From the NCBI GenBank assembly GCA_021646405.1, contig SOER01000026.1:1-45050 (forward strand): a stretch of DNA of 45,050 nt, read 5' to 3'. This DNA comes from Candidatus Loosdrechtia aerotolerans. Lineage in GTDB: Bacteria; Planctomycetota; Brocadiia; Brocadiales; Brocadiaceae. Under the pieces are notes generated by a model that worked only from the letters and a program-made list of their open reading frames with translations, was not told the origin of the DNA and ran no database searches. Below, piece by piece: positions 1 to 45,050 of this stretch. The position numbers and the translations under genes are program-made. Each line of letters opens with the position of its first letter. Position 1 is the first letter of the stretch.

Positions 1-127
1 GAATTGTGAAAGGCTACAGTTGGATTTACTCTTCTACTTAGTGAGTCTGTTTGAAGAGCCGTGTGCGGTAATTCTGCATGCACGGTTCTGTGAGGGGCGG
101 CGGGAGTAATCCTGCCGTCTACTCGAC
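1..127 (+). ncRNA. 3' end of a group II intron (domains V and VI)
   Basis: Positions 56-90 fold as a typical domain V: the lower stem GAGCCGTG pairs with CACGGTTC (81-88), there is a two-base bulge at 79-80, and a short upper stem is closed by a small loop. The catalytic AGC triad is at 57-59. Positions about 98-118 form a domain VI-like hairpin (CGGCGGGA with TCCTGCCG), and the intron probably ends in the AC at 126-127. The start of the window therefore lies in domain IV or later; the reverse transcriptase/maturase ORF and the 5' end would be upstream, outside the window. The downstream exon (128 on) is not recognisable as a gene. Confidence 0.8.
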
Positions 128-286
128 TCCGGAAATAAGTACAGCACTATTCCATACTCTGAAGGAAGCGGCTACATGGGATTACATGACTGGCCCCTTT
201 ATTTACGTGTAATTTTATGCGATAATAAAATCCACAATTGTCATTTTGAATCTAATGTGAGACCCCAAACGGGTTCAAGTTTGTAA

Positions 287-352
287 CTTGATTGTATAGG
301 AATTTTCATTTTATATAAGCGGGTTTGCGGGTAGGTGTAATTATAAGGGTAA
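287..352. repeat. Repeat module A, left-end fragment
   Basis: This stretch begins CTTGATTGTATAGG and is nearly identical to the left part of the module A copies at 7107 and 21956. Here the similarity stops after about 65 bases, so this copy lacks the inverted-repeat arms. Confidence 0.75.
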
Positions 353-387
353 TGAAGGCAATATATTACCATAATGTTTCTTTCTGT

Positions 388-475
388 AGTGGAATGAAGG
401 ATTTCAGGATGGCACTCTGTATTCTGTCACCCTGAGTGGAGCGAAGGGTCTCATCCCTGATGAAAGAGATTCATT
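388..475. repeat. Repeat module B, partial copy
   Basis: This stretch, starting AGTGGAATGAAGGATTTCAG, matches the module B copies at about 8431-8519 and 21741-21830 with a few substitutions. It resembles the widespread spurious-protein repeat whose translation reads like HPERSEGSQ. Confidence 0.75.
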
Positions 476-526
476 CAGTGAGTGAGGCATTAATTAAGAA
501 AGCAGTCAACAGGAGAAGTCTTAAGT

Positions 527-1219
527 ATGATTAAAAATATTTTATGGGATAATGATGGGGTGCTTGTTGATACGGAGAAATTATATTTTCAGGCAACCCA
601 GATCGTACTGCACGAATTAGGTATTGTTTTTCACCAGCATGACTATTTGAAGTTCATGGAGAATGGTACCTCTGCATTTGAACTTACAAAAAATTGTGGG
701 ATTTCAGAAGACCATATTGCAATCAAAAGGCAAAGAAGGGACAGCATCTATCAAGAACTGATTAAAAAGGAAGATATTTGTTTTCCCCATGTAGGCACGG
801 TTATCAAAGAGCTAAGTAATCAATATACCATGGGCATTGTGACATCTTCCACCCGTGAACACTTTCACGCCATTCATGAGAAAACTGATCTGCTTCCCTA
901 TTTTGATTTTGTGATTACCAGTGAGGAGTGTCACTACCATAAACCCCATCCGGAACCTTATCAGAAAGGACTGGAGAAGATTCGGGGCACAACGGAAAAT
1001 ACTATTGTTATCGAAGATTCCATAAGAGGGCTTCTTTCCGCACTTTCTACAGGTCTTAAGTGTATTATTATCCAGAACGCATTGACAAGAGATTTGCATT
1101 TTCCAGAGGCCTGGCATGTTATTCCGTCCATTGTTGAACTACCAAACATACTTCAAAATTCCAGAAAACAAATTCCAAATTTTAAAATCGGGAACAGGAC
1201 GCAGATGGACGCTGATTAA
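527..1219 (+). CDS. HAD-superfamily hydrolase (beta-phosphoglucomutase-like phosphatase)
   Basis: This is a probable cytoplasmic phosphatase or phosphomutase of the haloacid dehalogenase superfamily, subfamily I. Motif I is DNDGVLVDTE with D8 and D10, motif II is GIVTSST (T106-S108), motif III has K139 in HKPHPEPY, and motif IV is IEDS (E163, D164). A helical cap lies between motifs I and II, as in beta-phosphoglucomutase and phosphoglycolate phosphatase. At 230 residues it is close to family length. The start is supported by AGGAG at 511-515. The last ~20 residues run into repeat-like DNA (a GCAGATGGACGCTGATTAACGC phrase), so the original C-terminus may have been replaced by repeat sequence. 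The substrate cannot be told; the next genes suggest sugar phosphate. Confidence 0.8.
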   Translation: MIKNILWDNDGVLVDTEKLYFQATQIVLHELGIVFHQHDYLKFMENGTSAFELTKNCGISEDHIAIKRQRRDSIYQELIKKEDICFPHVGTVIKELSNQYTMGIVTSSTREHFHAIHEKTDLLPYFDFVITSEECHYHKPHPEPYQKGLEKIRGTTENTIVIEDSIRGLLSALSTGLKCIIIQNALTRDLHFPEAWHVIPSIVELPNILQNSRKQIPNFKIGNRTQMDAD

Positions 1220-1377
1220 CGCAGATTTTTTACGTTTGGAATTTGAGATTTGTGATTTGGAAATTATTTGGAATTTGGGATTTTTACAAAAACACCAAAT
1301 ATAAATAAATTCCAACAGAGTAACTATTCAGGTTCCCGGTTCAGGGTCCAGGGGTATATGCATTAAGCTGAGCCCTA

Positions 1378-1405
1378 GTAGAGACGCAAAATCTTGCGTC
1401 TCTAC
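1378..1405. repeat. Palindromic repeat, 12-bp stem
   Basis: GTAGAGACGCAA (1378-1389) pairs perfectly with TTGCGTCTCTAC (1394-1405) around a 4-base loop. It is not followed by a T-run, so it reads as a REP-like palindrome and not an intrinsic terminator. Confidence 0.8.
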
Positions 1406-1482
1406 CTGGGATCTGCCACAGGCTTGTTCCCAAACCATGTGCTGAGCCTGCCCGAAGCATTTGTTTGGGACATAATAGGCAT

Positions 1483-1523
1483 CGAAACTCTGTTTCGATG
1501 ATGAAACACGAAACAGAGTTTCG
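1483..1523. repeat. Perfect 15-bp inverted repeat
   Basis: CGAAACTCTGTTTCG (1483-1497) and its exact reverse complement CGAAACAGAGTTTCG (1509-1523) are separated by 11 bases. Confidence 0.8.
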
Positions 1524-1534
1524 TCTGGCATGGT

Positions 1535-1557
1535 GTTCCCAAACAGAGTTTGGGAAC
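1535..1557. repeat. Hairpin, 10-bp stem with AGA loop
   Basis: GTTCCCAAAC and GTTTGGGAAC pair perfectly around AGA. The phrase overlaps in wording with the preceding CAGAGTTT repeat, suggesting that this cluster grew from related palindromes. Confidence 0.75.
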
Positions 1558-1617
1558 AAGTCAACCCTGAACCCTGAACCCTAAGTAGTTACCAAACTCT
1601 AAATGAAGGAGGTGAAA

Positions 1618-3195
1618 ATGAAGCAGAAAAGGGAATTAGTTATCTCCAGAACTGATTTTGATGCTGTTATTTTTGACCTTGATGGGGTGGTTACCGATAC
1701 TGCCTCTGTTCATGCGAAGGCATGGAAAAAGTTGTTTGATGACTTTTTATCCCGCTATGCTGCCCACCATCCCGATATACCTTCCGAGCCTTTTGATATT
1801 GATACAGATTACCGCCTTTACGTTGACGGCAAACCGCGCCTTGACGGTGTGAGAAGTTTCCTTGTATCGAGAGGCATTCACCTGCCCGAGGGCCGGTCAG
1901 ATGACCCGGCGGATACAGAGACTATCCACGGTCTGGGCAAACGGAAGAATGAGTATTTTCAGAAATACATACAGGAGCAGGGTGTTGACGTGTATGAATC
2001 GACCGTGGATTTTATCCATAATTTAAAAAAACACGGTTTTAAGACAGCAGTCATATCCTCCAGTAAAAACTGCGCCACGATTCTTGATTCGGTGAATCTC
2101 GCTGATCTTTTTGATGTGAGGGTAGACGGTGTTGATTCGGAGACCCTTGGTATTCCAGGGAAACCGGCACCGGATATATTTAATGAGGCTGCACGGCAAT
2201 TAAAGGTAAAACCGGAACGGGCCATTGTGGTTGAGGATTCCATTTCCGGTGTTCAGGCCGGGCGTGCAGGTAAGTTTAGGGTTGTGATAGGGGTAAACCG
2301 TAAAGGAGATTGGGACTCTTTGCTGAAAAACGGGGCTAATATGGCTGTTGATGACCTTTCCGGGATTGATATTATAAATGACATTGAAACAGAGGGGGCA
2401 TTGCCCCGGGCACTGGATAGTTTTGAAGAAATTGCCCGTCAGGCCAGGGGAAAACGCATGGCGGTATTTCTTGACTACGACGGAACGCTGACACCGATAG
2501 CTGATACACCGGATAAGGCGATTATGTCGGAGGATATGCGACAGGCTGTTGTTGCACTATCCAAACATTGCATCGTAGGAATTATCAGCGGCCGTGATTT
2601 GAAAGATGTCCGCCGTATGATAAATATCGATTCTATCGTCTATGCAGGCAGTCATGGCTTTGATATAGCCGGGCCAGAAGGTATGCATGCGGAAAGCCAG
2701 GTAGGGACAGAGTTTCTGCCTGTCCTTGATAAGGCAGAGCAGGAGCTTTCCCGGACGCTTAGTCCGATCAAAGGGGTACTTGTGGAACGAAAGAAATTTG
2801 CCATTGCCGTTCATTACCGGCTTGCAGCACCGGAGCATACAGATGAGATTGAAAAAGTTATAGATAAAGTTGCGGCAGCGCATCCTGAGCTTCGGAAAAC
2901 ATACGGTAAGAAAATCTTTGAACTCCAGCCCGATATTGAATGGCATAAAGGGAAGGCATTGCTTTCACTCCTTGCAGCCCTTAACCTCGACAGCGATGAT
3001 GTTCTGCCGGTTTATATAGGTGACGATGTAACCGATGAAGATGCCTTAAGGGTACTTAAGGGCAGAGGAATTGGGATTGCCGTCCAGGACGAACCTTACG
3101 AAACCGCCGCCTCTTACAGCCTGAGGAATCCCGATGAGGTCAGAGAATTCCTGCTTGAATTGATTCCTATTTGTAAAGGAGGACAGAATGAATAA
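1618..3195 (+). CDS. Beta-phosphoglucomutase-like HAD domain fused to trehalose-phosphatase
   Basis: This is a cytoplasmic two-domain protein of 525 residues. Residues ~10-245 are a beta-phosphoglucomutase-type HAD domain (FDLDGVVTDT, D20/D22; SSSKNC; GKPAPDIF; VEDSISG). Residues ~275-515 are a trehalose-6-phosphatase (OtsB-type) HAD domain (LDYDGTLTPI, D286/D288; GIISGRDL; HGFDIAGPEG; YIGDDVTDEDA). An upstream ATG at 1603 is in frame, but AAGGAGGTG (1606-1614) sits just before the ATG at 1618, which is the likely start. The stop overlaps the start of the GH65 gene by 8 bases, implying translational coupling. The domain order HAD-OtsB followed by GH65 matches the three-domain OtsB1 protein of mycobacteria, here split into two genes. 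The role is probably trehalose or other alpha-glucoside turnover to glucose 6-phosphate. Confidence 0.85.
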   Translation: MKQKRELVISRTDFDAVIFDLDGVVTDTASVHAKAWKKLFDDFLSRYAAHHPDIPSEPFDIDTDYRLYVDGKPRLDGVRSFLVSRGIHLPEGRSDDPADTETIHGLGKRKNEYFQKYIQEQGVDVYESTVDFIHNLKKHGFKTAVISSSKNCATILDSVNLADLFDVRVDGVDSETLGIPGKPAPDIFNEAARQLKVKPERAIVVEDSISGVQAGRAGKFRVVIGVNRKGDWDSLLKNGANMAVDDLSGIDIINDIETEGALPRALDSFEEIARQARGKRMAVFLDYDGTLTPIADTPDKAIMSEDMRQAVVALSKHCIVGIISGRDLKDVRRMINIDSIVYAGSHGFDIAGPEGMHAESQVGTEFLPVLDKAEQELSRTLSPIKGVLVERKKFAIAVHYRLAAPEHTDEIEKVIDKVAAAHPELRKTYGKKIFELQPDIEWHKGKALLSLLAALNLDSDDVLPVYIGDDVTDEDALRVLKGRGIGIAVQDEPYETAASYSLRNPDEVREFLLELIPICKGGQNE

Positions 3196-5581
3196 CTGGA
3201 TACTAGCGTACGATGGCTTTGATCCCGAAACAGAGAACTTACGGGAGGCACTCTGTACACTGGGAAACGGATATTTTGCTACCAGGGGAGCGGCATCGGA
3301 AGCTGAAGCCGGCGAGATACATTATCCCGGTACATATCTGGCCGGGGGATACAATCGCCTGAAAACAGAAATCGCAGGCCGTGTGGTCGAAAACGAAGAT
3401 CTTGTGAACATGCCCAACTGGCTTGTCCTTACGTTCAGGCTGGAAGGTGGTAACTGGTTTAATCTGATGTCGGTAGATATACTTTCCTATAAACAGGAAC
3501 TTGACATAAAGCGTGGCGTCCTCATGCGTACCGTCAGATTCAGGGATAAACAAAAGAAGGAGACTACCGTTACCAGTCAGCGAATAGTCCATATGGACAA
3601 TATGCACCTGGCTGCACTGATGACTACCATTACACCGGAAAACTGGTCGGGGCGTATAGAGATACGTTCGGCACTTGACGGGACGGTCATAAATGCCGGG
3701 GTTGAGCGGTATAAACAACTGAATAGCAAACACCTTGAGCCTTTGAAGACGGGGACGTTCGATAAAGACGGCATATATTTGCTGGTGCAGACCAATCAGT
3801 CAAATATCCGTATTGCCGAGGCGGCCAGAACCCGCATATACAGAGGCAACGAAGAGACTGATACAGAAAGAAATATTTTTGAAGAATCCGGGCATATTGC
3901 GCAGGATATTGTCGTGTCAGACGCAAAACAGGGCGAACCTTTGAGGGTAGAAAAGATCGTCTCTTTCTATACATCCAGGGACTTTGCCATCTCGGAACCG
4001 GTGCTTGATGCTATCGAGGTCGTCAGGCTTGCAGACGATTTTGGACAGCTCTTTGAGAGTCATATCATGGAATGGGATCATCTGTGGGACAGGTGTGATA
4101 TCCAGGTATCGGACAGCGGTCGCAGCCAGATGGTTCTCAGGTTGCACATCTTCCATCTGCTCCAGACCGTCTCAAGAAATTCTATTGATCTTGATATAGG
4201 TATACCCGCAAGGGGTTGGCACGGTGAGGCGTACAGGGGGCATATATTCTGGGATGAGCTCTTTATTTTCCCTTACCTTAATCTGAGGATTCCTGTTCTG
4301 ACCCGATCCCTGCTCCTTTACCGTTACAGAAGGTTGGACAAAGCCCGTATGGCAGCAAGAGAGGAAGGATTCAGAGGGGCTTTGTTTCCGTGGCAGAGCG
4401 GCAGCAACGGCAGGGAAGAAACGCAGAAGCTCCATCTGAATCCCAAATCGGGCCGATGGCTTCCGGATAACACACATTTACAGCGTCATGTCAATGCCGC
4501 TATTGCGTATAACGTCTGGCAGTATTTTAAAATAACAGGCGATATGGAATTTATGGCCACGTACGGCACGGAGATTATCTTAGAAATCGCCAGGTTTTTC
4601 GCAAGTATTACCTCATATAACGAGGAGATTGGCCGCTACGAAATTCGCGGTGTAATTGGTCCCGACGAATACCATGATCAATATCCGGATGCGGAGAACC
4701 CCGGACTTAACAATAATGTATACACAAACGTCATGAGCGTCTGGGTACTCTGCACCGCTGTCAGGGCCCTTGAGATCCTGCCGCCTGAAAGACGAAGCGA
4801 TCTGCGGGAGACGATCGGGCTGAATGAGTCAGAGATCGAACTCTGGCGGGATATAATCCATAAGATGCGGATTGTTTTTCATGGTGATGGTATCATTAGC
4901 CAGTTTGAGGGGTATGACAACCTGATGGAGTTCGATTGGGAGGGATATAGGCAAAAATACGGAGATATACGCCGTCTTGACCGTATACTCGAGGCAGAAG
5001 GGGATAGTGCAAACCGTTATAAGGTCTCGAAACAGGCCGATGTGTTGATGCTCTTTTATCTCTTTTCTTCAGAAGAACTGCATGAGCTCTTTACTCAAAT
5101 GGGTTATGATTTTGACCCACAGATCATGCCGAAGAACATAGAGTATTACCTGGAACGGAGTTCCCATGGCTCGACATTGAGCAACGTTGTTCATTCATGG
5201 GTCCTGGCACGGTCAGATCGGTTTCGTTCCTGGAAACTTTTCAATATGGCACTGGAAAGTGATATATTTGACATCCAGGGGGGGACGACACATGAAGGCA
5301 TCCATTTAGGTGCAATGGCAGGGACAGTGGATATTATTCAGCGATGTTATACAGGAATGGAGTTTAAGGATGATGTCGTTTATTTCAATCCGAGGATACC
5401 GGAAGGGCTGGGCAAACTGGTCATAAGAATTAAACACAGGGGAAATTGGCTTGATGTGATTACAACACCTGAGTCAATGACCATTGCATCAAGCAAGTAC
5501 AAGTTACAGGCAACGAGAGTGGGATTCCGGGATAAGGTGTATGAATTAAGACCAGGCGATACCTTGAAGTTTGATGTGTAG
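3188..5581 (+). CDS. Glycoside hydrolase family 65 disaccharide phosphorylase
   Basis: This is a 797-residue GH65 enzyme of the maltose/trehalose/kojibiose phosphorylase type, which splits an alpha-glucoside with phosphate into beta-glucose 1-phosphate and the other sugar. Visible family marks are the N-terminal GNGYFATRGA motif, RGHIFWDELFIFPYL, the GPDEYHD motif with the general-acid glutamate E494, the KQADV motif, and the SSHGSTLSNVVHS phosphate-binding loop near the C-terminus. AAAGGAGG (3176-3183) precedes the ATG, which overlaps the upstream stop. The beta-glucose 1-phosphate made would be the substrate of the upstream HAD domain. The sugar specificity cannot be read from the sequence; the fused trehalose-phosphatase upstream hints at trehalose or trehalose 6-phosphate. 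Confidence 0.9.
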   Translation: MNNWILAYDGFDPETENLREALCTLGNGYFATRGAASEAEAGEIHYPGTYLAGGYNRLKTEIAGRVVENEDLVNMPNWLVLTFRLEGGNWFNLMSVDILSYKQELDIKRGVLMRTVRFRDKQKKETTVTSQRIVHMDNMHLAALMTTITPENWSGRIEIRSALDGTVINAGVERYKQLNSKHLEPLKTGTFDKDGIYLLVQTNQSNIRIAEAARTRIYRGNEETDTERNIFEESGHIAQDIVVSDAKQGEPLRVEKIVSFYTSRDFAISEPVLDAIEVVRLADDFGQLFESHIMEWDHLWDRCDIQVSDSGRSQMVLRLHIFHLLQTVSRNSIDLDIGIPARGWHGEAYRGHIFWDELFIFPYLNLRIPVLTRSLLLYRYRRLDKARMAAREEGFRGALFPWQSGSNGREETQKLHLNPKSGRWLPDNTHLQRHVNAAIAYNVWQYFKITGDMEFMATYGTEIILEIARFFASITSYNEEIGRYEIRGVIGPDEYHDQYPDAENPGLNNNVYTNVMSVWVLCTAVRALEILPPERRSDLRETIGLNESEIELWRDIIHKMRIVFHGDGIISQFEGYDNLMEFDWEGYRQKYGDIRRLDRILEAEGDSANRYKVSKQADVLMLFYLFSSEELHELFTQMGYDFDPQIMPKNIEYYLERSSHGSTLSNVVHSWVLARSDRFRSWKLFNMALESDIFDIQGGTTHEGIHLGAMAGTVDIIQRCYTGMEFKDDVVYFNPRIPEGLGKLVIRIKHRGNWLDVITTPESMTIASSKYKLQATRVGFRDKVYELRPGDTLKFDV

Positions 5582-5969
5582 TATGAATTTGGTTTTTTTA
5601 TCTCTCGATTACCTCAGGGTAATTTATAAACTGGTTTTAGCCTCACGGTTACCTCATGATTGCCATCGATGTAACCGCAGTGGGTTCAGGTTTATAACCT
5701 GAACCTGCTTGGAAGGAATTTCAAACCAGGTGTACCTCCCCTTTGCCTGTCCTGAGAGGAGGCGAAGGGATGGGGGAGGTTAGGTGGGGGTGTTGGAAAG
5801 GATCTGTCGCATGTTCCCTCACCTTAATCCTTCAAAATATTTTCCTTCTATGTGTGATAGCAGGTATTCTGATATACTACAATACAGATAAACCTTAGGC
5901 ATATAATTTGATGGTGTTTTTTTAATTCTGAAAAGAGGAAACAAGATAGCGGGGAACGGGAGATTTTGT
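5582..5969. other. Intergenic region with two imperfect palindromes
   Basis: No gene is seen. GTTCAGGTT-TAT-AACCTGAAC (5684-5704) is a perfect 9-bp hairpin. A longer imperfect palindrome at about 5730-5782 begins ACCTCCCC and ends GGGGGAGGT, with CCTTTGCCT/AGGCGAAGG inside. No intrinsic terminator with a T-run follows the GH65 gene. Confidence 0.65.
5684..5704. repeat. Palindrome, 9-bp stem
   Basis: GTTCAGGTT pairs exactly with AACCTGAAC around TAT. A degenerate relative lies at 273-291. Confidence 0.7.
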
Positions 5970-7070
5970 ATGAAAAAATGTTTTATGATCGTTATGCTGG
6001 TACTTATGGTAGTCAGCAGCCAGAAAGGTGGTAGTGCTATGGAAGGAAAGGTTGAAAGACCCGGGATGCAGGGAGGTGAAATCAGCGTTGCTACATTTGC
6101 AGGTGGTTGCTTCTGGTGTACGGAGGCCGATTTCGAGAAACTGCCGGGTGTTGTGAAGGTTGTATCGGGGTATTCCGGCGGTCATAAGGAAGATCCTACT
6201 TATAATGAAGTCTCTTCTGGTAAAACCGGACATGTCGAGGCTGTACAGGTTTATTATGATCCTTCCGTGATTACGTATGAAGAAATTCTTGATTATTTCT
6301 GGCGGCATATCGATCCGACTGATCCGGGAGGGCAGTTTATCGACCGGGGACCGCAGTACCGGAGTGTAATTTTCTATCATACCGAAGAACAGAAGGAATT
6401 GGTAGAGCAGTCGAAAAAAACATTCGAACAGTCTGGAAAATTTAACAGACCAATTGTTACGGAGATCTTGCCTTTCGCCAGATTCTATGAGGCAGAGGAA
6501 TATCATCAGGACTATTACAATAAGCATCCGCTACAATACAAATTTTACCGGCACGGCTCGGGCCGTGATCAACGCCGGAGAGAGGTATGGGGTGATGAGA
6601 TGGGAGATACCGATCTGAAGAAGAAAAACTATGAAAAACCGGATGACGCAACGTTGCAAAAGACACTGAGTCCTTTACAATACAAAGTGACACAGAAAAA
6701 AGGTACGGAACCGCCTTTTAAGAATGAATACTGGGACAACAAGAGGGAGGGTATCTACGTTGATATCGTTTCAGGAGAGCCGGTTTTCAGCTCGCTTGAT
6801 AAATTCGATTCGGGCACCGGATGGCCAAGCTTCACAAGGCCCCTTGAGCCTGATAACATTGTTGAAAAAGAAGATCGGAGTCTCTTTATGACACGAATTG
6901 AAGTAAGAAGTAAACATGGTGATTCGCATCTGGGCCACGTATTCCACGATGGCCCGGAGCCGACGGGGCTTCGCTACTGTATTAACTCGGCGGCACTGCG
7001 GTTTATTTCTAAAGAGGATCTTGAAAAAGAAGGGTATGGACAGTACCTGAGTTTATTTGAAAATAAATGA
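5970..7070 (+). CDS. msrAB: Secreted bifunctional methionine sulfoxide reductase MsrA-MsrB
   Basis: This 366-residue protein repairs oxidised methionine (S- and R-sulfoxides). Residues 1-23 look like a signal peptide (basic MKK, hydrophobic stretch, then SSQKGGSA), so it probably works in the periplasm. The MsrA domain (~38-200) starts with GGCFWC, catalytic C47, followed by C50. The MsrB domain (~225-360) has SGTGWPSF and the catalytic [10 protein letters not shown]337. The MsrB zinc CxxC pairs are absent, and the residue before GWPSF, a Cys in many MsrBs, is T283, so its disulfide recycling must differ from the two-Cys forms. GGGAG (5958-5962) supports the start. Similar fusions occur in many bacteria (PilB-type and MsrAB). 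It stands alone between repeat regions. Confidence 0.9.
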
Positions 7071-7319
7071 AGACAACAATATTATACCTGAATATTCTTC
7101 CCTTAGCTTGATTGTATAGGAATTTTCATTTTATGTAAGCGGGTTTGCGGGTAGGTGTAATTATAAGGTTAATGATGTTACTATGATGCAACAGTGATTC
7201 TTTATGTCCAATTGTTTTTAATCCCGAAGGGATGCCATGATTATAGCAAAAGACCTCAGAAGAATTGTAAACCCCGAAGGGGTGACATACTTGTAAATAA
7301 AAAATGAAAATAACAGCTA

Positions 7320-8182
7320 TAGTTAACAGCAGTTGAAACCGAACAAATAAGAAACACACCGAGAGAGTACTTCAGAAGTTCTCTGAGCCATAGAGGCAAC
7401 AAAGCCATTGAACGATCGAATTAACGTCTTAAGAGTTTTCCAACAGATATTATAGGAAAGGGCTTTTTTCGCCCATCGAATCCATTGTTCGGCAGCATTC
7501 ATCTTTGGACTATGAGAAGGTAAATGATGTATATGAATATCGGTTTCTTTCCCCGTCTGTTTCGTAATAGTACCCCGGTGATAAGGTGCATTATCCCAAA
7601 TAGCATCAATATGATAGCCTGGCAAACAAGCACGGATTTTCTTCAGAAATCGAGCAGTGTTTTCTTGCGCAAATACCGTCGTGCTGTATGGGGATGAACC
7701 GTTTTCCCAAATACCTTTTTTATATAAGCGGCCACACTCTTACCGCTCCAGCGACCAGTTTTTATCCCACTCTGGCGTGGAGGCTTCTGTACTGCCTGAT
7801 ACAAGACCTCAAATTCCTCTTTACTCAGATATGGTTCTTGAGGGCTTTTGAACTCTGGCACCAAACCCTCTATTCCTTTCTGATTAAAACTATGCACCCA
7901 CTCACTTACTGTTTGACGCCTCCGGTGGATTTGCCCGGCAACACTCTGTACCGATTTCCCGGAGGCAATAAGTGCCAATGCCAGATATCGTTCTCTCAAA
8001 CGCTTGTTTTCAGTAGCAATGCTTTTCTGAAGCAGGGTTTCGGTTGTTTCTCCCCATTTCGGATCCAATTGAAGCATAGGATACCTCCTCTTATAACTTG
8101 TTTACAAACTTTCATAACTTCCTTACAGAAGTATCCTTTTAAACAATTTTATTTCCTGTTCGGTTTCAACTGCTGTTAACTA
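7320..8182 (-). mobile_element. IS630-type insertion element, internally deleted
   Basis: The 863-bp element has 26-bp perfect terminal inverted repeats (7320-7345 and 8157-8182, beginning TAGTTAACAGCAGTTGAAAC) and is flanked by TA at 7318-7319 and 8183-8184. The related module at 22163-22164 carries a single TA at the same place, so TA target duplication can be read directly. This is the IS630/Tc1-mariner signature. It carries one decayed transposase gene on the minus strand. Intact relatives are usually 1.0-1.2 kb, consistent with an internal deletion. Confidence 0.9.
7323..8077 (-). pseudogene. IS630-family transposase, broken by internal deletion and frame change
   Basis: The 5' part (8077-7643, 144 residues) is the helix-turn-helix and winged-helix DNA-binding region: LALIASGKSVQSVAGQIHRR, then GRWSGKSVAAYIKKVFGKTV, ending at a stop. 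GAGGAGG precedes its ATG. The 3' part in another frame (about 7690-7323) encodes the end of the DDE domain: second Asp in IWDNAPYHRG and the catalytic Glu in SPKMNAAEQWIRWAKK. The segment between the winged helix and the second Asp, which should carry the first catalytic Asp (usually DEAHF-like), is missing. The two halves cannot form a working enzyme even with frameshifting. The C-terminus reads into the terminal inverted repeat. Confidence 0.8.
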
Positions 8183-8342
8183 TAACCCTGAACGGTGGTG
8201 CCAAAACCTTGTGGTGAGCTTGTCGAACTAACAGCTTCATAATGTCACCCCTTCGGGGTTATTAGTCTGTGGTTTATTCTTTTGCTATAATCATTTCACC
8301 CTTTCGGGGTTAAGTACATTGCATAGGAATTTTTCATGTGTT

Positions 8343-8643
8343 CAGTATAAGATGCTCTCTTAACACCATGAAAAGACGAGATTCTTCGCTGCCGCTCAGA
8401 ATGACAAATTCCCTGCTGACGTTTCATCCAGAGTGGAATGAAGGATTTCAGGATGGCACCCTCTATTCTGTCATCCTGAGTGGTGCGAAGGGTCTCATCC
8501 CTGATGAAAGAGATTCATTCTTGCACGAGAGAGTGATACCATGTATTGTCATAGGGTATATACCAAAAGTCGGATGTCCGGGGTGTAACAACTATACCAT
8601 GGAGTGTGTTGAGTAAAAGTCCGCTGAAGGCGGTAAGTTCATG
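8343..8643. repeat. Repeat module B, full copy
   Basis: The module runs from AGTATAAGATGCTCTCTTAAC to the CCGCTGAAGGCGG palindrome and GTAAGTTCAT. The same module lies at 21531-21957 in the same orientation, and a fragment is at 388-475. An open frame across it (MTNSLLTFHPEWNEGFQD and so on) is the known style of spurious repeat translation and is not counted as a gene. Confidence 0.8.
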
Positions 8644-8661
8644 CATATGCCCTTCATCATC

Positions 8662-8836
8662 TCAGAATAACAACTGATAACCCATTGCGGTCCAATAATA
8701 CCAGTCTTCAATAGCCTGCTTCATTTCATCGTCAACAGAAATGCCTTTCAGCTGTGACAAAGGTACAGCCAGTTTCTTTTTCTCCCATTTTCATAATTTT
8801 CATTTCTTTATTGTTTTCCGGCGCAGATGGTGCCAT
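8662..8836 (-). pseudogene. Small unknown protein (~57 aa) with a one-base frameshift
   Basis: The minus strand has a good start: a GGAG six bases before the ATG at 8836. The frame reads MAPSAPENNKEMKIMKMGEK, then at a run of five A's must shift by one to continue KKLAVPLSQLKGISVDDEMK and QAIEDWYYWTAMGYQLLF before the stop at 8662-8664. The span of 175 bases is one more than a multiple of three, so one extra base explains the break. The intact form would be a soluble peptide with an aromatic C-terminus. I do not recognise the family. It is either a recent pseudogene or a sequencing error in the A-run. Confidence 0.55.
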
Positions 8837-9010
8837 ACTTTACTCCAGTTCAGATAAATGTGAATGGTTGAAAGAGAAAAAAGCCAGTACCGGAAATATG
8901 ATTATTCCAAAAGGAACCGTTTTTTTTACTTAAACAGGACTTCATCTGAAAACTTACCGCCGTACCGTTTGGCATCCTCTTTTTCTCCTCCTTGCAAAGG
9001 AAAAGACGAG

Positions 9011-9042
9011 AAAAAGAGACTGACAGATGCCAGTCTCTTTTT
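9011..9042 (-). terminator. Intrinsic terminator of the 9.1-10.0 kb gene
   Basis: AAAAAGAGACTG (9011-9022) pairs perfectly with CAGTCTCTTTTT (9031-9042) around an 8-base loop. On the minus strand it ends in a T-run about 65 bases after the stop of the membrane-protein gene; the A/T symmetry could also let it work in the other direction. Confidence 0.8.
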
Positions 9043-9107
9043 CTGCAAGCATATTTTACAGAGAGTACTGAATTTAGCAGTAATATGACAATTTCCGGTC
9101 TTTACAC

Positions 9108-10040
9108 TCATCGTTCGGGGTATCTTGACCGGGTACCGGTTTCTGAAATATCACGTGTAACAATATCATGGGGCTCACCCAGTTTACTGCCAAGAGCAGA
9201 AACTGCAGCGCCAAGGAGTAATCCGATAAATGAGAAAATAGCTACTTTCGATACGGCAGAAGCAACAGCTTGACCGGTCTCCCTCGCTTGCCGTTCAGCT
9301 TTTACTTTCAGTTCCTCGAATTTTTGTTTAGCCTCCTGATATGTTTGCATCCATTTGTCCGCTATCCTATTCGCCTCTTCATGGCTCATATCTGTACGGG
9401 CAACGATAGTATTTACAATATCTTCTCTGTTGATCTCTCTATCCGTATTCCTAAATAACTGGCTAATAATGGCATCAATATCTTTTTCATCGGTCTGTTC
9501 AAATACTGTTTTCGCTTCCTCTTTAATCCTGCTCAAATCAATACCTCTTTCCCTGACCTCTTCAAGTGCTTTACCTGCAACAGCACCAACACCCTGACCT
9601 GCCAATGATGCAGTTTGCCCGACAATACCACCAATACCACTTATGACAGCACCGATAGTGGTTGTAATTAAGTAGAACGTTACTATGGTAAAAAGACTGA
9701 ATGTTATTAAGCCGTGTAATACGCTGTCGATTGTTTTTGGAATACCGGCAAGACGCCCTGCCACATACCCCCCGGCAAAAAGTGCCAGCAGCATTGTAAA
9801 AATTCCCCAGATTAGGGCACCTATACCTAATCCGGCGAAAGGATCTCTTTCATGCATAGGATCTACCGTTCCTATTCCAATGCCTATTCCCAGTAAACTC
9901 AACATTAAATGAACAACTAATGCGATAACAAGTCCTCCAAATACGGCTCCCCATGAAATCCTTTTAAAAGCTGCCAAGCCGGTTTCAAAGTATCTTCCCC
10001 GCCTTTCAATACCTTCTGTTCTTTCGATGTCATTAACCAT
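9108..10040 (-). CDS. Glycine-rich integral membrane protein of unknown function
   Basis: This 310-residue protein has about three hydrophobic segments in its first half (roughly residues 30-55, 72-100 and 108-165, rich in Gly with GIGIGIG and IGGIVGQTASLAGQGVGAVAG stretches). An amphipathic, charged middle follows (residues ~165-265, EERGIDLSRIKEE-type helices ending in EELKVKAERQARETGQA), and then a last membrane segment (~268-288). The layout resembles stress-linked membrane proteins with a soluble helical domain, but I do not recognise a named family. AAAGGAG lies just before the ATG. It stands alone, with an intrinsic terminator after it. Confidence 0.75.
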   Translation of the reverse strand: MVNDIERTEGIERRGRYFETGLAAFKRISWGAVFGGLVIALVVHLMLSLLGIGIGIGTVDPMHERDPFAGLGIGALIWGIFTMLLALFAGGYVAGRLAGIPKTIDSVLHGLITFSLFTIVTFYLITTTIGAVISGIGGIVGQTASLAGQGVGAVAGKALEEVRERGIDLSRIKEEAKTVFEQTDEKDIDAIISQLFRNTDREINREDIVNTIVARTDMSHEEANRIADKWMQTYQEAKQKFEELKVKAERQARETGQAVASAVSKVAIFSFIGLLLGAAVSALGSKLGEPHDIVTRDISETGTRSRYPER

Positions 10041-10231
10041 ATTATTTCTCCTTTCAAAGTAAAAAATGGTTATAGAGCTGAAAATAAAAGTGTAATCGCT
10101 TCATTACTTACAACAATACAACTTGTAATAATTTGTGGATATGTGATTTATAATATGTACTACTGATGAAAATTATGGGGAAAGTTAATGATTAGTTCCG
10201 GTATAACGTTCATATACCGGATAGTTGATGG

Positions 10232-10288
10232 TTATATGGTTGCGCAAATGATGATCCGAAGATCTTTCGTCTCTTTTAAATTCTTCAT
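10232..10288 (-). CDS. Possible 18-residue mini-ORF
   Basis: The reading is MKNLKETKDLRIIICATI, preceded by GAGAGGTAAGGAACT, a plausible ribosome binding site. The upstream context AGGTAAGGAACTATGAAGA is almost the same as that of the mini-ORF at 10482, but the rest differs. It may be a leader peptide or chance; no family is recognised. Confidence 0.25.
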   Translation of the reverse strand: MKNLKETKDLRIIICATI

Positions 10289-10392
10289 AGTTCCTTACCT
10301 CTCTGTTTTTCTATAAAGACCTTTTAAGGATTTAATCCGCAGTATGACAGTATGATATTCAATTCTGCAGTTCTAAATACAAAATTTGATGT

Positions 10393-10482
10393 TTATGCAA
10401 ATAACAATGTAGCAAGAGGTGTGCCGGTATGGTCATTTAAATCATAATTCGGGAACCTTTCGTTTTTTTCTGCACTCTTCAT
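10393..10482 (-). CDS. Possible 29-residue mini-ORF
   Basis: The ORF starts MKSAEKNERFPNYDLNDHTG and ends TPLATLLFA. The start context AGGTAAGAGACTATGAAGA mirrors that of the mini-ORF at 10288, and the two may be tandem relatives. There is no further support. Confidence 0.25.
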   Translation of the reverse strand: MKSAEKNERFPNYDLNDHTGTPLATLLFA

Positions 10483-10586
10483 AGTCTCTTACCTTAAATA
10501 TAGCAAGATGTGTGCCGGGAAAGTATAAGTACCGGTAAGCAAACATAAAAAACGAAACGTTACAACGAGGAAGATATGCTTGTTAT

Positions 10587-11162
10587 TTACTCTTCAATGA
10601 ATGGGTAGGTTTCCCCGGGTCTGTAGATATTAGGAGCTTCCCAGTTATACGGGGTATTAATTATCTCCAGTCTTAGTTCACAAGGATGAGGTTTCAAACC
10701 ATACACGATACTAAATATCTCTTCGTTAAAACCCATTTGTTTTCTTGTATCCAGTGCAAGTTCATCAAAAATATCACTTGAAACCAGAAAATCCTCATCC
10801 CAGAAGAATGTTTCTATAAGTGTATCAAAATCAATATCTTCATCGAGGTTATCAAATATAGATTCTCCTTCGAGGGTTAAATCGTTATGGAGTTCGATTG
10901 TTTGATAGATAACATCATGCAATATTAAAAAATGATAATCTGTTAACCTGAAAAGGTTATTAGACTTATGGGCGCTAAGTAAGTTTTTAACTTGTAAGAG
11001 AAGCTCTTCCCGGGTGAAAAGCTCTCGTGTCCTCTCGTAGAAATTGCTCATTGCATCATCGTCTTCCATACAGGTATCCTCGAGACAACTCTGTATGATT
11101 ACTAGGCTTCGATGTACAATCTCTTGAAATATTTCATCTGGTTTTTCTGCAAAATAAATCAT
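10587..11162 (-). CDS. Acidic protein of unknown function
   Basis: This 191-residue soluble protein is strongly acidic (a DNLDEDIDFDTLIETFFWDE stretch in the middle) and has no signal peptide or membrane segment. It looks mostly helical, with a C-terminal tail rich in Pro, Tyr and Glu. I do not recognise the family. It lies ahead of the membrane-protein gene on the same strand and behind the dehydratase-type gene, with gaps of about 200 bases or more on each side, so it is probably its own transcription unit. Base composition is AT-rich like its neighbours. Confidence 0.65.
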   Translation of the reverse strand: MIYFAEKPDEIFQEIVHRSLVIIQSCLEDTCMEDDDAMSNFYERTRELFTREELLLQVKNLLSAHKSNNLFRLTDYHFLILHDVIYQTIELHNDLTLEGESIFDNLDEDIDFDTLIETFFWDEDFLVSSDIFDELALDTRKQMGFNEEIFSIVYGLKPHPCELRLEIINTPYNWEAPNIYRPGETYPFIEE

Positions 11163-11364
11163 AATACAATACCAATAACAAAAAGTTTTATGAAGACTTA
11201 TAGTAAAACTAAGAGAGAATGAGAATGAAATGTTGGAAAGTTTATCATATTACAATAGGGGTGTGCAAGTACCTTATGGGATAGGTACTATGAGATTATG
11301 TGTAACGATTTCGTTTTTTTCTGTTTGGAATTTGAGATTTGTGATGAAGAAAAGGTTTGTGTAT

Positions 11365-12441
11365 TTATGTACGAATAAGAGTTGTATATTCAGCTTTATC
11401 AGTTTTTAGCATCTCAATAAAGGCCTCAAGTCGTGTCTTCATAGCCCCGTCTAAGCGTCCGGGACGATCACAGTCAAGGGTAAGAATCGGTAACTGAATA
11501 TGTTTTCTTATCATAACATCATGGATGTGCCGGTGACAGAAGCTCTGAACATAATGGATGAGTCCCCTGATATTCCGCTGTTTTATTTCGTGTTGAATAT
11601 CATCTATGCGCGAGAAGACATCATAGGGGTAGGTATACTGACTATACTGCTCCAGCAGGGTTTTTGTCGGATACGGCATGCTGAATTGTCTTTGTATTTC
11701 ATTAAATACAACATGGGCACCTATGGAAGAAAGAAATGAATAGAGATCCTCACAAATGGGTGGTATTCCGATGAGACCTATTCGAAGATCATATTCTATT
11801 GGCTTGCGGTCATGCACTCGTTTTAAAAATCGTGTTGCACGCTCATCAAAAATAGTATAATCTCCCATTAAATCACTTGCAGATACTGTCCAGATATGGT
11901 TTTCTCCTCCCGTTACTTTATTTTCTACCCACGTAAGCCTGTCGATTTCATGTACTTTTTTACGAATCGCATCGAGGTGCTTTTTCATTTTTTCTGCTTT
12001 TGAGTATTCTACTTTCAAGGCGTCTGCGAGCCTTACCAACTGATTATACAAAAATGCCGTATCTGTCCTGGAGTGAGGATATGCAAACGGTAATGTCTGA
12101 ATGCCCTCTGACTGAAAAATCTCCATCAATGCCTGATTATTGCTACAATCCCCCTGAACTACGCTAATAATTTTTCTGATATGATGTTTTCTGGTCACTG
12201 AATACATGCCCTTTATCCAGGCGCAGGTATTTCTTGGAAGCCCTGCTGATTCGGCATCTTCAACCATTTTATAGGGGTGTGTATCACAAATAAAGATATT
12301 GTTAAGGTCTACAGGTATATATCCGGCAGCAAAGACGATCTCAACCGGTATGGTTGATGTTATTCCCACGATCTTATCTTCCGGAAGATCGTTCATAGCC
12401 GGAAGTGTTGGTAGTAAATGATCATTAAATGTAAGGTCCAT
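11365..12441 (-). CDS. 2-hydroxyacyl-CoA dehydratase / benzoyl-CoA reductase family subunit
   Basis: This 358-residue protein is of the HgdB/BcrC-like family (2-hydroxyglutaryl-CoA dehydratase D-component). Family marks are the N-terminal VGITSTIPVEIVFAAGYIPV strand and the cysteines likely to bind an Fe-S cluster: C73 in RNTCAW, C99 in QGDCSNN and a later one in QSFCHRH. The C-terminus has LDCDRPG. Known members work as two-subunit enzymes with an ATP-driven activator; neither partner is in this window, so it may be one of the single-gene members of unknown role. The family call is firm; the reaction is not. Confidence 0.75.
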   Translation of the reverse strand: MDLTFNDHLLPTLPAMNDLPEDKIVGITSTIPVEIVFAAGYIPVDLNNIFICDTHPYKMVEDAESAGLPRNTCAWIKGMYSVTRKHHIRKIISVVQGDCSNNQALMEIFQSEGIQTLPFAYPHSRTDTAFLYNQLVRLADALKVEYSKAEKMKKHLDAIRKKVHEIDRLTWVENKVTGGENHIWTVSASDLMGDYTIFDERATRFLKRVHDRKPIEYDLRIGLIGIPPICEDLYSFLSSIGAHVVFNEIQRQFSMPYPTKTLLEQYSQYTYPYDVFSRIDDIQHEIKQRNIRGLIHYVQSFCHRHIHDVMIRKHIQLPILTLDCDRPGRLDGAMKTRLEAFIEMLKTDKAEYTTLIRT

Positions 12442-12557
12442 AGGTTTTCTTCTCTCTTCGTGTGTAATTAAAAAGATTATGCATTTTATTATATCAATTC
12501 CATGGGTAAAAATACATAAAGCGATTCTATAAATTTACCGGTATCAATTCTTTCTGA

Positions 12558-12586
12558 TTGACATAGGAAGATAAGTGAGATAATAT
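12558..12586 (+). promoter_or_regulatory. Sigma70-type promoter for acsA
   Basis: TTGACA (12558-12563), a 17-base spacer and TAATAT (12581-12586). It lies 110 bases ahead of the acsA ATG, giving a leader of about 100 bases. Confidence 0.75.
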
Positions 12587-12696
12587 GTACGCTTGTAAAT
12601 TGAATCTCAAACTATAGAGAGACCTGTATTTAGATTTAGAATATGTTGTTCCCTGTAACGTATATTTTATAAAAAAGGACAAGAGGGTTTGTCTTT

Positions 12697-14430
12697 ATGA
12701 AAAATAATGAAATAATTGACAAAAAACCCATAACGGATGGCTTGATTGATTATGAGAAGATTTACGAGAAATTTTCCTGGGAAACCCTCAAAAAAGAGCT
12801 TAACATAAACGACGGAAGGGTTAATATCGCTTATGATGCGGTTGATAAACATGCACAGACCTGGAGGAAAAACAAAGTAGCACTCTACTGGGAAGGTGCC
12901 GATGGTACATGCCAAAAATATACATTTTTAGAACTGAAAAGCCTTACGAATAAATGTGCCAATATGCTCCAGAAGCTGGGGGTGAAAAAAGGTGACCGCG
13001 TTTTTCTCTTTCTCCCCCGGTTACCGGAACTTTTTATTAGTATGGTCGCAATTGCCAAGCTCGGTGCTATTGCCGGACCGATGTTTTCAGCTTTTGGGCC
13101 AGATGCGGTACGTGACCGTTTGCAGAATAGTGAAGCGAGGGTTCTTATCACAACACCGGAATTAAAAGAGCGTGTTGATACGGTATTATGGGAGCTGCCA
13201 AAATTAGAACATATTATCCTGGTGAACGATGATAAAAGAGAAGGTGCAGAAGAAGAGGGGAACGTATATTATCATACCTTAATAAAAGACAGCTCTGACA
13301 CGTTTGAAACAGAATGGATGAAGCTGGAAGATCCGCTCTACATCCTCTATACCTCCGGCACTACAGGGAAGCCTAAAGGGGTGACTCATGTTCATAATGA
13401 TATGATTTCCCATTATATTACAACAAAATGGGCGCTTGACTTGCGGGATGATGACATTTACTGGTGTACCGCAGATCCCGGCTGGGTGACAGGGACGGTG
13501 TATGGATTGTGGGGGCCGTGGTTGTGCGGCATTTCCCTCTATGTTTACGATGGCCGGTTTGATGCTGCAAAATGGTATGAGAGCATTCAAAACCATAAAA
13601 TTACGGTATGGTATACAGCCCCTACGGCTCTGCGTATGTTAATGAAGGCCGGCGATGAGGTGATAGAGAAGTATGATCTGAGCAGCTTGCGGTATATTTG
13701 TAGTGTCGGCGAGCCTCTGAACCCGGAAGTGATTCGATGGGGTTCAAAAGGGTATGGATTGCCAATTCATGATAACTGGTGGCAGACAGAAACAGGGTCC
13801 ATTATGATTGCAAATTATCCGTGTCTGCCGATAAAACCTGGTTCTATGGGTAAACCATTTCCTGGTATTAAAGCCGCAATTATCGATGGTAAAGGTTTTG
13901 AGCTGCCTGCCGGGCAGCACGGACTTCTGGCATTGAAGCCTGGTTGGCCCTCTATGTTAAGAACGATATGGGGTGACGAGAAACGATTTAAAGAATACTT
14001 CAATGTTAACGGGTGGTATGCAACAGGCGATACAGCATATAAGGACGAAGATGGTTATTTCTGGTTTGTGGGCAGGGCCGATGATGTAATTAACACATCA
14101 GGCCATAGAGTGGGTCCGTTTGAAGTGGAGAGTGCACTGCTTGAACACCGGGCCGTGGCGGAATCGGGTGTAATTGGCAAACCGGATGCAGAACGGGGAG
14201 AGATTATCAAGGCCTTTGTGGTGCTTCGGGAAGGTTACAAACCCTCAAAAGAACTGGAAGAAGAGTTAAAGATATTTATAAGACATCATTTAGCTGCACA
14301 TGCGTATCCTAAAGAAATAGAGTTTTGTACCAATCTGCCAAAAACCCGTAGCGGTAAGATTATGCGTCGGTTATTGAAAGCAAAAGATCTGGGATTGCCA
14401 ACAGGAGATTTATCTACACTTGAAGATTAA
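12697..14430 (+). CDS. acsA: Acetyl-CoA synthetase (acetate-CoA ligase), AcsA type
   Basis: This 577-residue enzyme activates acetate with ATP to acetyl-AMP and then acetyl-CoA, in the cytoplasm. Length and wording closely follow Bacillus AcsA (about 570 residues), which is shorter than the E. coli Acs. The AMP-binding signature YTSGTTGKPKG starts at residue 218. DDIYWCTADPGWVTGTVYG, the SVGEPLNPEVIRWG motif and the hinge motif YWFVGRADDVI-type sequence follow. The C-terminal KTRSGKIMRR carries the lysine K554, the site acetylated in regulated family members. It has its own promoter (12558) and no acuABC genes beside it. A GAGGG sits in the loop of a small GACAA/TTGTC hairpin just before the start. 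Confidence 0.9.
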   Translation: MKNNEIIDKKPITDGLIDYEKIYEKFSWETLKKELNINDGRVNIAYDAVDKHAQTWRKNKVALYWEGADGTCQKYTFLELKSLTNKCANMLQKLGVKKGDRVFLFLPRLPELFISMVAIAKLGAIAGPMFSAFGPDAVRDRLQNSEARVLITTPELKERVDTVLWELPKLEHIILVNDDKREGAEEEGNVYYHTLIKDSSDTFETEWMKLEDPLYILYTSGTTGKPKGVTHVHNDMISHYITTKWALDLRDDDIYWCTADPGWVTGTVYGLWGPWLCGISLYVYDGRFDAAKWYESIQNHKITVWYTAPTALRMLMKAGDEVIEKYDLSSLRYICSVGEPLNPEVIRWGSKGYGLPIHDNWWQTETGSIMIANYPCLPIKPGSMGKPFPGIKAAIIDGKGFELPAGQHGLLALKPGWPSMLRTIWGDEKRFKEYFNVNGWYATGDTAYKDEDGYFWFVGRADDVINTSGHRVGPFEVESALLEHRAVAESGVIGKPDAERGEIIKAFVVLREGYKPSKELEEELKIFIRHHLAAHAYPKEIEFCTNLPKTRSGKIMRRLLKAKDLGLPTGDLSTLED

Positions 14431-14607
14431 GAGCTACAAACAGGCCACCCCTAACGGGGTTATGTGTGTTTCATATATCGGATTTTTAAAAAGCTAAATT
14501 GTTATGAAAGATTAAGCTTTAATATTGCACTCTGTGCATGCAAGTATGTTCAGTTTCATCCGTGGAGTACTATAATATATTATAGGTTTTTACTATGAGG
14601 AATATTA

Positions 14608-15249
14608 ATGGAACAGACAAAATTTAACAAACCGTTTTTTCAAGAGGTAGAACCAATTAAAATTAAAGACCGGCTTGCTGTAACACTGGGTGCGATGGAT
14701 AAAGATGAACCTTTTGTTTTTGCTTATACCGATGCGATAAAACTTGCCGGCCACTCGTGTCCGGCGGTTTCCGGTGCATATAAATTAACGCAGCTAGCTT
14801 TAAAGGCCCTTTACGGAAACGAAATTCCAGAGCGCGGACAGATCAGGGTAACATTTAAGGGTGGAATAGAGTACAGGGTAAATGGTCCCATATCACAGGT
14901 GGTTTCCTTTATTACCGGTGCAGCAGGAGAAAGTGGTTTTAAGGGACTGGGAGGTGGCCGGTATAACAGACAAAATTTACTTTCCTTCGATGATACACAG
15001 GAGGCAGATGAAGATGCAGTATGTACGGTAATATTTGAGCGGATGGATACTGCAAAGAGGATAGAAATTAGTTATAGTAATTATATGCTGCCTGCAAATC
15101 CTAAGATGGGAGAATTAATGCCTTTGGCAGTAACAGGGAAGGGGACTGATGTTGAAATAAAGGAGTTTGGAGAATTATGGCACGACAGGATCAGAACAAT
15201 TCTAAAAAACCCACCGGACGGCATGTTTGTGATTCGGGAAATAAAATGA
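14608..15249 (+). CDS. FmdE-like domain protein
   Basis: This 213-residue soluble protein has, near residue 49, LAGHSCPAVSGAYKLTQLAL, which resembles the metal-binding Cys/His motif at the start of FmdE (formylmethanofuran dehydrogenase subunit E) domains, with H49 and C51. The middle is rich in Gly (FKGLGGGRYNRQ). The later Cys motifs of long FmdE proteins are absent; only one more Cys follows (AVCTVIF). No formylmethanofuran or molybdopterin enzyme gene is beside it. The stop overlaps the next start as ATGA, so the two are coupled. The family assignment is moderate; the role is unknown. Confidence 0.55.
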   Translation: MEQTKFNKPFFQEVEPIKIKDRLAVTLGAMDKDEPFVFAYTDAIKLAGHSCPAVSGAYKLTQLALKALYGNEIPERGQIRVTFKGGIEYRVNGPISQVVSFITGAAGESGFKGLGGGRYNRQNLLSFDDTQEADEDAVCTVIFERMDTAKRIEISYSNYMLPANPKMGELMPLAVTGKGTDVEIKEFGELWHDRIRTILKNPPDGMFVIREIK

Positions 15250-15749
15250 GTCTTGTCTTTCCGTATTTGAAAGGTAAGTTACAACGGAGGGTGCTTTTGG
15301 AGGTATCACTTGTTCTCATCTCTCTGTTTGTGGCAGTCACAGGCCTGAGGGCCGAAACAGTGGTTATTCATGCTGATACCGTATGGAAAATGACCGATGT
15401 TGTTGTACAGGAAAAAAAATATTTGCAATGGAAAGTTGAAAAGAATAACCAGTGGTGCTTTAATCCTGAACTATTTCCCAATGGCCATAGTGCAGATGGT
15501 ATTCCGGTTGAAGCCCTGAAGGGCTATGTGTTTCCCGGTCAACCTATCGGTATGCTCATAGGAAGAATCGGAGATTCCGGCAGGATGTTCCCTATGGGGA
15601 CTTCCGGTATTGTTCGTGTTCTTCCTGATGAGGACGGGGAGTTTTTATATCTCTCAATGAATGACGATATATTTGGGTTGTATGGTAAAGGATTTCAGGA
15701 CAATACGGGCGTGATTGCCATAGAAGTGTATCAGGCACAGGAGAAATAA
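15246..15749 (+). CDS. Secreted protein with PA-IL (LecA)-like C-terminal domain
   Basis: The likely start is the ATG at 15246, overlapping the upstream stop; the open frame extends further up inside the previous gene but without good reason. The 167-residue product has a basic start, a hydrophobic segment (~residues 16-35, LEVSLVLISLFVAVTGLRAE) and a signal-peptidase-like end at LRA. The mature part has a WKVEKNNQWCFNPE stretch and then GMLIGRIGDSGRMFPMG, and FLYLSMNDDIFGLY with DNTG. This is the pattern of the galactose-binding PA-IL lectin fold, also found in many secreted proteins of unknown use. It is probably periplasmic. Translational coupling to the FmdE-like gene suggests a joint task. 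Confidence 0.6.
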   Translation: MSLVFPYLKGKLQRRVLLEVSLVLISLFVAVTGLRAETVVIHADTVWKMTDVVVQEKKYLQWKVEKNNQWCFNPELFPNGHSADGIPVEALKGYVFPGQPIGMLIGRIGDSGRMFPMGTSGIVRVLPDEDGEFLYLSMNDDIFGLYGKGFQDNTGVIAIEVYQAQEK

Positions 15750-15758
15750 TTATCTGTC

Positions 15759-15786
15759 TTGACGAAGGGATTTTTAGATGTATAAT
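15759..15786 (+). promoter_or_regulatory. Sigma70-type promoter
   Basis: TTGACG (15759-15764), a 16-base spacer and TATAAT (15781-15786), ahead of the small secreted protein at 15930, with a leader of about 135 bases. Confidence 0.75.
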
Positions 15787-15929
15787 GGCACTATTTATTT
15801 TTTAGAGATATAAAAGGAGAATGAAAGGGGGTGGAGGAGGGAAACGAATTGACAGGCCTTCAGAATGTACAGAATGGAAAGAATTCTTGCTATCAAATCT
15901 AAAAAAATAAGAAAGGAGAAAACAGGATT

Positions 15930-16274
15930 ATGTTTAAGAAGATATTTGCAGGATTGATGGGTATGGTATTTGCCACCGGAATTGGCATGACGGCGGTTCA
16001 TGCTTATGAAATTAAACCTGCAAAATTATGGGTTACAGCAATTGCGATTGGTACACCTATTGAAGGTGCAGAGATTACCGTTGGTGATGAATCTTGTACA
16101 ACCGGAAAGAATGGCACCTGCGTATTTGAGTTAAAGCCAGGAACGTATGAAATTTCAGTTCACGAGCATAGTGGTGCAAGTGCCCATACGAAAGTTAGTC
16201 TTAATGAAAAGGATATTAGGTTTATATCGTTGGATTTAGGTGCCAGTGCGCTTCATCCATCGGGTCATCACTAA
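15930..16274 (+). CDS. Small secreted protein with carboxypeptidase-regulatory-like (beta-sandwich) fold
   Basis: This 114-residue protein starts MFKKIFAGLMGMVFATGIGM and has a cleavage site after VHA. The mature part has LWVTAIAIGTPIEGAEITVG, a Cys pair in SCTTGKNGTC that could form a disulfide, then FELKPGTYEISVHEHSGAS. This is the look of a CarboxypepD_reg or Cna-B-like Ig-type domain, and the C-terminus is His-rich (HPSGHH). AAAGGAGA precedes the ATG. It has its own promoter (15759) and intrinsic terminator (16314), so it is a single-gene transcript. The strong signals suggest good expression. The function is unknown. Confidence 0.75.
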   Translation: MFKKIFAGLMGMVFATGIGMTAVHAYEIKPAKLWVTAIAIGTPIEGAEITVGDESCTTGKNGTCVFELKPGTYEISVHEHSGASAHTKVSLNEKDIRFISLDLGASALHPSGHH

Positions 16275-16313
16275 TTGTATTTATCTGTTGAAAAAATTAA
16301 GTAGCACTCTGAT

Positions 16314-16353
16314 AAAAAGGCAGTTGTTGGTTCTCTTAAGCAACTGCCTTTTT
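16314..16353 (+). terminator. Intrinsic terminator
   Basis: AAAAAGGCAGTTG (16314-16326) pairs with CAACTGCCTTTTT (16341-16353), followed by a further T. It ends the transcript of the small secreted protein. Confidence 0.85.
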
Positions 16354-16360
16354 TCATTCA

Positions 16361-17234
16361 AAAAATAGGTAAGTACCTGACCACGAATTTTTGTACATTT
16401 TATTAATAAGGATTTCACTATGCAAATGCTTATGTACAGATACTTATACCTGCAGTGAAAAGCTCCGTTAGGAGCGGCATGTTAATAGAAAAACGCTATG
16501 TACCACTATCAAGCTCCAGAGGAGCGGCATAGAAGGCACGGAAACAATCGATGCTAGTCGTACCGAATCCTTTATAACCTCCAAACAGTCCTTTTCCTAA
16601 CGCTTTTAACCCTGAACCCTGAACCTGAGGAGTTACTAACATGTCGCTCCTCTGGAGCTTACTATGGAGGTACATTCTCGTTCTATTAACATGCCGCTCC
16701 TCCGGAGCTCAAGATTAGCACTCATCGTTTTTCTTTCTGCTTCATTTTTGCTGATAACAGCTTCAGCCATTGATATTAAAATACTTACGGAAATGGCGGC
16801 ATAAAAAACACGCAGAAAAAACAAGAAGTTAATGGATTGCAGTACGGATGCACACGGATAAAAACAGATAATAATTTTCCTTTCTCCATCCGTTTTCATC
16901 TGTGTTCATCCGTGGTTAATATTATAAAATCTACGTCCTGTTTAAGGTACAATGATTTATGGTCAGGTACTTATTTTCCAGAATTCTGTAAAACATCATC
17001 TCAATACTACTGGTTGATTACTACCAAAATGCCTCTTTGCATGCATCAATGTTCCTTTCCTTTGTAAGCTATCGCTATGAATCGGGTTTATTTATATGCT
17101 AATTGTCTCGGCACTTGTGTGAATACGAATTGTTGAATACAGTGTATAAATATCCTACGGTATGCCAATTGCTCTTTTTCGCCCACAGTCTTGAAAATTG
17201 TTTTTTATTAGGAAAGAAATAGAAATATTCTTGT
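16361..17234. other. Gene-free region rich in palindromic repeats
   Basis: No gene is seen over about 870 bases. It holds a large inverted repeat (16461-16709) built from AGCTCC..GGAGCGGCAT units, a tandem CCCTGAACCCTGAA phrase (about 16609), and a second diffuse inverted pair at about 16852-16912 (CGGATGCACACGGAT against ATCTGTGTTCATCCG), a phrase seen in many bacterial genomes. Confidence 0.65.
16461..16709. repeat. Large inverted repeat of AGCTCC/GGAGCGGCAT units
   Basis: The left arm (16461-16530) has two units, each an AGCTCC-n-GGAGCGGCAT palindrome, with GTTAATAGAA after the first. The right arm (16641-16709) is the reverse complement with few changes. The spacer of about 110 bases carries the CCCTGAACCCTGAA phrase. 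This is typical of dispersed palindromic repeats; no transposase is beside it. Confidence 0.75.
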
Positions 17235-17627
17235 GTGAGTGAAGAGTGTATGTCTCCTGTAAAGACACGTAAAACTCGTGATGAATACAATAATATTCTC
17301 GATATTATAACAGATCCGATAGTGATATTTGATGATAAATTTAAAGTAAAAAAGATAAATAAGGCAGCAAAGCAGTTTTTTACAGGATATCCTATCGGTA
17401 AAAAATGCTTTTTCATGAGACATAAATTCACCATGGCATGCAAGGATTGTCCAATATGGCAAACAGTAAAGACTGGTACAACGATGACCGGTGAGATCTT
17501 GTGTTCCACAACCGGTAATCCTATCCTGCTAAAAACGTATCCAATATATTCGAGAGTAAAAAAGGTAAAAGGTGTTATCCTCATTGGGAGGGAGAGTAGC
17601 GATGTGCCTGTAAAATGGAAGAGGTGA
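17235..17627 (+). CDS. Single PAS-domain protein with cysteine cluster
   Basis: This 130-residue protein is almost entirely one PAS domain: DEYNNILDIITDPIVIFDD at the start, then NKAAKQFFTGYPIGKKC and MACKDCPIWQTVKTG in the middle. The Cys residues (KKC, MACKDCPIW) are those seen in a subset of PAS domains of redox-sensing kinases, where they may bind metal or respond to redox state. No kinase or output domain follows. The start is uncertain: GTG at 17235, or ATG at 17250 with GAAGAG ahead of it. Six bases separate it from the lipoprotein gene, so the two form an operon. Confidence 0.7.
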   Translation: MSEECMSPVKTRKTRDEYNNILDIITDPIVIFDDKFKVKKINKAAKQFFTGYPIGKKCFFMRHKFTMACKDCPIWQTVKTGTTMTGEILCSTTGNPILLKTYPIYSRVKKVKGVILIGRESSDVPVKWKR

Positions 17628-17633
17628 TGTATT

Positions 17634-18332
17634 ATGAATCATGCCAGGTTTATTTTATACCCATACAAAAATTGGTTTATTTTATTTTGCCTTCTTATCC
17701 TGGTAGGATGTATGAGTGGAAAAGCGCCTCAGGTAACACTTTCGCCAGGGCTTGACAAAAAGATTTATGAGCTGTCTCCTTTACCTGTTACCGTGGGTCT
17801 TTATATCGCACCTGAACTACGGAGTTTTGTTCAAGAGGCATCGGTAAAGCGATATCAGCCTGGTGCTCCACATTTTGTCTACCCAAATTTTGTTTTTCCG
17901 GTTGGAGAAGCCCTCTCGCCAAGGATTAAAAAAATGTCAGAAATTATATTTCAGGAGGTTATCGTGCTGGATAATCTTCAGGATAATGAATACGTGAGGG
18001 GTGGGGGTATCGATGGAATTTTATCTATTGATTTAAAGAATTCAGATATTGAACTTTATATTGATAAAGCTACATGGAGGGCCGTTGGAACACATAACCT
18101 TTCCATTATAGCATCATTTTTAGACCCCCGTTTAAACAGGATATGGAAATCTGAGATTTCTGTTGAAGAAAAAGGACTTGATGTTGCAACGACCAAGGTT
18201 GAATTTGAATGGTGGGTTACCACAGGTCCCGACTTTTCCCCTGCTGTAGAATATGCTATTGAAAAACTTGTCTATGAACTCGCCCGTGAGATCACTACAT
18301 CCGAAGAGATTGTTGGATATAGTGAAAAATAA
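17634..18332 (+). CDS. Lipoprotein of unknown function
   Basis: This 232-residue protein has an N-terminal hydrophobic segment ending in LVGC, a good lipobox, so it is probably lipid-anchored with Cys26 as the first mature residue. The mature part has PVTVGLYIAPELRSF, a VGEALSPRIKKMSEIIF-type helix and ILSIDLKNSDIELY. This layout resembles lipoproteins with a pre-YajG/Lpp-like beta-sheet core, but I cannot name the family. AAGAGGTGA inside the end of the PAS gene serves as its ribosome binding site, so the two genes are co-expressed. Confidence 0.7.
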   Translation: MNHARFILYPYKNWFILFCLLILVGCMSGKAPQVTLSPGLDKKIYELSPLPVTVGLYIAPELRSFVQEASVKRYQPGAPHFVYPNFVFPVGEALSPRIKKMSEIIFQEVIVLDNLQDNEYVRGGGIDGILSIDLKNSDIELYIDKATWRAVGTHNLSIIASFLDPRLNRIWKSEISVEEKGLDVATTKVEFEWWVTTGPDFSPAVEYAIEKLVYELAREITTSEEIVGYSEK

Positions 18333-18493
18333 AGCATAAGAACAGAGTTCCGGAAGAGCAGCATATGAATAGAATAAAAGTTTACCTCCATTATTCTTTT
18401 TATTCTTAGTGTCTCCGTGTCTTTCTGTGAGAAAGATACCTTTAACATACCGTTCCTGGCGGAGCTCTGTGTATTGATTGACACAGAGGGAAA

Positions 18494-19423
18494 TTACTTC
18501 AGCATTGCAGAATGTACCGCAATCTGTGCATCATTCCGAAGTCTGTCAAGGAGTTTAAGAATCTCTGCATCGAGTACTGCCGAGCGTACTTTGTCCTCGA
18601 CATCCTCAAAATTAATTTTTAAACCCTCTTTTCTCTCAGTAACTTTTATCAGGTGATATCCATACTCTGTCAGGACGGGTCCTCCTACCATGCCTACAGG
18701 TAAAGAGAATGCAGTGTCTAAGAATGCTTCTGCCAGTATACTTTTCCTCTGAATGAATCCCAAATCTCCACCTGAAAGAGCTGAAGGGCAGTGAGAGTAC
18801 TTTTTTGCGGCCTCTTCAAAATTGTTTCCCTGCTCAAGTTCTTGTTTAATATTTTTGATCTGTTCTAATGCCCCGGAGTACTCTTCCTGTGTCTTCAGGT
18901 TTTTTATATCGATGAGAATATGACTAACCCTAACGGATTCACCATTAAAAAGGCTTTTATTCTTTTCGAAATAATTCTCCAGTGCCCTGTTGTCAAGTCT
19001 GTTATTAAAGTACTTTTCAAGGGCAATAGAGTGTCTTATGCTCGTTTTAAATTCATTCATATTGGAGCCCACGGAATCAAGGACCTCTTCCAGTGATAAT
19101 GTATCTCTCGTATTGTTTTTTATATGACGAACCTCTTCTTCAACTTCTGACTGAGTCACAATAATTCCTTGTTTGTCTATAAATTCATCGAGCAGTATAT
19201 CAGTAATTAACTGATCGATAATCTCCAGTCTCGCAGCTTTTAATTCTTTCGGGGTCACATCCTGAAAGTTCTGCAGTCGCCTTGCTACATCCTCTTGTTT
19301 TATTATTTTTCCGTTAACGGTTACTGCAATATCATCTAAATGTTGTTCTTTTTCCGCGGAAAATGTAATTTGTTGAGATACAGTAAAGATTAGACAGACC
19401 AAGAATATAATCAATTTATTCAT
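18494..19423 (-). CDS. Secreted parvulin-type peptidyl-prolyl isomerase (PpiC/SurA-like)
   Basis: This 309-residue protein has a signal peptide (MNKLIIFLVCLIFTVSQQ, cleavage near FSA). A SurA-like N-terminal helical chaperone part follows (residues ~30-150; VNGKIIKQEDVARRLQNF, the usual start of these domains). The parvulin domain runs from about residue 165 to 275 (RVSHILIDIKN, then KYSHCPSALSGGDLGFIQR and TEYGYHLIKVTER). It probably helps fold outer-membrane or secreted proteins in the periplasm. A TTGACA-N17-TATAGT promoter lies about 60 bases ahead. A second gene of the same type is at 37.9-38.8 kb. Confidence 0.85.
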   Translation of the reverse strand: MNKLIIFLVCLIFTVSQQITFSAEKEQHLDDIAVTVNGKIIKQEDVARRLQNFQDVTPKELKAARLEIIDQLITDILLDEFIDKQGIIVTQSEVEEEVRHIKNNTRDTLSLEEVLDSVGSNMNEFKTSIRHSIALEKYFNNRLDNRALENYFEKNKSLFNGESVRVSHILIDIKNLKTQEEYSGALEQIKNIKQELEQGNNFEEAAKKYSHCPSALSGGDLGFIQRKSILAEAFLDTAFSLPVGMVGGPVLTEYGYHLIKVTERKEGLKINFEDVEDKVRSAVLDAEILKLLDRLRNDAQIAVHSAMLK

Positions 19424-19777
19424 TTTCTCATCTACTATAATAGAAAATTTATATAAAATTCCTTATGTATATACTTAAAATAACTATACAAGACTAACCG
19501 ATACTTGTCAAATTGAATAGGTATCCTGAAATAATTTTTTCTTAAGGCATTATCGGTGAAGATTATGATAGTGCAGTATCAGGAGCAGGGGACTGATAGA
19601 GCGAATGAGAGCAGAGGGTATAAATATTTCTAATTGCAGATTAATTATTTTAAATTTATAATTGACAAAAACATTTATGTGAAAGACATTATTTGATCAT
19701 TGTGCCGTTTACCATCCATCCGTGTTTTAAATTGTTGTAAAGTGAAAATTATTTTAAGAAAAAGGGGGGGCACTTAA
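19424..19777. other. Divergent promoter region
   Basis: No gene is seen. It separates the minus-strand parvulin gene from the plus-strand kinase gene. The parvulin promoter is at 19483-19511. On the plus strand only a weak candidate is seen: TTGACA at 19662-19667 with CATTAT 19 bases on. Confidence 0.6.
19483..19511 (-). promoter_or_regulatory. Sigma70-type promoter for the parvulin gene
   Basis: On the minus strand, TTGACA (19511-19506), a 17-base spacer and TATAGT (19488-19483), about 60 bases before the ATG at 19423. Confidence 0.75.
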
Positions 19778-21307
19778 ATGGGTAAACAGCTACGTGTGCT
19801 CATTGTTGATGATTCTTTGGAAGATATTGAACAGATCCTCTGCGAATTAAGACACGGAGGGTACGATCCAATATATGAACGGGTCGAAACAGCCTCGGCG
19901 ATGAAGATAGAACTTGAAAAAAATCTATGGGATATTATTATTTCCGGGCATTCCATGCCATTTTTCAGCGGGATTGGTGCATTAACTCAGTTAAACCACA
20001 CCGGGTTGGATATACCATTTATTGTCGTATCAGAAGCTATTAGCGGGGATGTCGTTGTAGAATACATGAAATCCGGCGCATATGATTATGTTAGAAAGGA
20101 TAATCTGGCACAGCTTGTTCATGCAGTTGAACGGGCATTGCAAGAGACGGAAGAACGGTCGCAAAGAAAACAGGAAGAAGAGTTATTACGCATGACAGTG
20201 AACAAATATAGAATGCTTCTTGAGAACCTTCCGCAGAGGATATTTTATAAAAATAAAAACTCGATATATATATCCTGCAGCGAAAATCTGGCCAATGATC
20301 TTCACATCAAACCCGAAGAGATTTTTGGTAAGACCGATTTTGATTTTTATCCGGAAGAGCTTGCTGACAAATACAGAAAAGACGACAGGAGGATCATGGA
20401 ATCGGGAGAGACGGAGGATATCGAGGAGAGATATATAAGGGATGGACAAGAATTTCTTATCCATACCGTTAAAACTCCTATAAAAGATGAGAAGGGTGAA
20501 ACTATTGGTATTTTAGGGATTTTTTGGGATATTACTGAAAAAGTAACCCTGCAAAGGGACGCCGAACGGTCAAGGTATCTGGCATCACTGGGTGAGCTGG
20601 CTGCGGGTGTGGCTCACGAGATTAATAACCCTATAAATGGTATTATTAATTGCGCTCAACTATTAGCAAATAAAACGAAAGAAGAAAGTATAGAAAAAGA
20701 CCTTGCTAGCCGGATCATCAGGGAAGGTGACCGTATCGCCAATATAGTGAGCAGTCTTCTTTCTTTTGCTCAGCCTAATGATAGAAAAGAAATAAAGAGT
20801 AAGGTTCATGTGAATGAATTGATATCCGATACCCTTATCTTAACAAAAGCTCAATTAAATAAAGAAGGTATTAAAATAAGGTTAAATATTCTCGAGGAAT
20901 TACCTGAAGTGTATGTGCATCCACAGCAGATCCGGCAGGTTTTCTTAAATGCCATTAGTAATGCGCGGTATGCCCTCAACCAAAAATATCCCGAGACGCA
21001 CGATGATAAAATCCTTGAAATTATAAGTGAAAAGACCGTGATAAATGATATCCCATATGTAAAAGTTACCTTCCATGATCACGGCATGGGTATACCCGTA
21101 GATGTAAGAGATAAAGTACTGGACCCATTTTTTACCACAAAATCAAGACATAAAGGAACCGGTCTGGGATTAAGCATAAGCCATGGTATTATTAGTTCTC
21201 ATGGTGGGAAAATCTGTATTGATACTGCAGAGGGAAGGTTTACGAAGTTTTCAATCCTCCTGCCTGTAGAATCAATTGAAAAAACACTAAAAAAAGAAAC
21301 CAAATAA
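19778..21307 (+). CDS. Receiver-PAS-histidine kinase with degenerate receiver
   Basis: This 509-residue soluble kinase has a receiver-like domain at ~5-120, a PAS domain at ~145-260 (MLLENLPQRIFYKNKNSIYI, then EEIFGKTDFDFYPEELADKY), a HisKA domain at ~268-335 and an HATPase domain at ~380-500. The H-box VAHEINNPING gives phospho-His H280; the N-box is NAISNARYALNQ, followed by DHGMGIP and GTGLGLSISHG. The receiver keeps the acidic pocket (VDDS, D11/D12), but the usual phospho-acceptor Asp is G57 (SGHSMP where SDYSMP is expected), so it cannot be phosphorylated in the normal way. No partner response regulator is adjacent. A run of G's before the ATG supplies a ribosome binding site. Confidence 0.9.
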   Translation: MGKQLRVLIVDDSLEDIEQILCELRHGGYDPIYERVETASAMKIELEKNLWDIIISGHSMPFFSGIGALTQLNHTGLDIPFIVVSEAISGDVVVEYMKSGAYDYVRKDNLAQLVHAVERALQETEERSQRKQEEELLRMTVNKYRMLLENLPQRIFYKNKNSIYISCSENLANDLHIKPEEIFGKTDFDFYPEELADKYRKDDRRIMESGETEDIEERYIRDGQEFLIHTVKTPIKDEKGETIGILGIFWDITEKVTLQRDAERSRYLASLGELAAGVAHEINNPINGIINCAQLLANKTKEESIEKDLASRIIREGDRIANIVSSLLSFAQPNDRKEIKSKVHVNELISDTLILTKAQLNKEGIKIRLNILEELPEVYVHPQQIRQVFLNAISNARYALNQKYPETHDDKILEIISEKTVINDIPYVKVTFHDHGMGIPVDVRDKVLDPFFTTKSRHKGTGLGLSISHGIISSHGGKICIDTAEGRFTKFSILLPVESIEKTLKKETK

Positions 21308-21530
21308 TTGGATACCTAGTGCTGGGAGCAGTCATTAGTAGCAGGTGAGCAAACGTTCCGTGAACATTGGACGAGGAGTACCAGCTGGCCCCCTCTGGGG
21401 GATTCAGGGGTATAAGCGTTCAATTATTTTTGGTACCTTATTTCAAGAACCAGGAATATGAAGACAGAAGAGGTGAAGGGGTAGAAGAGCCATTCGGCCC
21501 TCCCCAAAAGGAGTACAAATACCGTTGTTT

Positions 21531-21957
21531 CGTATAAGATGCTCTCTTAACACCGTGAAAAGACAAGATTCTTCACTCCGCTTCGCTTCGTTCAGAATGA
21601 CAAATTCCCGGGCCTGATGATATTTTTCTTTGGGCTGGTATCATGGGAGATTCTTCGCGGAGTTTACCCTGAACACACTCGCTTCGCTCAGTATAAACTC
21701 CGTGAATGTGTTCAGAATGACAAATTCCCTGCTGACATTTCATCCAGAGTGGAATGAAGGGTTTCAGGATGGCACCCTGTATTCTGTCACCCTGAGTGGA
21801 GCGAAGGGTCTCATCCTTGATGAAAGAGATTCATTTTTGCACGAGATAGTAATACTATGTATTATCATAGGGTATATGCCAGAAGCCGGATGTCCGGGGT
21901 GTACAACTCTACCACGGAGTGTGCTGTGTAAAAGTCCGCCGAAGGCGGTAAGTTCAT
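21531..21957. repeat. Repeat module B, extended copy
   Basis: This matches 8343-8643 but is longer: an extra segment (about 21598-21735) carries a second CAGAATGACAAATTCCC and an internal inverted repeat (GGAGTTTA with TAAACTCC, GAACACA with TGTGTTC). Confidence 0.8.
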
Positions 21958-22300
21958 TGTATAGGAATTTTCATTTTATGTAAGCGGGTTTGCGGGGATG
22001 TGTTGTTATCAGATTAATGATGTTACTATGATGCAACAGTGATTCTTTATGTTCAATTGTTTTTAATCCCGAAGGGATGCCATGATTATAGCAAAAGACC
22101 TCAGAAGAATTTTAAACCCCGAAGGGGTGACATACTTGTAAATAAAAAATGAAAATAACAGCTAACCCGGAACGGTGGTGCCAAAACCTTGTAGTGAGCT
22201 TGTCGAACTAACAGCTTCATAATGTCACCCCTTCGGGGTTATTAGTCTGTGGTTTATTCTTTTGCTATAATCATTTCACCCCTTCGGGGTTAAGTACATC
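21956..22300. repeat. Repeat module A (MITE-like), uninterrupted copy
   Basis: The arms are at about 22065-22133 and 22223-22292, imperfect inverted repeats with a central spacer of about 90 bases. The TA at 22163-22164 corresponds to the IS630 target in the copy at 7.3 kb. Each arm carries CCCCGAAGGGG-type small palindromes. Confidence 0.85.
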
Positions 22301-22306
22301 TGCGTC

Positions 22307-24001
22307 CTAATTATTCTTTTTTTGTGCAGTTTGTAAGATATGGTAAATAGCAAATTCCGACTCTGCTTCAACATCCATCCCTTTATCTTTGTATAGCAAG
22401 CCTAAGTTTTTGTGGGTTTCTCTATCATTTGCATCGATGTCCAGAACCTTTTTATATGCTTCAACAGCTTCATCTGTCTTCCCTGTCTTTTGGTAAACTA
22501 ATCCAAGATTATAATAGGCATCTGCAAAAGTAGGATTAATTTTTACGGCTTTCTCCCACTGGATGAGGGCTGCCGCATACATACTTTTCCTGACGTAGGC
22601 ATTACCCAGTTGGTAATAAAATTCTGCACGGTCCGGATAGGTATCTGTAAGCTTTTTCCATGTTTGTATGGTCTTATCTATAAACCCTTTCCTATCATAA
22701 GCATCTGCGAGGCTGGTCAGGGCATCAAAATCTCCCGGTTTAATCTCAGTGACTTTATTCCACATGGAGATAGCGGAATCCAGATTTCCCTGATTATAGT
22801 ATGCTACTCCTAAGTTAAAATATGCATCGGCATTACGGGGGTCTAATTCGATAACCTTCTTCCATGCTGCCGTAGAGACATCGTGCCTTCCTTGAATGGC
22901 ATTAATTTTTGCATAATTGTAGTATGCCTCTGCAGAAGCAGGGTCTGCTGTAATTGCTTTTTTATATTCAGACAATGCTTTATCAAGCATGTTGTTTTCC
23001 GCATAAATCTTTCCCAGGAGGAAATGTGCCTCAGCAATCTCCGGATTTAATTTGACTGCCTGTTTTAAAGAGGCCACAGCATCTGTGAAGTTACCCTCTG
23101 CATAGCAAGCGAATCCAAGATTATAATGTGCTTCCGCAAAATCTGGTTCCAGTTCGAGCGCTTTTTTAAAGGAATCTGCTGCATCTTTCAGGTTATTTTT
23201 TTTTGTGAGGGCAATTCCTAAGTTATTATAAGCATCTGTGTAATTATTATTTAATCTGACTGCAGTTCTGTGTTGATCGATGGATTCCTCAAAAGATCCC
23301 AGTTTGTAATATAATAAGCCAAGGTAATTATGTGCTTCTGCATCGTGAGGGTCCTGTTCAATGGCCTTTTTGAACTCACGTATAGATTTATCCATGGATT
23401 TTTCTGTATAATAGATCAATCCCAGGGTGAAGTGGGCATCAGCGTTGTTTGGGTCAAGTGTAATCGATTTTTCAATATGGTGAATCCCTTCATCAATCAT
23501 ATTTTCTTTATAATAAAGTACCCCAATATCATAATGTGCATCAGCCATTGACGGATTTAATCCAAGACAATTTTTTAATGCGGAAAGGGATTCTGAGAGC
23601 ATATTCTTGTCGTTGTATGCCAAACCGAGGTCATGGTATGCCTCTGCTCTCTTAACACTGTCAGTTGGTTTGTAGTAAGAAATAGCGGCCAGTAATGATG
23701 AAATTGCTTCATCTAAGGTACCATTCTCATACAACACCTTTCCCAGATAATGGTGTGATTCTGCATCATGTGGCAATTCCCCTGTTGCAAGCCTCAACGC
23801 CTCCAGGGCCTCATCAGTCATTCCCTTTTCAAAGTAAGAAATGCCGCGTAATTTATGTTGTTCCGGTGTGTTTTTGCTGAGCGCCGTACCGGAATGTTCC
23901 TTTTCTTCTGTATATAACGTTTTTGTATAATGAGGGGTTCTGCAGGCAACCGGAATCGTAACGAATAAGGGGAGTATCCAGATTAGGTTCTTTGTATTCA
24001 T
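22307..24001 (-). CDS. Exported TPR-repeat protein
   Basis: This 564-residue protein has an N-terminal hydrophobic segment (LIWILPLFVTIPVACRT), probably a signal peptide; the Cys could be a lipid anchor, but the preceding residues (PVA) fit the lipobox poorly. From residue ~50 to the end it is an unbroken series of about 14 tetratricopeptide repeats of 34 residues (repeated A-x-YNLG-x-x-Y and A-I-x-x-x-KKA-x-x-x-P patterns), forming a superhelical scaffold for protein partners. The last residues are QKKNN. It probably works in the periplasm as an assembly factor. A candidate promoter is on the minus strand at 24149-24177. Confidence 0.85.
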   Translation of the reverse strand: MNTKNLIWILPLFVTIPVACRTPHYTKTLYTEEKEHSGTALSKNTPEQHKLRGISYFEKGMTDEALEALRLATGELPHDAESHHYLGKVLYENGTLDEAISSLLAAISYYKPTDSVKRAEAYHDLGLAYNDKNMLSESLSALKNCLGLNPSMADAHYDIGVLYYKENMIDEGIHHIEKSITLDPNNADAHFTLGLIYYTEKSMDKSIREFKKAIEQDPHDAEAHNYLGLLYYKLGSFEESIDQHRTAVRLNNNYTDAYNNLGIALTKKNNLKDAADSFKKALELEPDFAEAHYNLGFACYAEGNFTDAVASLKQAVKLNPEIAEAHFLLGKIYAENNMLDKALSEYKKAITADPASAEAYYNYAKINAIQGRHDVSTAAWKKVIELDPRNADAYFNLGVAYYNQGNLDSAISMWNKVTEIKPGDFDALTSLADAYDRKGFIDKTIQTWKKLTDTYPDRAEFYYQLGNAYVRKSMYAAALIQWEKAVKINPTFADAYYNLGLVYQKTGKTDEAVEAYKKVLDIDANDRETHKNLGLLYKDKGMDVEAESEFAIYHILQTAQKKNN

Positions 24002-24148
24002 AGAGATTGTACGGGTTTGCCCTGTTTCCTATAGTGATAAGCCCGAACTGTTGTACATCAGAGTTTTGAATGATAATTTCCCGTCTGTGGTAAATTATCA
24101 TTCAGGTACCTTGTTCGAGAACTAAGATTCACGACATACAGGTAGTTA

Positions 24149-24177
24149 AATCTATCAAAGTAGCACCTTAATGTCAA
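24149..24177 (-). promoter_or_regulatory. Sigma70-type promoter for the TPR gene
   Basis: TTGACA (24177-24172), a 17-base spacer and TAGATT (24154-24149) on the minus strand, about 150 bases before the start codon at 24001. Confidence 0.6.
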
Positions 24178-24222
24178 ATAGTTAATATTATCGTAACCCG
24201 GAGTTATCCCTGATGAGGATAC

Positions 24223-25083
24223 TTACTTTAATCTAAGGGCTTTAAGAAAATCCTTTTTCTTCTCGTTTTTCGCCCTGATTATATGTTCCCTGTCTTTTGG
24301 TGCATACGATTCTAAGCACTTATTATATTTATTCCAGATATTTTTTAAATGGGTTAATGATTCTGCAGATTGAATCTTGCCAATAAGCCCGGCTGGTGGA
24401 ATTATCCTATCACTGTCAACAGGCAGAGGATCGATAGAGTCCTTTTCTACCATTTGTGAGGTGTCTTCTTTTCTTCCTTCATGTACCAGCCCTGAACTTT
24501 TTTTCCTCCAGTATTTTTTCCTTTTGCCGTCTCTGTCAGTATCCCAATATGTTTCAGCATACTGTTCTTTCCAGGTATGTATAAAAGAAGGTTTCCATAG
24601 TTCCAGGCTGATACCTATGCCTTTGCATAATCTCATGAGGGCGTTGCTTTTTGCGCCTTCACAGGCATCGCCCCATGTCATATAAGAATTATCAGGATGA
24701 TAATCCTGCTCTCCGATTGCAAATCCGGCCAACTTCCCCTGAATAATAAGATAGAATCCCCATACCAGATAATCTCCGTTTTGTTTTGGCATTCCCTGCG
24801 GTACAATTGCCCAGTTGAGATTGAACGCCTCTTTGAGTCTCGCTACGTATTCAACCCACGGCAGATAGATCAGGCCGTCCGGGCGGATCTCAATATCATG
24901 TTCGTTTACGGGTCGGAATAGGGCGTGCCTCTGTTGTTCGGTAAGCTCTATTGTTCCGCATGTAGGAATCAGTTTTTCAATCTCTTTATCAAAATCATTA
25001 AGCTGTATTTTTGGTGTGGGCGCTATTTCCGATAGAATGTTTTCATCAATTTTTTGAGTCATATTTTGTATCTTCTTACTCAT
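24223..25083 (-). CDS. Mgm101/Rad52-like single-strand annealing protein (putative)
   Basis: This 286-residue soluble protein starts best at the ATG at 25083, which has GAGAAGGA ahead of it; an upstream TTG would add seven residues. The core, residues ~70-180, contains AFNLNWAIVPQG, then LIIQGKLAGFAIGEQDYH, GDACEGAKSNALMRLCKGIG and ISLELWKPSFIHTWKEQY, followed by a basic GKRKKYWRKK. This order (GRLVS-like strand, GEQDY, EGxKSNALMRxCKxLGI, ELWxPxFI) is what I remember of fungal Mgm101, the mitochondrial DNA recombination protein with a Rad52-related fold. The C-terminal ~50 residues (LTHLKNIWNKYNK) resemble tails of phage annealing proteins. There is no phage gene next to it. A DNA annealing or repair role is inferred. 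Confidence 0.65.
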   Translation of the reverse strand: MSKKIQNMTQKIDENILSEIAPTPKIQLNDFDKEIEKLIPTCGTIELTEQQRHALFRPVNEHDIEIRPDGLIYLPWVEYVARLKEAFNLNWAIVPQGMPKQNGDYLVWGFYLIIQGKLAGFAIGEQDYHPDNSYMTWGDACEGAKSNALMRLCKGIGISLELWKPSFIHTWKEQYAETYWDTDRDGKRKKYWRKKSSGLVHEGRKEDTSQMVEKDSIDPLPVDSDRIIPPAGLIGKIQSAESLTHLKNIWNKYNKCLESYAPKDREHIIRAKNEKKKDFLKALRLK

Positions 25084-25104
25084 ATTTATTTCCTTCTCTA
25101 TCAA

Positions 25105-25464
25105 TGGAATTTATTTGTAATGAGGATTGGTGTCCATGATCCGTAGCAGGGATGACCTTCTCTCCTCAGAGACACCGCCTCTTTTATCACAGTTATTTTT
25201 TAAAACTTGCCTGTTGACATACAGTTATAACAAATATAATACCAATTTGGTTTCATAAAAAATTTTTTACTCTCTGTTATTACCATTGATTATTTTGGTG
25301 TAAATTCTCATTTATAATTTGCGGAGATTGTCCGACTGAGCTCACGACGAAGCCTGCGTAAATCTGCGTCCTATTCCTTGGATGCCAAATAAGTATTGAA
25401 TGCAACTAAACCATGTAGTAAAATTAACCGGGTTACCTGAAAAGATAAAACCAGAGGGATGATT
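25105..25464. other. Intergenic region and leuA leader
   Basis: No gene is seen. It contains the leuA promoter (25214-25242) and a leader of about 215 bases. I see no T-box motif and no leucine-rich leader peptide. AGAGGG (25453-25458) is the leuA ribosome binding site and favours the ATG at 25465 over the one at 25459. Confidence 0.6.
25214..25242 (+). promoter_or_regulatory. Sigma70-type promoter ahead of leuA
   Basis: TTGACA (25214-25219), a 17-base spacer and TAATAC (25237-25242); TATAAT at 25235-25240 is an alternative -10 with a 15-base spacer. Confidence 0.65.
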
Positions 25465-27015
25465 ATGGATAACAATATTACTATTTTCGATACGACTCTC
25501 CGCGATGGCGAGCAGTCGCCGGGTGCTAGTCTGGATATTCATGAGAAGGTCCAGATTGCACGGCAATTGGCCCTGCTAAATGTAGACGTTATTGAGGCTG
25601 GGTTTCCGGTAACATCATCTGGTGATTTCGAATCTGTGAAGCGGATTGCTCAGGAAATACGCGGCGTTTCTGTTGCAGGTCTTGCCCGTGCTGTTGAAAA
25701 GGATATTGATAGTGCTGCAAAGGCGCTGGAAAAGGCTGAAAAACCCCGGATTCATATCTTTTTAGCAACCTCTGAGATACATAGAAAATACAAGCTGCTT
25801 AAGGCAAAGGAAGAAATTATTCATCTGGCAGTTAAGGGGGTTACGTATGCGAGAAAGTTTGTGGATGATGTAGAGTTCTCACCTGAAGATGCATCACGAA
25901 CGGAACTGGATTTTCTTATTCAGGTGGTAGAGGCGGTTATCGACGCTGGTGCAAAGACAGTAAACATCCCGGATACAGTAGGTTATGCCATACCCGATCA
26001 GTATGAATCCCTTATCCGCGGATTAAAGGAGAATGTGAAGAATATTGAGAGGGCGGTAATCAGTGTACATTGTCATAATGACCTTGGCCTTGCAGTTGCC
26101 AATTCTCTTGCTGCGGTAAAGGCAGGTGCCCAGCAGATAGAATGTACCATCAATGGTATTGGTGAAAGGGCAGGAAATGCGGCGTTAGAAGAGGTTGTTA
26201 TGGCTATTAAGACGCGGCACGATTTTTATCGCTGTTCTACACGTATCCATACAAGAGAATTGATTGCAACAAGCAAGCTGGTGAGTACCTTAACGGGACT
26301 GCGGGTGCAGAGGAACAAGGCTATTGTTGGAGAGAATGCCTTTGCGCATCAATCGGGGGTACATCAGGATGGGGTACTGAAAGAACGTACAACGTATGAA
26401 ATAATGAGTCCCGAAGACGTCGGACATCTGAAGACAAAAATTGTGCTCGGCAAATTATCGGGACGACATGCCCTCAAGAACCGAATCAGAGAATTAGGAT
26501 ATGAGCTGTCTGAAGAAGAATTTGAACGGGCCTTTGAAGAGTTTAAAAGTATTGCAGATAAGAAAAAAGAGATATTTGATGAAGATATTGAGGCCATTAT
26601 CGGAATAGAAAAAATGGAGGTCCCTACTATCTTTCAGTTAGTGAGCCTCAGTATTAGCTGCGGGCCAAATGTGGTGCCAACTGCGGGTGTGCGGCTAAAG
26701 TTACATGACGGCCGTATAGTAGATAACGCTACTATCGGCGATGGTCCTATTGATGCACTTTTTAAGGCTATTGACCTGTCAACCGGAATCCCTGGTAAGC
26801 TGCGGGATTATAATATTCAGGCTGTTACCAGTGGAAAGGATGCTATGGGCGAGGTTCACGTACGTGTTGATATCGATGGTAAGATTATCGGTGGGCGTGC
26901 TATAAGTACCGATATCATTGAAGCCAGTGCAAAAGCTTATTTAAATACCATAAATAAAGTTGCTGCAACTGATCCGAAATATACCGTGTATCAACAGCGT
27001 GTTACCGGGTTATAG
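25465..27015 (+). CDS. leuA: 2-isopropylmalate synthase
   Basis: First step of leucine synthesis: acetyl-CoA and 2-ketoisovalerate give 2-isopropylmalate. The 516-residue protein has the N-terminal FDTTLRDGEQSPGASL active-site strand, ELDFLIQVVEAVIDAGAKTV, the SVHCHNDLGLAVANSLAA metal-binding motif, NGIGERAGNAALEEVVMA and a C-terminal regulatory domain (~390-516, DGRIVDNATIGDGPIDALF) that in relatives binds leucine for feedback inhibition. Length is normal for the bacterial enzyme. It begins a three-gene plus-strand run with aroDE and aroK. leuB, leuC and leuD are not in the window. Confidence 0.93.
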   Translation: MDNNITIFDTTLRDGEQSPGASLDIHEKVQIARQLALLNVDVIEAGFPVTSSGDFESVKRIAQEIRGVSVAGLARAVEKDIDSAAKALEKAEKPRIHIFLATSEIHRKYKLLKAKEEIIHLAVKGVTYARKFVDDVEFSPEDASRTELDFLIQVVEAVIDAGAKTVNIPDTVGYAIPDQYESLIRGLKENVKNIERAVISVHCHNDLGLAVANSLAAVKAGAQQIECTINGIGERAGNAALEEVVMAIKTRHDFYRCSTRIHTRELIATSKLVSTLTGLRVQRNKAIVGENAFAHQSGVHQDGVLKERTTYEIMSPEDVGHLKTKIVLGKLSGRHALKNRIRELGYELSEEEFERAFEEFKSIADKKKEIFDEDIEAIIGIEKMEVPTIFQLVSLSISCGPNVVPTAGVRLKLHDGRIVDNATIGDGPIDALFKAIDLSTGIPGKLRDYNIQAVTSGKDAMGEVHVRVDIDGKIIGGRAISTDIIEASAKAYLNTINKVAATDPKYTVYQQRVTGL

Positions 27016-27078
27016 AGAAGTTCTGTTTGTTCCTTACGAATCGAATGTATTTTCTGATAACAATATCCGGTCAAAGAT

Positions 27079-28551
27079 ATGATTTGTATACCTATCACTG
27101 CAACAAATATGGAAGATGCCCTGAAGGACAGAGATGCAGCATCGAAGATTGCAGATATTGTTGAGCTGCGCCTTGATTATATCAAAGATCCAAACCTTGA
27201 GCGCCTGCTCAAGGGGTGTACGAAGCCGGTGATTGTTACAAACAGGCCTGTTCGGGAGGGCGGGAGATTTGGCGGGCGTGAAAAGGACAGAGTCTCTTTC
27301 CTGAAGCTTGCTATTGAATTACATGCTGACTATATAGATATTGAACACGACAGCAGGGATATGATACACAACGTCCCTGCCGATAAAACACAAATTATTG
27401 TGTCCTGCCACAATTTTTCCGAGACGCCCGATAATTTATATGAAATATATCAAAGGCTTAGACAGGGTAACGCCGACATTGTTAAAATAATAACCTATGC
27501 AAAAGATATAACGGATAATATAAAAGTATACCAGTTGCTTCAGCAGGTTACTTCGCCGGTAATATCATTTTGTATGGGAGAGAACGGTATTATCAGCCGT
27601 ATTCTCTATAAGAAATTTGGTAGTTACTTAACCTTTGCTTCTCTTCAGGCAGGAAAAGAATCAGCTCCCGGACAGATCAGTGTTCATGAACTATTCAATA
27701 CCTATCAGGTACAGAGGCAGGACAGCGGCATGTCAGTTTACGGATTAATAGGAAACCCTGTCTCTCACAGTATTAGCCCGGTTATTCATAATACCCTTTT
27801 TCAGGAGATGGGTTTCAACAGTATCTATGTTCCGTTCAGAGTGGAACGTATTGATGACTTTATAAGAGAGTTTAAAAGATTACCTGTAGAGGGATATAGT
27901 GTAACGATTCCTCATAAAGAATCTGTACTGCATTACCTGGACGAAATAGACCCCATGGCGAAAAAGCTCGGTGCAGTTAATACTATCGTAAACAGGAACG
28001 GGCGGTTACTTGGTTTTAATACTGACTGTGAAGCAGCCTTGAAGACACTGGAGAGGGTAAACCAGGTATCCGGGATGAATAGTTTATCCGGAAAAAAGAT
28101 CATCCTGCTGGGGGCCGGAGGAGCGGCTCGCTCAATTGCCTTTGGGTTAAAAGAGCGGGGGGCACATATAACAATCTTCAACAGAAATTATGAGCGTGCG
28201 CGGTTACTTGCCGATGAAGTTGGCTGTTCTTCAAGGGAGATGCATGATCTATCAGCAACAGGAGCCGATATCATAATTAATGCAACTCCCGTAGGTATGT
28301 TTCCGGCAGTTGATGAGTCGCCAGTGGATAAAAGTATGCTACGGCCTCATATGATTGTCTTTGATACTATTTATAATCCGGTAGAAACGAAATTACTCCG
28401 TGATGCAAGAGATTGCGGATGTAAGACTGTCGGAGGGTTGATGATGTTTATTCATCAGGCAGCAGCACAATATAAGCTCTGGACAGGTCACATGCCGTCA
28501 CTTGAACTAATTGAAAAAACTGCTTATCGAAGGTTAACGGGCAGAGAGTAA
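27079..28551 (+). CDS. aroDE: Bifunctional 3-dehydroquinate dehydratase (type I) / shikimate dehydrogenase
   Basis: This 490-residue fusion covers two successive shikimate-pathway steps. Residues 1-~210 are a type I dehydroquinase: ELRLDY near the start, SCHNF, the Schiff-base lysine K136 in DIVKIITYA, and SFCMGENGIISR. From M218 it is shikimate dehydrogenase: YGLIGNPVSHSISPVIHN, catalytic K280 in VTIPHKE, FNTDC with D316, the GAGGAARSIAFGL nucleotide loop and FDTIYNPVETKLL. The same fusion is known from plants, chlamydiae and planctomycetes. It lies 63 bases after leuA and 21 before aroK, so the three are probably one operon. Confidence 0.93.
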   Translation: MICIPITATNMEDALKDRDAASKIADIVELRLDYIKDPNLERLLKGCTKPVIVTNRPVREGGRFGGREKDRVSFLKLAIELHADYIDIEHDSRDMIHNVPADKTQIIVSCHNFSETPDNLYEIYQRLRQGNADIVKIITYAKDITDNIKVYQLLQQVTSPVISFCMGENGIISRILYKKFGSYLTFASLQAGKESAPGQISVHELFNTYQVQRQDSGMSVYGLIGNPVSHSISPVIHNTLFQEMGFNSIYVPFRVERIDDFIREFKRLPVEGYSVTIPHKESVLHYLDEIDPMAKKLGAVNTIVNRNGRLLGFNTDCEAALKTLERVNQVSGMNSLSGKKIILLGAGGAARSIAFGLKERGAHITIFNRNYERARLLADEVGCSSREMHDLSATGADIIINATPVGMFPAVDESPVDKSMLRPHMIVFDTIYNPVETKLLRDARDCGCKTVGGLMMFIHQAAAQYKLWTGHMPSLELIEKTAYRRLTGRE

Positions 28552-28572
28552 TTCAGGATCATTATTGATAAC

Positions 28573-29112
28573 GTGAATATTGTCTTAATAGGATTTCGCG
28601 GTACTGGCAAAACAACTATAGGCAGAATATTAGCCCGACGGCTTGGCAAAGGGTTTGTTGATGCTGACGAGTATTTGGAACAAAAAGAAAAGAGAACGAT
28701 CAGGGATATCTTTCAGGAAGATGGTGAAGGTGTATTCAGAGAGATTGAAACAAAGGTTATTCAGGAAATATGTTCTTTCGATGATAAGGTCATTGCCACT
28801 GGTGGTGGGGCTGTTCTGAGGGAAGAGAACGTAAGGAATCTCAAGAAGAGGGGGGTCTTAATCTTTCTCAATACCGATATAAACATCATATATAAAAGAA
28901 TTTATGGGGATAAACGCTCATCGCAGAAAAGGCCGAACCTTACACACCTTAGTAATTATCAGGAAATTAAATATCTTCTGGAATGCAGAAGACCTCTGTA
29001 TGATAAGATAGCAGATTTTGTTATTGATACAGCCGGTACATCTCTGAATACTGTCGTACGGAAGATAATAGCGCTTATTCATGGTCATGTAAGAGATTTA
29101 AGAAAGGAGTAA
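28573..29112 (+). CDS. aroK: Shikimate kinase
   Basis: It phosphorylates shikimate with ATP. The 179-residue protein has the P-loop GFRGTGKT (K13), GKGFVDADEYLE with the shikimate-binding Asp, FREIE, the GGGAV loop (ATGGGAVLRE) and a PLYDKIADFVIDT end, all family marks. The start is a GTG, with no strong ribosome binding site; coupling to aroDE, 21 bases upstream, is likely. No terminator with a T-run is seen after it. Confidence 0.9.
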   Translation: MNIVLIGFRGTGKTTIGRILARRLGKGFVDADEYLEQKEKRTIRDIFQEDGEGVFREIETKVIQEICSFDDKVIATGGGAVLREENVRNLKKRGVLIFLNTDINIIYKRIYGDKRSSQKRPNLTHLSNYQEIKYLLECRRPLYDKIADFVIDTAGTSLNTVVRKIIALIHGHVRDLRKE

Positions 29113-29189
29113 AATTATTTTTACACGGTTTGTAAAGAATGTAAGTGTCCATTTCTTATATAACATTCAACAGGATTCCTTTATAAACA

Positions 29190-29477
29190 TTATCGTCGGG
29201 AACTATTAATCTCCCGTACCATTTTAAGAATTAACCTCTCATATAACTGAAGGAGCTTATCCCTCTCTCCCTTTTCAAGGGATTTTAAAGGCTTGCTCTC
29301 AATTTCATTGATAATTTCATCTATTTTTCTTGTAAGGGGTAAAGCAGATTCTGCCGCGGGTTTCATCTGAGTTTCTGTTTTCTGTTCTTCTTTTTTCGGT
29401 CTTTTACCAGGAGATTTTTGACGAGATGCAGATTTTTTTGCAGGCTGCCCTTCAGTAGTATTTTTCTCTTCACTCAT
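29190..29477 (-). CDS. Small charged protein, unknown
   Basis: The ATG at 29477 has TAGGAG seven bases ahead, so it is preferred over an upstream in-frame start at 29543. The 95-residue product has a low-complexity, Lys/Glu/Pro-rich first half (KKSASRQKSPGKRPKKEEQK) followed by a helical segment (PLTRKIDEIINEIESKPLKS, then LQLYERLILKMVREI). There is no signal peptide. The gene starts 43 bases after the stop of the coiled-coil gene ahead of it, so they may be co-expressed. I do not recognise a family. Confidence 0.65.
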   Translation of the reverse strand: MSEEKNTTEGQPAKKSASRQKSPGKRPKKEEQKTETQMKPAAESALPLTRKIDEIINEIESKPLKSLEKGERDKLLQLYERLILKMVREINSSRR

Positions 29478-29520
29478 ATTTTTGCTCCTATAAAGTATAA
29501 AAATTATTCCAGATACAGAA

Positions 29521-29928
29521 TTATTCTTTCTCGAGACTTTCATCCAGATAATCTTGCATCTGCTGTGCGATGTCTAACATTTCGTCTTTCGTATCCTCAA
29601 GTTCGCCCATGGTATCTTCTATCTGTTCCAGACTTGATTTTATTAATTCAATGTTTTTTTCCATATCGGTTACCTTTTTTGCGGTTCCTTCGATCTCTTT
29701 ACTTTTGGTTATAAACTCTTTTACTCCGGATGCTGTCTTTTTTTCCAGGAGTTCTAACCGTTTTTCGAAGGTATCCATTTTTTTACCGATTGTAGTAAGA
29801 GATTTAGCTAAAGAGGAAAGACCCGTTGTCAATGTTTTAAATTGTTTGTCAAAGTTCTGTAATTCTTTTTCTACTGCCAGAATAGCTGCTGCCGGATCTG
29901 ATCTTTGTTTTGCATTGAATTTTTTCAT
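29521..29928 (-). CDS. Coiled-coil protein, unknown
   Basis: The likely start is the ATG at 29928 (MKKFNAKQRSDPAAAILAVE); the open frame extends to 29982 but without support. The 135-residue product is one long heptad-rich helix from residue ~15 to 130 (LEKELQNFDKQFKTL-type repeats, TFEKRLELLEKK, then MEKNIELIKSSLEQIEDTMG) with no signal peptide or membrane segment. It is probably a dimeric or trimeric coiled coil with a structural or scaffold role. It pairs with the small charged protein downstream. Confidence 0.65.
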   Translation of the reverse strand: MKKFNAKQRSDPAAAILAVEKELQNFDKQFKTLTTGLSSLAKSLTTIGKKMDTFEKRLELLEKKTASGVKEFITKSKEIEGTAKKVTDMEKNIELIKSSLEQIEDTMGELEDTKDEMLDIAQQMQDYLDESLEKE

Positions 29929-30192
29929 GGTTATTTTCTCAAAAAATAAAATTGGGTTTTTCACAGAGTAAAGAATTATCACGTACCATTATATTTGGAT
30001 TGGAGAGGTAAACAGAGAATATATGGAGAAAATACAATCGCAAAATAATGGATAAACGTGTATATGTATACAGATAATTATAACCAAAATCAATAATATT
30101 TTTCTTATTGCAGGTGGTAGGATAAGGCACTTGTATCAGTAAATGGCAAAGGTAGTTTCAGACAAGGTGCTGGTGTTCTACATGAAATCATT

Positions 30193-31890
30193 TTAACATA
30201 TTGCGGTTAACGGTAAGCCTGCGTATATCCTGCAAATTGAATCAGCAAGTTTGCAGGGGTCGTGCCGAATGAGGTCTTGTTTTTCCCAAAGGATACGTTT
30301 CTGTTTGAGATCTTCAATCAGGTCTGCCTTTCTGATGTTTACATTTAAATTATAGACACCCTCATCCATTAAAGCCAGCTCTGCTCCTTCTTTTTGATAT
30401 TTCTCAAGGACCTCCTTGCGTGGAATATTATTATTCACAATGACATAATCGAGTATACCATCACCGAGGTATTCGATAATAGCATTAATATGATCAGATA
30501 TCTTATAGTGATCGGTCTGTCCCGGCTGGGTAACAATATTGCAAACATAAATTTTCGTTGCTTTGCTGTTCCTGATAGCGTTCTTGATACCGGAGACCAG
30601 GAGATTTGTTATTAAACTGGTATAAAGGCTGCCGGGTCCGATAATAATAATATCAGCTTTCAAAATCTCCTCTACTGTTTCCGGGAGGGGGATGACATCG
30701 TCATTTTTGAGAAAAACCCGCTTAATTGGTTTTTTCCCAATGGCCCGCACATTAAACTCTTCTTCTACGTATGTTCCGTCTTCCAGTTCGGCACAGATAT
30801 GAGTATTGGCAAGGGTTGAAGGGAGTACCTTTCCCCGTATATTAAGTATTTTACTCACCTTTTTAATAGCTTTTTCAAAACTACCGGTTATATCGGTTAG
30901 TGCTGCCATTAATAGGTTTCCAAGACTCATACCCTCTAATGAACCTCTGTTGAACCTGTATTGAAATAACTGATACAACTCGTGTTCCTGTTCCTCTGTT
31001 TCAGAGAGTGCAACGAGGCAGTTCCGTGCATCGCCGGGTGGAAGTATTCCGAATTCTTCTCTCAAAATACCAGAGCTTCTCCCGGAGTCGGTAACGGTTA
31101 CAACAGCGGTAGGGCGTTTATTGTATGTTTTTGAGCCCTCGAGTAAAAGGGGAAGTCCGGTACCACCTCCGATAGCGACAATTTTAAGTCTGTCCGGCGT
31201 TTTTCCCATATTTCTGAGTTGCAAAATAGTTGGTACCTGAAAAATACGCTTAATCTTGTAATCGGGCCTATCGTATACATTCATGGATGGTTCGTTTTTG
31301 AATCTTCCGTGAAGCATTTGGATGGTAGTCATGCCAAATGATTTTGCTACGAGTAATTCTTCACGTGCCTTATCACCAACCACAGCAACTTCTTTCGGGT
31401 CAAGGTTGTGTCTCTTGATAAGATTATGAATACAGTCTTCCATAAGAAGTCCGATTTCCTGATCGCTAATGATGATCTCATCAAAATATTGCCGTAGTCC
31501 GAGGATCTGTATCTTTTTTTCCTGACGTTCATGGACGCCCACAGTAAGGAGGAAAAGCTTGTAGTTTTTATCCTTTAATTCGGTAAGTGTGGGGATAACA
31601 TCCGGGAAAAGTTTAATTTCAGAAACCTCGCTGCTGTTGTATGCTTTATAGGCAATGTTTACTAAGGCATTATCAGCATGGTATTTTTGTACGATTTCAT
31701 CAAATACCAGATGATACGGGCCATATTTATCGGTAAGTTCTTTTTGTAACTGGTAGACATCTCCTTCTGTACATGGTAAACCTGCTTCAACCAGTGCCTT
31801 CGCGGCACGTTTTCTTGATGCATCGATAAGTGAACTTGTACAATCATAGAGCGTGTCGTCTAAATCAAAGATTATCGCCTTTATTCTCAT
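30193..31890 (-). CDS. HAD-like domain fused to YvcK/CofD-like (gluconeogenesis-factor) protein
   Basis: This is a 565-residue fusion. Residues 1-~230 resemble the pyrimidine 5'-nucleotidase-type HAD family: FDLDDTLYDCTSSLI (D9, D11), LLTVGV (T116) and VVGDK (D173). The usual motif III lysine-proline is not seen (ISDQEIGLLMED), so the activity is doubtful. Residues ~233-560 are a YvcK/CofD-like Rossmann protein: KIVAIGGGTGLPLLL, VTVTDSGRSSG, GILPPGDARNCLVALSE, MSLGNLLMAAL, IIIGPGSLYTSLITNLL. YvcK proteins of Bacillus and mycobacteria bind UDP-sugars and control cell-wall precursor synthesis and growth on gluconeogenic carbon. The gene begins 13 bases after endonuclease V, probably in one operon. 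Confidence 0.85.
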   Translation of the reverse strand: MRIKAIIFDLDDTLYDCTSSLIDASRKRAAKALVEAGLPCTEGDVYQLQKELTDKYGPYHLVFDEIVQKYHADNALVNIAYKAYNSSEVSEIKLFPDVIPTLTELKDKNYKLFLLTVGVHERQEKKIQILGLRQYFDEIIISDQEIGLLMEDCIHNLIKRHNLDPKEVAVVGDKAREELLVAKSFGMTTIQMLHGRFKNEPSMNVYDRPDYKIKRIFQVPTILQLRNMGKTPDRLKIVAIGGGTGLPLLLEGSKTYNKRPTAVVTVTDSGRSSGILREEFGILPPGDARNCLVALSETEEQEHELYQLFQYRFNRGSLEGMSLGNLLMAALTDITGSFEKAIKKVSKILNIRGKVLPSTLANTHICAELEDGTYVEEEFNVRAIGKKPIKRVFLKNDDVIPLPETVEEILKADIIIIGPGSLYTSLITNLLVSGIKNAIRNSKATKIYVCNIVTQPGQTDHYKISDHINAIIEYLGDGILDYVIVNNNIPRKEVLEKYQKEGAELALMDEGVYNLNVNIRKADLIEDLKQKRILWEKQDLIRHDPCKLADSICRIYAGLPLTAIC

Positions 31891-31903
31891 AATAGAAACT
31901 CCC

Positions 31904-32587
31904 TTATTTTCGTGCGTTTTTTCTCAATTTGTTTACGAATAAGTGCGCCTGTCGTATGGGTTCAGGAATACGGTATCCACAACAGGTTTTTAAAACGATA
32001 GGGATTGCAGAGATCAGATCTATTTTATGTCCGGGTGATACAAAGATGGGCTTTGTATTTATTTTTGTTCGAAGTGCAGCGCCTACTACCTGGTTCCTGT
32101 ACAGAAGTTCCGAGTATGCACCTACCGTATTCTCAACAGGATCGTATTTCCCTATAAGCCTGTTTTTTGCGCATCCGATAGAAGGTTTATCGAGGATTAA
32201 TCCCATATGAGATGCCAGACCACAATGACGGGGATGGGCGATTCCCTGCCCATCAAAAAGAATGATATCGGGGATAGTTTTCAGTTTGCGAAATGCCTTA
32301 AGGAGAACCGGAGCCTCGCGAAAAGAAAGGAGTCCGGGTATGTAAGGAAATTTCACTCTGCTTATGGCCGAAGCTTCCTCAAGCTGTTCTAAACTTTTAT
32401 TAAGCTTGAAGGTAATAACAACTGCAAAAAAGGAATCGCTTTGTTTGTCATAAGAAACATCTGTACCTGCTACAGTGTCTATTCTTCCGAAAGATCTTTT
32501 TAAGATTAATAAATCTTTCAGGGTTTCCTGGATTTGAATGGCTTTTTTGTATCCTACACGCCATGAGTGTAACTGGTTGAATTTCAT
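31904..32587 (-). CDS. nfi: Endonuclease V
   Basis: It nicks DNA near deaminated bases such as hypoxanthine. The 227-residue protein (ATG at 32587; a GTG at 32599 would add four residues) has the family marks GTDVSYD with a metal-binding Asp, FPYIPGLLSFREAPV, DIILFDGQGIAHPRHCGLAS, GCAKNRLIG, and ISPGHKID-like VSPGHKIDL. It has no recognisable strong ribosome binding site. The short gap to the YvcK gene suggests co-transcription, though the two have no known shared pathway. Confidence 0.9.
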   Translation of the reverse strand: MKFNQLHSWRVGYKKAIQIQETLKDLLILKRSFGRIDTVAGTDVSYDKQSDSFFAVVITFKLNKSLEQLEEASAISRVKFPYIPGLLSFREAPVLLKAFRKLKTIPDIILFDGQGIAHPRHCGLASHMGLILDKPSIGCAKNRLIGKYDPVENTVGAYSELLYRNQVVGAALRTKINTKPIFVSPGHKIDLISAIPIVLKTCCGYRIPEPIRQAHLFVNKLRKNARK

Positions 32588-32803
32588 AAGTATTATCACT
32601 GAGGCGGAATGACACGATGAGAGTACTTAGGGAGTAATTCGCTCAATATCAATTTTGGATATTATCATCGGTTGTCAAATGATCACAATCGGGCATTTGA
32701 TATTCTCTATATTCAGCCTTCTGCTAATGTAATAATAATTGCCGGTAAAAGCAATAGTAAATTACAGGAAATACCGTTTTTTACATTGGGGTACAGCGCG
32801 TAA

Positions 32804-33343
32804 TTACGGAGCTTCAAGCTCTTCTGTTTTGGGTAAGTCTTTAATATCTTTTAATCCGAAATATTCAAGAAACTTTTTTGTGGTACCGTAGAGTAAAGGA
32901 TGCCCTAACGATTCATCCCTTCCTACGACCTTAACAAGGTCTTTTTCCATGAGGAATCTGATGATTTGGCCCGACTGGACCCCACGGATGGATTCTATAT
33001 TTGCCCGGAGAATAGGCTGTTTATATGCAATTATTGCAAGGGTTTCAAGGGATGCCTGGGTGAGTTTTACTTCTCCCGGTTTTTTCCGTAACTTCATTAT
33101 CCACTCATAATATTCAGGTCTTGTATAGAACTGATACCCTCCTGCTACTTCCTCAATCCGGAATGATCTTCCCTGTGCCTCATAATCATTGTTTAACCGG
33201 AGAATGGCCTCCTGAATGAGGGTGACATCGCTACCCTCAACAAGATCGGTAAGTTTACGCAATGAAACAGGTTCCTCGGCTGCAAATATCAATGCTTCTA
33301 TAATCGGTTTAATTTCCTCGGTCCCTTTTCCAGAATGAGACAT
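32804..33343 (-). CDS. scpB: Segregation and condensation protein B
   Basis: ScpB binds ScpA and Smc to form the bacterial condensin-like complex. The 179-residue protein has two winged-helix domains: IEALIFAAEEPVSLRKLTD near the start and TQASLETLAIIAYKQPI in the middle, followed by IRGVQSGQIIRFLMEKDLVK, all typical. The end, EYFGLKDIKDLPKTEEL, is the usual ScpB C-terminus. scpA and smc are not beside it; instead it follows rnfG by 97 bases on the same strand. Confidence 0.9.
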   Translation of the reverse strand: MSHSGKGTEEIKPIIEALIFAAEEPVSLRKLTDLVEGSDVTLIQEAILRLNNDYEAQGRSFRIEEVAGGYQFYTRPEYYEWIMKLRKKPGEVKLTQASLETLAIIAYKQPILRANIESIRGVQSGQIIRFLMEKDLVKVVGRDESLGHPLLYGTTKKFLEYFGLKDIKDLPKTEELEAP

Positions 33344-33440
33344 TTTTATATAAAATTATTTAGAAAAAAGAAGACAGATAACGGAGCGACAGGGTGAGTT
33401 CGCCAAAACAAATCCTTTTCGTTGAAATACATTATGGGTC

Positions 33441-34169
33441 TTATTGAACTTCCCACGTTGGGGGTTGAACAATGTTTCTAACCTTATCGATGGCATTTTG
33501 TACGGCATAAACTACAGCCTTTGTAGATATAGTGGCTCCTGTGATAGCTGTAATTTTGTCGGGATCCTTTACCTTTGAAACAATAAGTTGATTATAGGTT
33601 TTTTCCTTAAATTGTTCCTGAAACCACGGTCGTGCCTTGTTTTTCGCCTTTTTGATTATCCCGAATTTTTTTATCCTTTCAGGTTCTATAAAAAAAGGCA
33701 GTTCCCATGATTCTTCATTTTCCCAGTCAAGCGATATCGGCTTTTTTCCAAAAATTACACTCCAGAGGGTTGTTGTGCTCTCGACATCGGTCATTTGTGT
33801 ACCAAGACCCGGTGTCTCATTTTGTGCAAGGACATTAATTCCAAGGATTTTTTCCAGGTGGGGATCTATTCCTATCATAACCCTGATCTTGCTTGAATAC
33901 CCCTGGGCCTCGCCGCAGGTCGCATAACCTATAACCTGTCCTGTTTTATCCAGACCTTTGTAAATACGATCCTGATCTGCAGTCTCCGACGGAGTAATCT
34001 CTATGTGAGTTTCTAGATCGGGAAGCACGGTGTAGAGTGCCTCCATCCGGATAGCCAGTTCCTTTTTTTTGATGGTACCCCGTGTAAGTAAAAAAACAGA
34101 TGATACCCCAACGGAAGCTAAAAGGGAAACGATTGTAAGGACAACGGTATATTGAATCTTTTTTTGCAT
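33441..34169 (-). CDS. rnfG: Electron transport complex subunit RnfG (FMN-binding)
   Basis: This 242-residue protein has one N-terminal membrane helix (~7-27, YTVVLTIVSLLASVGVSSVF). The rest faces the periplasm and has an FMN-binding domain: IGYATCGEAQGYSSKIRVMI, NVLAQNETPGLGTQM, and ITGATISTKAVVYAV, where the second Thr of the SGAT-like motif would carry covalent FMN. It is part of the Rnf ferredoxin:NAD oxidoreductase, an ion pump. AGAGGG inside the end of rnfD is its ribosome binding site and the genes nearly abut. Confidence 0.9.
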   Translation of the reverse strand: MQKKIQYTVVLTIVSLLASVGVSSVFLLTRGTIKKKELAIRMEALYTVLPDLETHIEITPSETADQDRIYKGLDKTGQVIGYATCGEAQGYSSKIRVMIGIDPHLEKILGINVLAQNETPGLGTQMTDVESTTTLWSVIFGKKPISLDWENEESWELPFFIEPERIKKFGIIKKAKNKARPWFQEQFKEKTYNQLIVSKVKDPDKITAITGATISTKAVVYAVQNAIDKVRNIVQPPTWEVQ

Positions 34170-34170
34170 C

Positions 34171-35202
34171 TTAAACCCTCTTTATCCTGGTACCATACAA
34201 CCGGGGTTTTGTAAACCGATCGATCAGGGGCGTAGCAGTATTCATAAGCAGTATGGAATAACATACGCCTTCCGGGTAACCGGAATAAAAGCGAATTAAT
34301 ACTGTTAGTATGCCTGCACCAACAGCAAAAATGACAAGTCCCGGTTTTGTAAGGGGAGAGGTAACCATATCCGTTGCCATAAAAAATGCACCCAGGAACA
34401 GACCCCCGGCAAAGATATGGTAAAAAGGATTATTGGCCCATGGTGTTTTCATCTGCGGAGGTAAAATAAGGACCATGATAAAGACCGTTGCTATGTAGTA
34501 TACAGGTATATACCATTTAATATATCGTTTATATATTAAATACATACCGCCCAATAGTAATGCAATTACCGAGGTTTCCCCGATACAACCGGGGACATTT
34601 CCCATCAGCAATTGAGCAAGATGATACGTCTCTGCTCCTGCCTCTTTTGCCAGCGGCGTTGCCCTTGTCACAGCATCTATCATGTTTCCTTCTGAATCAA
34701 TCTTAACAATATTATGGACAAGATTACCTATTCCGTGATGCAGGATACGCCAGTCTGAATTAACAGCTACAGGATAAGCTACTTGTAAGAATGCCCGTGC
34801 AGCAAGAGCAGGGTTCCAGATATTATTCCCTAATCCTCCGAAGGTATGTTTTACAATAGCAATTGCAAAAAAAGAACCAACTACAGGAACATACCATGAA
34901 ACACCTGGTGGCAGGATATATGCTAATAAAATACCCGTAACAACAGCACTTCCGTCTCCAATGGTGCTGAAAACCGGCATCTTTCGCTGCCATGCGATAA
35001 TGGCTTCTGTGATGACGGCAGTTGCTACACTTAAGAAGATAATATACAGGCAATAGTATCCAAAGACAAAAAGACCGGCAATTCCGGCTGGGATAAGTGC
35101 AAGTACCACCGACCACATTATCCGCGGAATACTCTCGACATCTCTGATATGGGGAGAGGCGCTGATTATTAACGGAGAATAGTTCCGTACCTGATTCGAC
35201 AT
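34171..35202 (-). CDS. rnfD: Electron transport complex subunit RnfD (membrane)
   Basis: This 343-residue polytopic membrane protein has about eight to nine hydrophobic segments. Family marks are SPHIRDVESIPRIMWSVVLA at the start, GDGSAVVTGILLAYILPPG, FGGLGNNIWNPALAARAFLQ, the covalent-FMN motif TRATPLA, and ATDMVTSPLTKPGLVIFAVG, ending GVCYSILLMNTATPLID. It is the ion-path subunit paired with RnfG in the Rnf pump. Its start is 30 bases after the rnfC stop. Confidence 0.92.
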   Translation of the reverse strand: MSNQVRNYSPLIISASPHIRDVESIPRIMWSVVLALIPAGIAGLFVFGYYCLYIIFLSVATAVITEAIIAWQRKMPVFSTIGDGSAVVTGILLAYILPPGVSWYVPVVGSFFAIAIVKHTFGGLGNNIWNPALAARAFLQVAYPVAVNSDWRILHHGIGNLVHNIVKIDSEGNMIDAVTRATPLAKEAGAETYHLAQLLMGNVPGCIGETSVIALLLGGMYLIYKRYIKWYIPVYYIATVFIMVLILPPQMKTPWANNPFYHIFAGGLFLGAFFMATDMVTSPLTKPGLVIFAVGAGILTVLIRFYSGYPEGVCYSILLMNTATPLIDRFTKPRLYGTRIKRV

Positions 35203-35231
35203 AAATTCACTGTAACCCTGTATGCTTATTT

Positions 35232-36587
35232 TTACCCTGCAGATGCCGCCTTCTTAGCTGTTTGTTTAGCAATTTCTACCTTTGCAAATTTAATAAGATG
35301 CACAATAGGTCTCTTTGCCGGACAAATATAGGTACAGCAACCACACTCTTTACATTCCATTACATTATTTTCTTGTGCCAGATTAAACTCTTGTGCTTCA
35401 CTCTGTATGCTTAATTCACCGGGATTAAGTCCATATGGACAATGTTCTATACATCGCCCACACCGGATGCATGCGCGTGACCTGAATTGTTGAGCACTTC
35501 GCAATGCAAGAATACCCCCGGTTCCTTTCACGGTAACAGCAGTATCTCTGTTGCTTTGTGCGATACCCATCATAGGGCCGCCAAAGATGATCTTGTTGAT
35601 ATGTGGGCTCGCCATTGCTTCCTCTAATAAACTCTTGACCGGTGTTCCCAACCGTACAAGAAAGTTTTGTGGCTTTTCCACACCGTCTCCTGTTACCGTG
35701 ATAATCCGCTGGATAAGCGGCCGTTTGAATCTTACCGCTTCATAAATAGAAAAAGCCGTTGCCACGTTGATTACGATAGCGCCTACTTCCAACGGTAACT
35801 GCTTTGGTTTAAATTCCCGGTGTAACAGTGCCTTGATGAGTTGATGTTCAGCTCCCTGCGGATATTTTACTTCCAGGAGATCAACCTTGATATTCGGTTC
35901 GTCCGATACAATGCTTTTGAAAAGAGCGTAAACATCTTCTTTATTTGCCTCGATTCCTATGTGTGCGTTTTTACACCCAATACATTTCATAACCAGTTTT
36001 AAACCCTGGATAATCTCGTGAGGTTTATCGAGCATAAGGCGATAATCACAGGTAAGATAGGGCTCACATTCTGCACCATTCATAACAACGGTATCGATCG
36101 TCTTGTCCCTGGGAGGTGTAAGTTTTACATGGGTAGGAAATGTAGCACCGCCTAAACCCACGATCCCTGCCGATTGTACGAGTTGTCTGATCTGATCAGG
36201 AGTGATCTGGTCCGGGTCGAAAGGAACATCAGCACCCTCTATCCATGAATCATCATCTGCTCTTTCTATAATAACTGCCGGAGATTTTGTCCCGGTAACA
36301 GGATGCGGCCACGGTGCAACGTCAAGTACTTTACCCGAAATGGAGGCATGTATATTGGCAGAGACAAAGCCCTGTGATTCTCCAACCAGTTGACCTTTTT
36401 TAACGAAATCTCCTTTTTTAACAATGGGTTTACAAGGGGCCCCGATATGTTGATTCATAAGTAAGTATACGGTCTTAGGAAGGGGAGCTGCTATTTCTTT
36501 CGTATCCCTGGTAAGATGTTTTCCATCCTCCCGTGGATGTATACCACCAACAAAGGTTTTTAATTTTGACTTAACATATGGTATCAT
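35232..36587 (-). CDS. rnfC: Electron transport complex subunit RnfC (NADH/Fe-S)
   Basis: RnfC binds NADH and FMN and carries two [4Fe-4S] clusters at the membrane surface. The ATG at 36587 gives 451 residues starting MIPYVKSKLKTFVGGIHPRE, which matches the usual RnfC beginning; a TTG at 36629 would put the start inside the alaC gene. Marks are VGESQGFVSANIHASISGKV (lipoyl-like), GIVGLGGATFPTHVKL, MNGAECEPYLTCDYRLM, and the cluster motifs CIRCGRCIEHCP and CKECGCCTYICP. It follows the aminotransferase gene by about 22 bases and begins the C-D-G order on the minus strand. Confidence 0.92.
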   Translation of the reverse strand: MIPYVKSKLKTFVGGIHPREDGKHLTRDTKEIAAPLPKTVYLLMNQHIGAPCKPIVKKGDFVKKGQLVGESQGFVSANIHASISGKVLDVAPWPHPVTGTKSPAVIIERADDDSWIEGADVPFDPDQITPDQIRQLVQSAGIVGLGGATFPTHVKLTPPRDKTIDTVVMNGAECEPYLTCDYRLMLDKPHEIIQGLKLVMKCIGCKNAHIGIEANKEDVYALFKSIVSDEPNIKVDLLEVKYPQGAEHQLIKALLHREFKPKQLPLEVGAIVINVATAFSIYEAVRFKRPLIQRIITVTGDGVEKPQNFLVRLGTPVKSLLEEAMASPHINKIIFGGPMMGIAQSNRDTAVTVKGTGGILALRSAQQFRSRACIRCGRCIEHCPYGLNPGELSIQSEAQEFNLAQENNVMECKECGCCTYICPAKRPIVHLIKFAKVEIAKQTAKKAASAG

Positions 36588-36609
36588 GGGTAAATCGTAT
36601 TCTATAAAG

Positions 36610-37797
36610 TTACCGTAATGCACGATCAATTTGACGTATTGCTTGTTTCAGGCGTAATTCATTTTCTACCAGAGCAAGCCGCAGATATCCTTCACCGTTT
36701 TCACCAAAGGCAGCGCCAGGCGCAACGGCTACTTCTGCCTCGTTCATAAGTTTGAAAGCAAAATCCACCGAACTCATGGAACTATACTTTTCAGGGATAG
36801 GTGCCCATACAAACATAGAAGCCTTGGGCTTTTTAACATTCCATCCGATACGATTAAGACCATCGGAAAGGACATCCCTTCTGGTCTGATAAATCTTCGC
36901 CTGTTCCTTTGCATATTTTTCACATTCCCGAAGCGCAATAATTGAGGCGATTTGTACCGGCTGGAATATCCCATAATCGTAATATCCTTTAACCTTTGCC
37001 AGGGTATCAATAATCTCTTTATTTCCTACGCAGAATCCCAGCCTCCAACCTGCCATATTAAATGATTTTGACATCGTATTGAATTCCACACCTACTTCTT
37101 TTGCACCTTTAACTTGCAGGAAACTGGGGGCCTTATAATCATCAAATGTGATTTGGCAGTAAGCAAAATCATGGACAACAATTATATTGTATTTCTTCGC
37201 AAAAGCCACAATTTCCTCAAAAAAGTGTAAATCAATAGTCGCAGCGGTAGGATTATGCGGAAAGTTTAAAATCATTATTTTAGGGCGAGGGACCAGCTTC
37301 GTTGCAGTGTCAAAGAGATTCGGCAAAAACTTTTCATCCTCAGTAAGTGGTACACTGACAACACTGCCGCCTGCTAAATTCACTGCATGAATATGAATGG
37401 GAAAAGCGGGATTCGGTACCAGTGCAATATCACCTGTCTCCAGTAGTCCCAGGCAGAGATGCGATATTCCTTCTTTTGATCCAATGGTACAAATAACTTC
37501 ATCCGGATCCAGGGTTACTCCAAACTGCTTTTCATAATACTTAGCAATTTCGCGCCGGAGATTGAATATGCCATTCGCTGAAACTGTGTATCTGTGATTC
37601 CTTGGATCCTGTACCGCCTCGCAAAGTTTCTGGATAATCGGTTGGGGGGTAGGGTCATTAGGGTTTCCCATGCCCAGGTCAATTACATCAACATTATTGC
37701 GTCTTTTTTCGTATTTTAATGCATTTAATCGGCCAAACAGGTAAGGAGGTAATTGCTTAACCCTGTTAGCTACTTGGATTATAAATTCTTCAGACAT
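36610..37797 (-). CDS. alaC: PLP-dependent aminotransferase, AlaC/YfdZ type
   Basis: This 395-residue class I aminotransferase follows the wording of E. coli AlaC (glutamate-pyruvate transaminase): RVKQLPPYLFGRLNALKYE at the start, DLGMGNPNDPTPQPII, TIGSKEGISHLCLGL, LNFPHNPTA, VVHDFAYCQITFDDYKAPS and the PLP-lysine motif SKSFNMAGWRLGF. The C-terminus is LVENELRLKQAIRQID. LL-diaminopimelate and aspartate aminotransferases are related, so an amino-donor other than alanine is possible. It is 22 bases ahead of rnfC, so it is probably co-transcribed with the Rnf genes. Confidence 0.85.
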   Translation of the reverse strand: MSEEFIIQVANRVKQLPPYLFGRLNALKYEKRRNNVDVIDLGMGNPNDPTPQPIIQKLCEAVQDPRNHRYTVSANGIFNLRREIAKYYEKQFGVTLDPDEVICTIGSKEGISHLCLGLLETGDIALVPNPAFPIHIHAVNLAGGSVVSVPLTEDEKFLPNLFDTATKLVPRPKIMILNFPHNPTAATIDLHFFEEIVAFAKKYNIIVVHDFAYCQITFDDYKAPSFLQVKGAKEVGVEFNTMSKSFNMAGWRLGFCVGNKEIIDTLAKVKGYYDYGIFQPVQIASIIALRECEKYAKEQAKIYQTRRDVLSDGLNRIGWNVKKPKASMFVWAPIPEKYSSMSSVDFAFKLMNEAEVAVAPGAAFGENGEGYLRLALVENELRLKQAIRQIDRALR

Positions 37798-37867
37798 TGA
37801 ATCTTTAACGGATATTAAAACGGTTATTTGCTGGTTATTGGGTGATTGTCAGTGGTATTCCAGAAAA

Positions 37868-38824
37868 TTAATCTTGATTTAAATTTTTCCTAACGAAGGC
37901 GTTTTCTGTAAGACTAATAAGCCAGGGGCCCAGCCTTTCCCTGTAATGCCGGTTTTTAATGATATTTTCCAATTCCCCTCTAACCGAGTCGAGGCTTTTA
38001 TTGCTGGCGGCCTGCCTTTTTGTGACCTTAATGATATGGTATCCATAATCTGTTCTGATAATATCGCTAAACTCCCCGGGCTTTAAATGGGCAACTTCTT
38101 TTCCTAAACTATCCTTCGGATTGAAAGCTTGCATTTTACCACCTCTGGCAGCGGATGCACGATCAATTGATTCGTTTCTTGCCATGGTTTCAAAATCGGC
38201 ACCTATTCGTAATTTTTTCAATGCCTCTTCCGCCTCTCTCCGGGTTCTGTAAACGATCTGACTTGCCTCTATCCTTTCACCATAGATCTGATCATATGCC
38301 CTTCGCAACTCTTCATCTGTAATAGTGATTGTCTTTTTCATTACCTTTTCAGCAAGGAGTTCAACCTCTGCTTGTCTGCTCAATTTTTTGGCTATCTTTT
38401 CTTCAAATTGTTCATAATTAATGCCAACTTTAAGGAGCTCTTTTTCAAGTTCTGCCTTGTCCTGTATTTTATTAGCACGCATTAAAGCCTCAACTTCCTC
38501 ACTGACAAGCTTATTTAATTTCTGTTCAATTTCATCACGTGTAGCGGATACCCCTTCCTTCTCCGCTTCCTGGTAAACCAATGCTCTTCTGATCAGCACC
38601 TCTAATGCATCTTCTCCATATGTATCGATCAATAAATCAGATAATTCCTGCCGTGTTATCTCTTGCCCGTTTACTATTGCAACGACATCACGATTCGGAA
38701 CAGGCTGTTGTTTACTTTCTGTAACCTTTGCGGTGTTTGATTCTCTTCCAAAAATTGCCCCGGGATAGGACATTCCGAGAAAAAGGAATACAACGGAGAG
38801 ACAAACTTTAACAAAATTTTTCAT
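37868..38824 (-). CDS. Secreted parvulin-type peptidyl-prolyl isomerase (SurA-like)
   Basis: The ATG at 38824 gives 318 residues starting with a good signal peptide (MKNFVKVCLSVVFLFLGM, cleavage near IFG). A SurA-like chaperone part follows (VAIVNGQEITRQELSDLLID to about residue 180, with long charged helices), then the parvulin domain (~185-295; ERIEASQIVYRTRREAEEAL, SIDRASAARGGKMQAF, RTDYGYHIIKVTKR). It probably folds exported proteins in the periplasm. A strong promoter lies on the minus strand at 38955-38984, and mobA is divergent. This is the second gene of this type in the window after 18.5-19.4 kb; the two differ in the loops. Confidence 0.85.
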   Translation of the reverse strand: MKNFVKVCLSVVFLFLGMSYPGAIFGRESNTAKVTESKQQPVPNRDVVAIVNGQEITRQELSDLLIDTYGEDALEVLIRRALVYQEAEKEGVSATRDEIEQKLNKLVSEEVEALMRANKIQDKAELEKELLKVGINYEQFEEKIAKKLSRQAEVELLAEKVMKKTITITDEELRRAYDQIYGERIEASQIVYRTRREAEEALKKLRIGADFETMARNESIDRASAARGGKMQAFNPKDSLGKEVAHLKPGEFSDIIRTDYGYHIIKVTKRQAASNKSLDSVRGELENIIKNRHYRERLGPWLISLTENAFVRKNLNQD

Positions 38825-38954
38825 TATAATGCCTAACTTACTCAATAAATAAAACGTTTGGGTGTCCTCAGGATACAAAGACATTCATTACTTTAATAAC
38901 GAAAACTTCCTCTACTTATAATACTGTGAAGGATGAAGTATGAATTGAAATTTG

Positions 38955-38984
38955 ATTATATCACAGTTAAAATTAAAGTGTCAA
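38955..38984 (-). promoter_or_regulatory. Sigma70-type promoter for the parvulin gene at 37.9 kb
   Basis: TTGACA (38984-38979), an 18-base spacer and a perfect TATAAT (38960-38955) on the minus strand, about 130 bases ahead of the ATG. The transcript may run on into alaC and rnfCDG, 70 bases further. Confidence 0.75.
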
Positions 38985-39020
38985 TGTTTTTTAACATTTC
39001 TACACAATGAGGAGATAAAG

Positions 39021-39593
39021 GTGACTGCAATTATTTTAGCTGGTGGCAAAAGCAGGAGAATGGGTTCTCATAAATCATTTCTCAAATATGGAGATAAGAC
39101 ATTTATTGAACACCAGATTGTCAAACTCAGAAGGATTTTTTCCGAGGTTATTCTTTCCGCAAATGATCATACTCTGTATAGGAGTTTAGATGTACCGATA
39201 ATATCTGATGTAATACAGGAAAGAGGGCCATTGAGTGGTATTTGTGCGGGGTTAATGTATGCAAAAAGCCGCCATGCCTTTGTAATCGCTTGTGATATGC
39301 CTTTTATTCATGAGAAGGTAATTCTTTATCTTAAAGAATATGTGAATGATTATGATGTTGTCGTGCCCGGGACAGACCGTGGATTGGAGCCAATGCATGC
39401 CTTTTATTCCAAAAACTGTATAGACCCGATGTTTCGTTGTATTAAGGAAAACAGGTTGCGGATTGTTGATTTTTTCCCGGAAGTAAAGGTGAAAGTTGTT
39501 GATACTGCGGAATTTCGGGAGCCGGATATTTTTCAGAAAACCCTTATTAATCTCAATACCCCCGAAGAATATAAAAAGCATTGCAGCACATGA
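39021..39593 (+). CDS. mobA: Molybdenum cofactor guanylyltransferase
   Basis: MobA attaches GMP to molybdopterin to make the bis-MGD cofactor of many molybdenum and tungsten oxidoreductases. The 190-residue protein starts at a GTG (39021) with GAGGAGA (39009-39015) ahead; the open frame extends further up but without a site. Marks are AIILAGGKSRRMGSHKSFLKY (nucleotide and Lys signature), DVIQERGPLSGICAGLMYA, and the metal site FVIACDMPFIH. At the C-terminus the LINLNTPEEY motif is typical. Its presence implies a molybdoenzyme elsewhere in the genome. Confidence 0.88.
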   Translation: MTAIILAGGKSRRMGSHKSFLKYGDKTFIEHQIVKLRRIFSEVILSANDHTLYRSLDVPIISDVIQERGPLSGICAGLMYAKSRHAFVIACDMPFIHEKVILYLKEYVNDYDVVVPGTDRGLEPMHAFYSKNCIDPMFRCIKENRLRIVDFFPEVKVKVVDTAEFREPDIFQKTLINLNTPEEYKKHCST

Positions 39594-39690
39594 ACCGATA
39601 AAACCTCCTTTCGGGTGGAGAGATTGTCACTATATACTACCAGGATAAAGGGTATAAAGCCGGTTTTGGCCTCACAATGCTTCGGGAATC

Positions 39691-40584
39691 TTAATTTGTC
39701 AGGTTTTTAAGGCGCTCATATTCTGCAAATGCTCTTTCGGCATCTTCTTTCATTCCTTGCTTTTTGTAAGCAAGGCCCAGGTTATAATGAATGTTAGGCA
39801 TATTGGGTTCAATAGCCGCAACTTTTTGGAATTCTTTTATTGCCTTATCATACATTCCTTTTTTACCGTATTCGATACCTTTTTCGTTGATCTTCTTTAT
39901 GTCTAATTCACCAACCTCTTCACTTTTTTTCCTGGTTTGTCCTTCAGGTGGTATTGTCACTGGTTCAATACGGGTTGGCAGCAGAGAGTGTGATTGAGCG
40001 GTGTCAGAAGTATCCTCAATCCTTTTTGTCTCAACCTTTGCGACTTTTCTGTCTGTTTGGCCTTTTTTCTCGTGAATGGTATTCTTTGGTTTTGCAGCAG
40101 TGGTTGTATTTTTTTGTGTTGCTTTCGCATCCGATATCTTTCTTTCTGCGGTTTTTGGTGTGTTTGATTTCTGTACTACCCGAACTTCAGACAACAGTTT
40201 CTTATAAGCGACCTCTAAAGATACGGTCCTCCTCTTCAGCCTGTCATATTCTTTTTCCATATCTGCCTGCTTCGCTTTCAATTGTGCGTATGCCCTCTGT
40301 AATTTTTCCTTTTCAGATGAGAGTACATTAATCCTTCCTTCAAGGTTTTGGTTCATAGCTTCGAGGTTTTGGTCTGTAGCTTCGAGGTTGTCTGTTTTCT
40401 GTTTCAATGTATTGAAGTTGTGTTCGAGTGTTGTTTTGAATTGATGGAATGTACTATTCTGGATCCTCTGTTCATGCTTTTCTTGCTTATAGTGGCTCTC
40501 TGCTGCAAATGATATTTTATACCCGATTACTGATACTATCAGGGGCACGGCGAGGATAACTTTGACTGCTTTTTGTTGTATCAT
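39691..40584 (-). CDS. Exported coiled-coil/TPR protein
   Basis: GGAGG just ahead of the ATG at 40584 sets the start (a TTG at 40596 is less likely). The 297-residue protein has a signal peptide (MIQQKAVKVILAVPLIVSVI, cleavage near SFA), a long coiled coil (~40-150; NTLKQKTDNLEATDQNLEAM, repeated LEATDQNLEAMNQNLEGR and MEKEYDRLKRRTVSLEVA), a basic, Thr/Lys-rich linker, and two TPR units at the end (KKGMYDKAIKEFQKVAAIEP, NIHYNLGLAYKKQG). The whole suggests a periplasmic scaffold with a partner-binding tail. It is convergent with mobA. Confidence 0.8.
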   Translation of the reverse strand: MIQQKAVKVILAVPLIVSVIGYKISFAAESHYKQEKHEQRIQNSTFHQFKTTLEHNFNTLKQKTDNLEATDQNLEAMNQNLEGRINVLSSEKEKLQRAYAQLKAKQADMEKEYDRLKRRTVSLEVAYKKLLSEVRVVQKSNTPKTAERKISDAKATQKNTTTAAKPKNTIHEKKGQTDRKVAKVETKRIEDTSDTAQSHSLLPTRIEPVTIPPEGQTRKKSEEVGELDIKKINEKGIEYGKKGMYDKAIKEFQKVAAIEPNMPNIHYNLGLAYKKQGMKEDAERAFAEYERLKNLTN

Positions 40585-40740
40585 TTTTTCCTCCAAGAAA
40601 AAAATGTGTGAGTAAAATTATCCGGTGTTATGATGAATGAAATGCGTAACGATTATATAATATATAACGAGTCTGATTTCAAGATAAAATTTTAATATAT
40701 TTTTGGTACATTCTCCGGGGAAATATAATTGTTTTTTGCA

Positions 40741-40769
40741 TTGACTTCTTTTAGAAATATCAATATGAT
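40741..40769 (+). promoter_or_regulatory. Sigma70-type promoter
   Basis: TTGACT (40741-40746), a 17-base spacer and TATGAT (40764-40769), about 50 bases ahead of the small Cys protein at 40821. Confidence 0.75.
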
Positions 40770-40820
40770 AATCCTATTCGGATTAAGTTATTCATACGAA
40801 CCCTTACGGAGTATAGGTTG

Positions 40821-41018
40821 ATGAAGAATACAAACAAAAGAACAAAAAAGAGTATTTGTCTTGGGTGTAACTATGCGATTATTCTCGACGGCAAGACAGC
40901 TTTTTGCAATATCCTTATGCGCGATGTATCTTACAAGTCCTGCACTGCATTTGAGCGTAATTGGCAGATAAACGATATCGTACCGGAAAAAACAAAAGAA
41001 AGAAAAAAGGGGCAATAA
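40821..41018 (+). CDS. Small cysteine-containing protein, unknown
   Basis: This 65-residue protein is MKNTNKRTKKSICLGCNYAI at the start, with Cys at 14, 17, 30 and 42 (CLGCNY, AFCNILMRD, YKSCTAFE), a spacing that could bind zinc or an iron-sulfur cluster. It is basic and has no signal peptide or membrane segment. A promoter (40741) and an intrinsic terminator (41044) frame it exactly, so it is a single-gene transcript, which supports that the ORF is real. GGAG lies about nine bases before the ATG. No family is recognised. Confidence 0.7.
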   Translation: MKNTNKRTKKSICLGCNYAIILDGKTAFCNILMRDVSYKSCTAFERNWQINDIVPEKTKERKKGQ

Positions 41019-41043
41019 GTATCTTCAGGCTCATATTTAAGAG

Positions 41044-41076
41044 AGGGATAATGTCACGTGGCATTATCCCTTTTTT
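41044..41076 (+). terminator. Intrinsic terminator
   Basis: AGGGATAATG (41044-41053) pairs with CATTATCCCT (41062-41071) around an eight-base loop and runs into TTTTTT. It ends the small Cys protein transcript. Confidence 0.85.
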
Positions 41077-41113
41077 ATTCAGGAATATACAATAAAAAAC
41101 ATGGCATAAGTGA

Positions 41114-41142
41114 TTGACTCTGTTTTTAAAATATGCTACAGT
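41114..41142 (+). promoter_or_regulatory. Sigma70-type promoter ahead of the DksA-like gene
   Basis: TTGACT (41114-41119), a 17-base spacer and TACAGT (41137-41142), about 135 bases ahead of the ATG at 41279. Confidence 0.65.
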
Positions 41143-41278
41143 TTATGGGATTCTGGCGGGATATACCATATTTTGTTGAGCTATGAGGTAGATTTTTTTC
41201 AATATGAATTTTTGGAAGGTTTTAAAGGTAAATGAGAGTATGCTGGTTTTTGCTTGTTAACCCGGAACGGATTAACTC

Positions 41279-41662
41279 ATGGAGATGAAAAGGATGAAAG
41301 AAGAATTTGCACAATTTAAGAAGCTTCTGCTCTCGTTAAGAGAAAGGCTCGTAGGAAAAGTGGATTCGATGCAAGGCGAAGCATTAAAAAGATCGAGGCA
41401 AGATGCATCAGGCGACTTATCGAATGTCCCGATCCATATGGCAGATGTGGGTACTGATAATTACGAAAGAGACCTTATGATTGAGCTTATACAGTCTGGG
41501 GAACAAAGTGTACGTGATATAGATACCGCTTTGGAGAAAATTGAAGAGGGGACGTTCGGTATATGTGAGATATGCGGGAAAAAAATTAATAAAGAACGAC
41601 TCAAAGCAGTGCCTTATGCAAAACTATGCATAAATTGTCAGAGGGAAGAGGAGGTTGGATAA
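41279..41662 (+). CDS. DksA/TraR-type zinc-finger transcription factor
   Basis: This 127-residue protein is of the DksA/TraR family, which binds in the secondary channel of RNA polymerase. The first part is a helical coiled coil (FAQFKKLLLSLRERLVGKV, then ERDLMIELIQSGEQSVRDID). The C-terminal zinc finger is C-x2-C-x17-C-x2-C (CEICGKKI to CINCQRE). The long charged EEGTFGICEICGKKI stretch is typical. The start could also be at 41285 or 41294, as ATG codons follow one another. The lspA frame opens inside its 3' end. Confidence 0.88.
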   Translation: MEMKRMKEEFAQFKKLLLSLRERLVGKVDSMQGEALKRSRQDASGDLSNVPIHMADVGTDNYERDLMIELIQSGEQSVRDIDTALEKIEEGTFGICEICGKKINKERLKAVPYAKLCINCQREEEVG

Positions 41663-41673
41663 TACATAAACGA

Positions 41674-42147
41674 ATGACATGGAAAGATGCCTTTACCTTT
41701 GTTGCTGTTATCTCAGGTGGCGTAATTGCAGATCTTTTATCAAAATGGATTGTTTTTGCTCACCTGGAGAAATTTGAGAGAGTAACACTAATTCCCGGGT
41801 TCTTTAATATACTCAGGAGTGAAAATGAGGGTGTTGTCTTTGGGATATTTCCCGGAAGAACTACCGCTTTTATCATTTTTTCAATTATTGCAATTATTAT
41901 AATTGTATGTGTTTATATTTGGTCTGATAAAACGCTTCTTATATCAAACGTAGCATTAGGGCTTATTCTTGCGGGTGCTATAGGAAATTTATGGGATAGG
42001 GTGTGGTATGGCCATGTGAGAGATTTTATTGACCTCCATATCGGGGAGAAATATCACTGGCCCACGTTCAATGTTGCCGATAGTTTGATTTGCATTGGCA
42101 TATCTATCATGGTTTTTGGTTCGTTTCCCTCCAAAAAAACGCAGTAG
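41674..42147 (+). CDS. lspA: Lipoprotein signal peptidase (signal peptidase II)
   Basis: It cleaves the signal peptide of prolipoproteins in the inner membrane. The ATG at 41674 gives 157 residues, the usual length, starting MTWKDAFTFVAVISGG; an in-frame ATG at 41626 lies inside the dksA-like gene and would add 16 residues. AGGAGG is 20 bases ahead of 41674, so the ribosome site is unclear. Four hydrophobic segments are seen. Catalytic Asp residues are in GNLWDRVWYGHVRDFID and NVADSLICIG, the two LspA marks. The two genes are often neighbours. Lipoprotein genes in this window are substrate candidates. Confidence 0.9.
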   Translation: MTWKDAFTFVAVISGGVIADLLSKWIVFAHLEKFERVTLIPGFFNILRSENEGVVFGIFPGRTTAFIIFSIIAIIIIVCVYIWSDKTLLISNVALGLILAGAIGNLWDRVWYGHVRDFIDLHIGEKYHWPTFNVADSLICIGISIMVFGSFPSKKTQ

Positions 42148-42156
42148 CTGCCATTG

Positions 42157-43020
42157 CTAAATACCGTATTTTGTGAGATCCTGATATCTCTTTAGCAGAC
42201 CGAGGGTGACCTTTCCCGGTTTTCCGGTACCAATTGTTCTTTTATCAATTTTAACAACAGGAATAATTTCCGCAGCCGTTCCTGTCAGGAAGCATTCGTC
42301 GGCAACGTACAAGTCATACCGGGTCATTAACTCTTCCTTAACGTGAATCCCCATCTCAGTTGCCAGCTCTATTACGATATTTCTTGTGATACCAACTAAT
42401 ATTCCAGCACTTTCCGGTGGGGTAAAAAGGATATTATCCTTGAAAATAAAAATATTATCTCCGGCACATTCTGCAACGAAACCGTCTTTATTAAGCATGA
42501 GGGCCTCGCCTGCCCCTGCTTGTATGGACTCTATCTTTGCTAAGATATTGTTCAGGTAATTTAGAGATTTTATCTTAGGGTCGAGGGCGGAAAAATGGTT
42601 TCTTATTGTCGTTACTGTGACAATATCGAGTCCTTTTTCATAAAGCGCTTTCGGGTAGAGTTCAATGGTATCTGCGATGATTATAACCTGTGGTGTTGTA
42701 CATTTATTGGGATCTAATCCGAGTTTTCCGATACCCCGGGTAACAACAAGACGAATATAAGAATCCGTCAGGTTGTTAGCCTCCATGGTTTTTTTAATGG
42801 CATTTGCCATTTCCTCCTTTGTCAGGGGAATTTGTAGTGATAGAGCAGTTGCCGAGTTATACAACCGGTTTAAATGTTGTTCGAGTGTGAATATTTTTCC
42901 ATTGTAGGCACGAATCCCCTCGAATATCCCGTCTCCGTAAAGTAAACCATGATCAAAAACAGATATTTTTGCATCTTCTTCAGGGACTATTTGACCATTC
43001 AGATAAATTTTTAATCCCAT
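42157..43020 (-). CDS. ilvE: Branched-chain-amino-acid aminotransferase
   Basis: This 287-residue class IV PLP aminotransferase makes leucine, isoleucine and valine. Marks are VFDHGLLYGDGIFEGIRAYN at the start, the PLP-lysine region KIKSLNYLNNILAK, EALMLNKDGFVAECAGDNIF and CFLTGTAAEIIPVVKIDKR. It lies convergent to lspA (9 bases between) and 25 bases after lolD, both on the minus strand. Its product pathway joins that of leuA at 25.5 kb. Confidence 0.92.
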   Translation of the reverse strand: MGLKIYLNGQIVPEEDAKISVFDHGLLYGDGIFEGIRAYNGKIFTLEQHLNRLYNSATALSLQIPLTKEEMANAIKKTMEANNLTDSYIRLVVTRGIGKLGLDPNKCTTPQVIIIADTIELYPKALYEKGLDIVTVTTIRNHFSALDPKIKSLNYLNNILAKIESIQAGAGEALMLNKDGFVAECAGDNIFIFKDNILFTPPESAGILVGITRNIVIELATEMGIHVKEELMTRYDLYVADECFLTGTAAEIIPVVKIDKRTIGTGKPGKVTLGLLKRYQDLTKYGI

Positions 43021-43045
43021 TGATTAATTTCTACTCCTTTCCTCT

Positions 43046-43744
43046 TTATTCCAGAATGCGTCCATCTAAGATTCTTATAATCCGTCCGGCATGTTTTGCA
43101 ATTTCTTCATCATGGGTAACAATGATCAGGGTTTGGTTTAGGGTTTTATTCAAATCCCAGATTAATTCTAAAATAGCATGACCAGTCTTTGTATCTAAAT
43201 TACCAGTAGGTTCATCGCACAAAAGCAGTTCAGGATTATTAATTAATGCGCGTACGATGGCAATTCGCTGTCTTTCACCGCCGGAGAGTTGAGACGGTTT
43301 ATGTGTTAATCGGTCTCCCAGTCCGACCCTTTCCAGGAGTGAGATAGCCCTGCTTCTAAAATCCGTATTTAATGATTGTTTGCCGAAAAAACTACTTCCA
43401 ATTAAGGCTGGTAACAGAACATTTTCCAGTGCAGTGAAATCAGGTAAAAGGTGATAAAACTGGAAAACGAATCCAAAGGTACGGTTTCTCACTTCAGCCT
43501 GTTTTTTTGCGTTTAATTTAGTTAAATCCCTTCCCTTGTAGAGTACAGAGCCGGAAGTAGGGGTATCTAAAATTCCAAGAATATGCAACAGGGTACTTTT
43601 CCCGGCACCGGATGCACCAACAATTACAACAATCTCACCCTTTTCAATCGTCAGGTTTATTTCATGTAAAACGGGCAGTATGCGCTCACCGCTTTTGTAT
43701 TCTTTCGATATGTCAACAGCTTGTAATAAATTGTTACTAACCAT
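43046..43744 (-). CDS. lolD: LolD-type ABC transporter ATP-binding protein
   Basis: This 232-residue ATPase has Walker [11 protein letters not shown]-loop [20 protein letters not shown], the ABC signature [15 protein letters not shown] and Walker [13 protein letters not shown] with the switch His in [10 protein letters not shown]. The MacB/LolD subgroup is indicated by [19 protein letters not shown]. In Gram-negative bacteria LolD powers release of lipoproteins from the inner membrane with LolC/LolE, which are not in this window. A promoter lies on the minus strand at 43808-43836. Confidence 0.85.
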
Positions 43745-43807
43745 AGCATTTCATTATCGTTAATTATTCGCAGCACTAAGAAATAAGCAGATAATTTTTA
43801 GTCAGAA

Positions 43808-43836
43808 ACTATATCATACGTGTAAATATTAGTCAA
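43808..43836 (-). promoter_or_regulatory. Sigma70-type promoter for lolD
   Basis: TTGACT (43836-43831), a 17-base spacer and TATAGT (43813-43808) on the minus strand, about 65 bases ahead of the lolD start. Confidence 0.75.
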
Positions 43837-43920
43837 TTATTTATTTAGGTCTTTTAAATATTTTAATAATACAGAGATACGAAAAACCAGTTTTCGCTAT
43901 GTCGTACTTTAGTCGTACCA

Positions 43921-44073
43921 TTACATACCTGCCTGAGCAATTAGGGACAAAGCCTTCTCCTGGTTCAGACTCTTGATATGGTCTGTCAATGCCTCTATTG
44001 CCATCCTTCTACTGTCAAGATTAGAGTGTGAGTATCTTTGAAGCATACTCAAACTGGAATGCCCTGTCATGCC
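43921..44073 (-). pseudogene. C-terminal stub of a tyrosine recombinase (integrase)
   Basis: The minus strand reads, without a start codon, GMTGHSSLSMLQRYSHSNLD, SRRMAIEALTDHIKSLNQEK, ALSLIAQAGM and stop. GHSS followed by the RYSH tyrosine is the catalytic end of phage-type integrases (His and nucleophile Tyr). The codon directly before it is a stop, and the sequence beyond is the IS3-type element at 44.08 kb, so the gene was truncated by that insertion. It is the only trace of a former integrated element here. Confidence 0.75.
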
Positions 44074-44151
44074 TTATGTTCTGCTTCAGACGGAATTGGA
44101 CATTTCCTCAAAAAAAGTTAGTGTAATAAAGATTTAAAAAAATAGGAGGAA

Positions 44152-44466
44152 ATGTATATGAAGAAACAACGAAAAAGTCATTCAGGTCAGGAGAAAGTGA
44201 AAATATTGCGTCGTCATTTTGTTGATCAGGTACCGGTATCAGACCTTTGTGATGAATACGGTCTTCATCCTTCGGTGTTTTATCGTTGGCAGAAGATATT
44301 GTTTGAAAATGGGGCATCGGCTTTTGAGTTACCAAATGGTGCCGGAGAGAGAAAAAGGGATGAGAAGGTAAAGAAATTGGAAGAGAAATTGGCACATAAG
44401 AATGAAGTCATAGCCGAGATTATGTTTGATCATGTGAAATTAAAAAAAAGTCTTGGGGAGGCTTGA
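44152..44466 (+). CDS. IS3-family transposase OrfA (helix-turn-helix)
   Basis: This 104-residue protein begins MYMKKQRKSHSGQEKVKILR and has the helix-turn-helix VPVSDLCDEYGLHPSVFYRW, followed by a leucine-zipper-like segment (KKLEEKLAHKNEVIAEIMFD) and the end KLKKSLGEA. It is the DNA-binding part of the IS3-type transposase, normally fused to OrfB by programmed frameshifting. An AGGAGG (44144-44149) lies ahead. It seems intact, but its partner is broken. Confidence 0.85.
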   Translation: MYMKKQRKSHSGQEKVKILRRHFVDQVPVSDLCDEYGLHPSVFYRWQKILFENGASAFELPNGAGERKRDEKVKKLEEKLAHKNEVIAEIMFDHVKLKKSLGEA

Positions 44467-44995
44467 AAGCGGAGGCTGGAACAGGAAGCCATCTAGGAAG
44501 GGAACTGGTTTTTGCCAGCCGCTGGAGCCTCACGAGCATTGACATATTGATATTTCCTATCTGAACATTTGTGGTACCTTTTACTATCAGTGCAGTATTC
44601 TGGATGGTTGCAGTCGTTTTATTGTTCATTGGGAGATACGGGAAACCATGACAGAAGGCGATGTGGAAACTATTCTTCAGCGTGCACGGGAGAAATTTCC
44701 TGAGGCAAAGCCAGGAATTATTTCGGATAATGGCCCACAGTTTGTTGCCAGAGATTTTAAAGAATTTATTCGCCTTTGTGGTATGACACACGTAAAGACA
44801 TCACCGTATTATCCACAAAGCAATGGGAAGATAGAACGGTGGCACAAATTACTCAAAAGCGAGTGTATTCGCCCTAAGGCACCCCTTAGTGTGGATGATG
44901 CAAGAGGGATCGTGGAAGGTTTTGTGGATTATTATAATACTACCAGTCGGCGAAACGGAAGTGGGCTCTGCTGGAGAACAACCCACCAGGGATAG
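44467..44995 (+). pseudogene. IS3-family transposase OrfB, deleted and interrupted
   Basis: The integrase core is recognisable: HIDISYLNICGTFYYQCSIL with the first Asp, IISDNGPQFVARDFKEF with the second, and PQSNGKIERWHKLLKSE with the Glu. Damage is seen in three places. The N-terminal ~100 residues that should follow OrfA are missing: the frame passes from LKKSLGE straight to WNRKPSRKGTGF. An in-frame TGA at 44540-44542 stands where a Trp is expected. The C-terminal YYNTVRLHSAIGY-type end is replaced by YYNTTSRRNGSGL. It is inactive. Confidence 0.75.
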
Positions 44996-45050
44996 CTGAC
45001 GGGTAGTGAAGGATATCCGTCTGGAGGAGTCCATGGCGCCTCCACCCACA

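Follow-up and report, generated by a model that had tools for sequence, protein, structure and literature searches.

The window, a stretch of 45,050 nucleotides from contig SOER01000026.1 of the anammox bacterium Candidatus Loosdrechtia aerotolerans, carries on its minus strand (24223..25083) a gene for a Mgm101-family single-strand annealing protein of 286 amino acids, whose open reading frame starts with the ATG at 25083 and has GAAGGAAA nearby as ribosome-binding site. Its conserved neighbours are a TPR lipoprotein gene on the left (22307..24001, minus strand) and leuA, encoding 2-isopropylmalate synthase, on the right (25459..27015, plus strand). The earlier note had described the gene as a chromosomal, non-phage bacterial member of its family with no phage gene adjacent, and this description stands; the same flanks enclose the gene in two genera. 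No exonuclease gene lies next to it, and it does not form a two-gene module of the Red or RecET type. Elsewhere in the window, a transposase-like gene at 7323-8077 is split in two ORFs (helix-turn-helix-like and DDE-like, by eye) and is probably a decayed insertion sequence, and two ORFs at the window end (44152-44995) resemble by eye an IS3-type transposase pair.

The protein displays, in the order described in the earlier note, the motifs GEQDY, EGAKSNALMRLCKGIG and ELWKPSFI followed by the basic Lys/Arg stretch KRKKYWRKK. Indeed, it matches Pfam PF06420 (Mgm101p) with an E-value of 5.2e-40 and 137 bits against a curated cut-off of 27, over profile positions 11-163 of 170 (i.e., most of the profile), and Mgm101p was the single Pfam family found. 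In addition, a search of PDB sequences matched yeast Mgm101 to residues 53-196 with an E-value of 6.6e-25. These two values exclude a chance match, and the motifs listed in the earlier note are thus real and the family assignment is right. NCBIfam and PHROGs profiles gave nothing significant for the window protein, and PHROGs families likewise gave no match for the member from phage contig L025.

The Mgm101p core domain, with the beta-beta-beta-alpha arrangement of the ring and DNA-binding core, spans protein residues 44-197 (24493..24954, minus strand) and ends in the basic strand region GKRKKYWRKK (24493..24528, minus strand). Using the yeast numbering of PMC5176325, and the residue roles given for yeast Mgm101 in PMC5176325 and PMC3572067, we compared 44 members of the family. 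Lys218 was conserved in all 44 (Lys154 in the window protein), Cys217 (Cys153) and the Trp of the basic strand treated as invariant, Trp257 (Trp192), each in 43 of 44, and Tyr139 (Tyr73) and Pro141 (Pro75) each in 39 of 44. Two changes from yeast to the window are conservative (Lys253 to Arg188 and Arg259 to Lys194), and two further positions differ (Cys216 to Leu152 and Lys251 to Gly186). Within the 14-member clade to which the window protein belongs, 13 proteins have Leu at the position of Cys216.

The Rad52-type fold proposed in the earlier note is borne out by an AlphaFold2 model, built on an alignment of 36 relatives from the loci found in this analysis, with a mean pLDDT of 87.8 that rises to about 97 in the core. 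Residues 1-30 are modelled as coil with low confidence and the core begins at about residue 44; within it, DSSP assigns strands at 91-102, 105-114 and 117-127 and a helix at 137-155, and three further helices are predicted at 230-285. These make up an additional C-terminal domain of three helices (residues 225-286; 24226..24411, minus strand), for which similar sequence occurs in the Jettenia, Anaerolineae and phage L014 members. In structure comparisons, the cryo-EM structure of yeast Mgm101 (9yi9) ranked first (Z 19.8, rmsd 2.5, 164 residues), followed by the chains of human RAD52 (Z 12.4-12.8, with 130 residues for the value of 12.8) and then by Sak of phage 80a (Z 8.9). Among predicted viral proteins, the best fold match was an unnamed viral protein with 32% identity, and the next ones included Sak3, Rad52-like and Erf phage proteins. 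Neither a profile match to an unrelated family nor a fold lacking the Rad52-type core, either of which had been named as grounds for dropping the assignment, was found, and the predicted core together with the RAD52 matches places the protein in the Rad52 superfamily.

Compared to yeast Mgm101 (PDB 9yi6-9yia), the window protein thus has in common the core of ~165 residues, with 39% identity on 141 columns, and the key Lys, Cys, Trp, Tyr and Pro residues. In contrast, it lacks the long mitochondrial N-terminal region, with neither a targeting sequence nor a long disordered region at its N-terminus, it has the extra C-terminal domain, the first Cys of the yeast CC pair is Leu, and the gene is prokaryotic and chromosomal. 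The annealing domain of human RAD52 is similar in its core fold but only 12% identical in the structural alignment.

The gene order leuA - Mgm101-family gene - TPR is the same in the window and in Jettenia. The gene lies beside leuA in all three Jettenia genomes examined at the site, with the TPR lipoprotein gene on the other side in two of them, the third stretch ending short of it. An 84-aa ORF lies directly upstream of the Jettenia gene on the same strand (1117-1371 of L003 and 2092-2346 of L005), and it was not found when looked for in the window. Four other genomes, namely G001 (same genus as the window), G008, G010 and G015, have the TPR gene and leuA near each other without the Mgm101-family gene. 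In G001, the closest flanks that match lie about 100 bases apart around the empty site, and tblastn detected no trace of the gene there. As G001, the only other same-genus genome searched, lacks it, the gene is dispensable. Between the window and Jettenia, pS is 0.69 for the gene and 0.73 for the neighbouring leuA, with dS values of 1.8-2.1 and 2.6, respectively, that are near saturation, and the dN/dS of the gene is about 0.09. The gene is under purifying selection with a vertical-like divergence. Because of the same site, the leuA-like divergence and the low dN/dS, our results point to one insertion in the common ancestor of the window genome and Jettenia, after which the gene was passed on vertically, kept by selection and lost in G001; separate acquisitions at this one site are less likely.

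On a larger scale, the family is sparse in the sampled bacteria: 6 of 59 relatives carry it, as do 5 of the 392 phylum genomes searched, all of the latter in this one taxonomic family, and a pattern-limited scan of genome contigs yielded 5 loci. The close relatives in the genome search and in the contig scan are Candidatus Jettenia and Candidatus Brocadia, in line with an anammox origin of the window. The two Brocadia copies are away from the leuA site, one on a contig (L019) that also encodes DUF932, DnaN-like and primase-like DUF3987 proteins and a transposase, and the second shares its contig with a transposase gene. The Anaerolineae copy is near ArdC and RadC genes and the Psychracetigena copy adjoins a RadC gene. 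Note that a sliding-clamp-like protein on L019 (4337-5665), with a weak match to the middle domain of DNA polymerase III beta, may point to a replicon of plasmid or phage type, and that a DUF932 gene is located a short distance upstream of the Mgm101-family gene both in this Brocadia element (L019 6285-7421, Pfam match) and, by eye, in phage contig L039 (4281-5261, DUF932-like).

Scans of uncultivated viral contigs recovered 7, then 37 and then a few more loci, about 38 in total, and the viral contigs examined bear terminases, a portal and integrases; for example, the L025 member (2513-3700 of IMGVR_UViG_3300021061_000099) shares its contig with terminase, portal and integrase genes. In 13 phage members, a PD-(D/E)XK nuclease gene lies at most three genes downstream, mostly as the very next gene, and among 65 proteins encoded downstream of phage Mgm101-family genes, Pfam PDDEXK_1 was detected in 9 and SSB in 2. 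Lambda Red and RecET are arranged in this way, and the pairing with an exonuclease gene is shared with Red-beta, RecT, Erf and Sak. The phage annealing proteins further resemble the window protein in combining a core with a C-terminal helical domain, but they belong to different sequence families and no exonuclease gene adjoins the window gene. One phage exonuclease used as query had no match in the host-family genomes, a weak negative for a single-query search. Neither 50,697 named phages (tblastn with six proteins, i.e., the window protein and phage and bacterial members) nor 72,556 plasmids (tblastn with two proteins) gave a match.

Together, the homology and the predicted fold, the conserved residues, the fixed site, the purifying selection on the gene and the phage relatives with their exonuclease neighbours make it probable that the window encodes a phage-type single-strand annealing protein that was captured by an anammox ancestor and works beside RecO. 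The main home of the family is phages and mobile elements, in which its members are often paired with a PD-(D/E)XK exonuclease that would generate the single-stranded DNA. One copy would have settled alone between the TPR gene and leuA in an ancestor shared by the window genome and Jettenia, then been inherited vertically and kept by selection. By analogy with the solved yeast structures, the core is expected to assemble into a ring or lock-washer, whose basic groove would hold single-stranded DNA and anneal the complementary strand, and the additional helical domain at the C-terminus probably binds a partner, by analogy with the corresponding domain of lambda Red-beta. The resident copy probably anneals strands made by host nucleases in repair or gap filling, alongside RecO. 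A replacement of RecO by the Mgm101-family protein was considered and rejected, since RecO_C occurs in 13 of 13 genomes tested, whether the gene is present or absent.

It is unlikely that the gene is merely the remnant of a prophage or mobile element, i.e., a leftover cargo gene with no host function. The concentration of the family in phages, the two Brocadia copies near transposase genes (one with the DnaN-like, DUF932 and primase-like genes) and the absence from G001 and most relatives would fit such an origin; however, the gene is open at the same site in the window and three Jettenia genomes, its dN/dS and intact predicted fold argue for a function, and no phage gene is left around the window copy. 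Somewhat more doubtful still is a role in the uptake of foreign DNA by natural transformation, annealing incoming single strands instead of those of repair: phage annealing proteins work on short or rather divergent homology (PMC8093625), but no competence gene is linked and nothing in the window indicates uptake.

In unrooted trees of 143 core columns, in which yeast alone represents eukaryotes, the window protein falls in a clade of 14 rows (support 100/100) with the Jettenia, Brocadia, Psychracetigena and Anaerolineae members and phages L012, L013, L043, L048, L053 and L059. Yeast Mgm101 grouped with phages L025 and L039 with moderate support (98/90 in one tree, 93/88 in a second one), and a sister position of yeast to the entire 14-row clade was not rejected (AU p 0.15-0.19). 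The earlier note had supposed that a chromosomal bacterial member could bear on the origin of the mitochondrial protein. This was not supported: the nearest relatives found for the yeast protein are phage proteins, with 54-55% identity for L025 and 48% for L039 against 39% for the window protein, and a clade uniting yeast with no members other than the non-viral bacterial ones was rejected (AU p 6e-18). The bacterial chromosomal gene is therefore not the source of yeast Mgm101. An ancient cellular gene, mostly lost from bacteria and passed to mitochondria via the endosymbiont, is accordingly highly improbable, as the resident copies in two genera that might suggest it stand against that rejected clade, 5 of 392 phylum genomes in one family and the 5 contig loci.

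Taken as a whole, the family remains relevant to where the mitochondrial protein came from, through phages, which are the likely common reservoir. The direction from phage to host is parsimony and not proof, because the tree is unrooted and built on 143 columns. That mitochondrial Mgm101 came from a phage recombination module, and that a separate phage capture gave the anammox chromosomal gene, has in our view about even chances.

Mgm101 was called eukaryotic in a 2016 review, whose list of organisms with the protein comprises fungi, amoebae, slime moulds and some marine animals but no bacteria (PMC5176325), and in a 2024 structural tree of annealing proteins it appears only as a mitochondrial protein outside the first set. 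In the accessible part of the literature, we found no report of a prokaryotic or phage-encoded Mgm101 and no paper combining anammox and Rad52; one paper match for Mgm101 in a mycoplasma was a locus tag only. Automatic Pfam or UniProt annotation may already list prokaryotic or phage Mgm101 proteins. With a phage reservoir 55% identical to the yeast protein, the origin of the mitochondrial recombination protein becomes testable. Phage-like ancestors have been proposed for the RNA polymerase, DNA polymerase and helicase of mitochondria, and Mgm101, if phage-derived, would join them. Moreover, recombineering in unusual bacteria could draw on the untried annealing proteins of this family and on the exonucleases that go with them.
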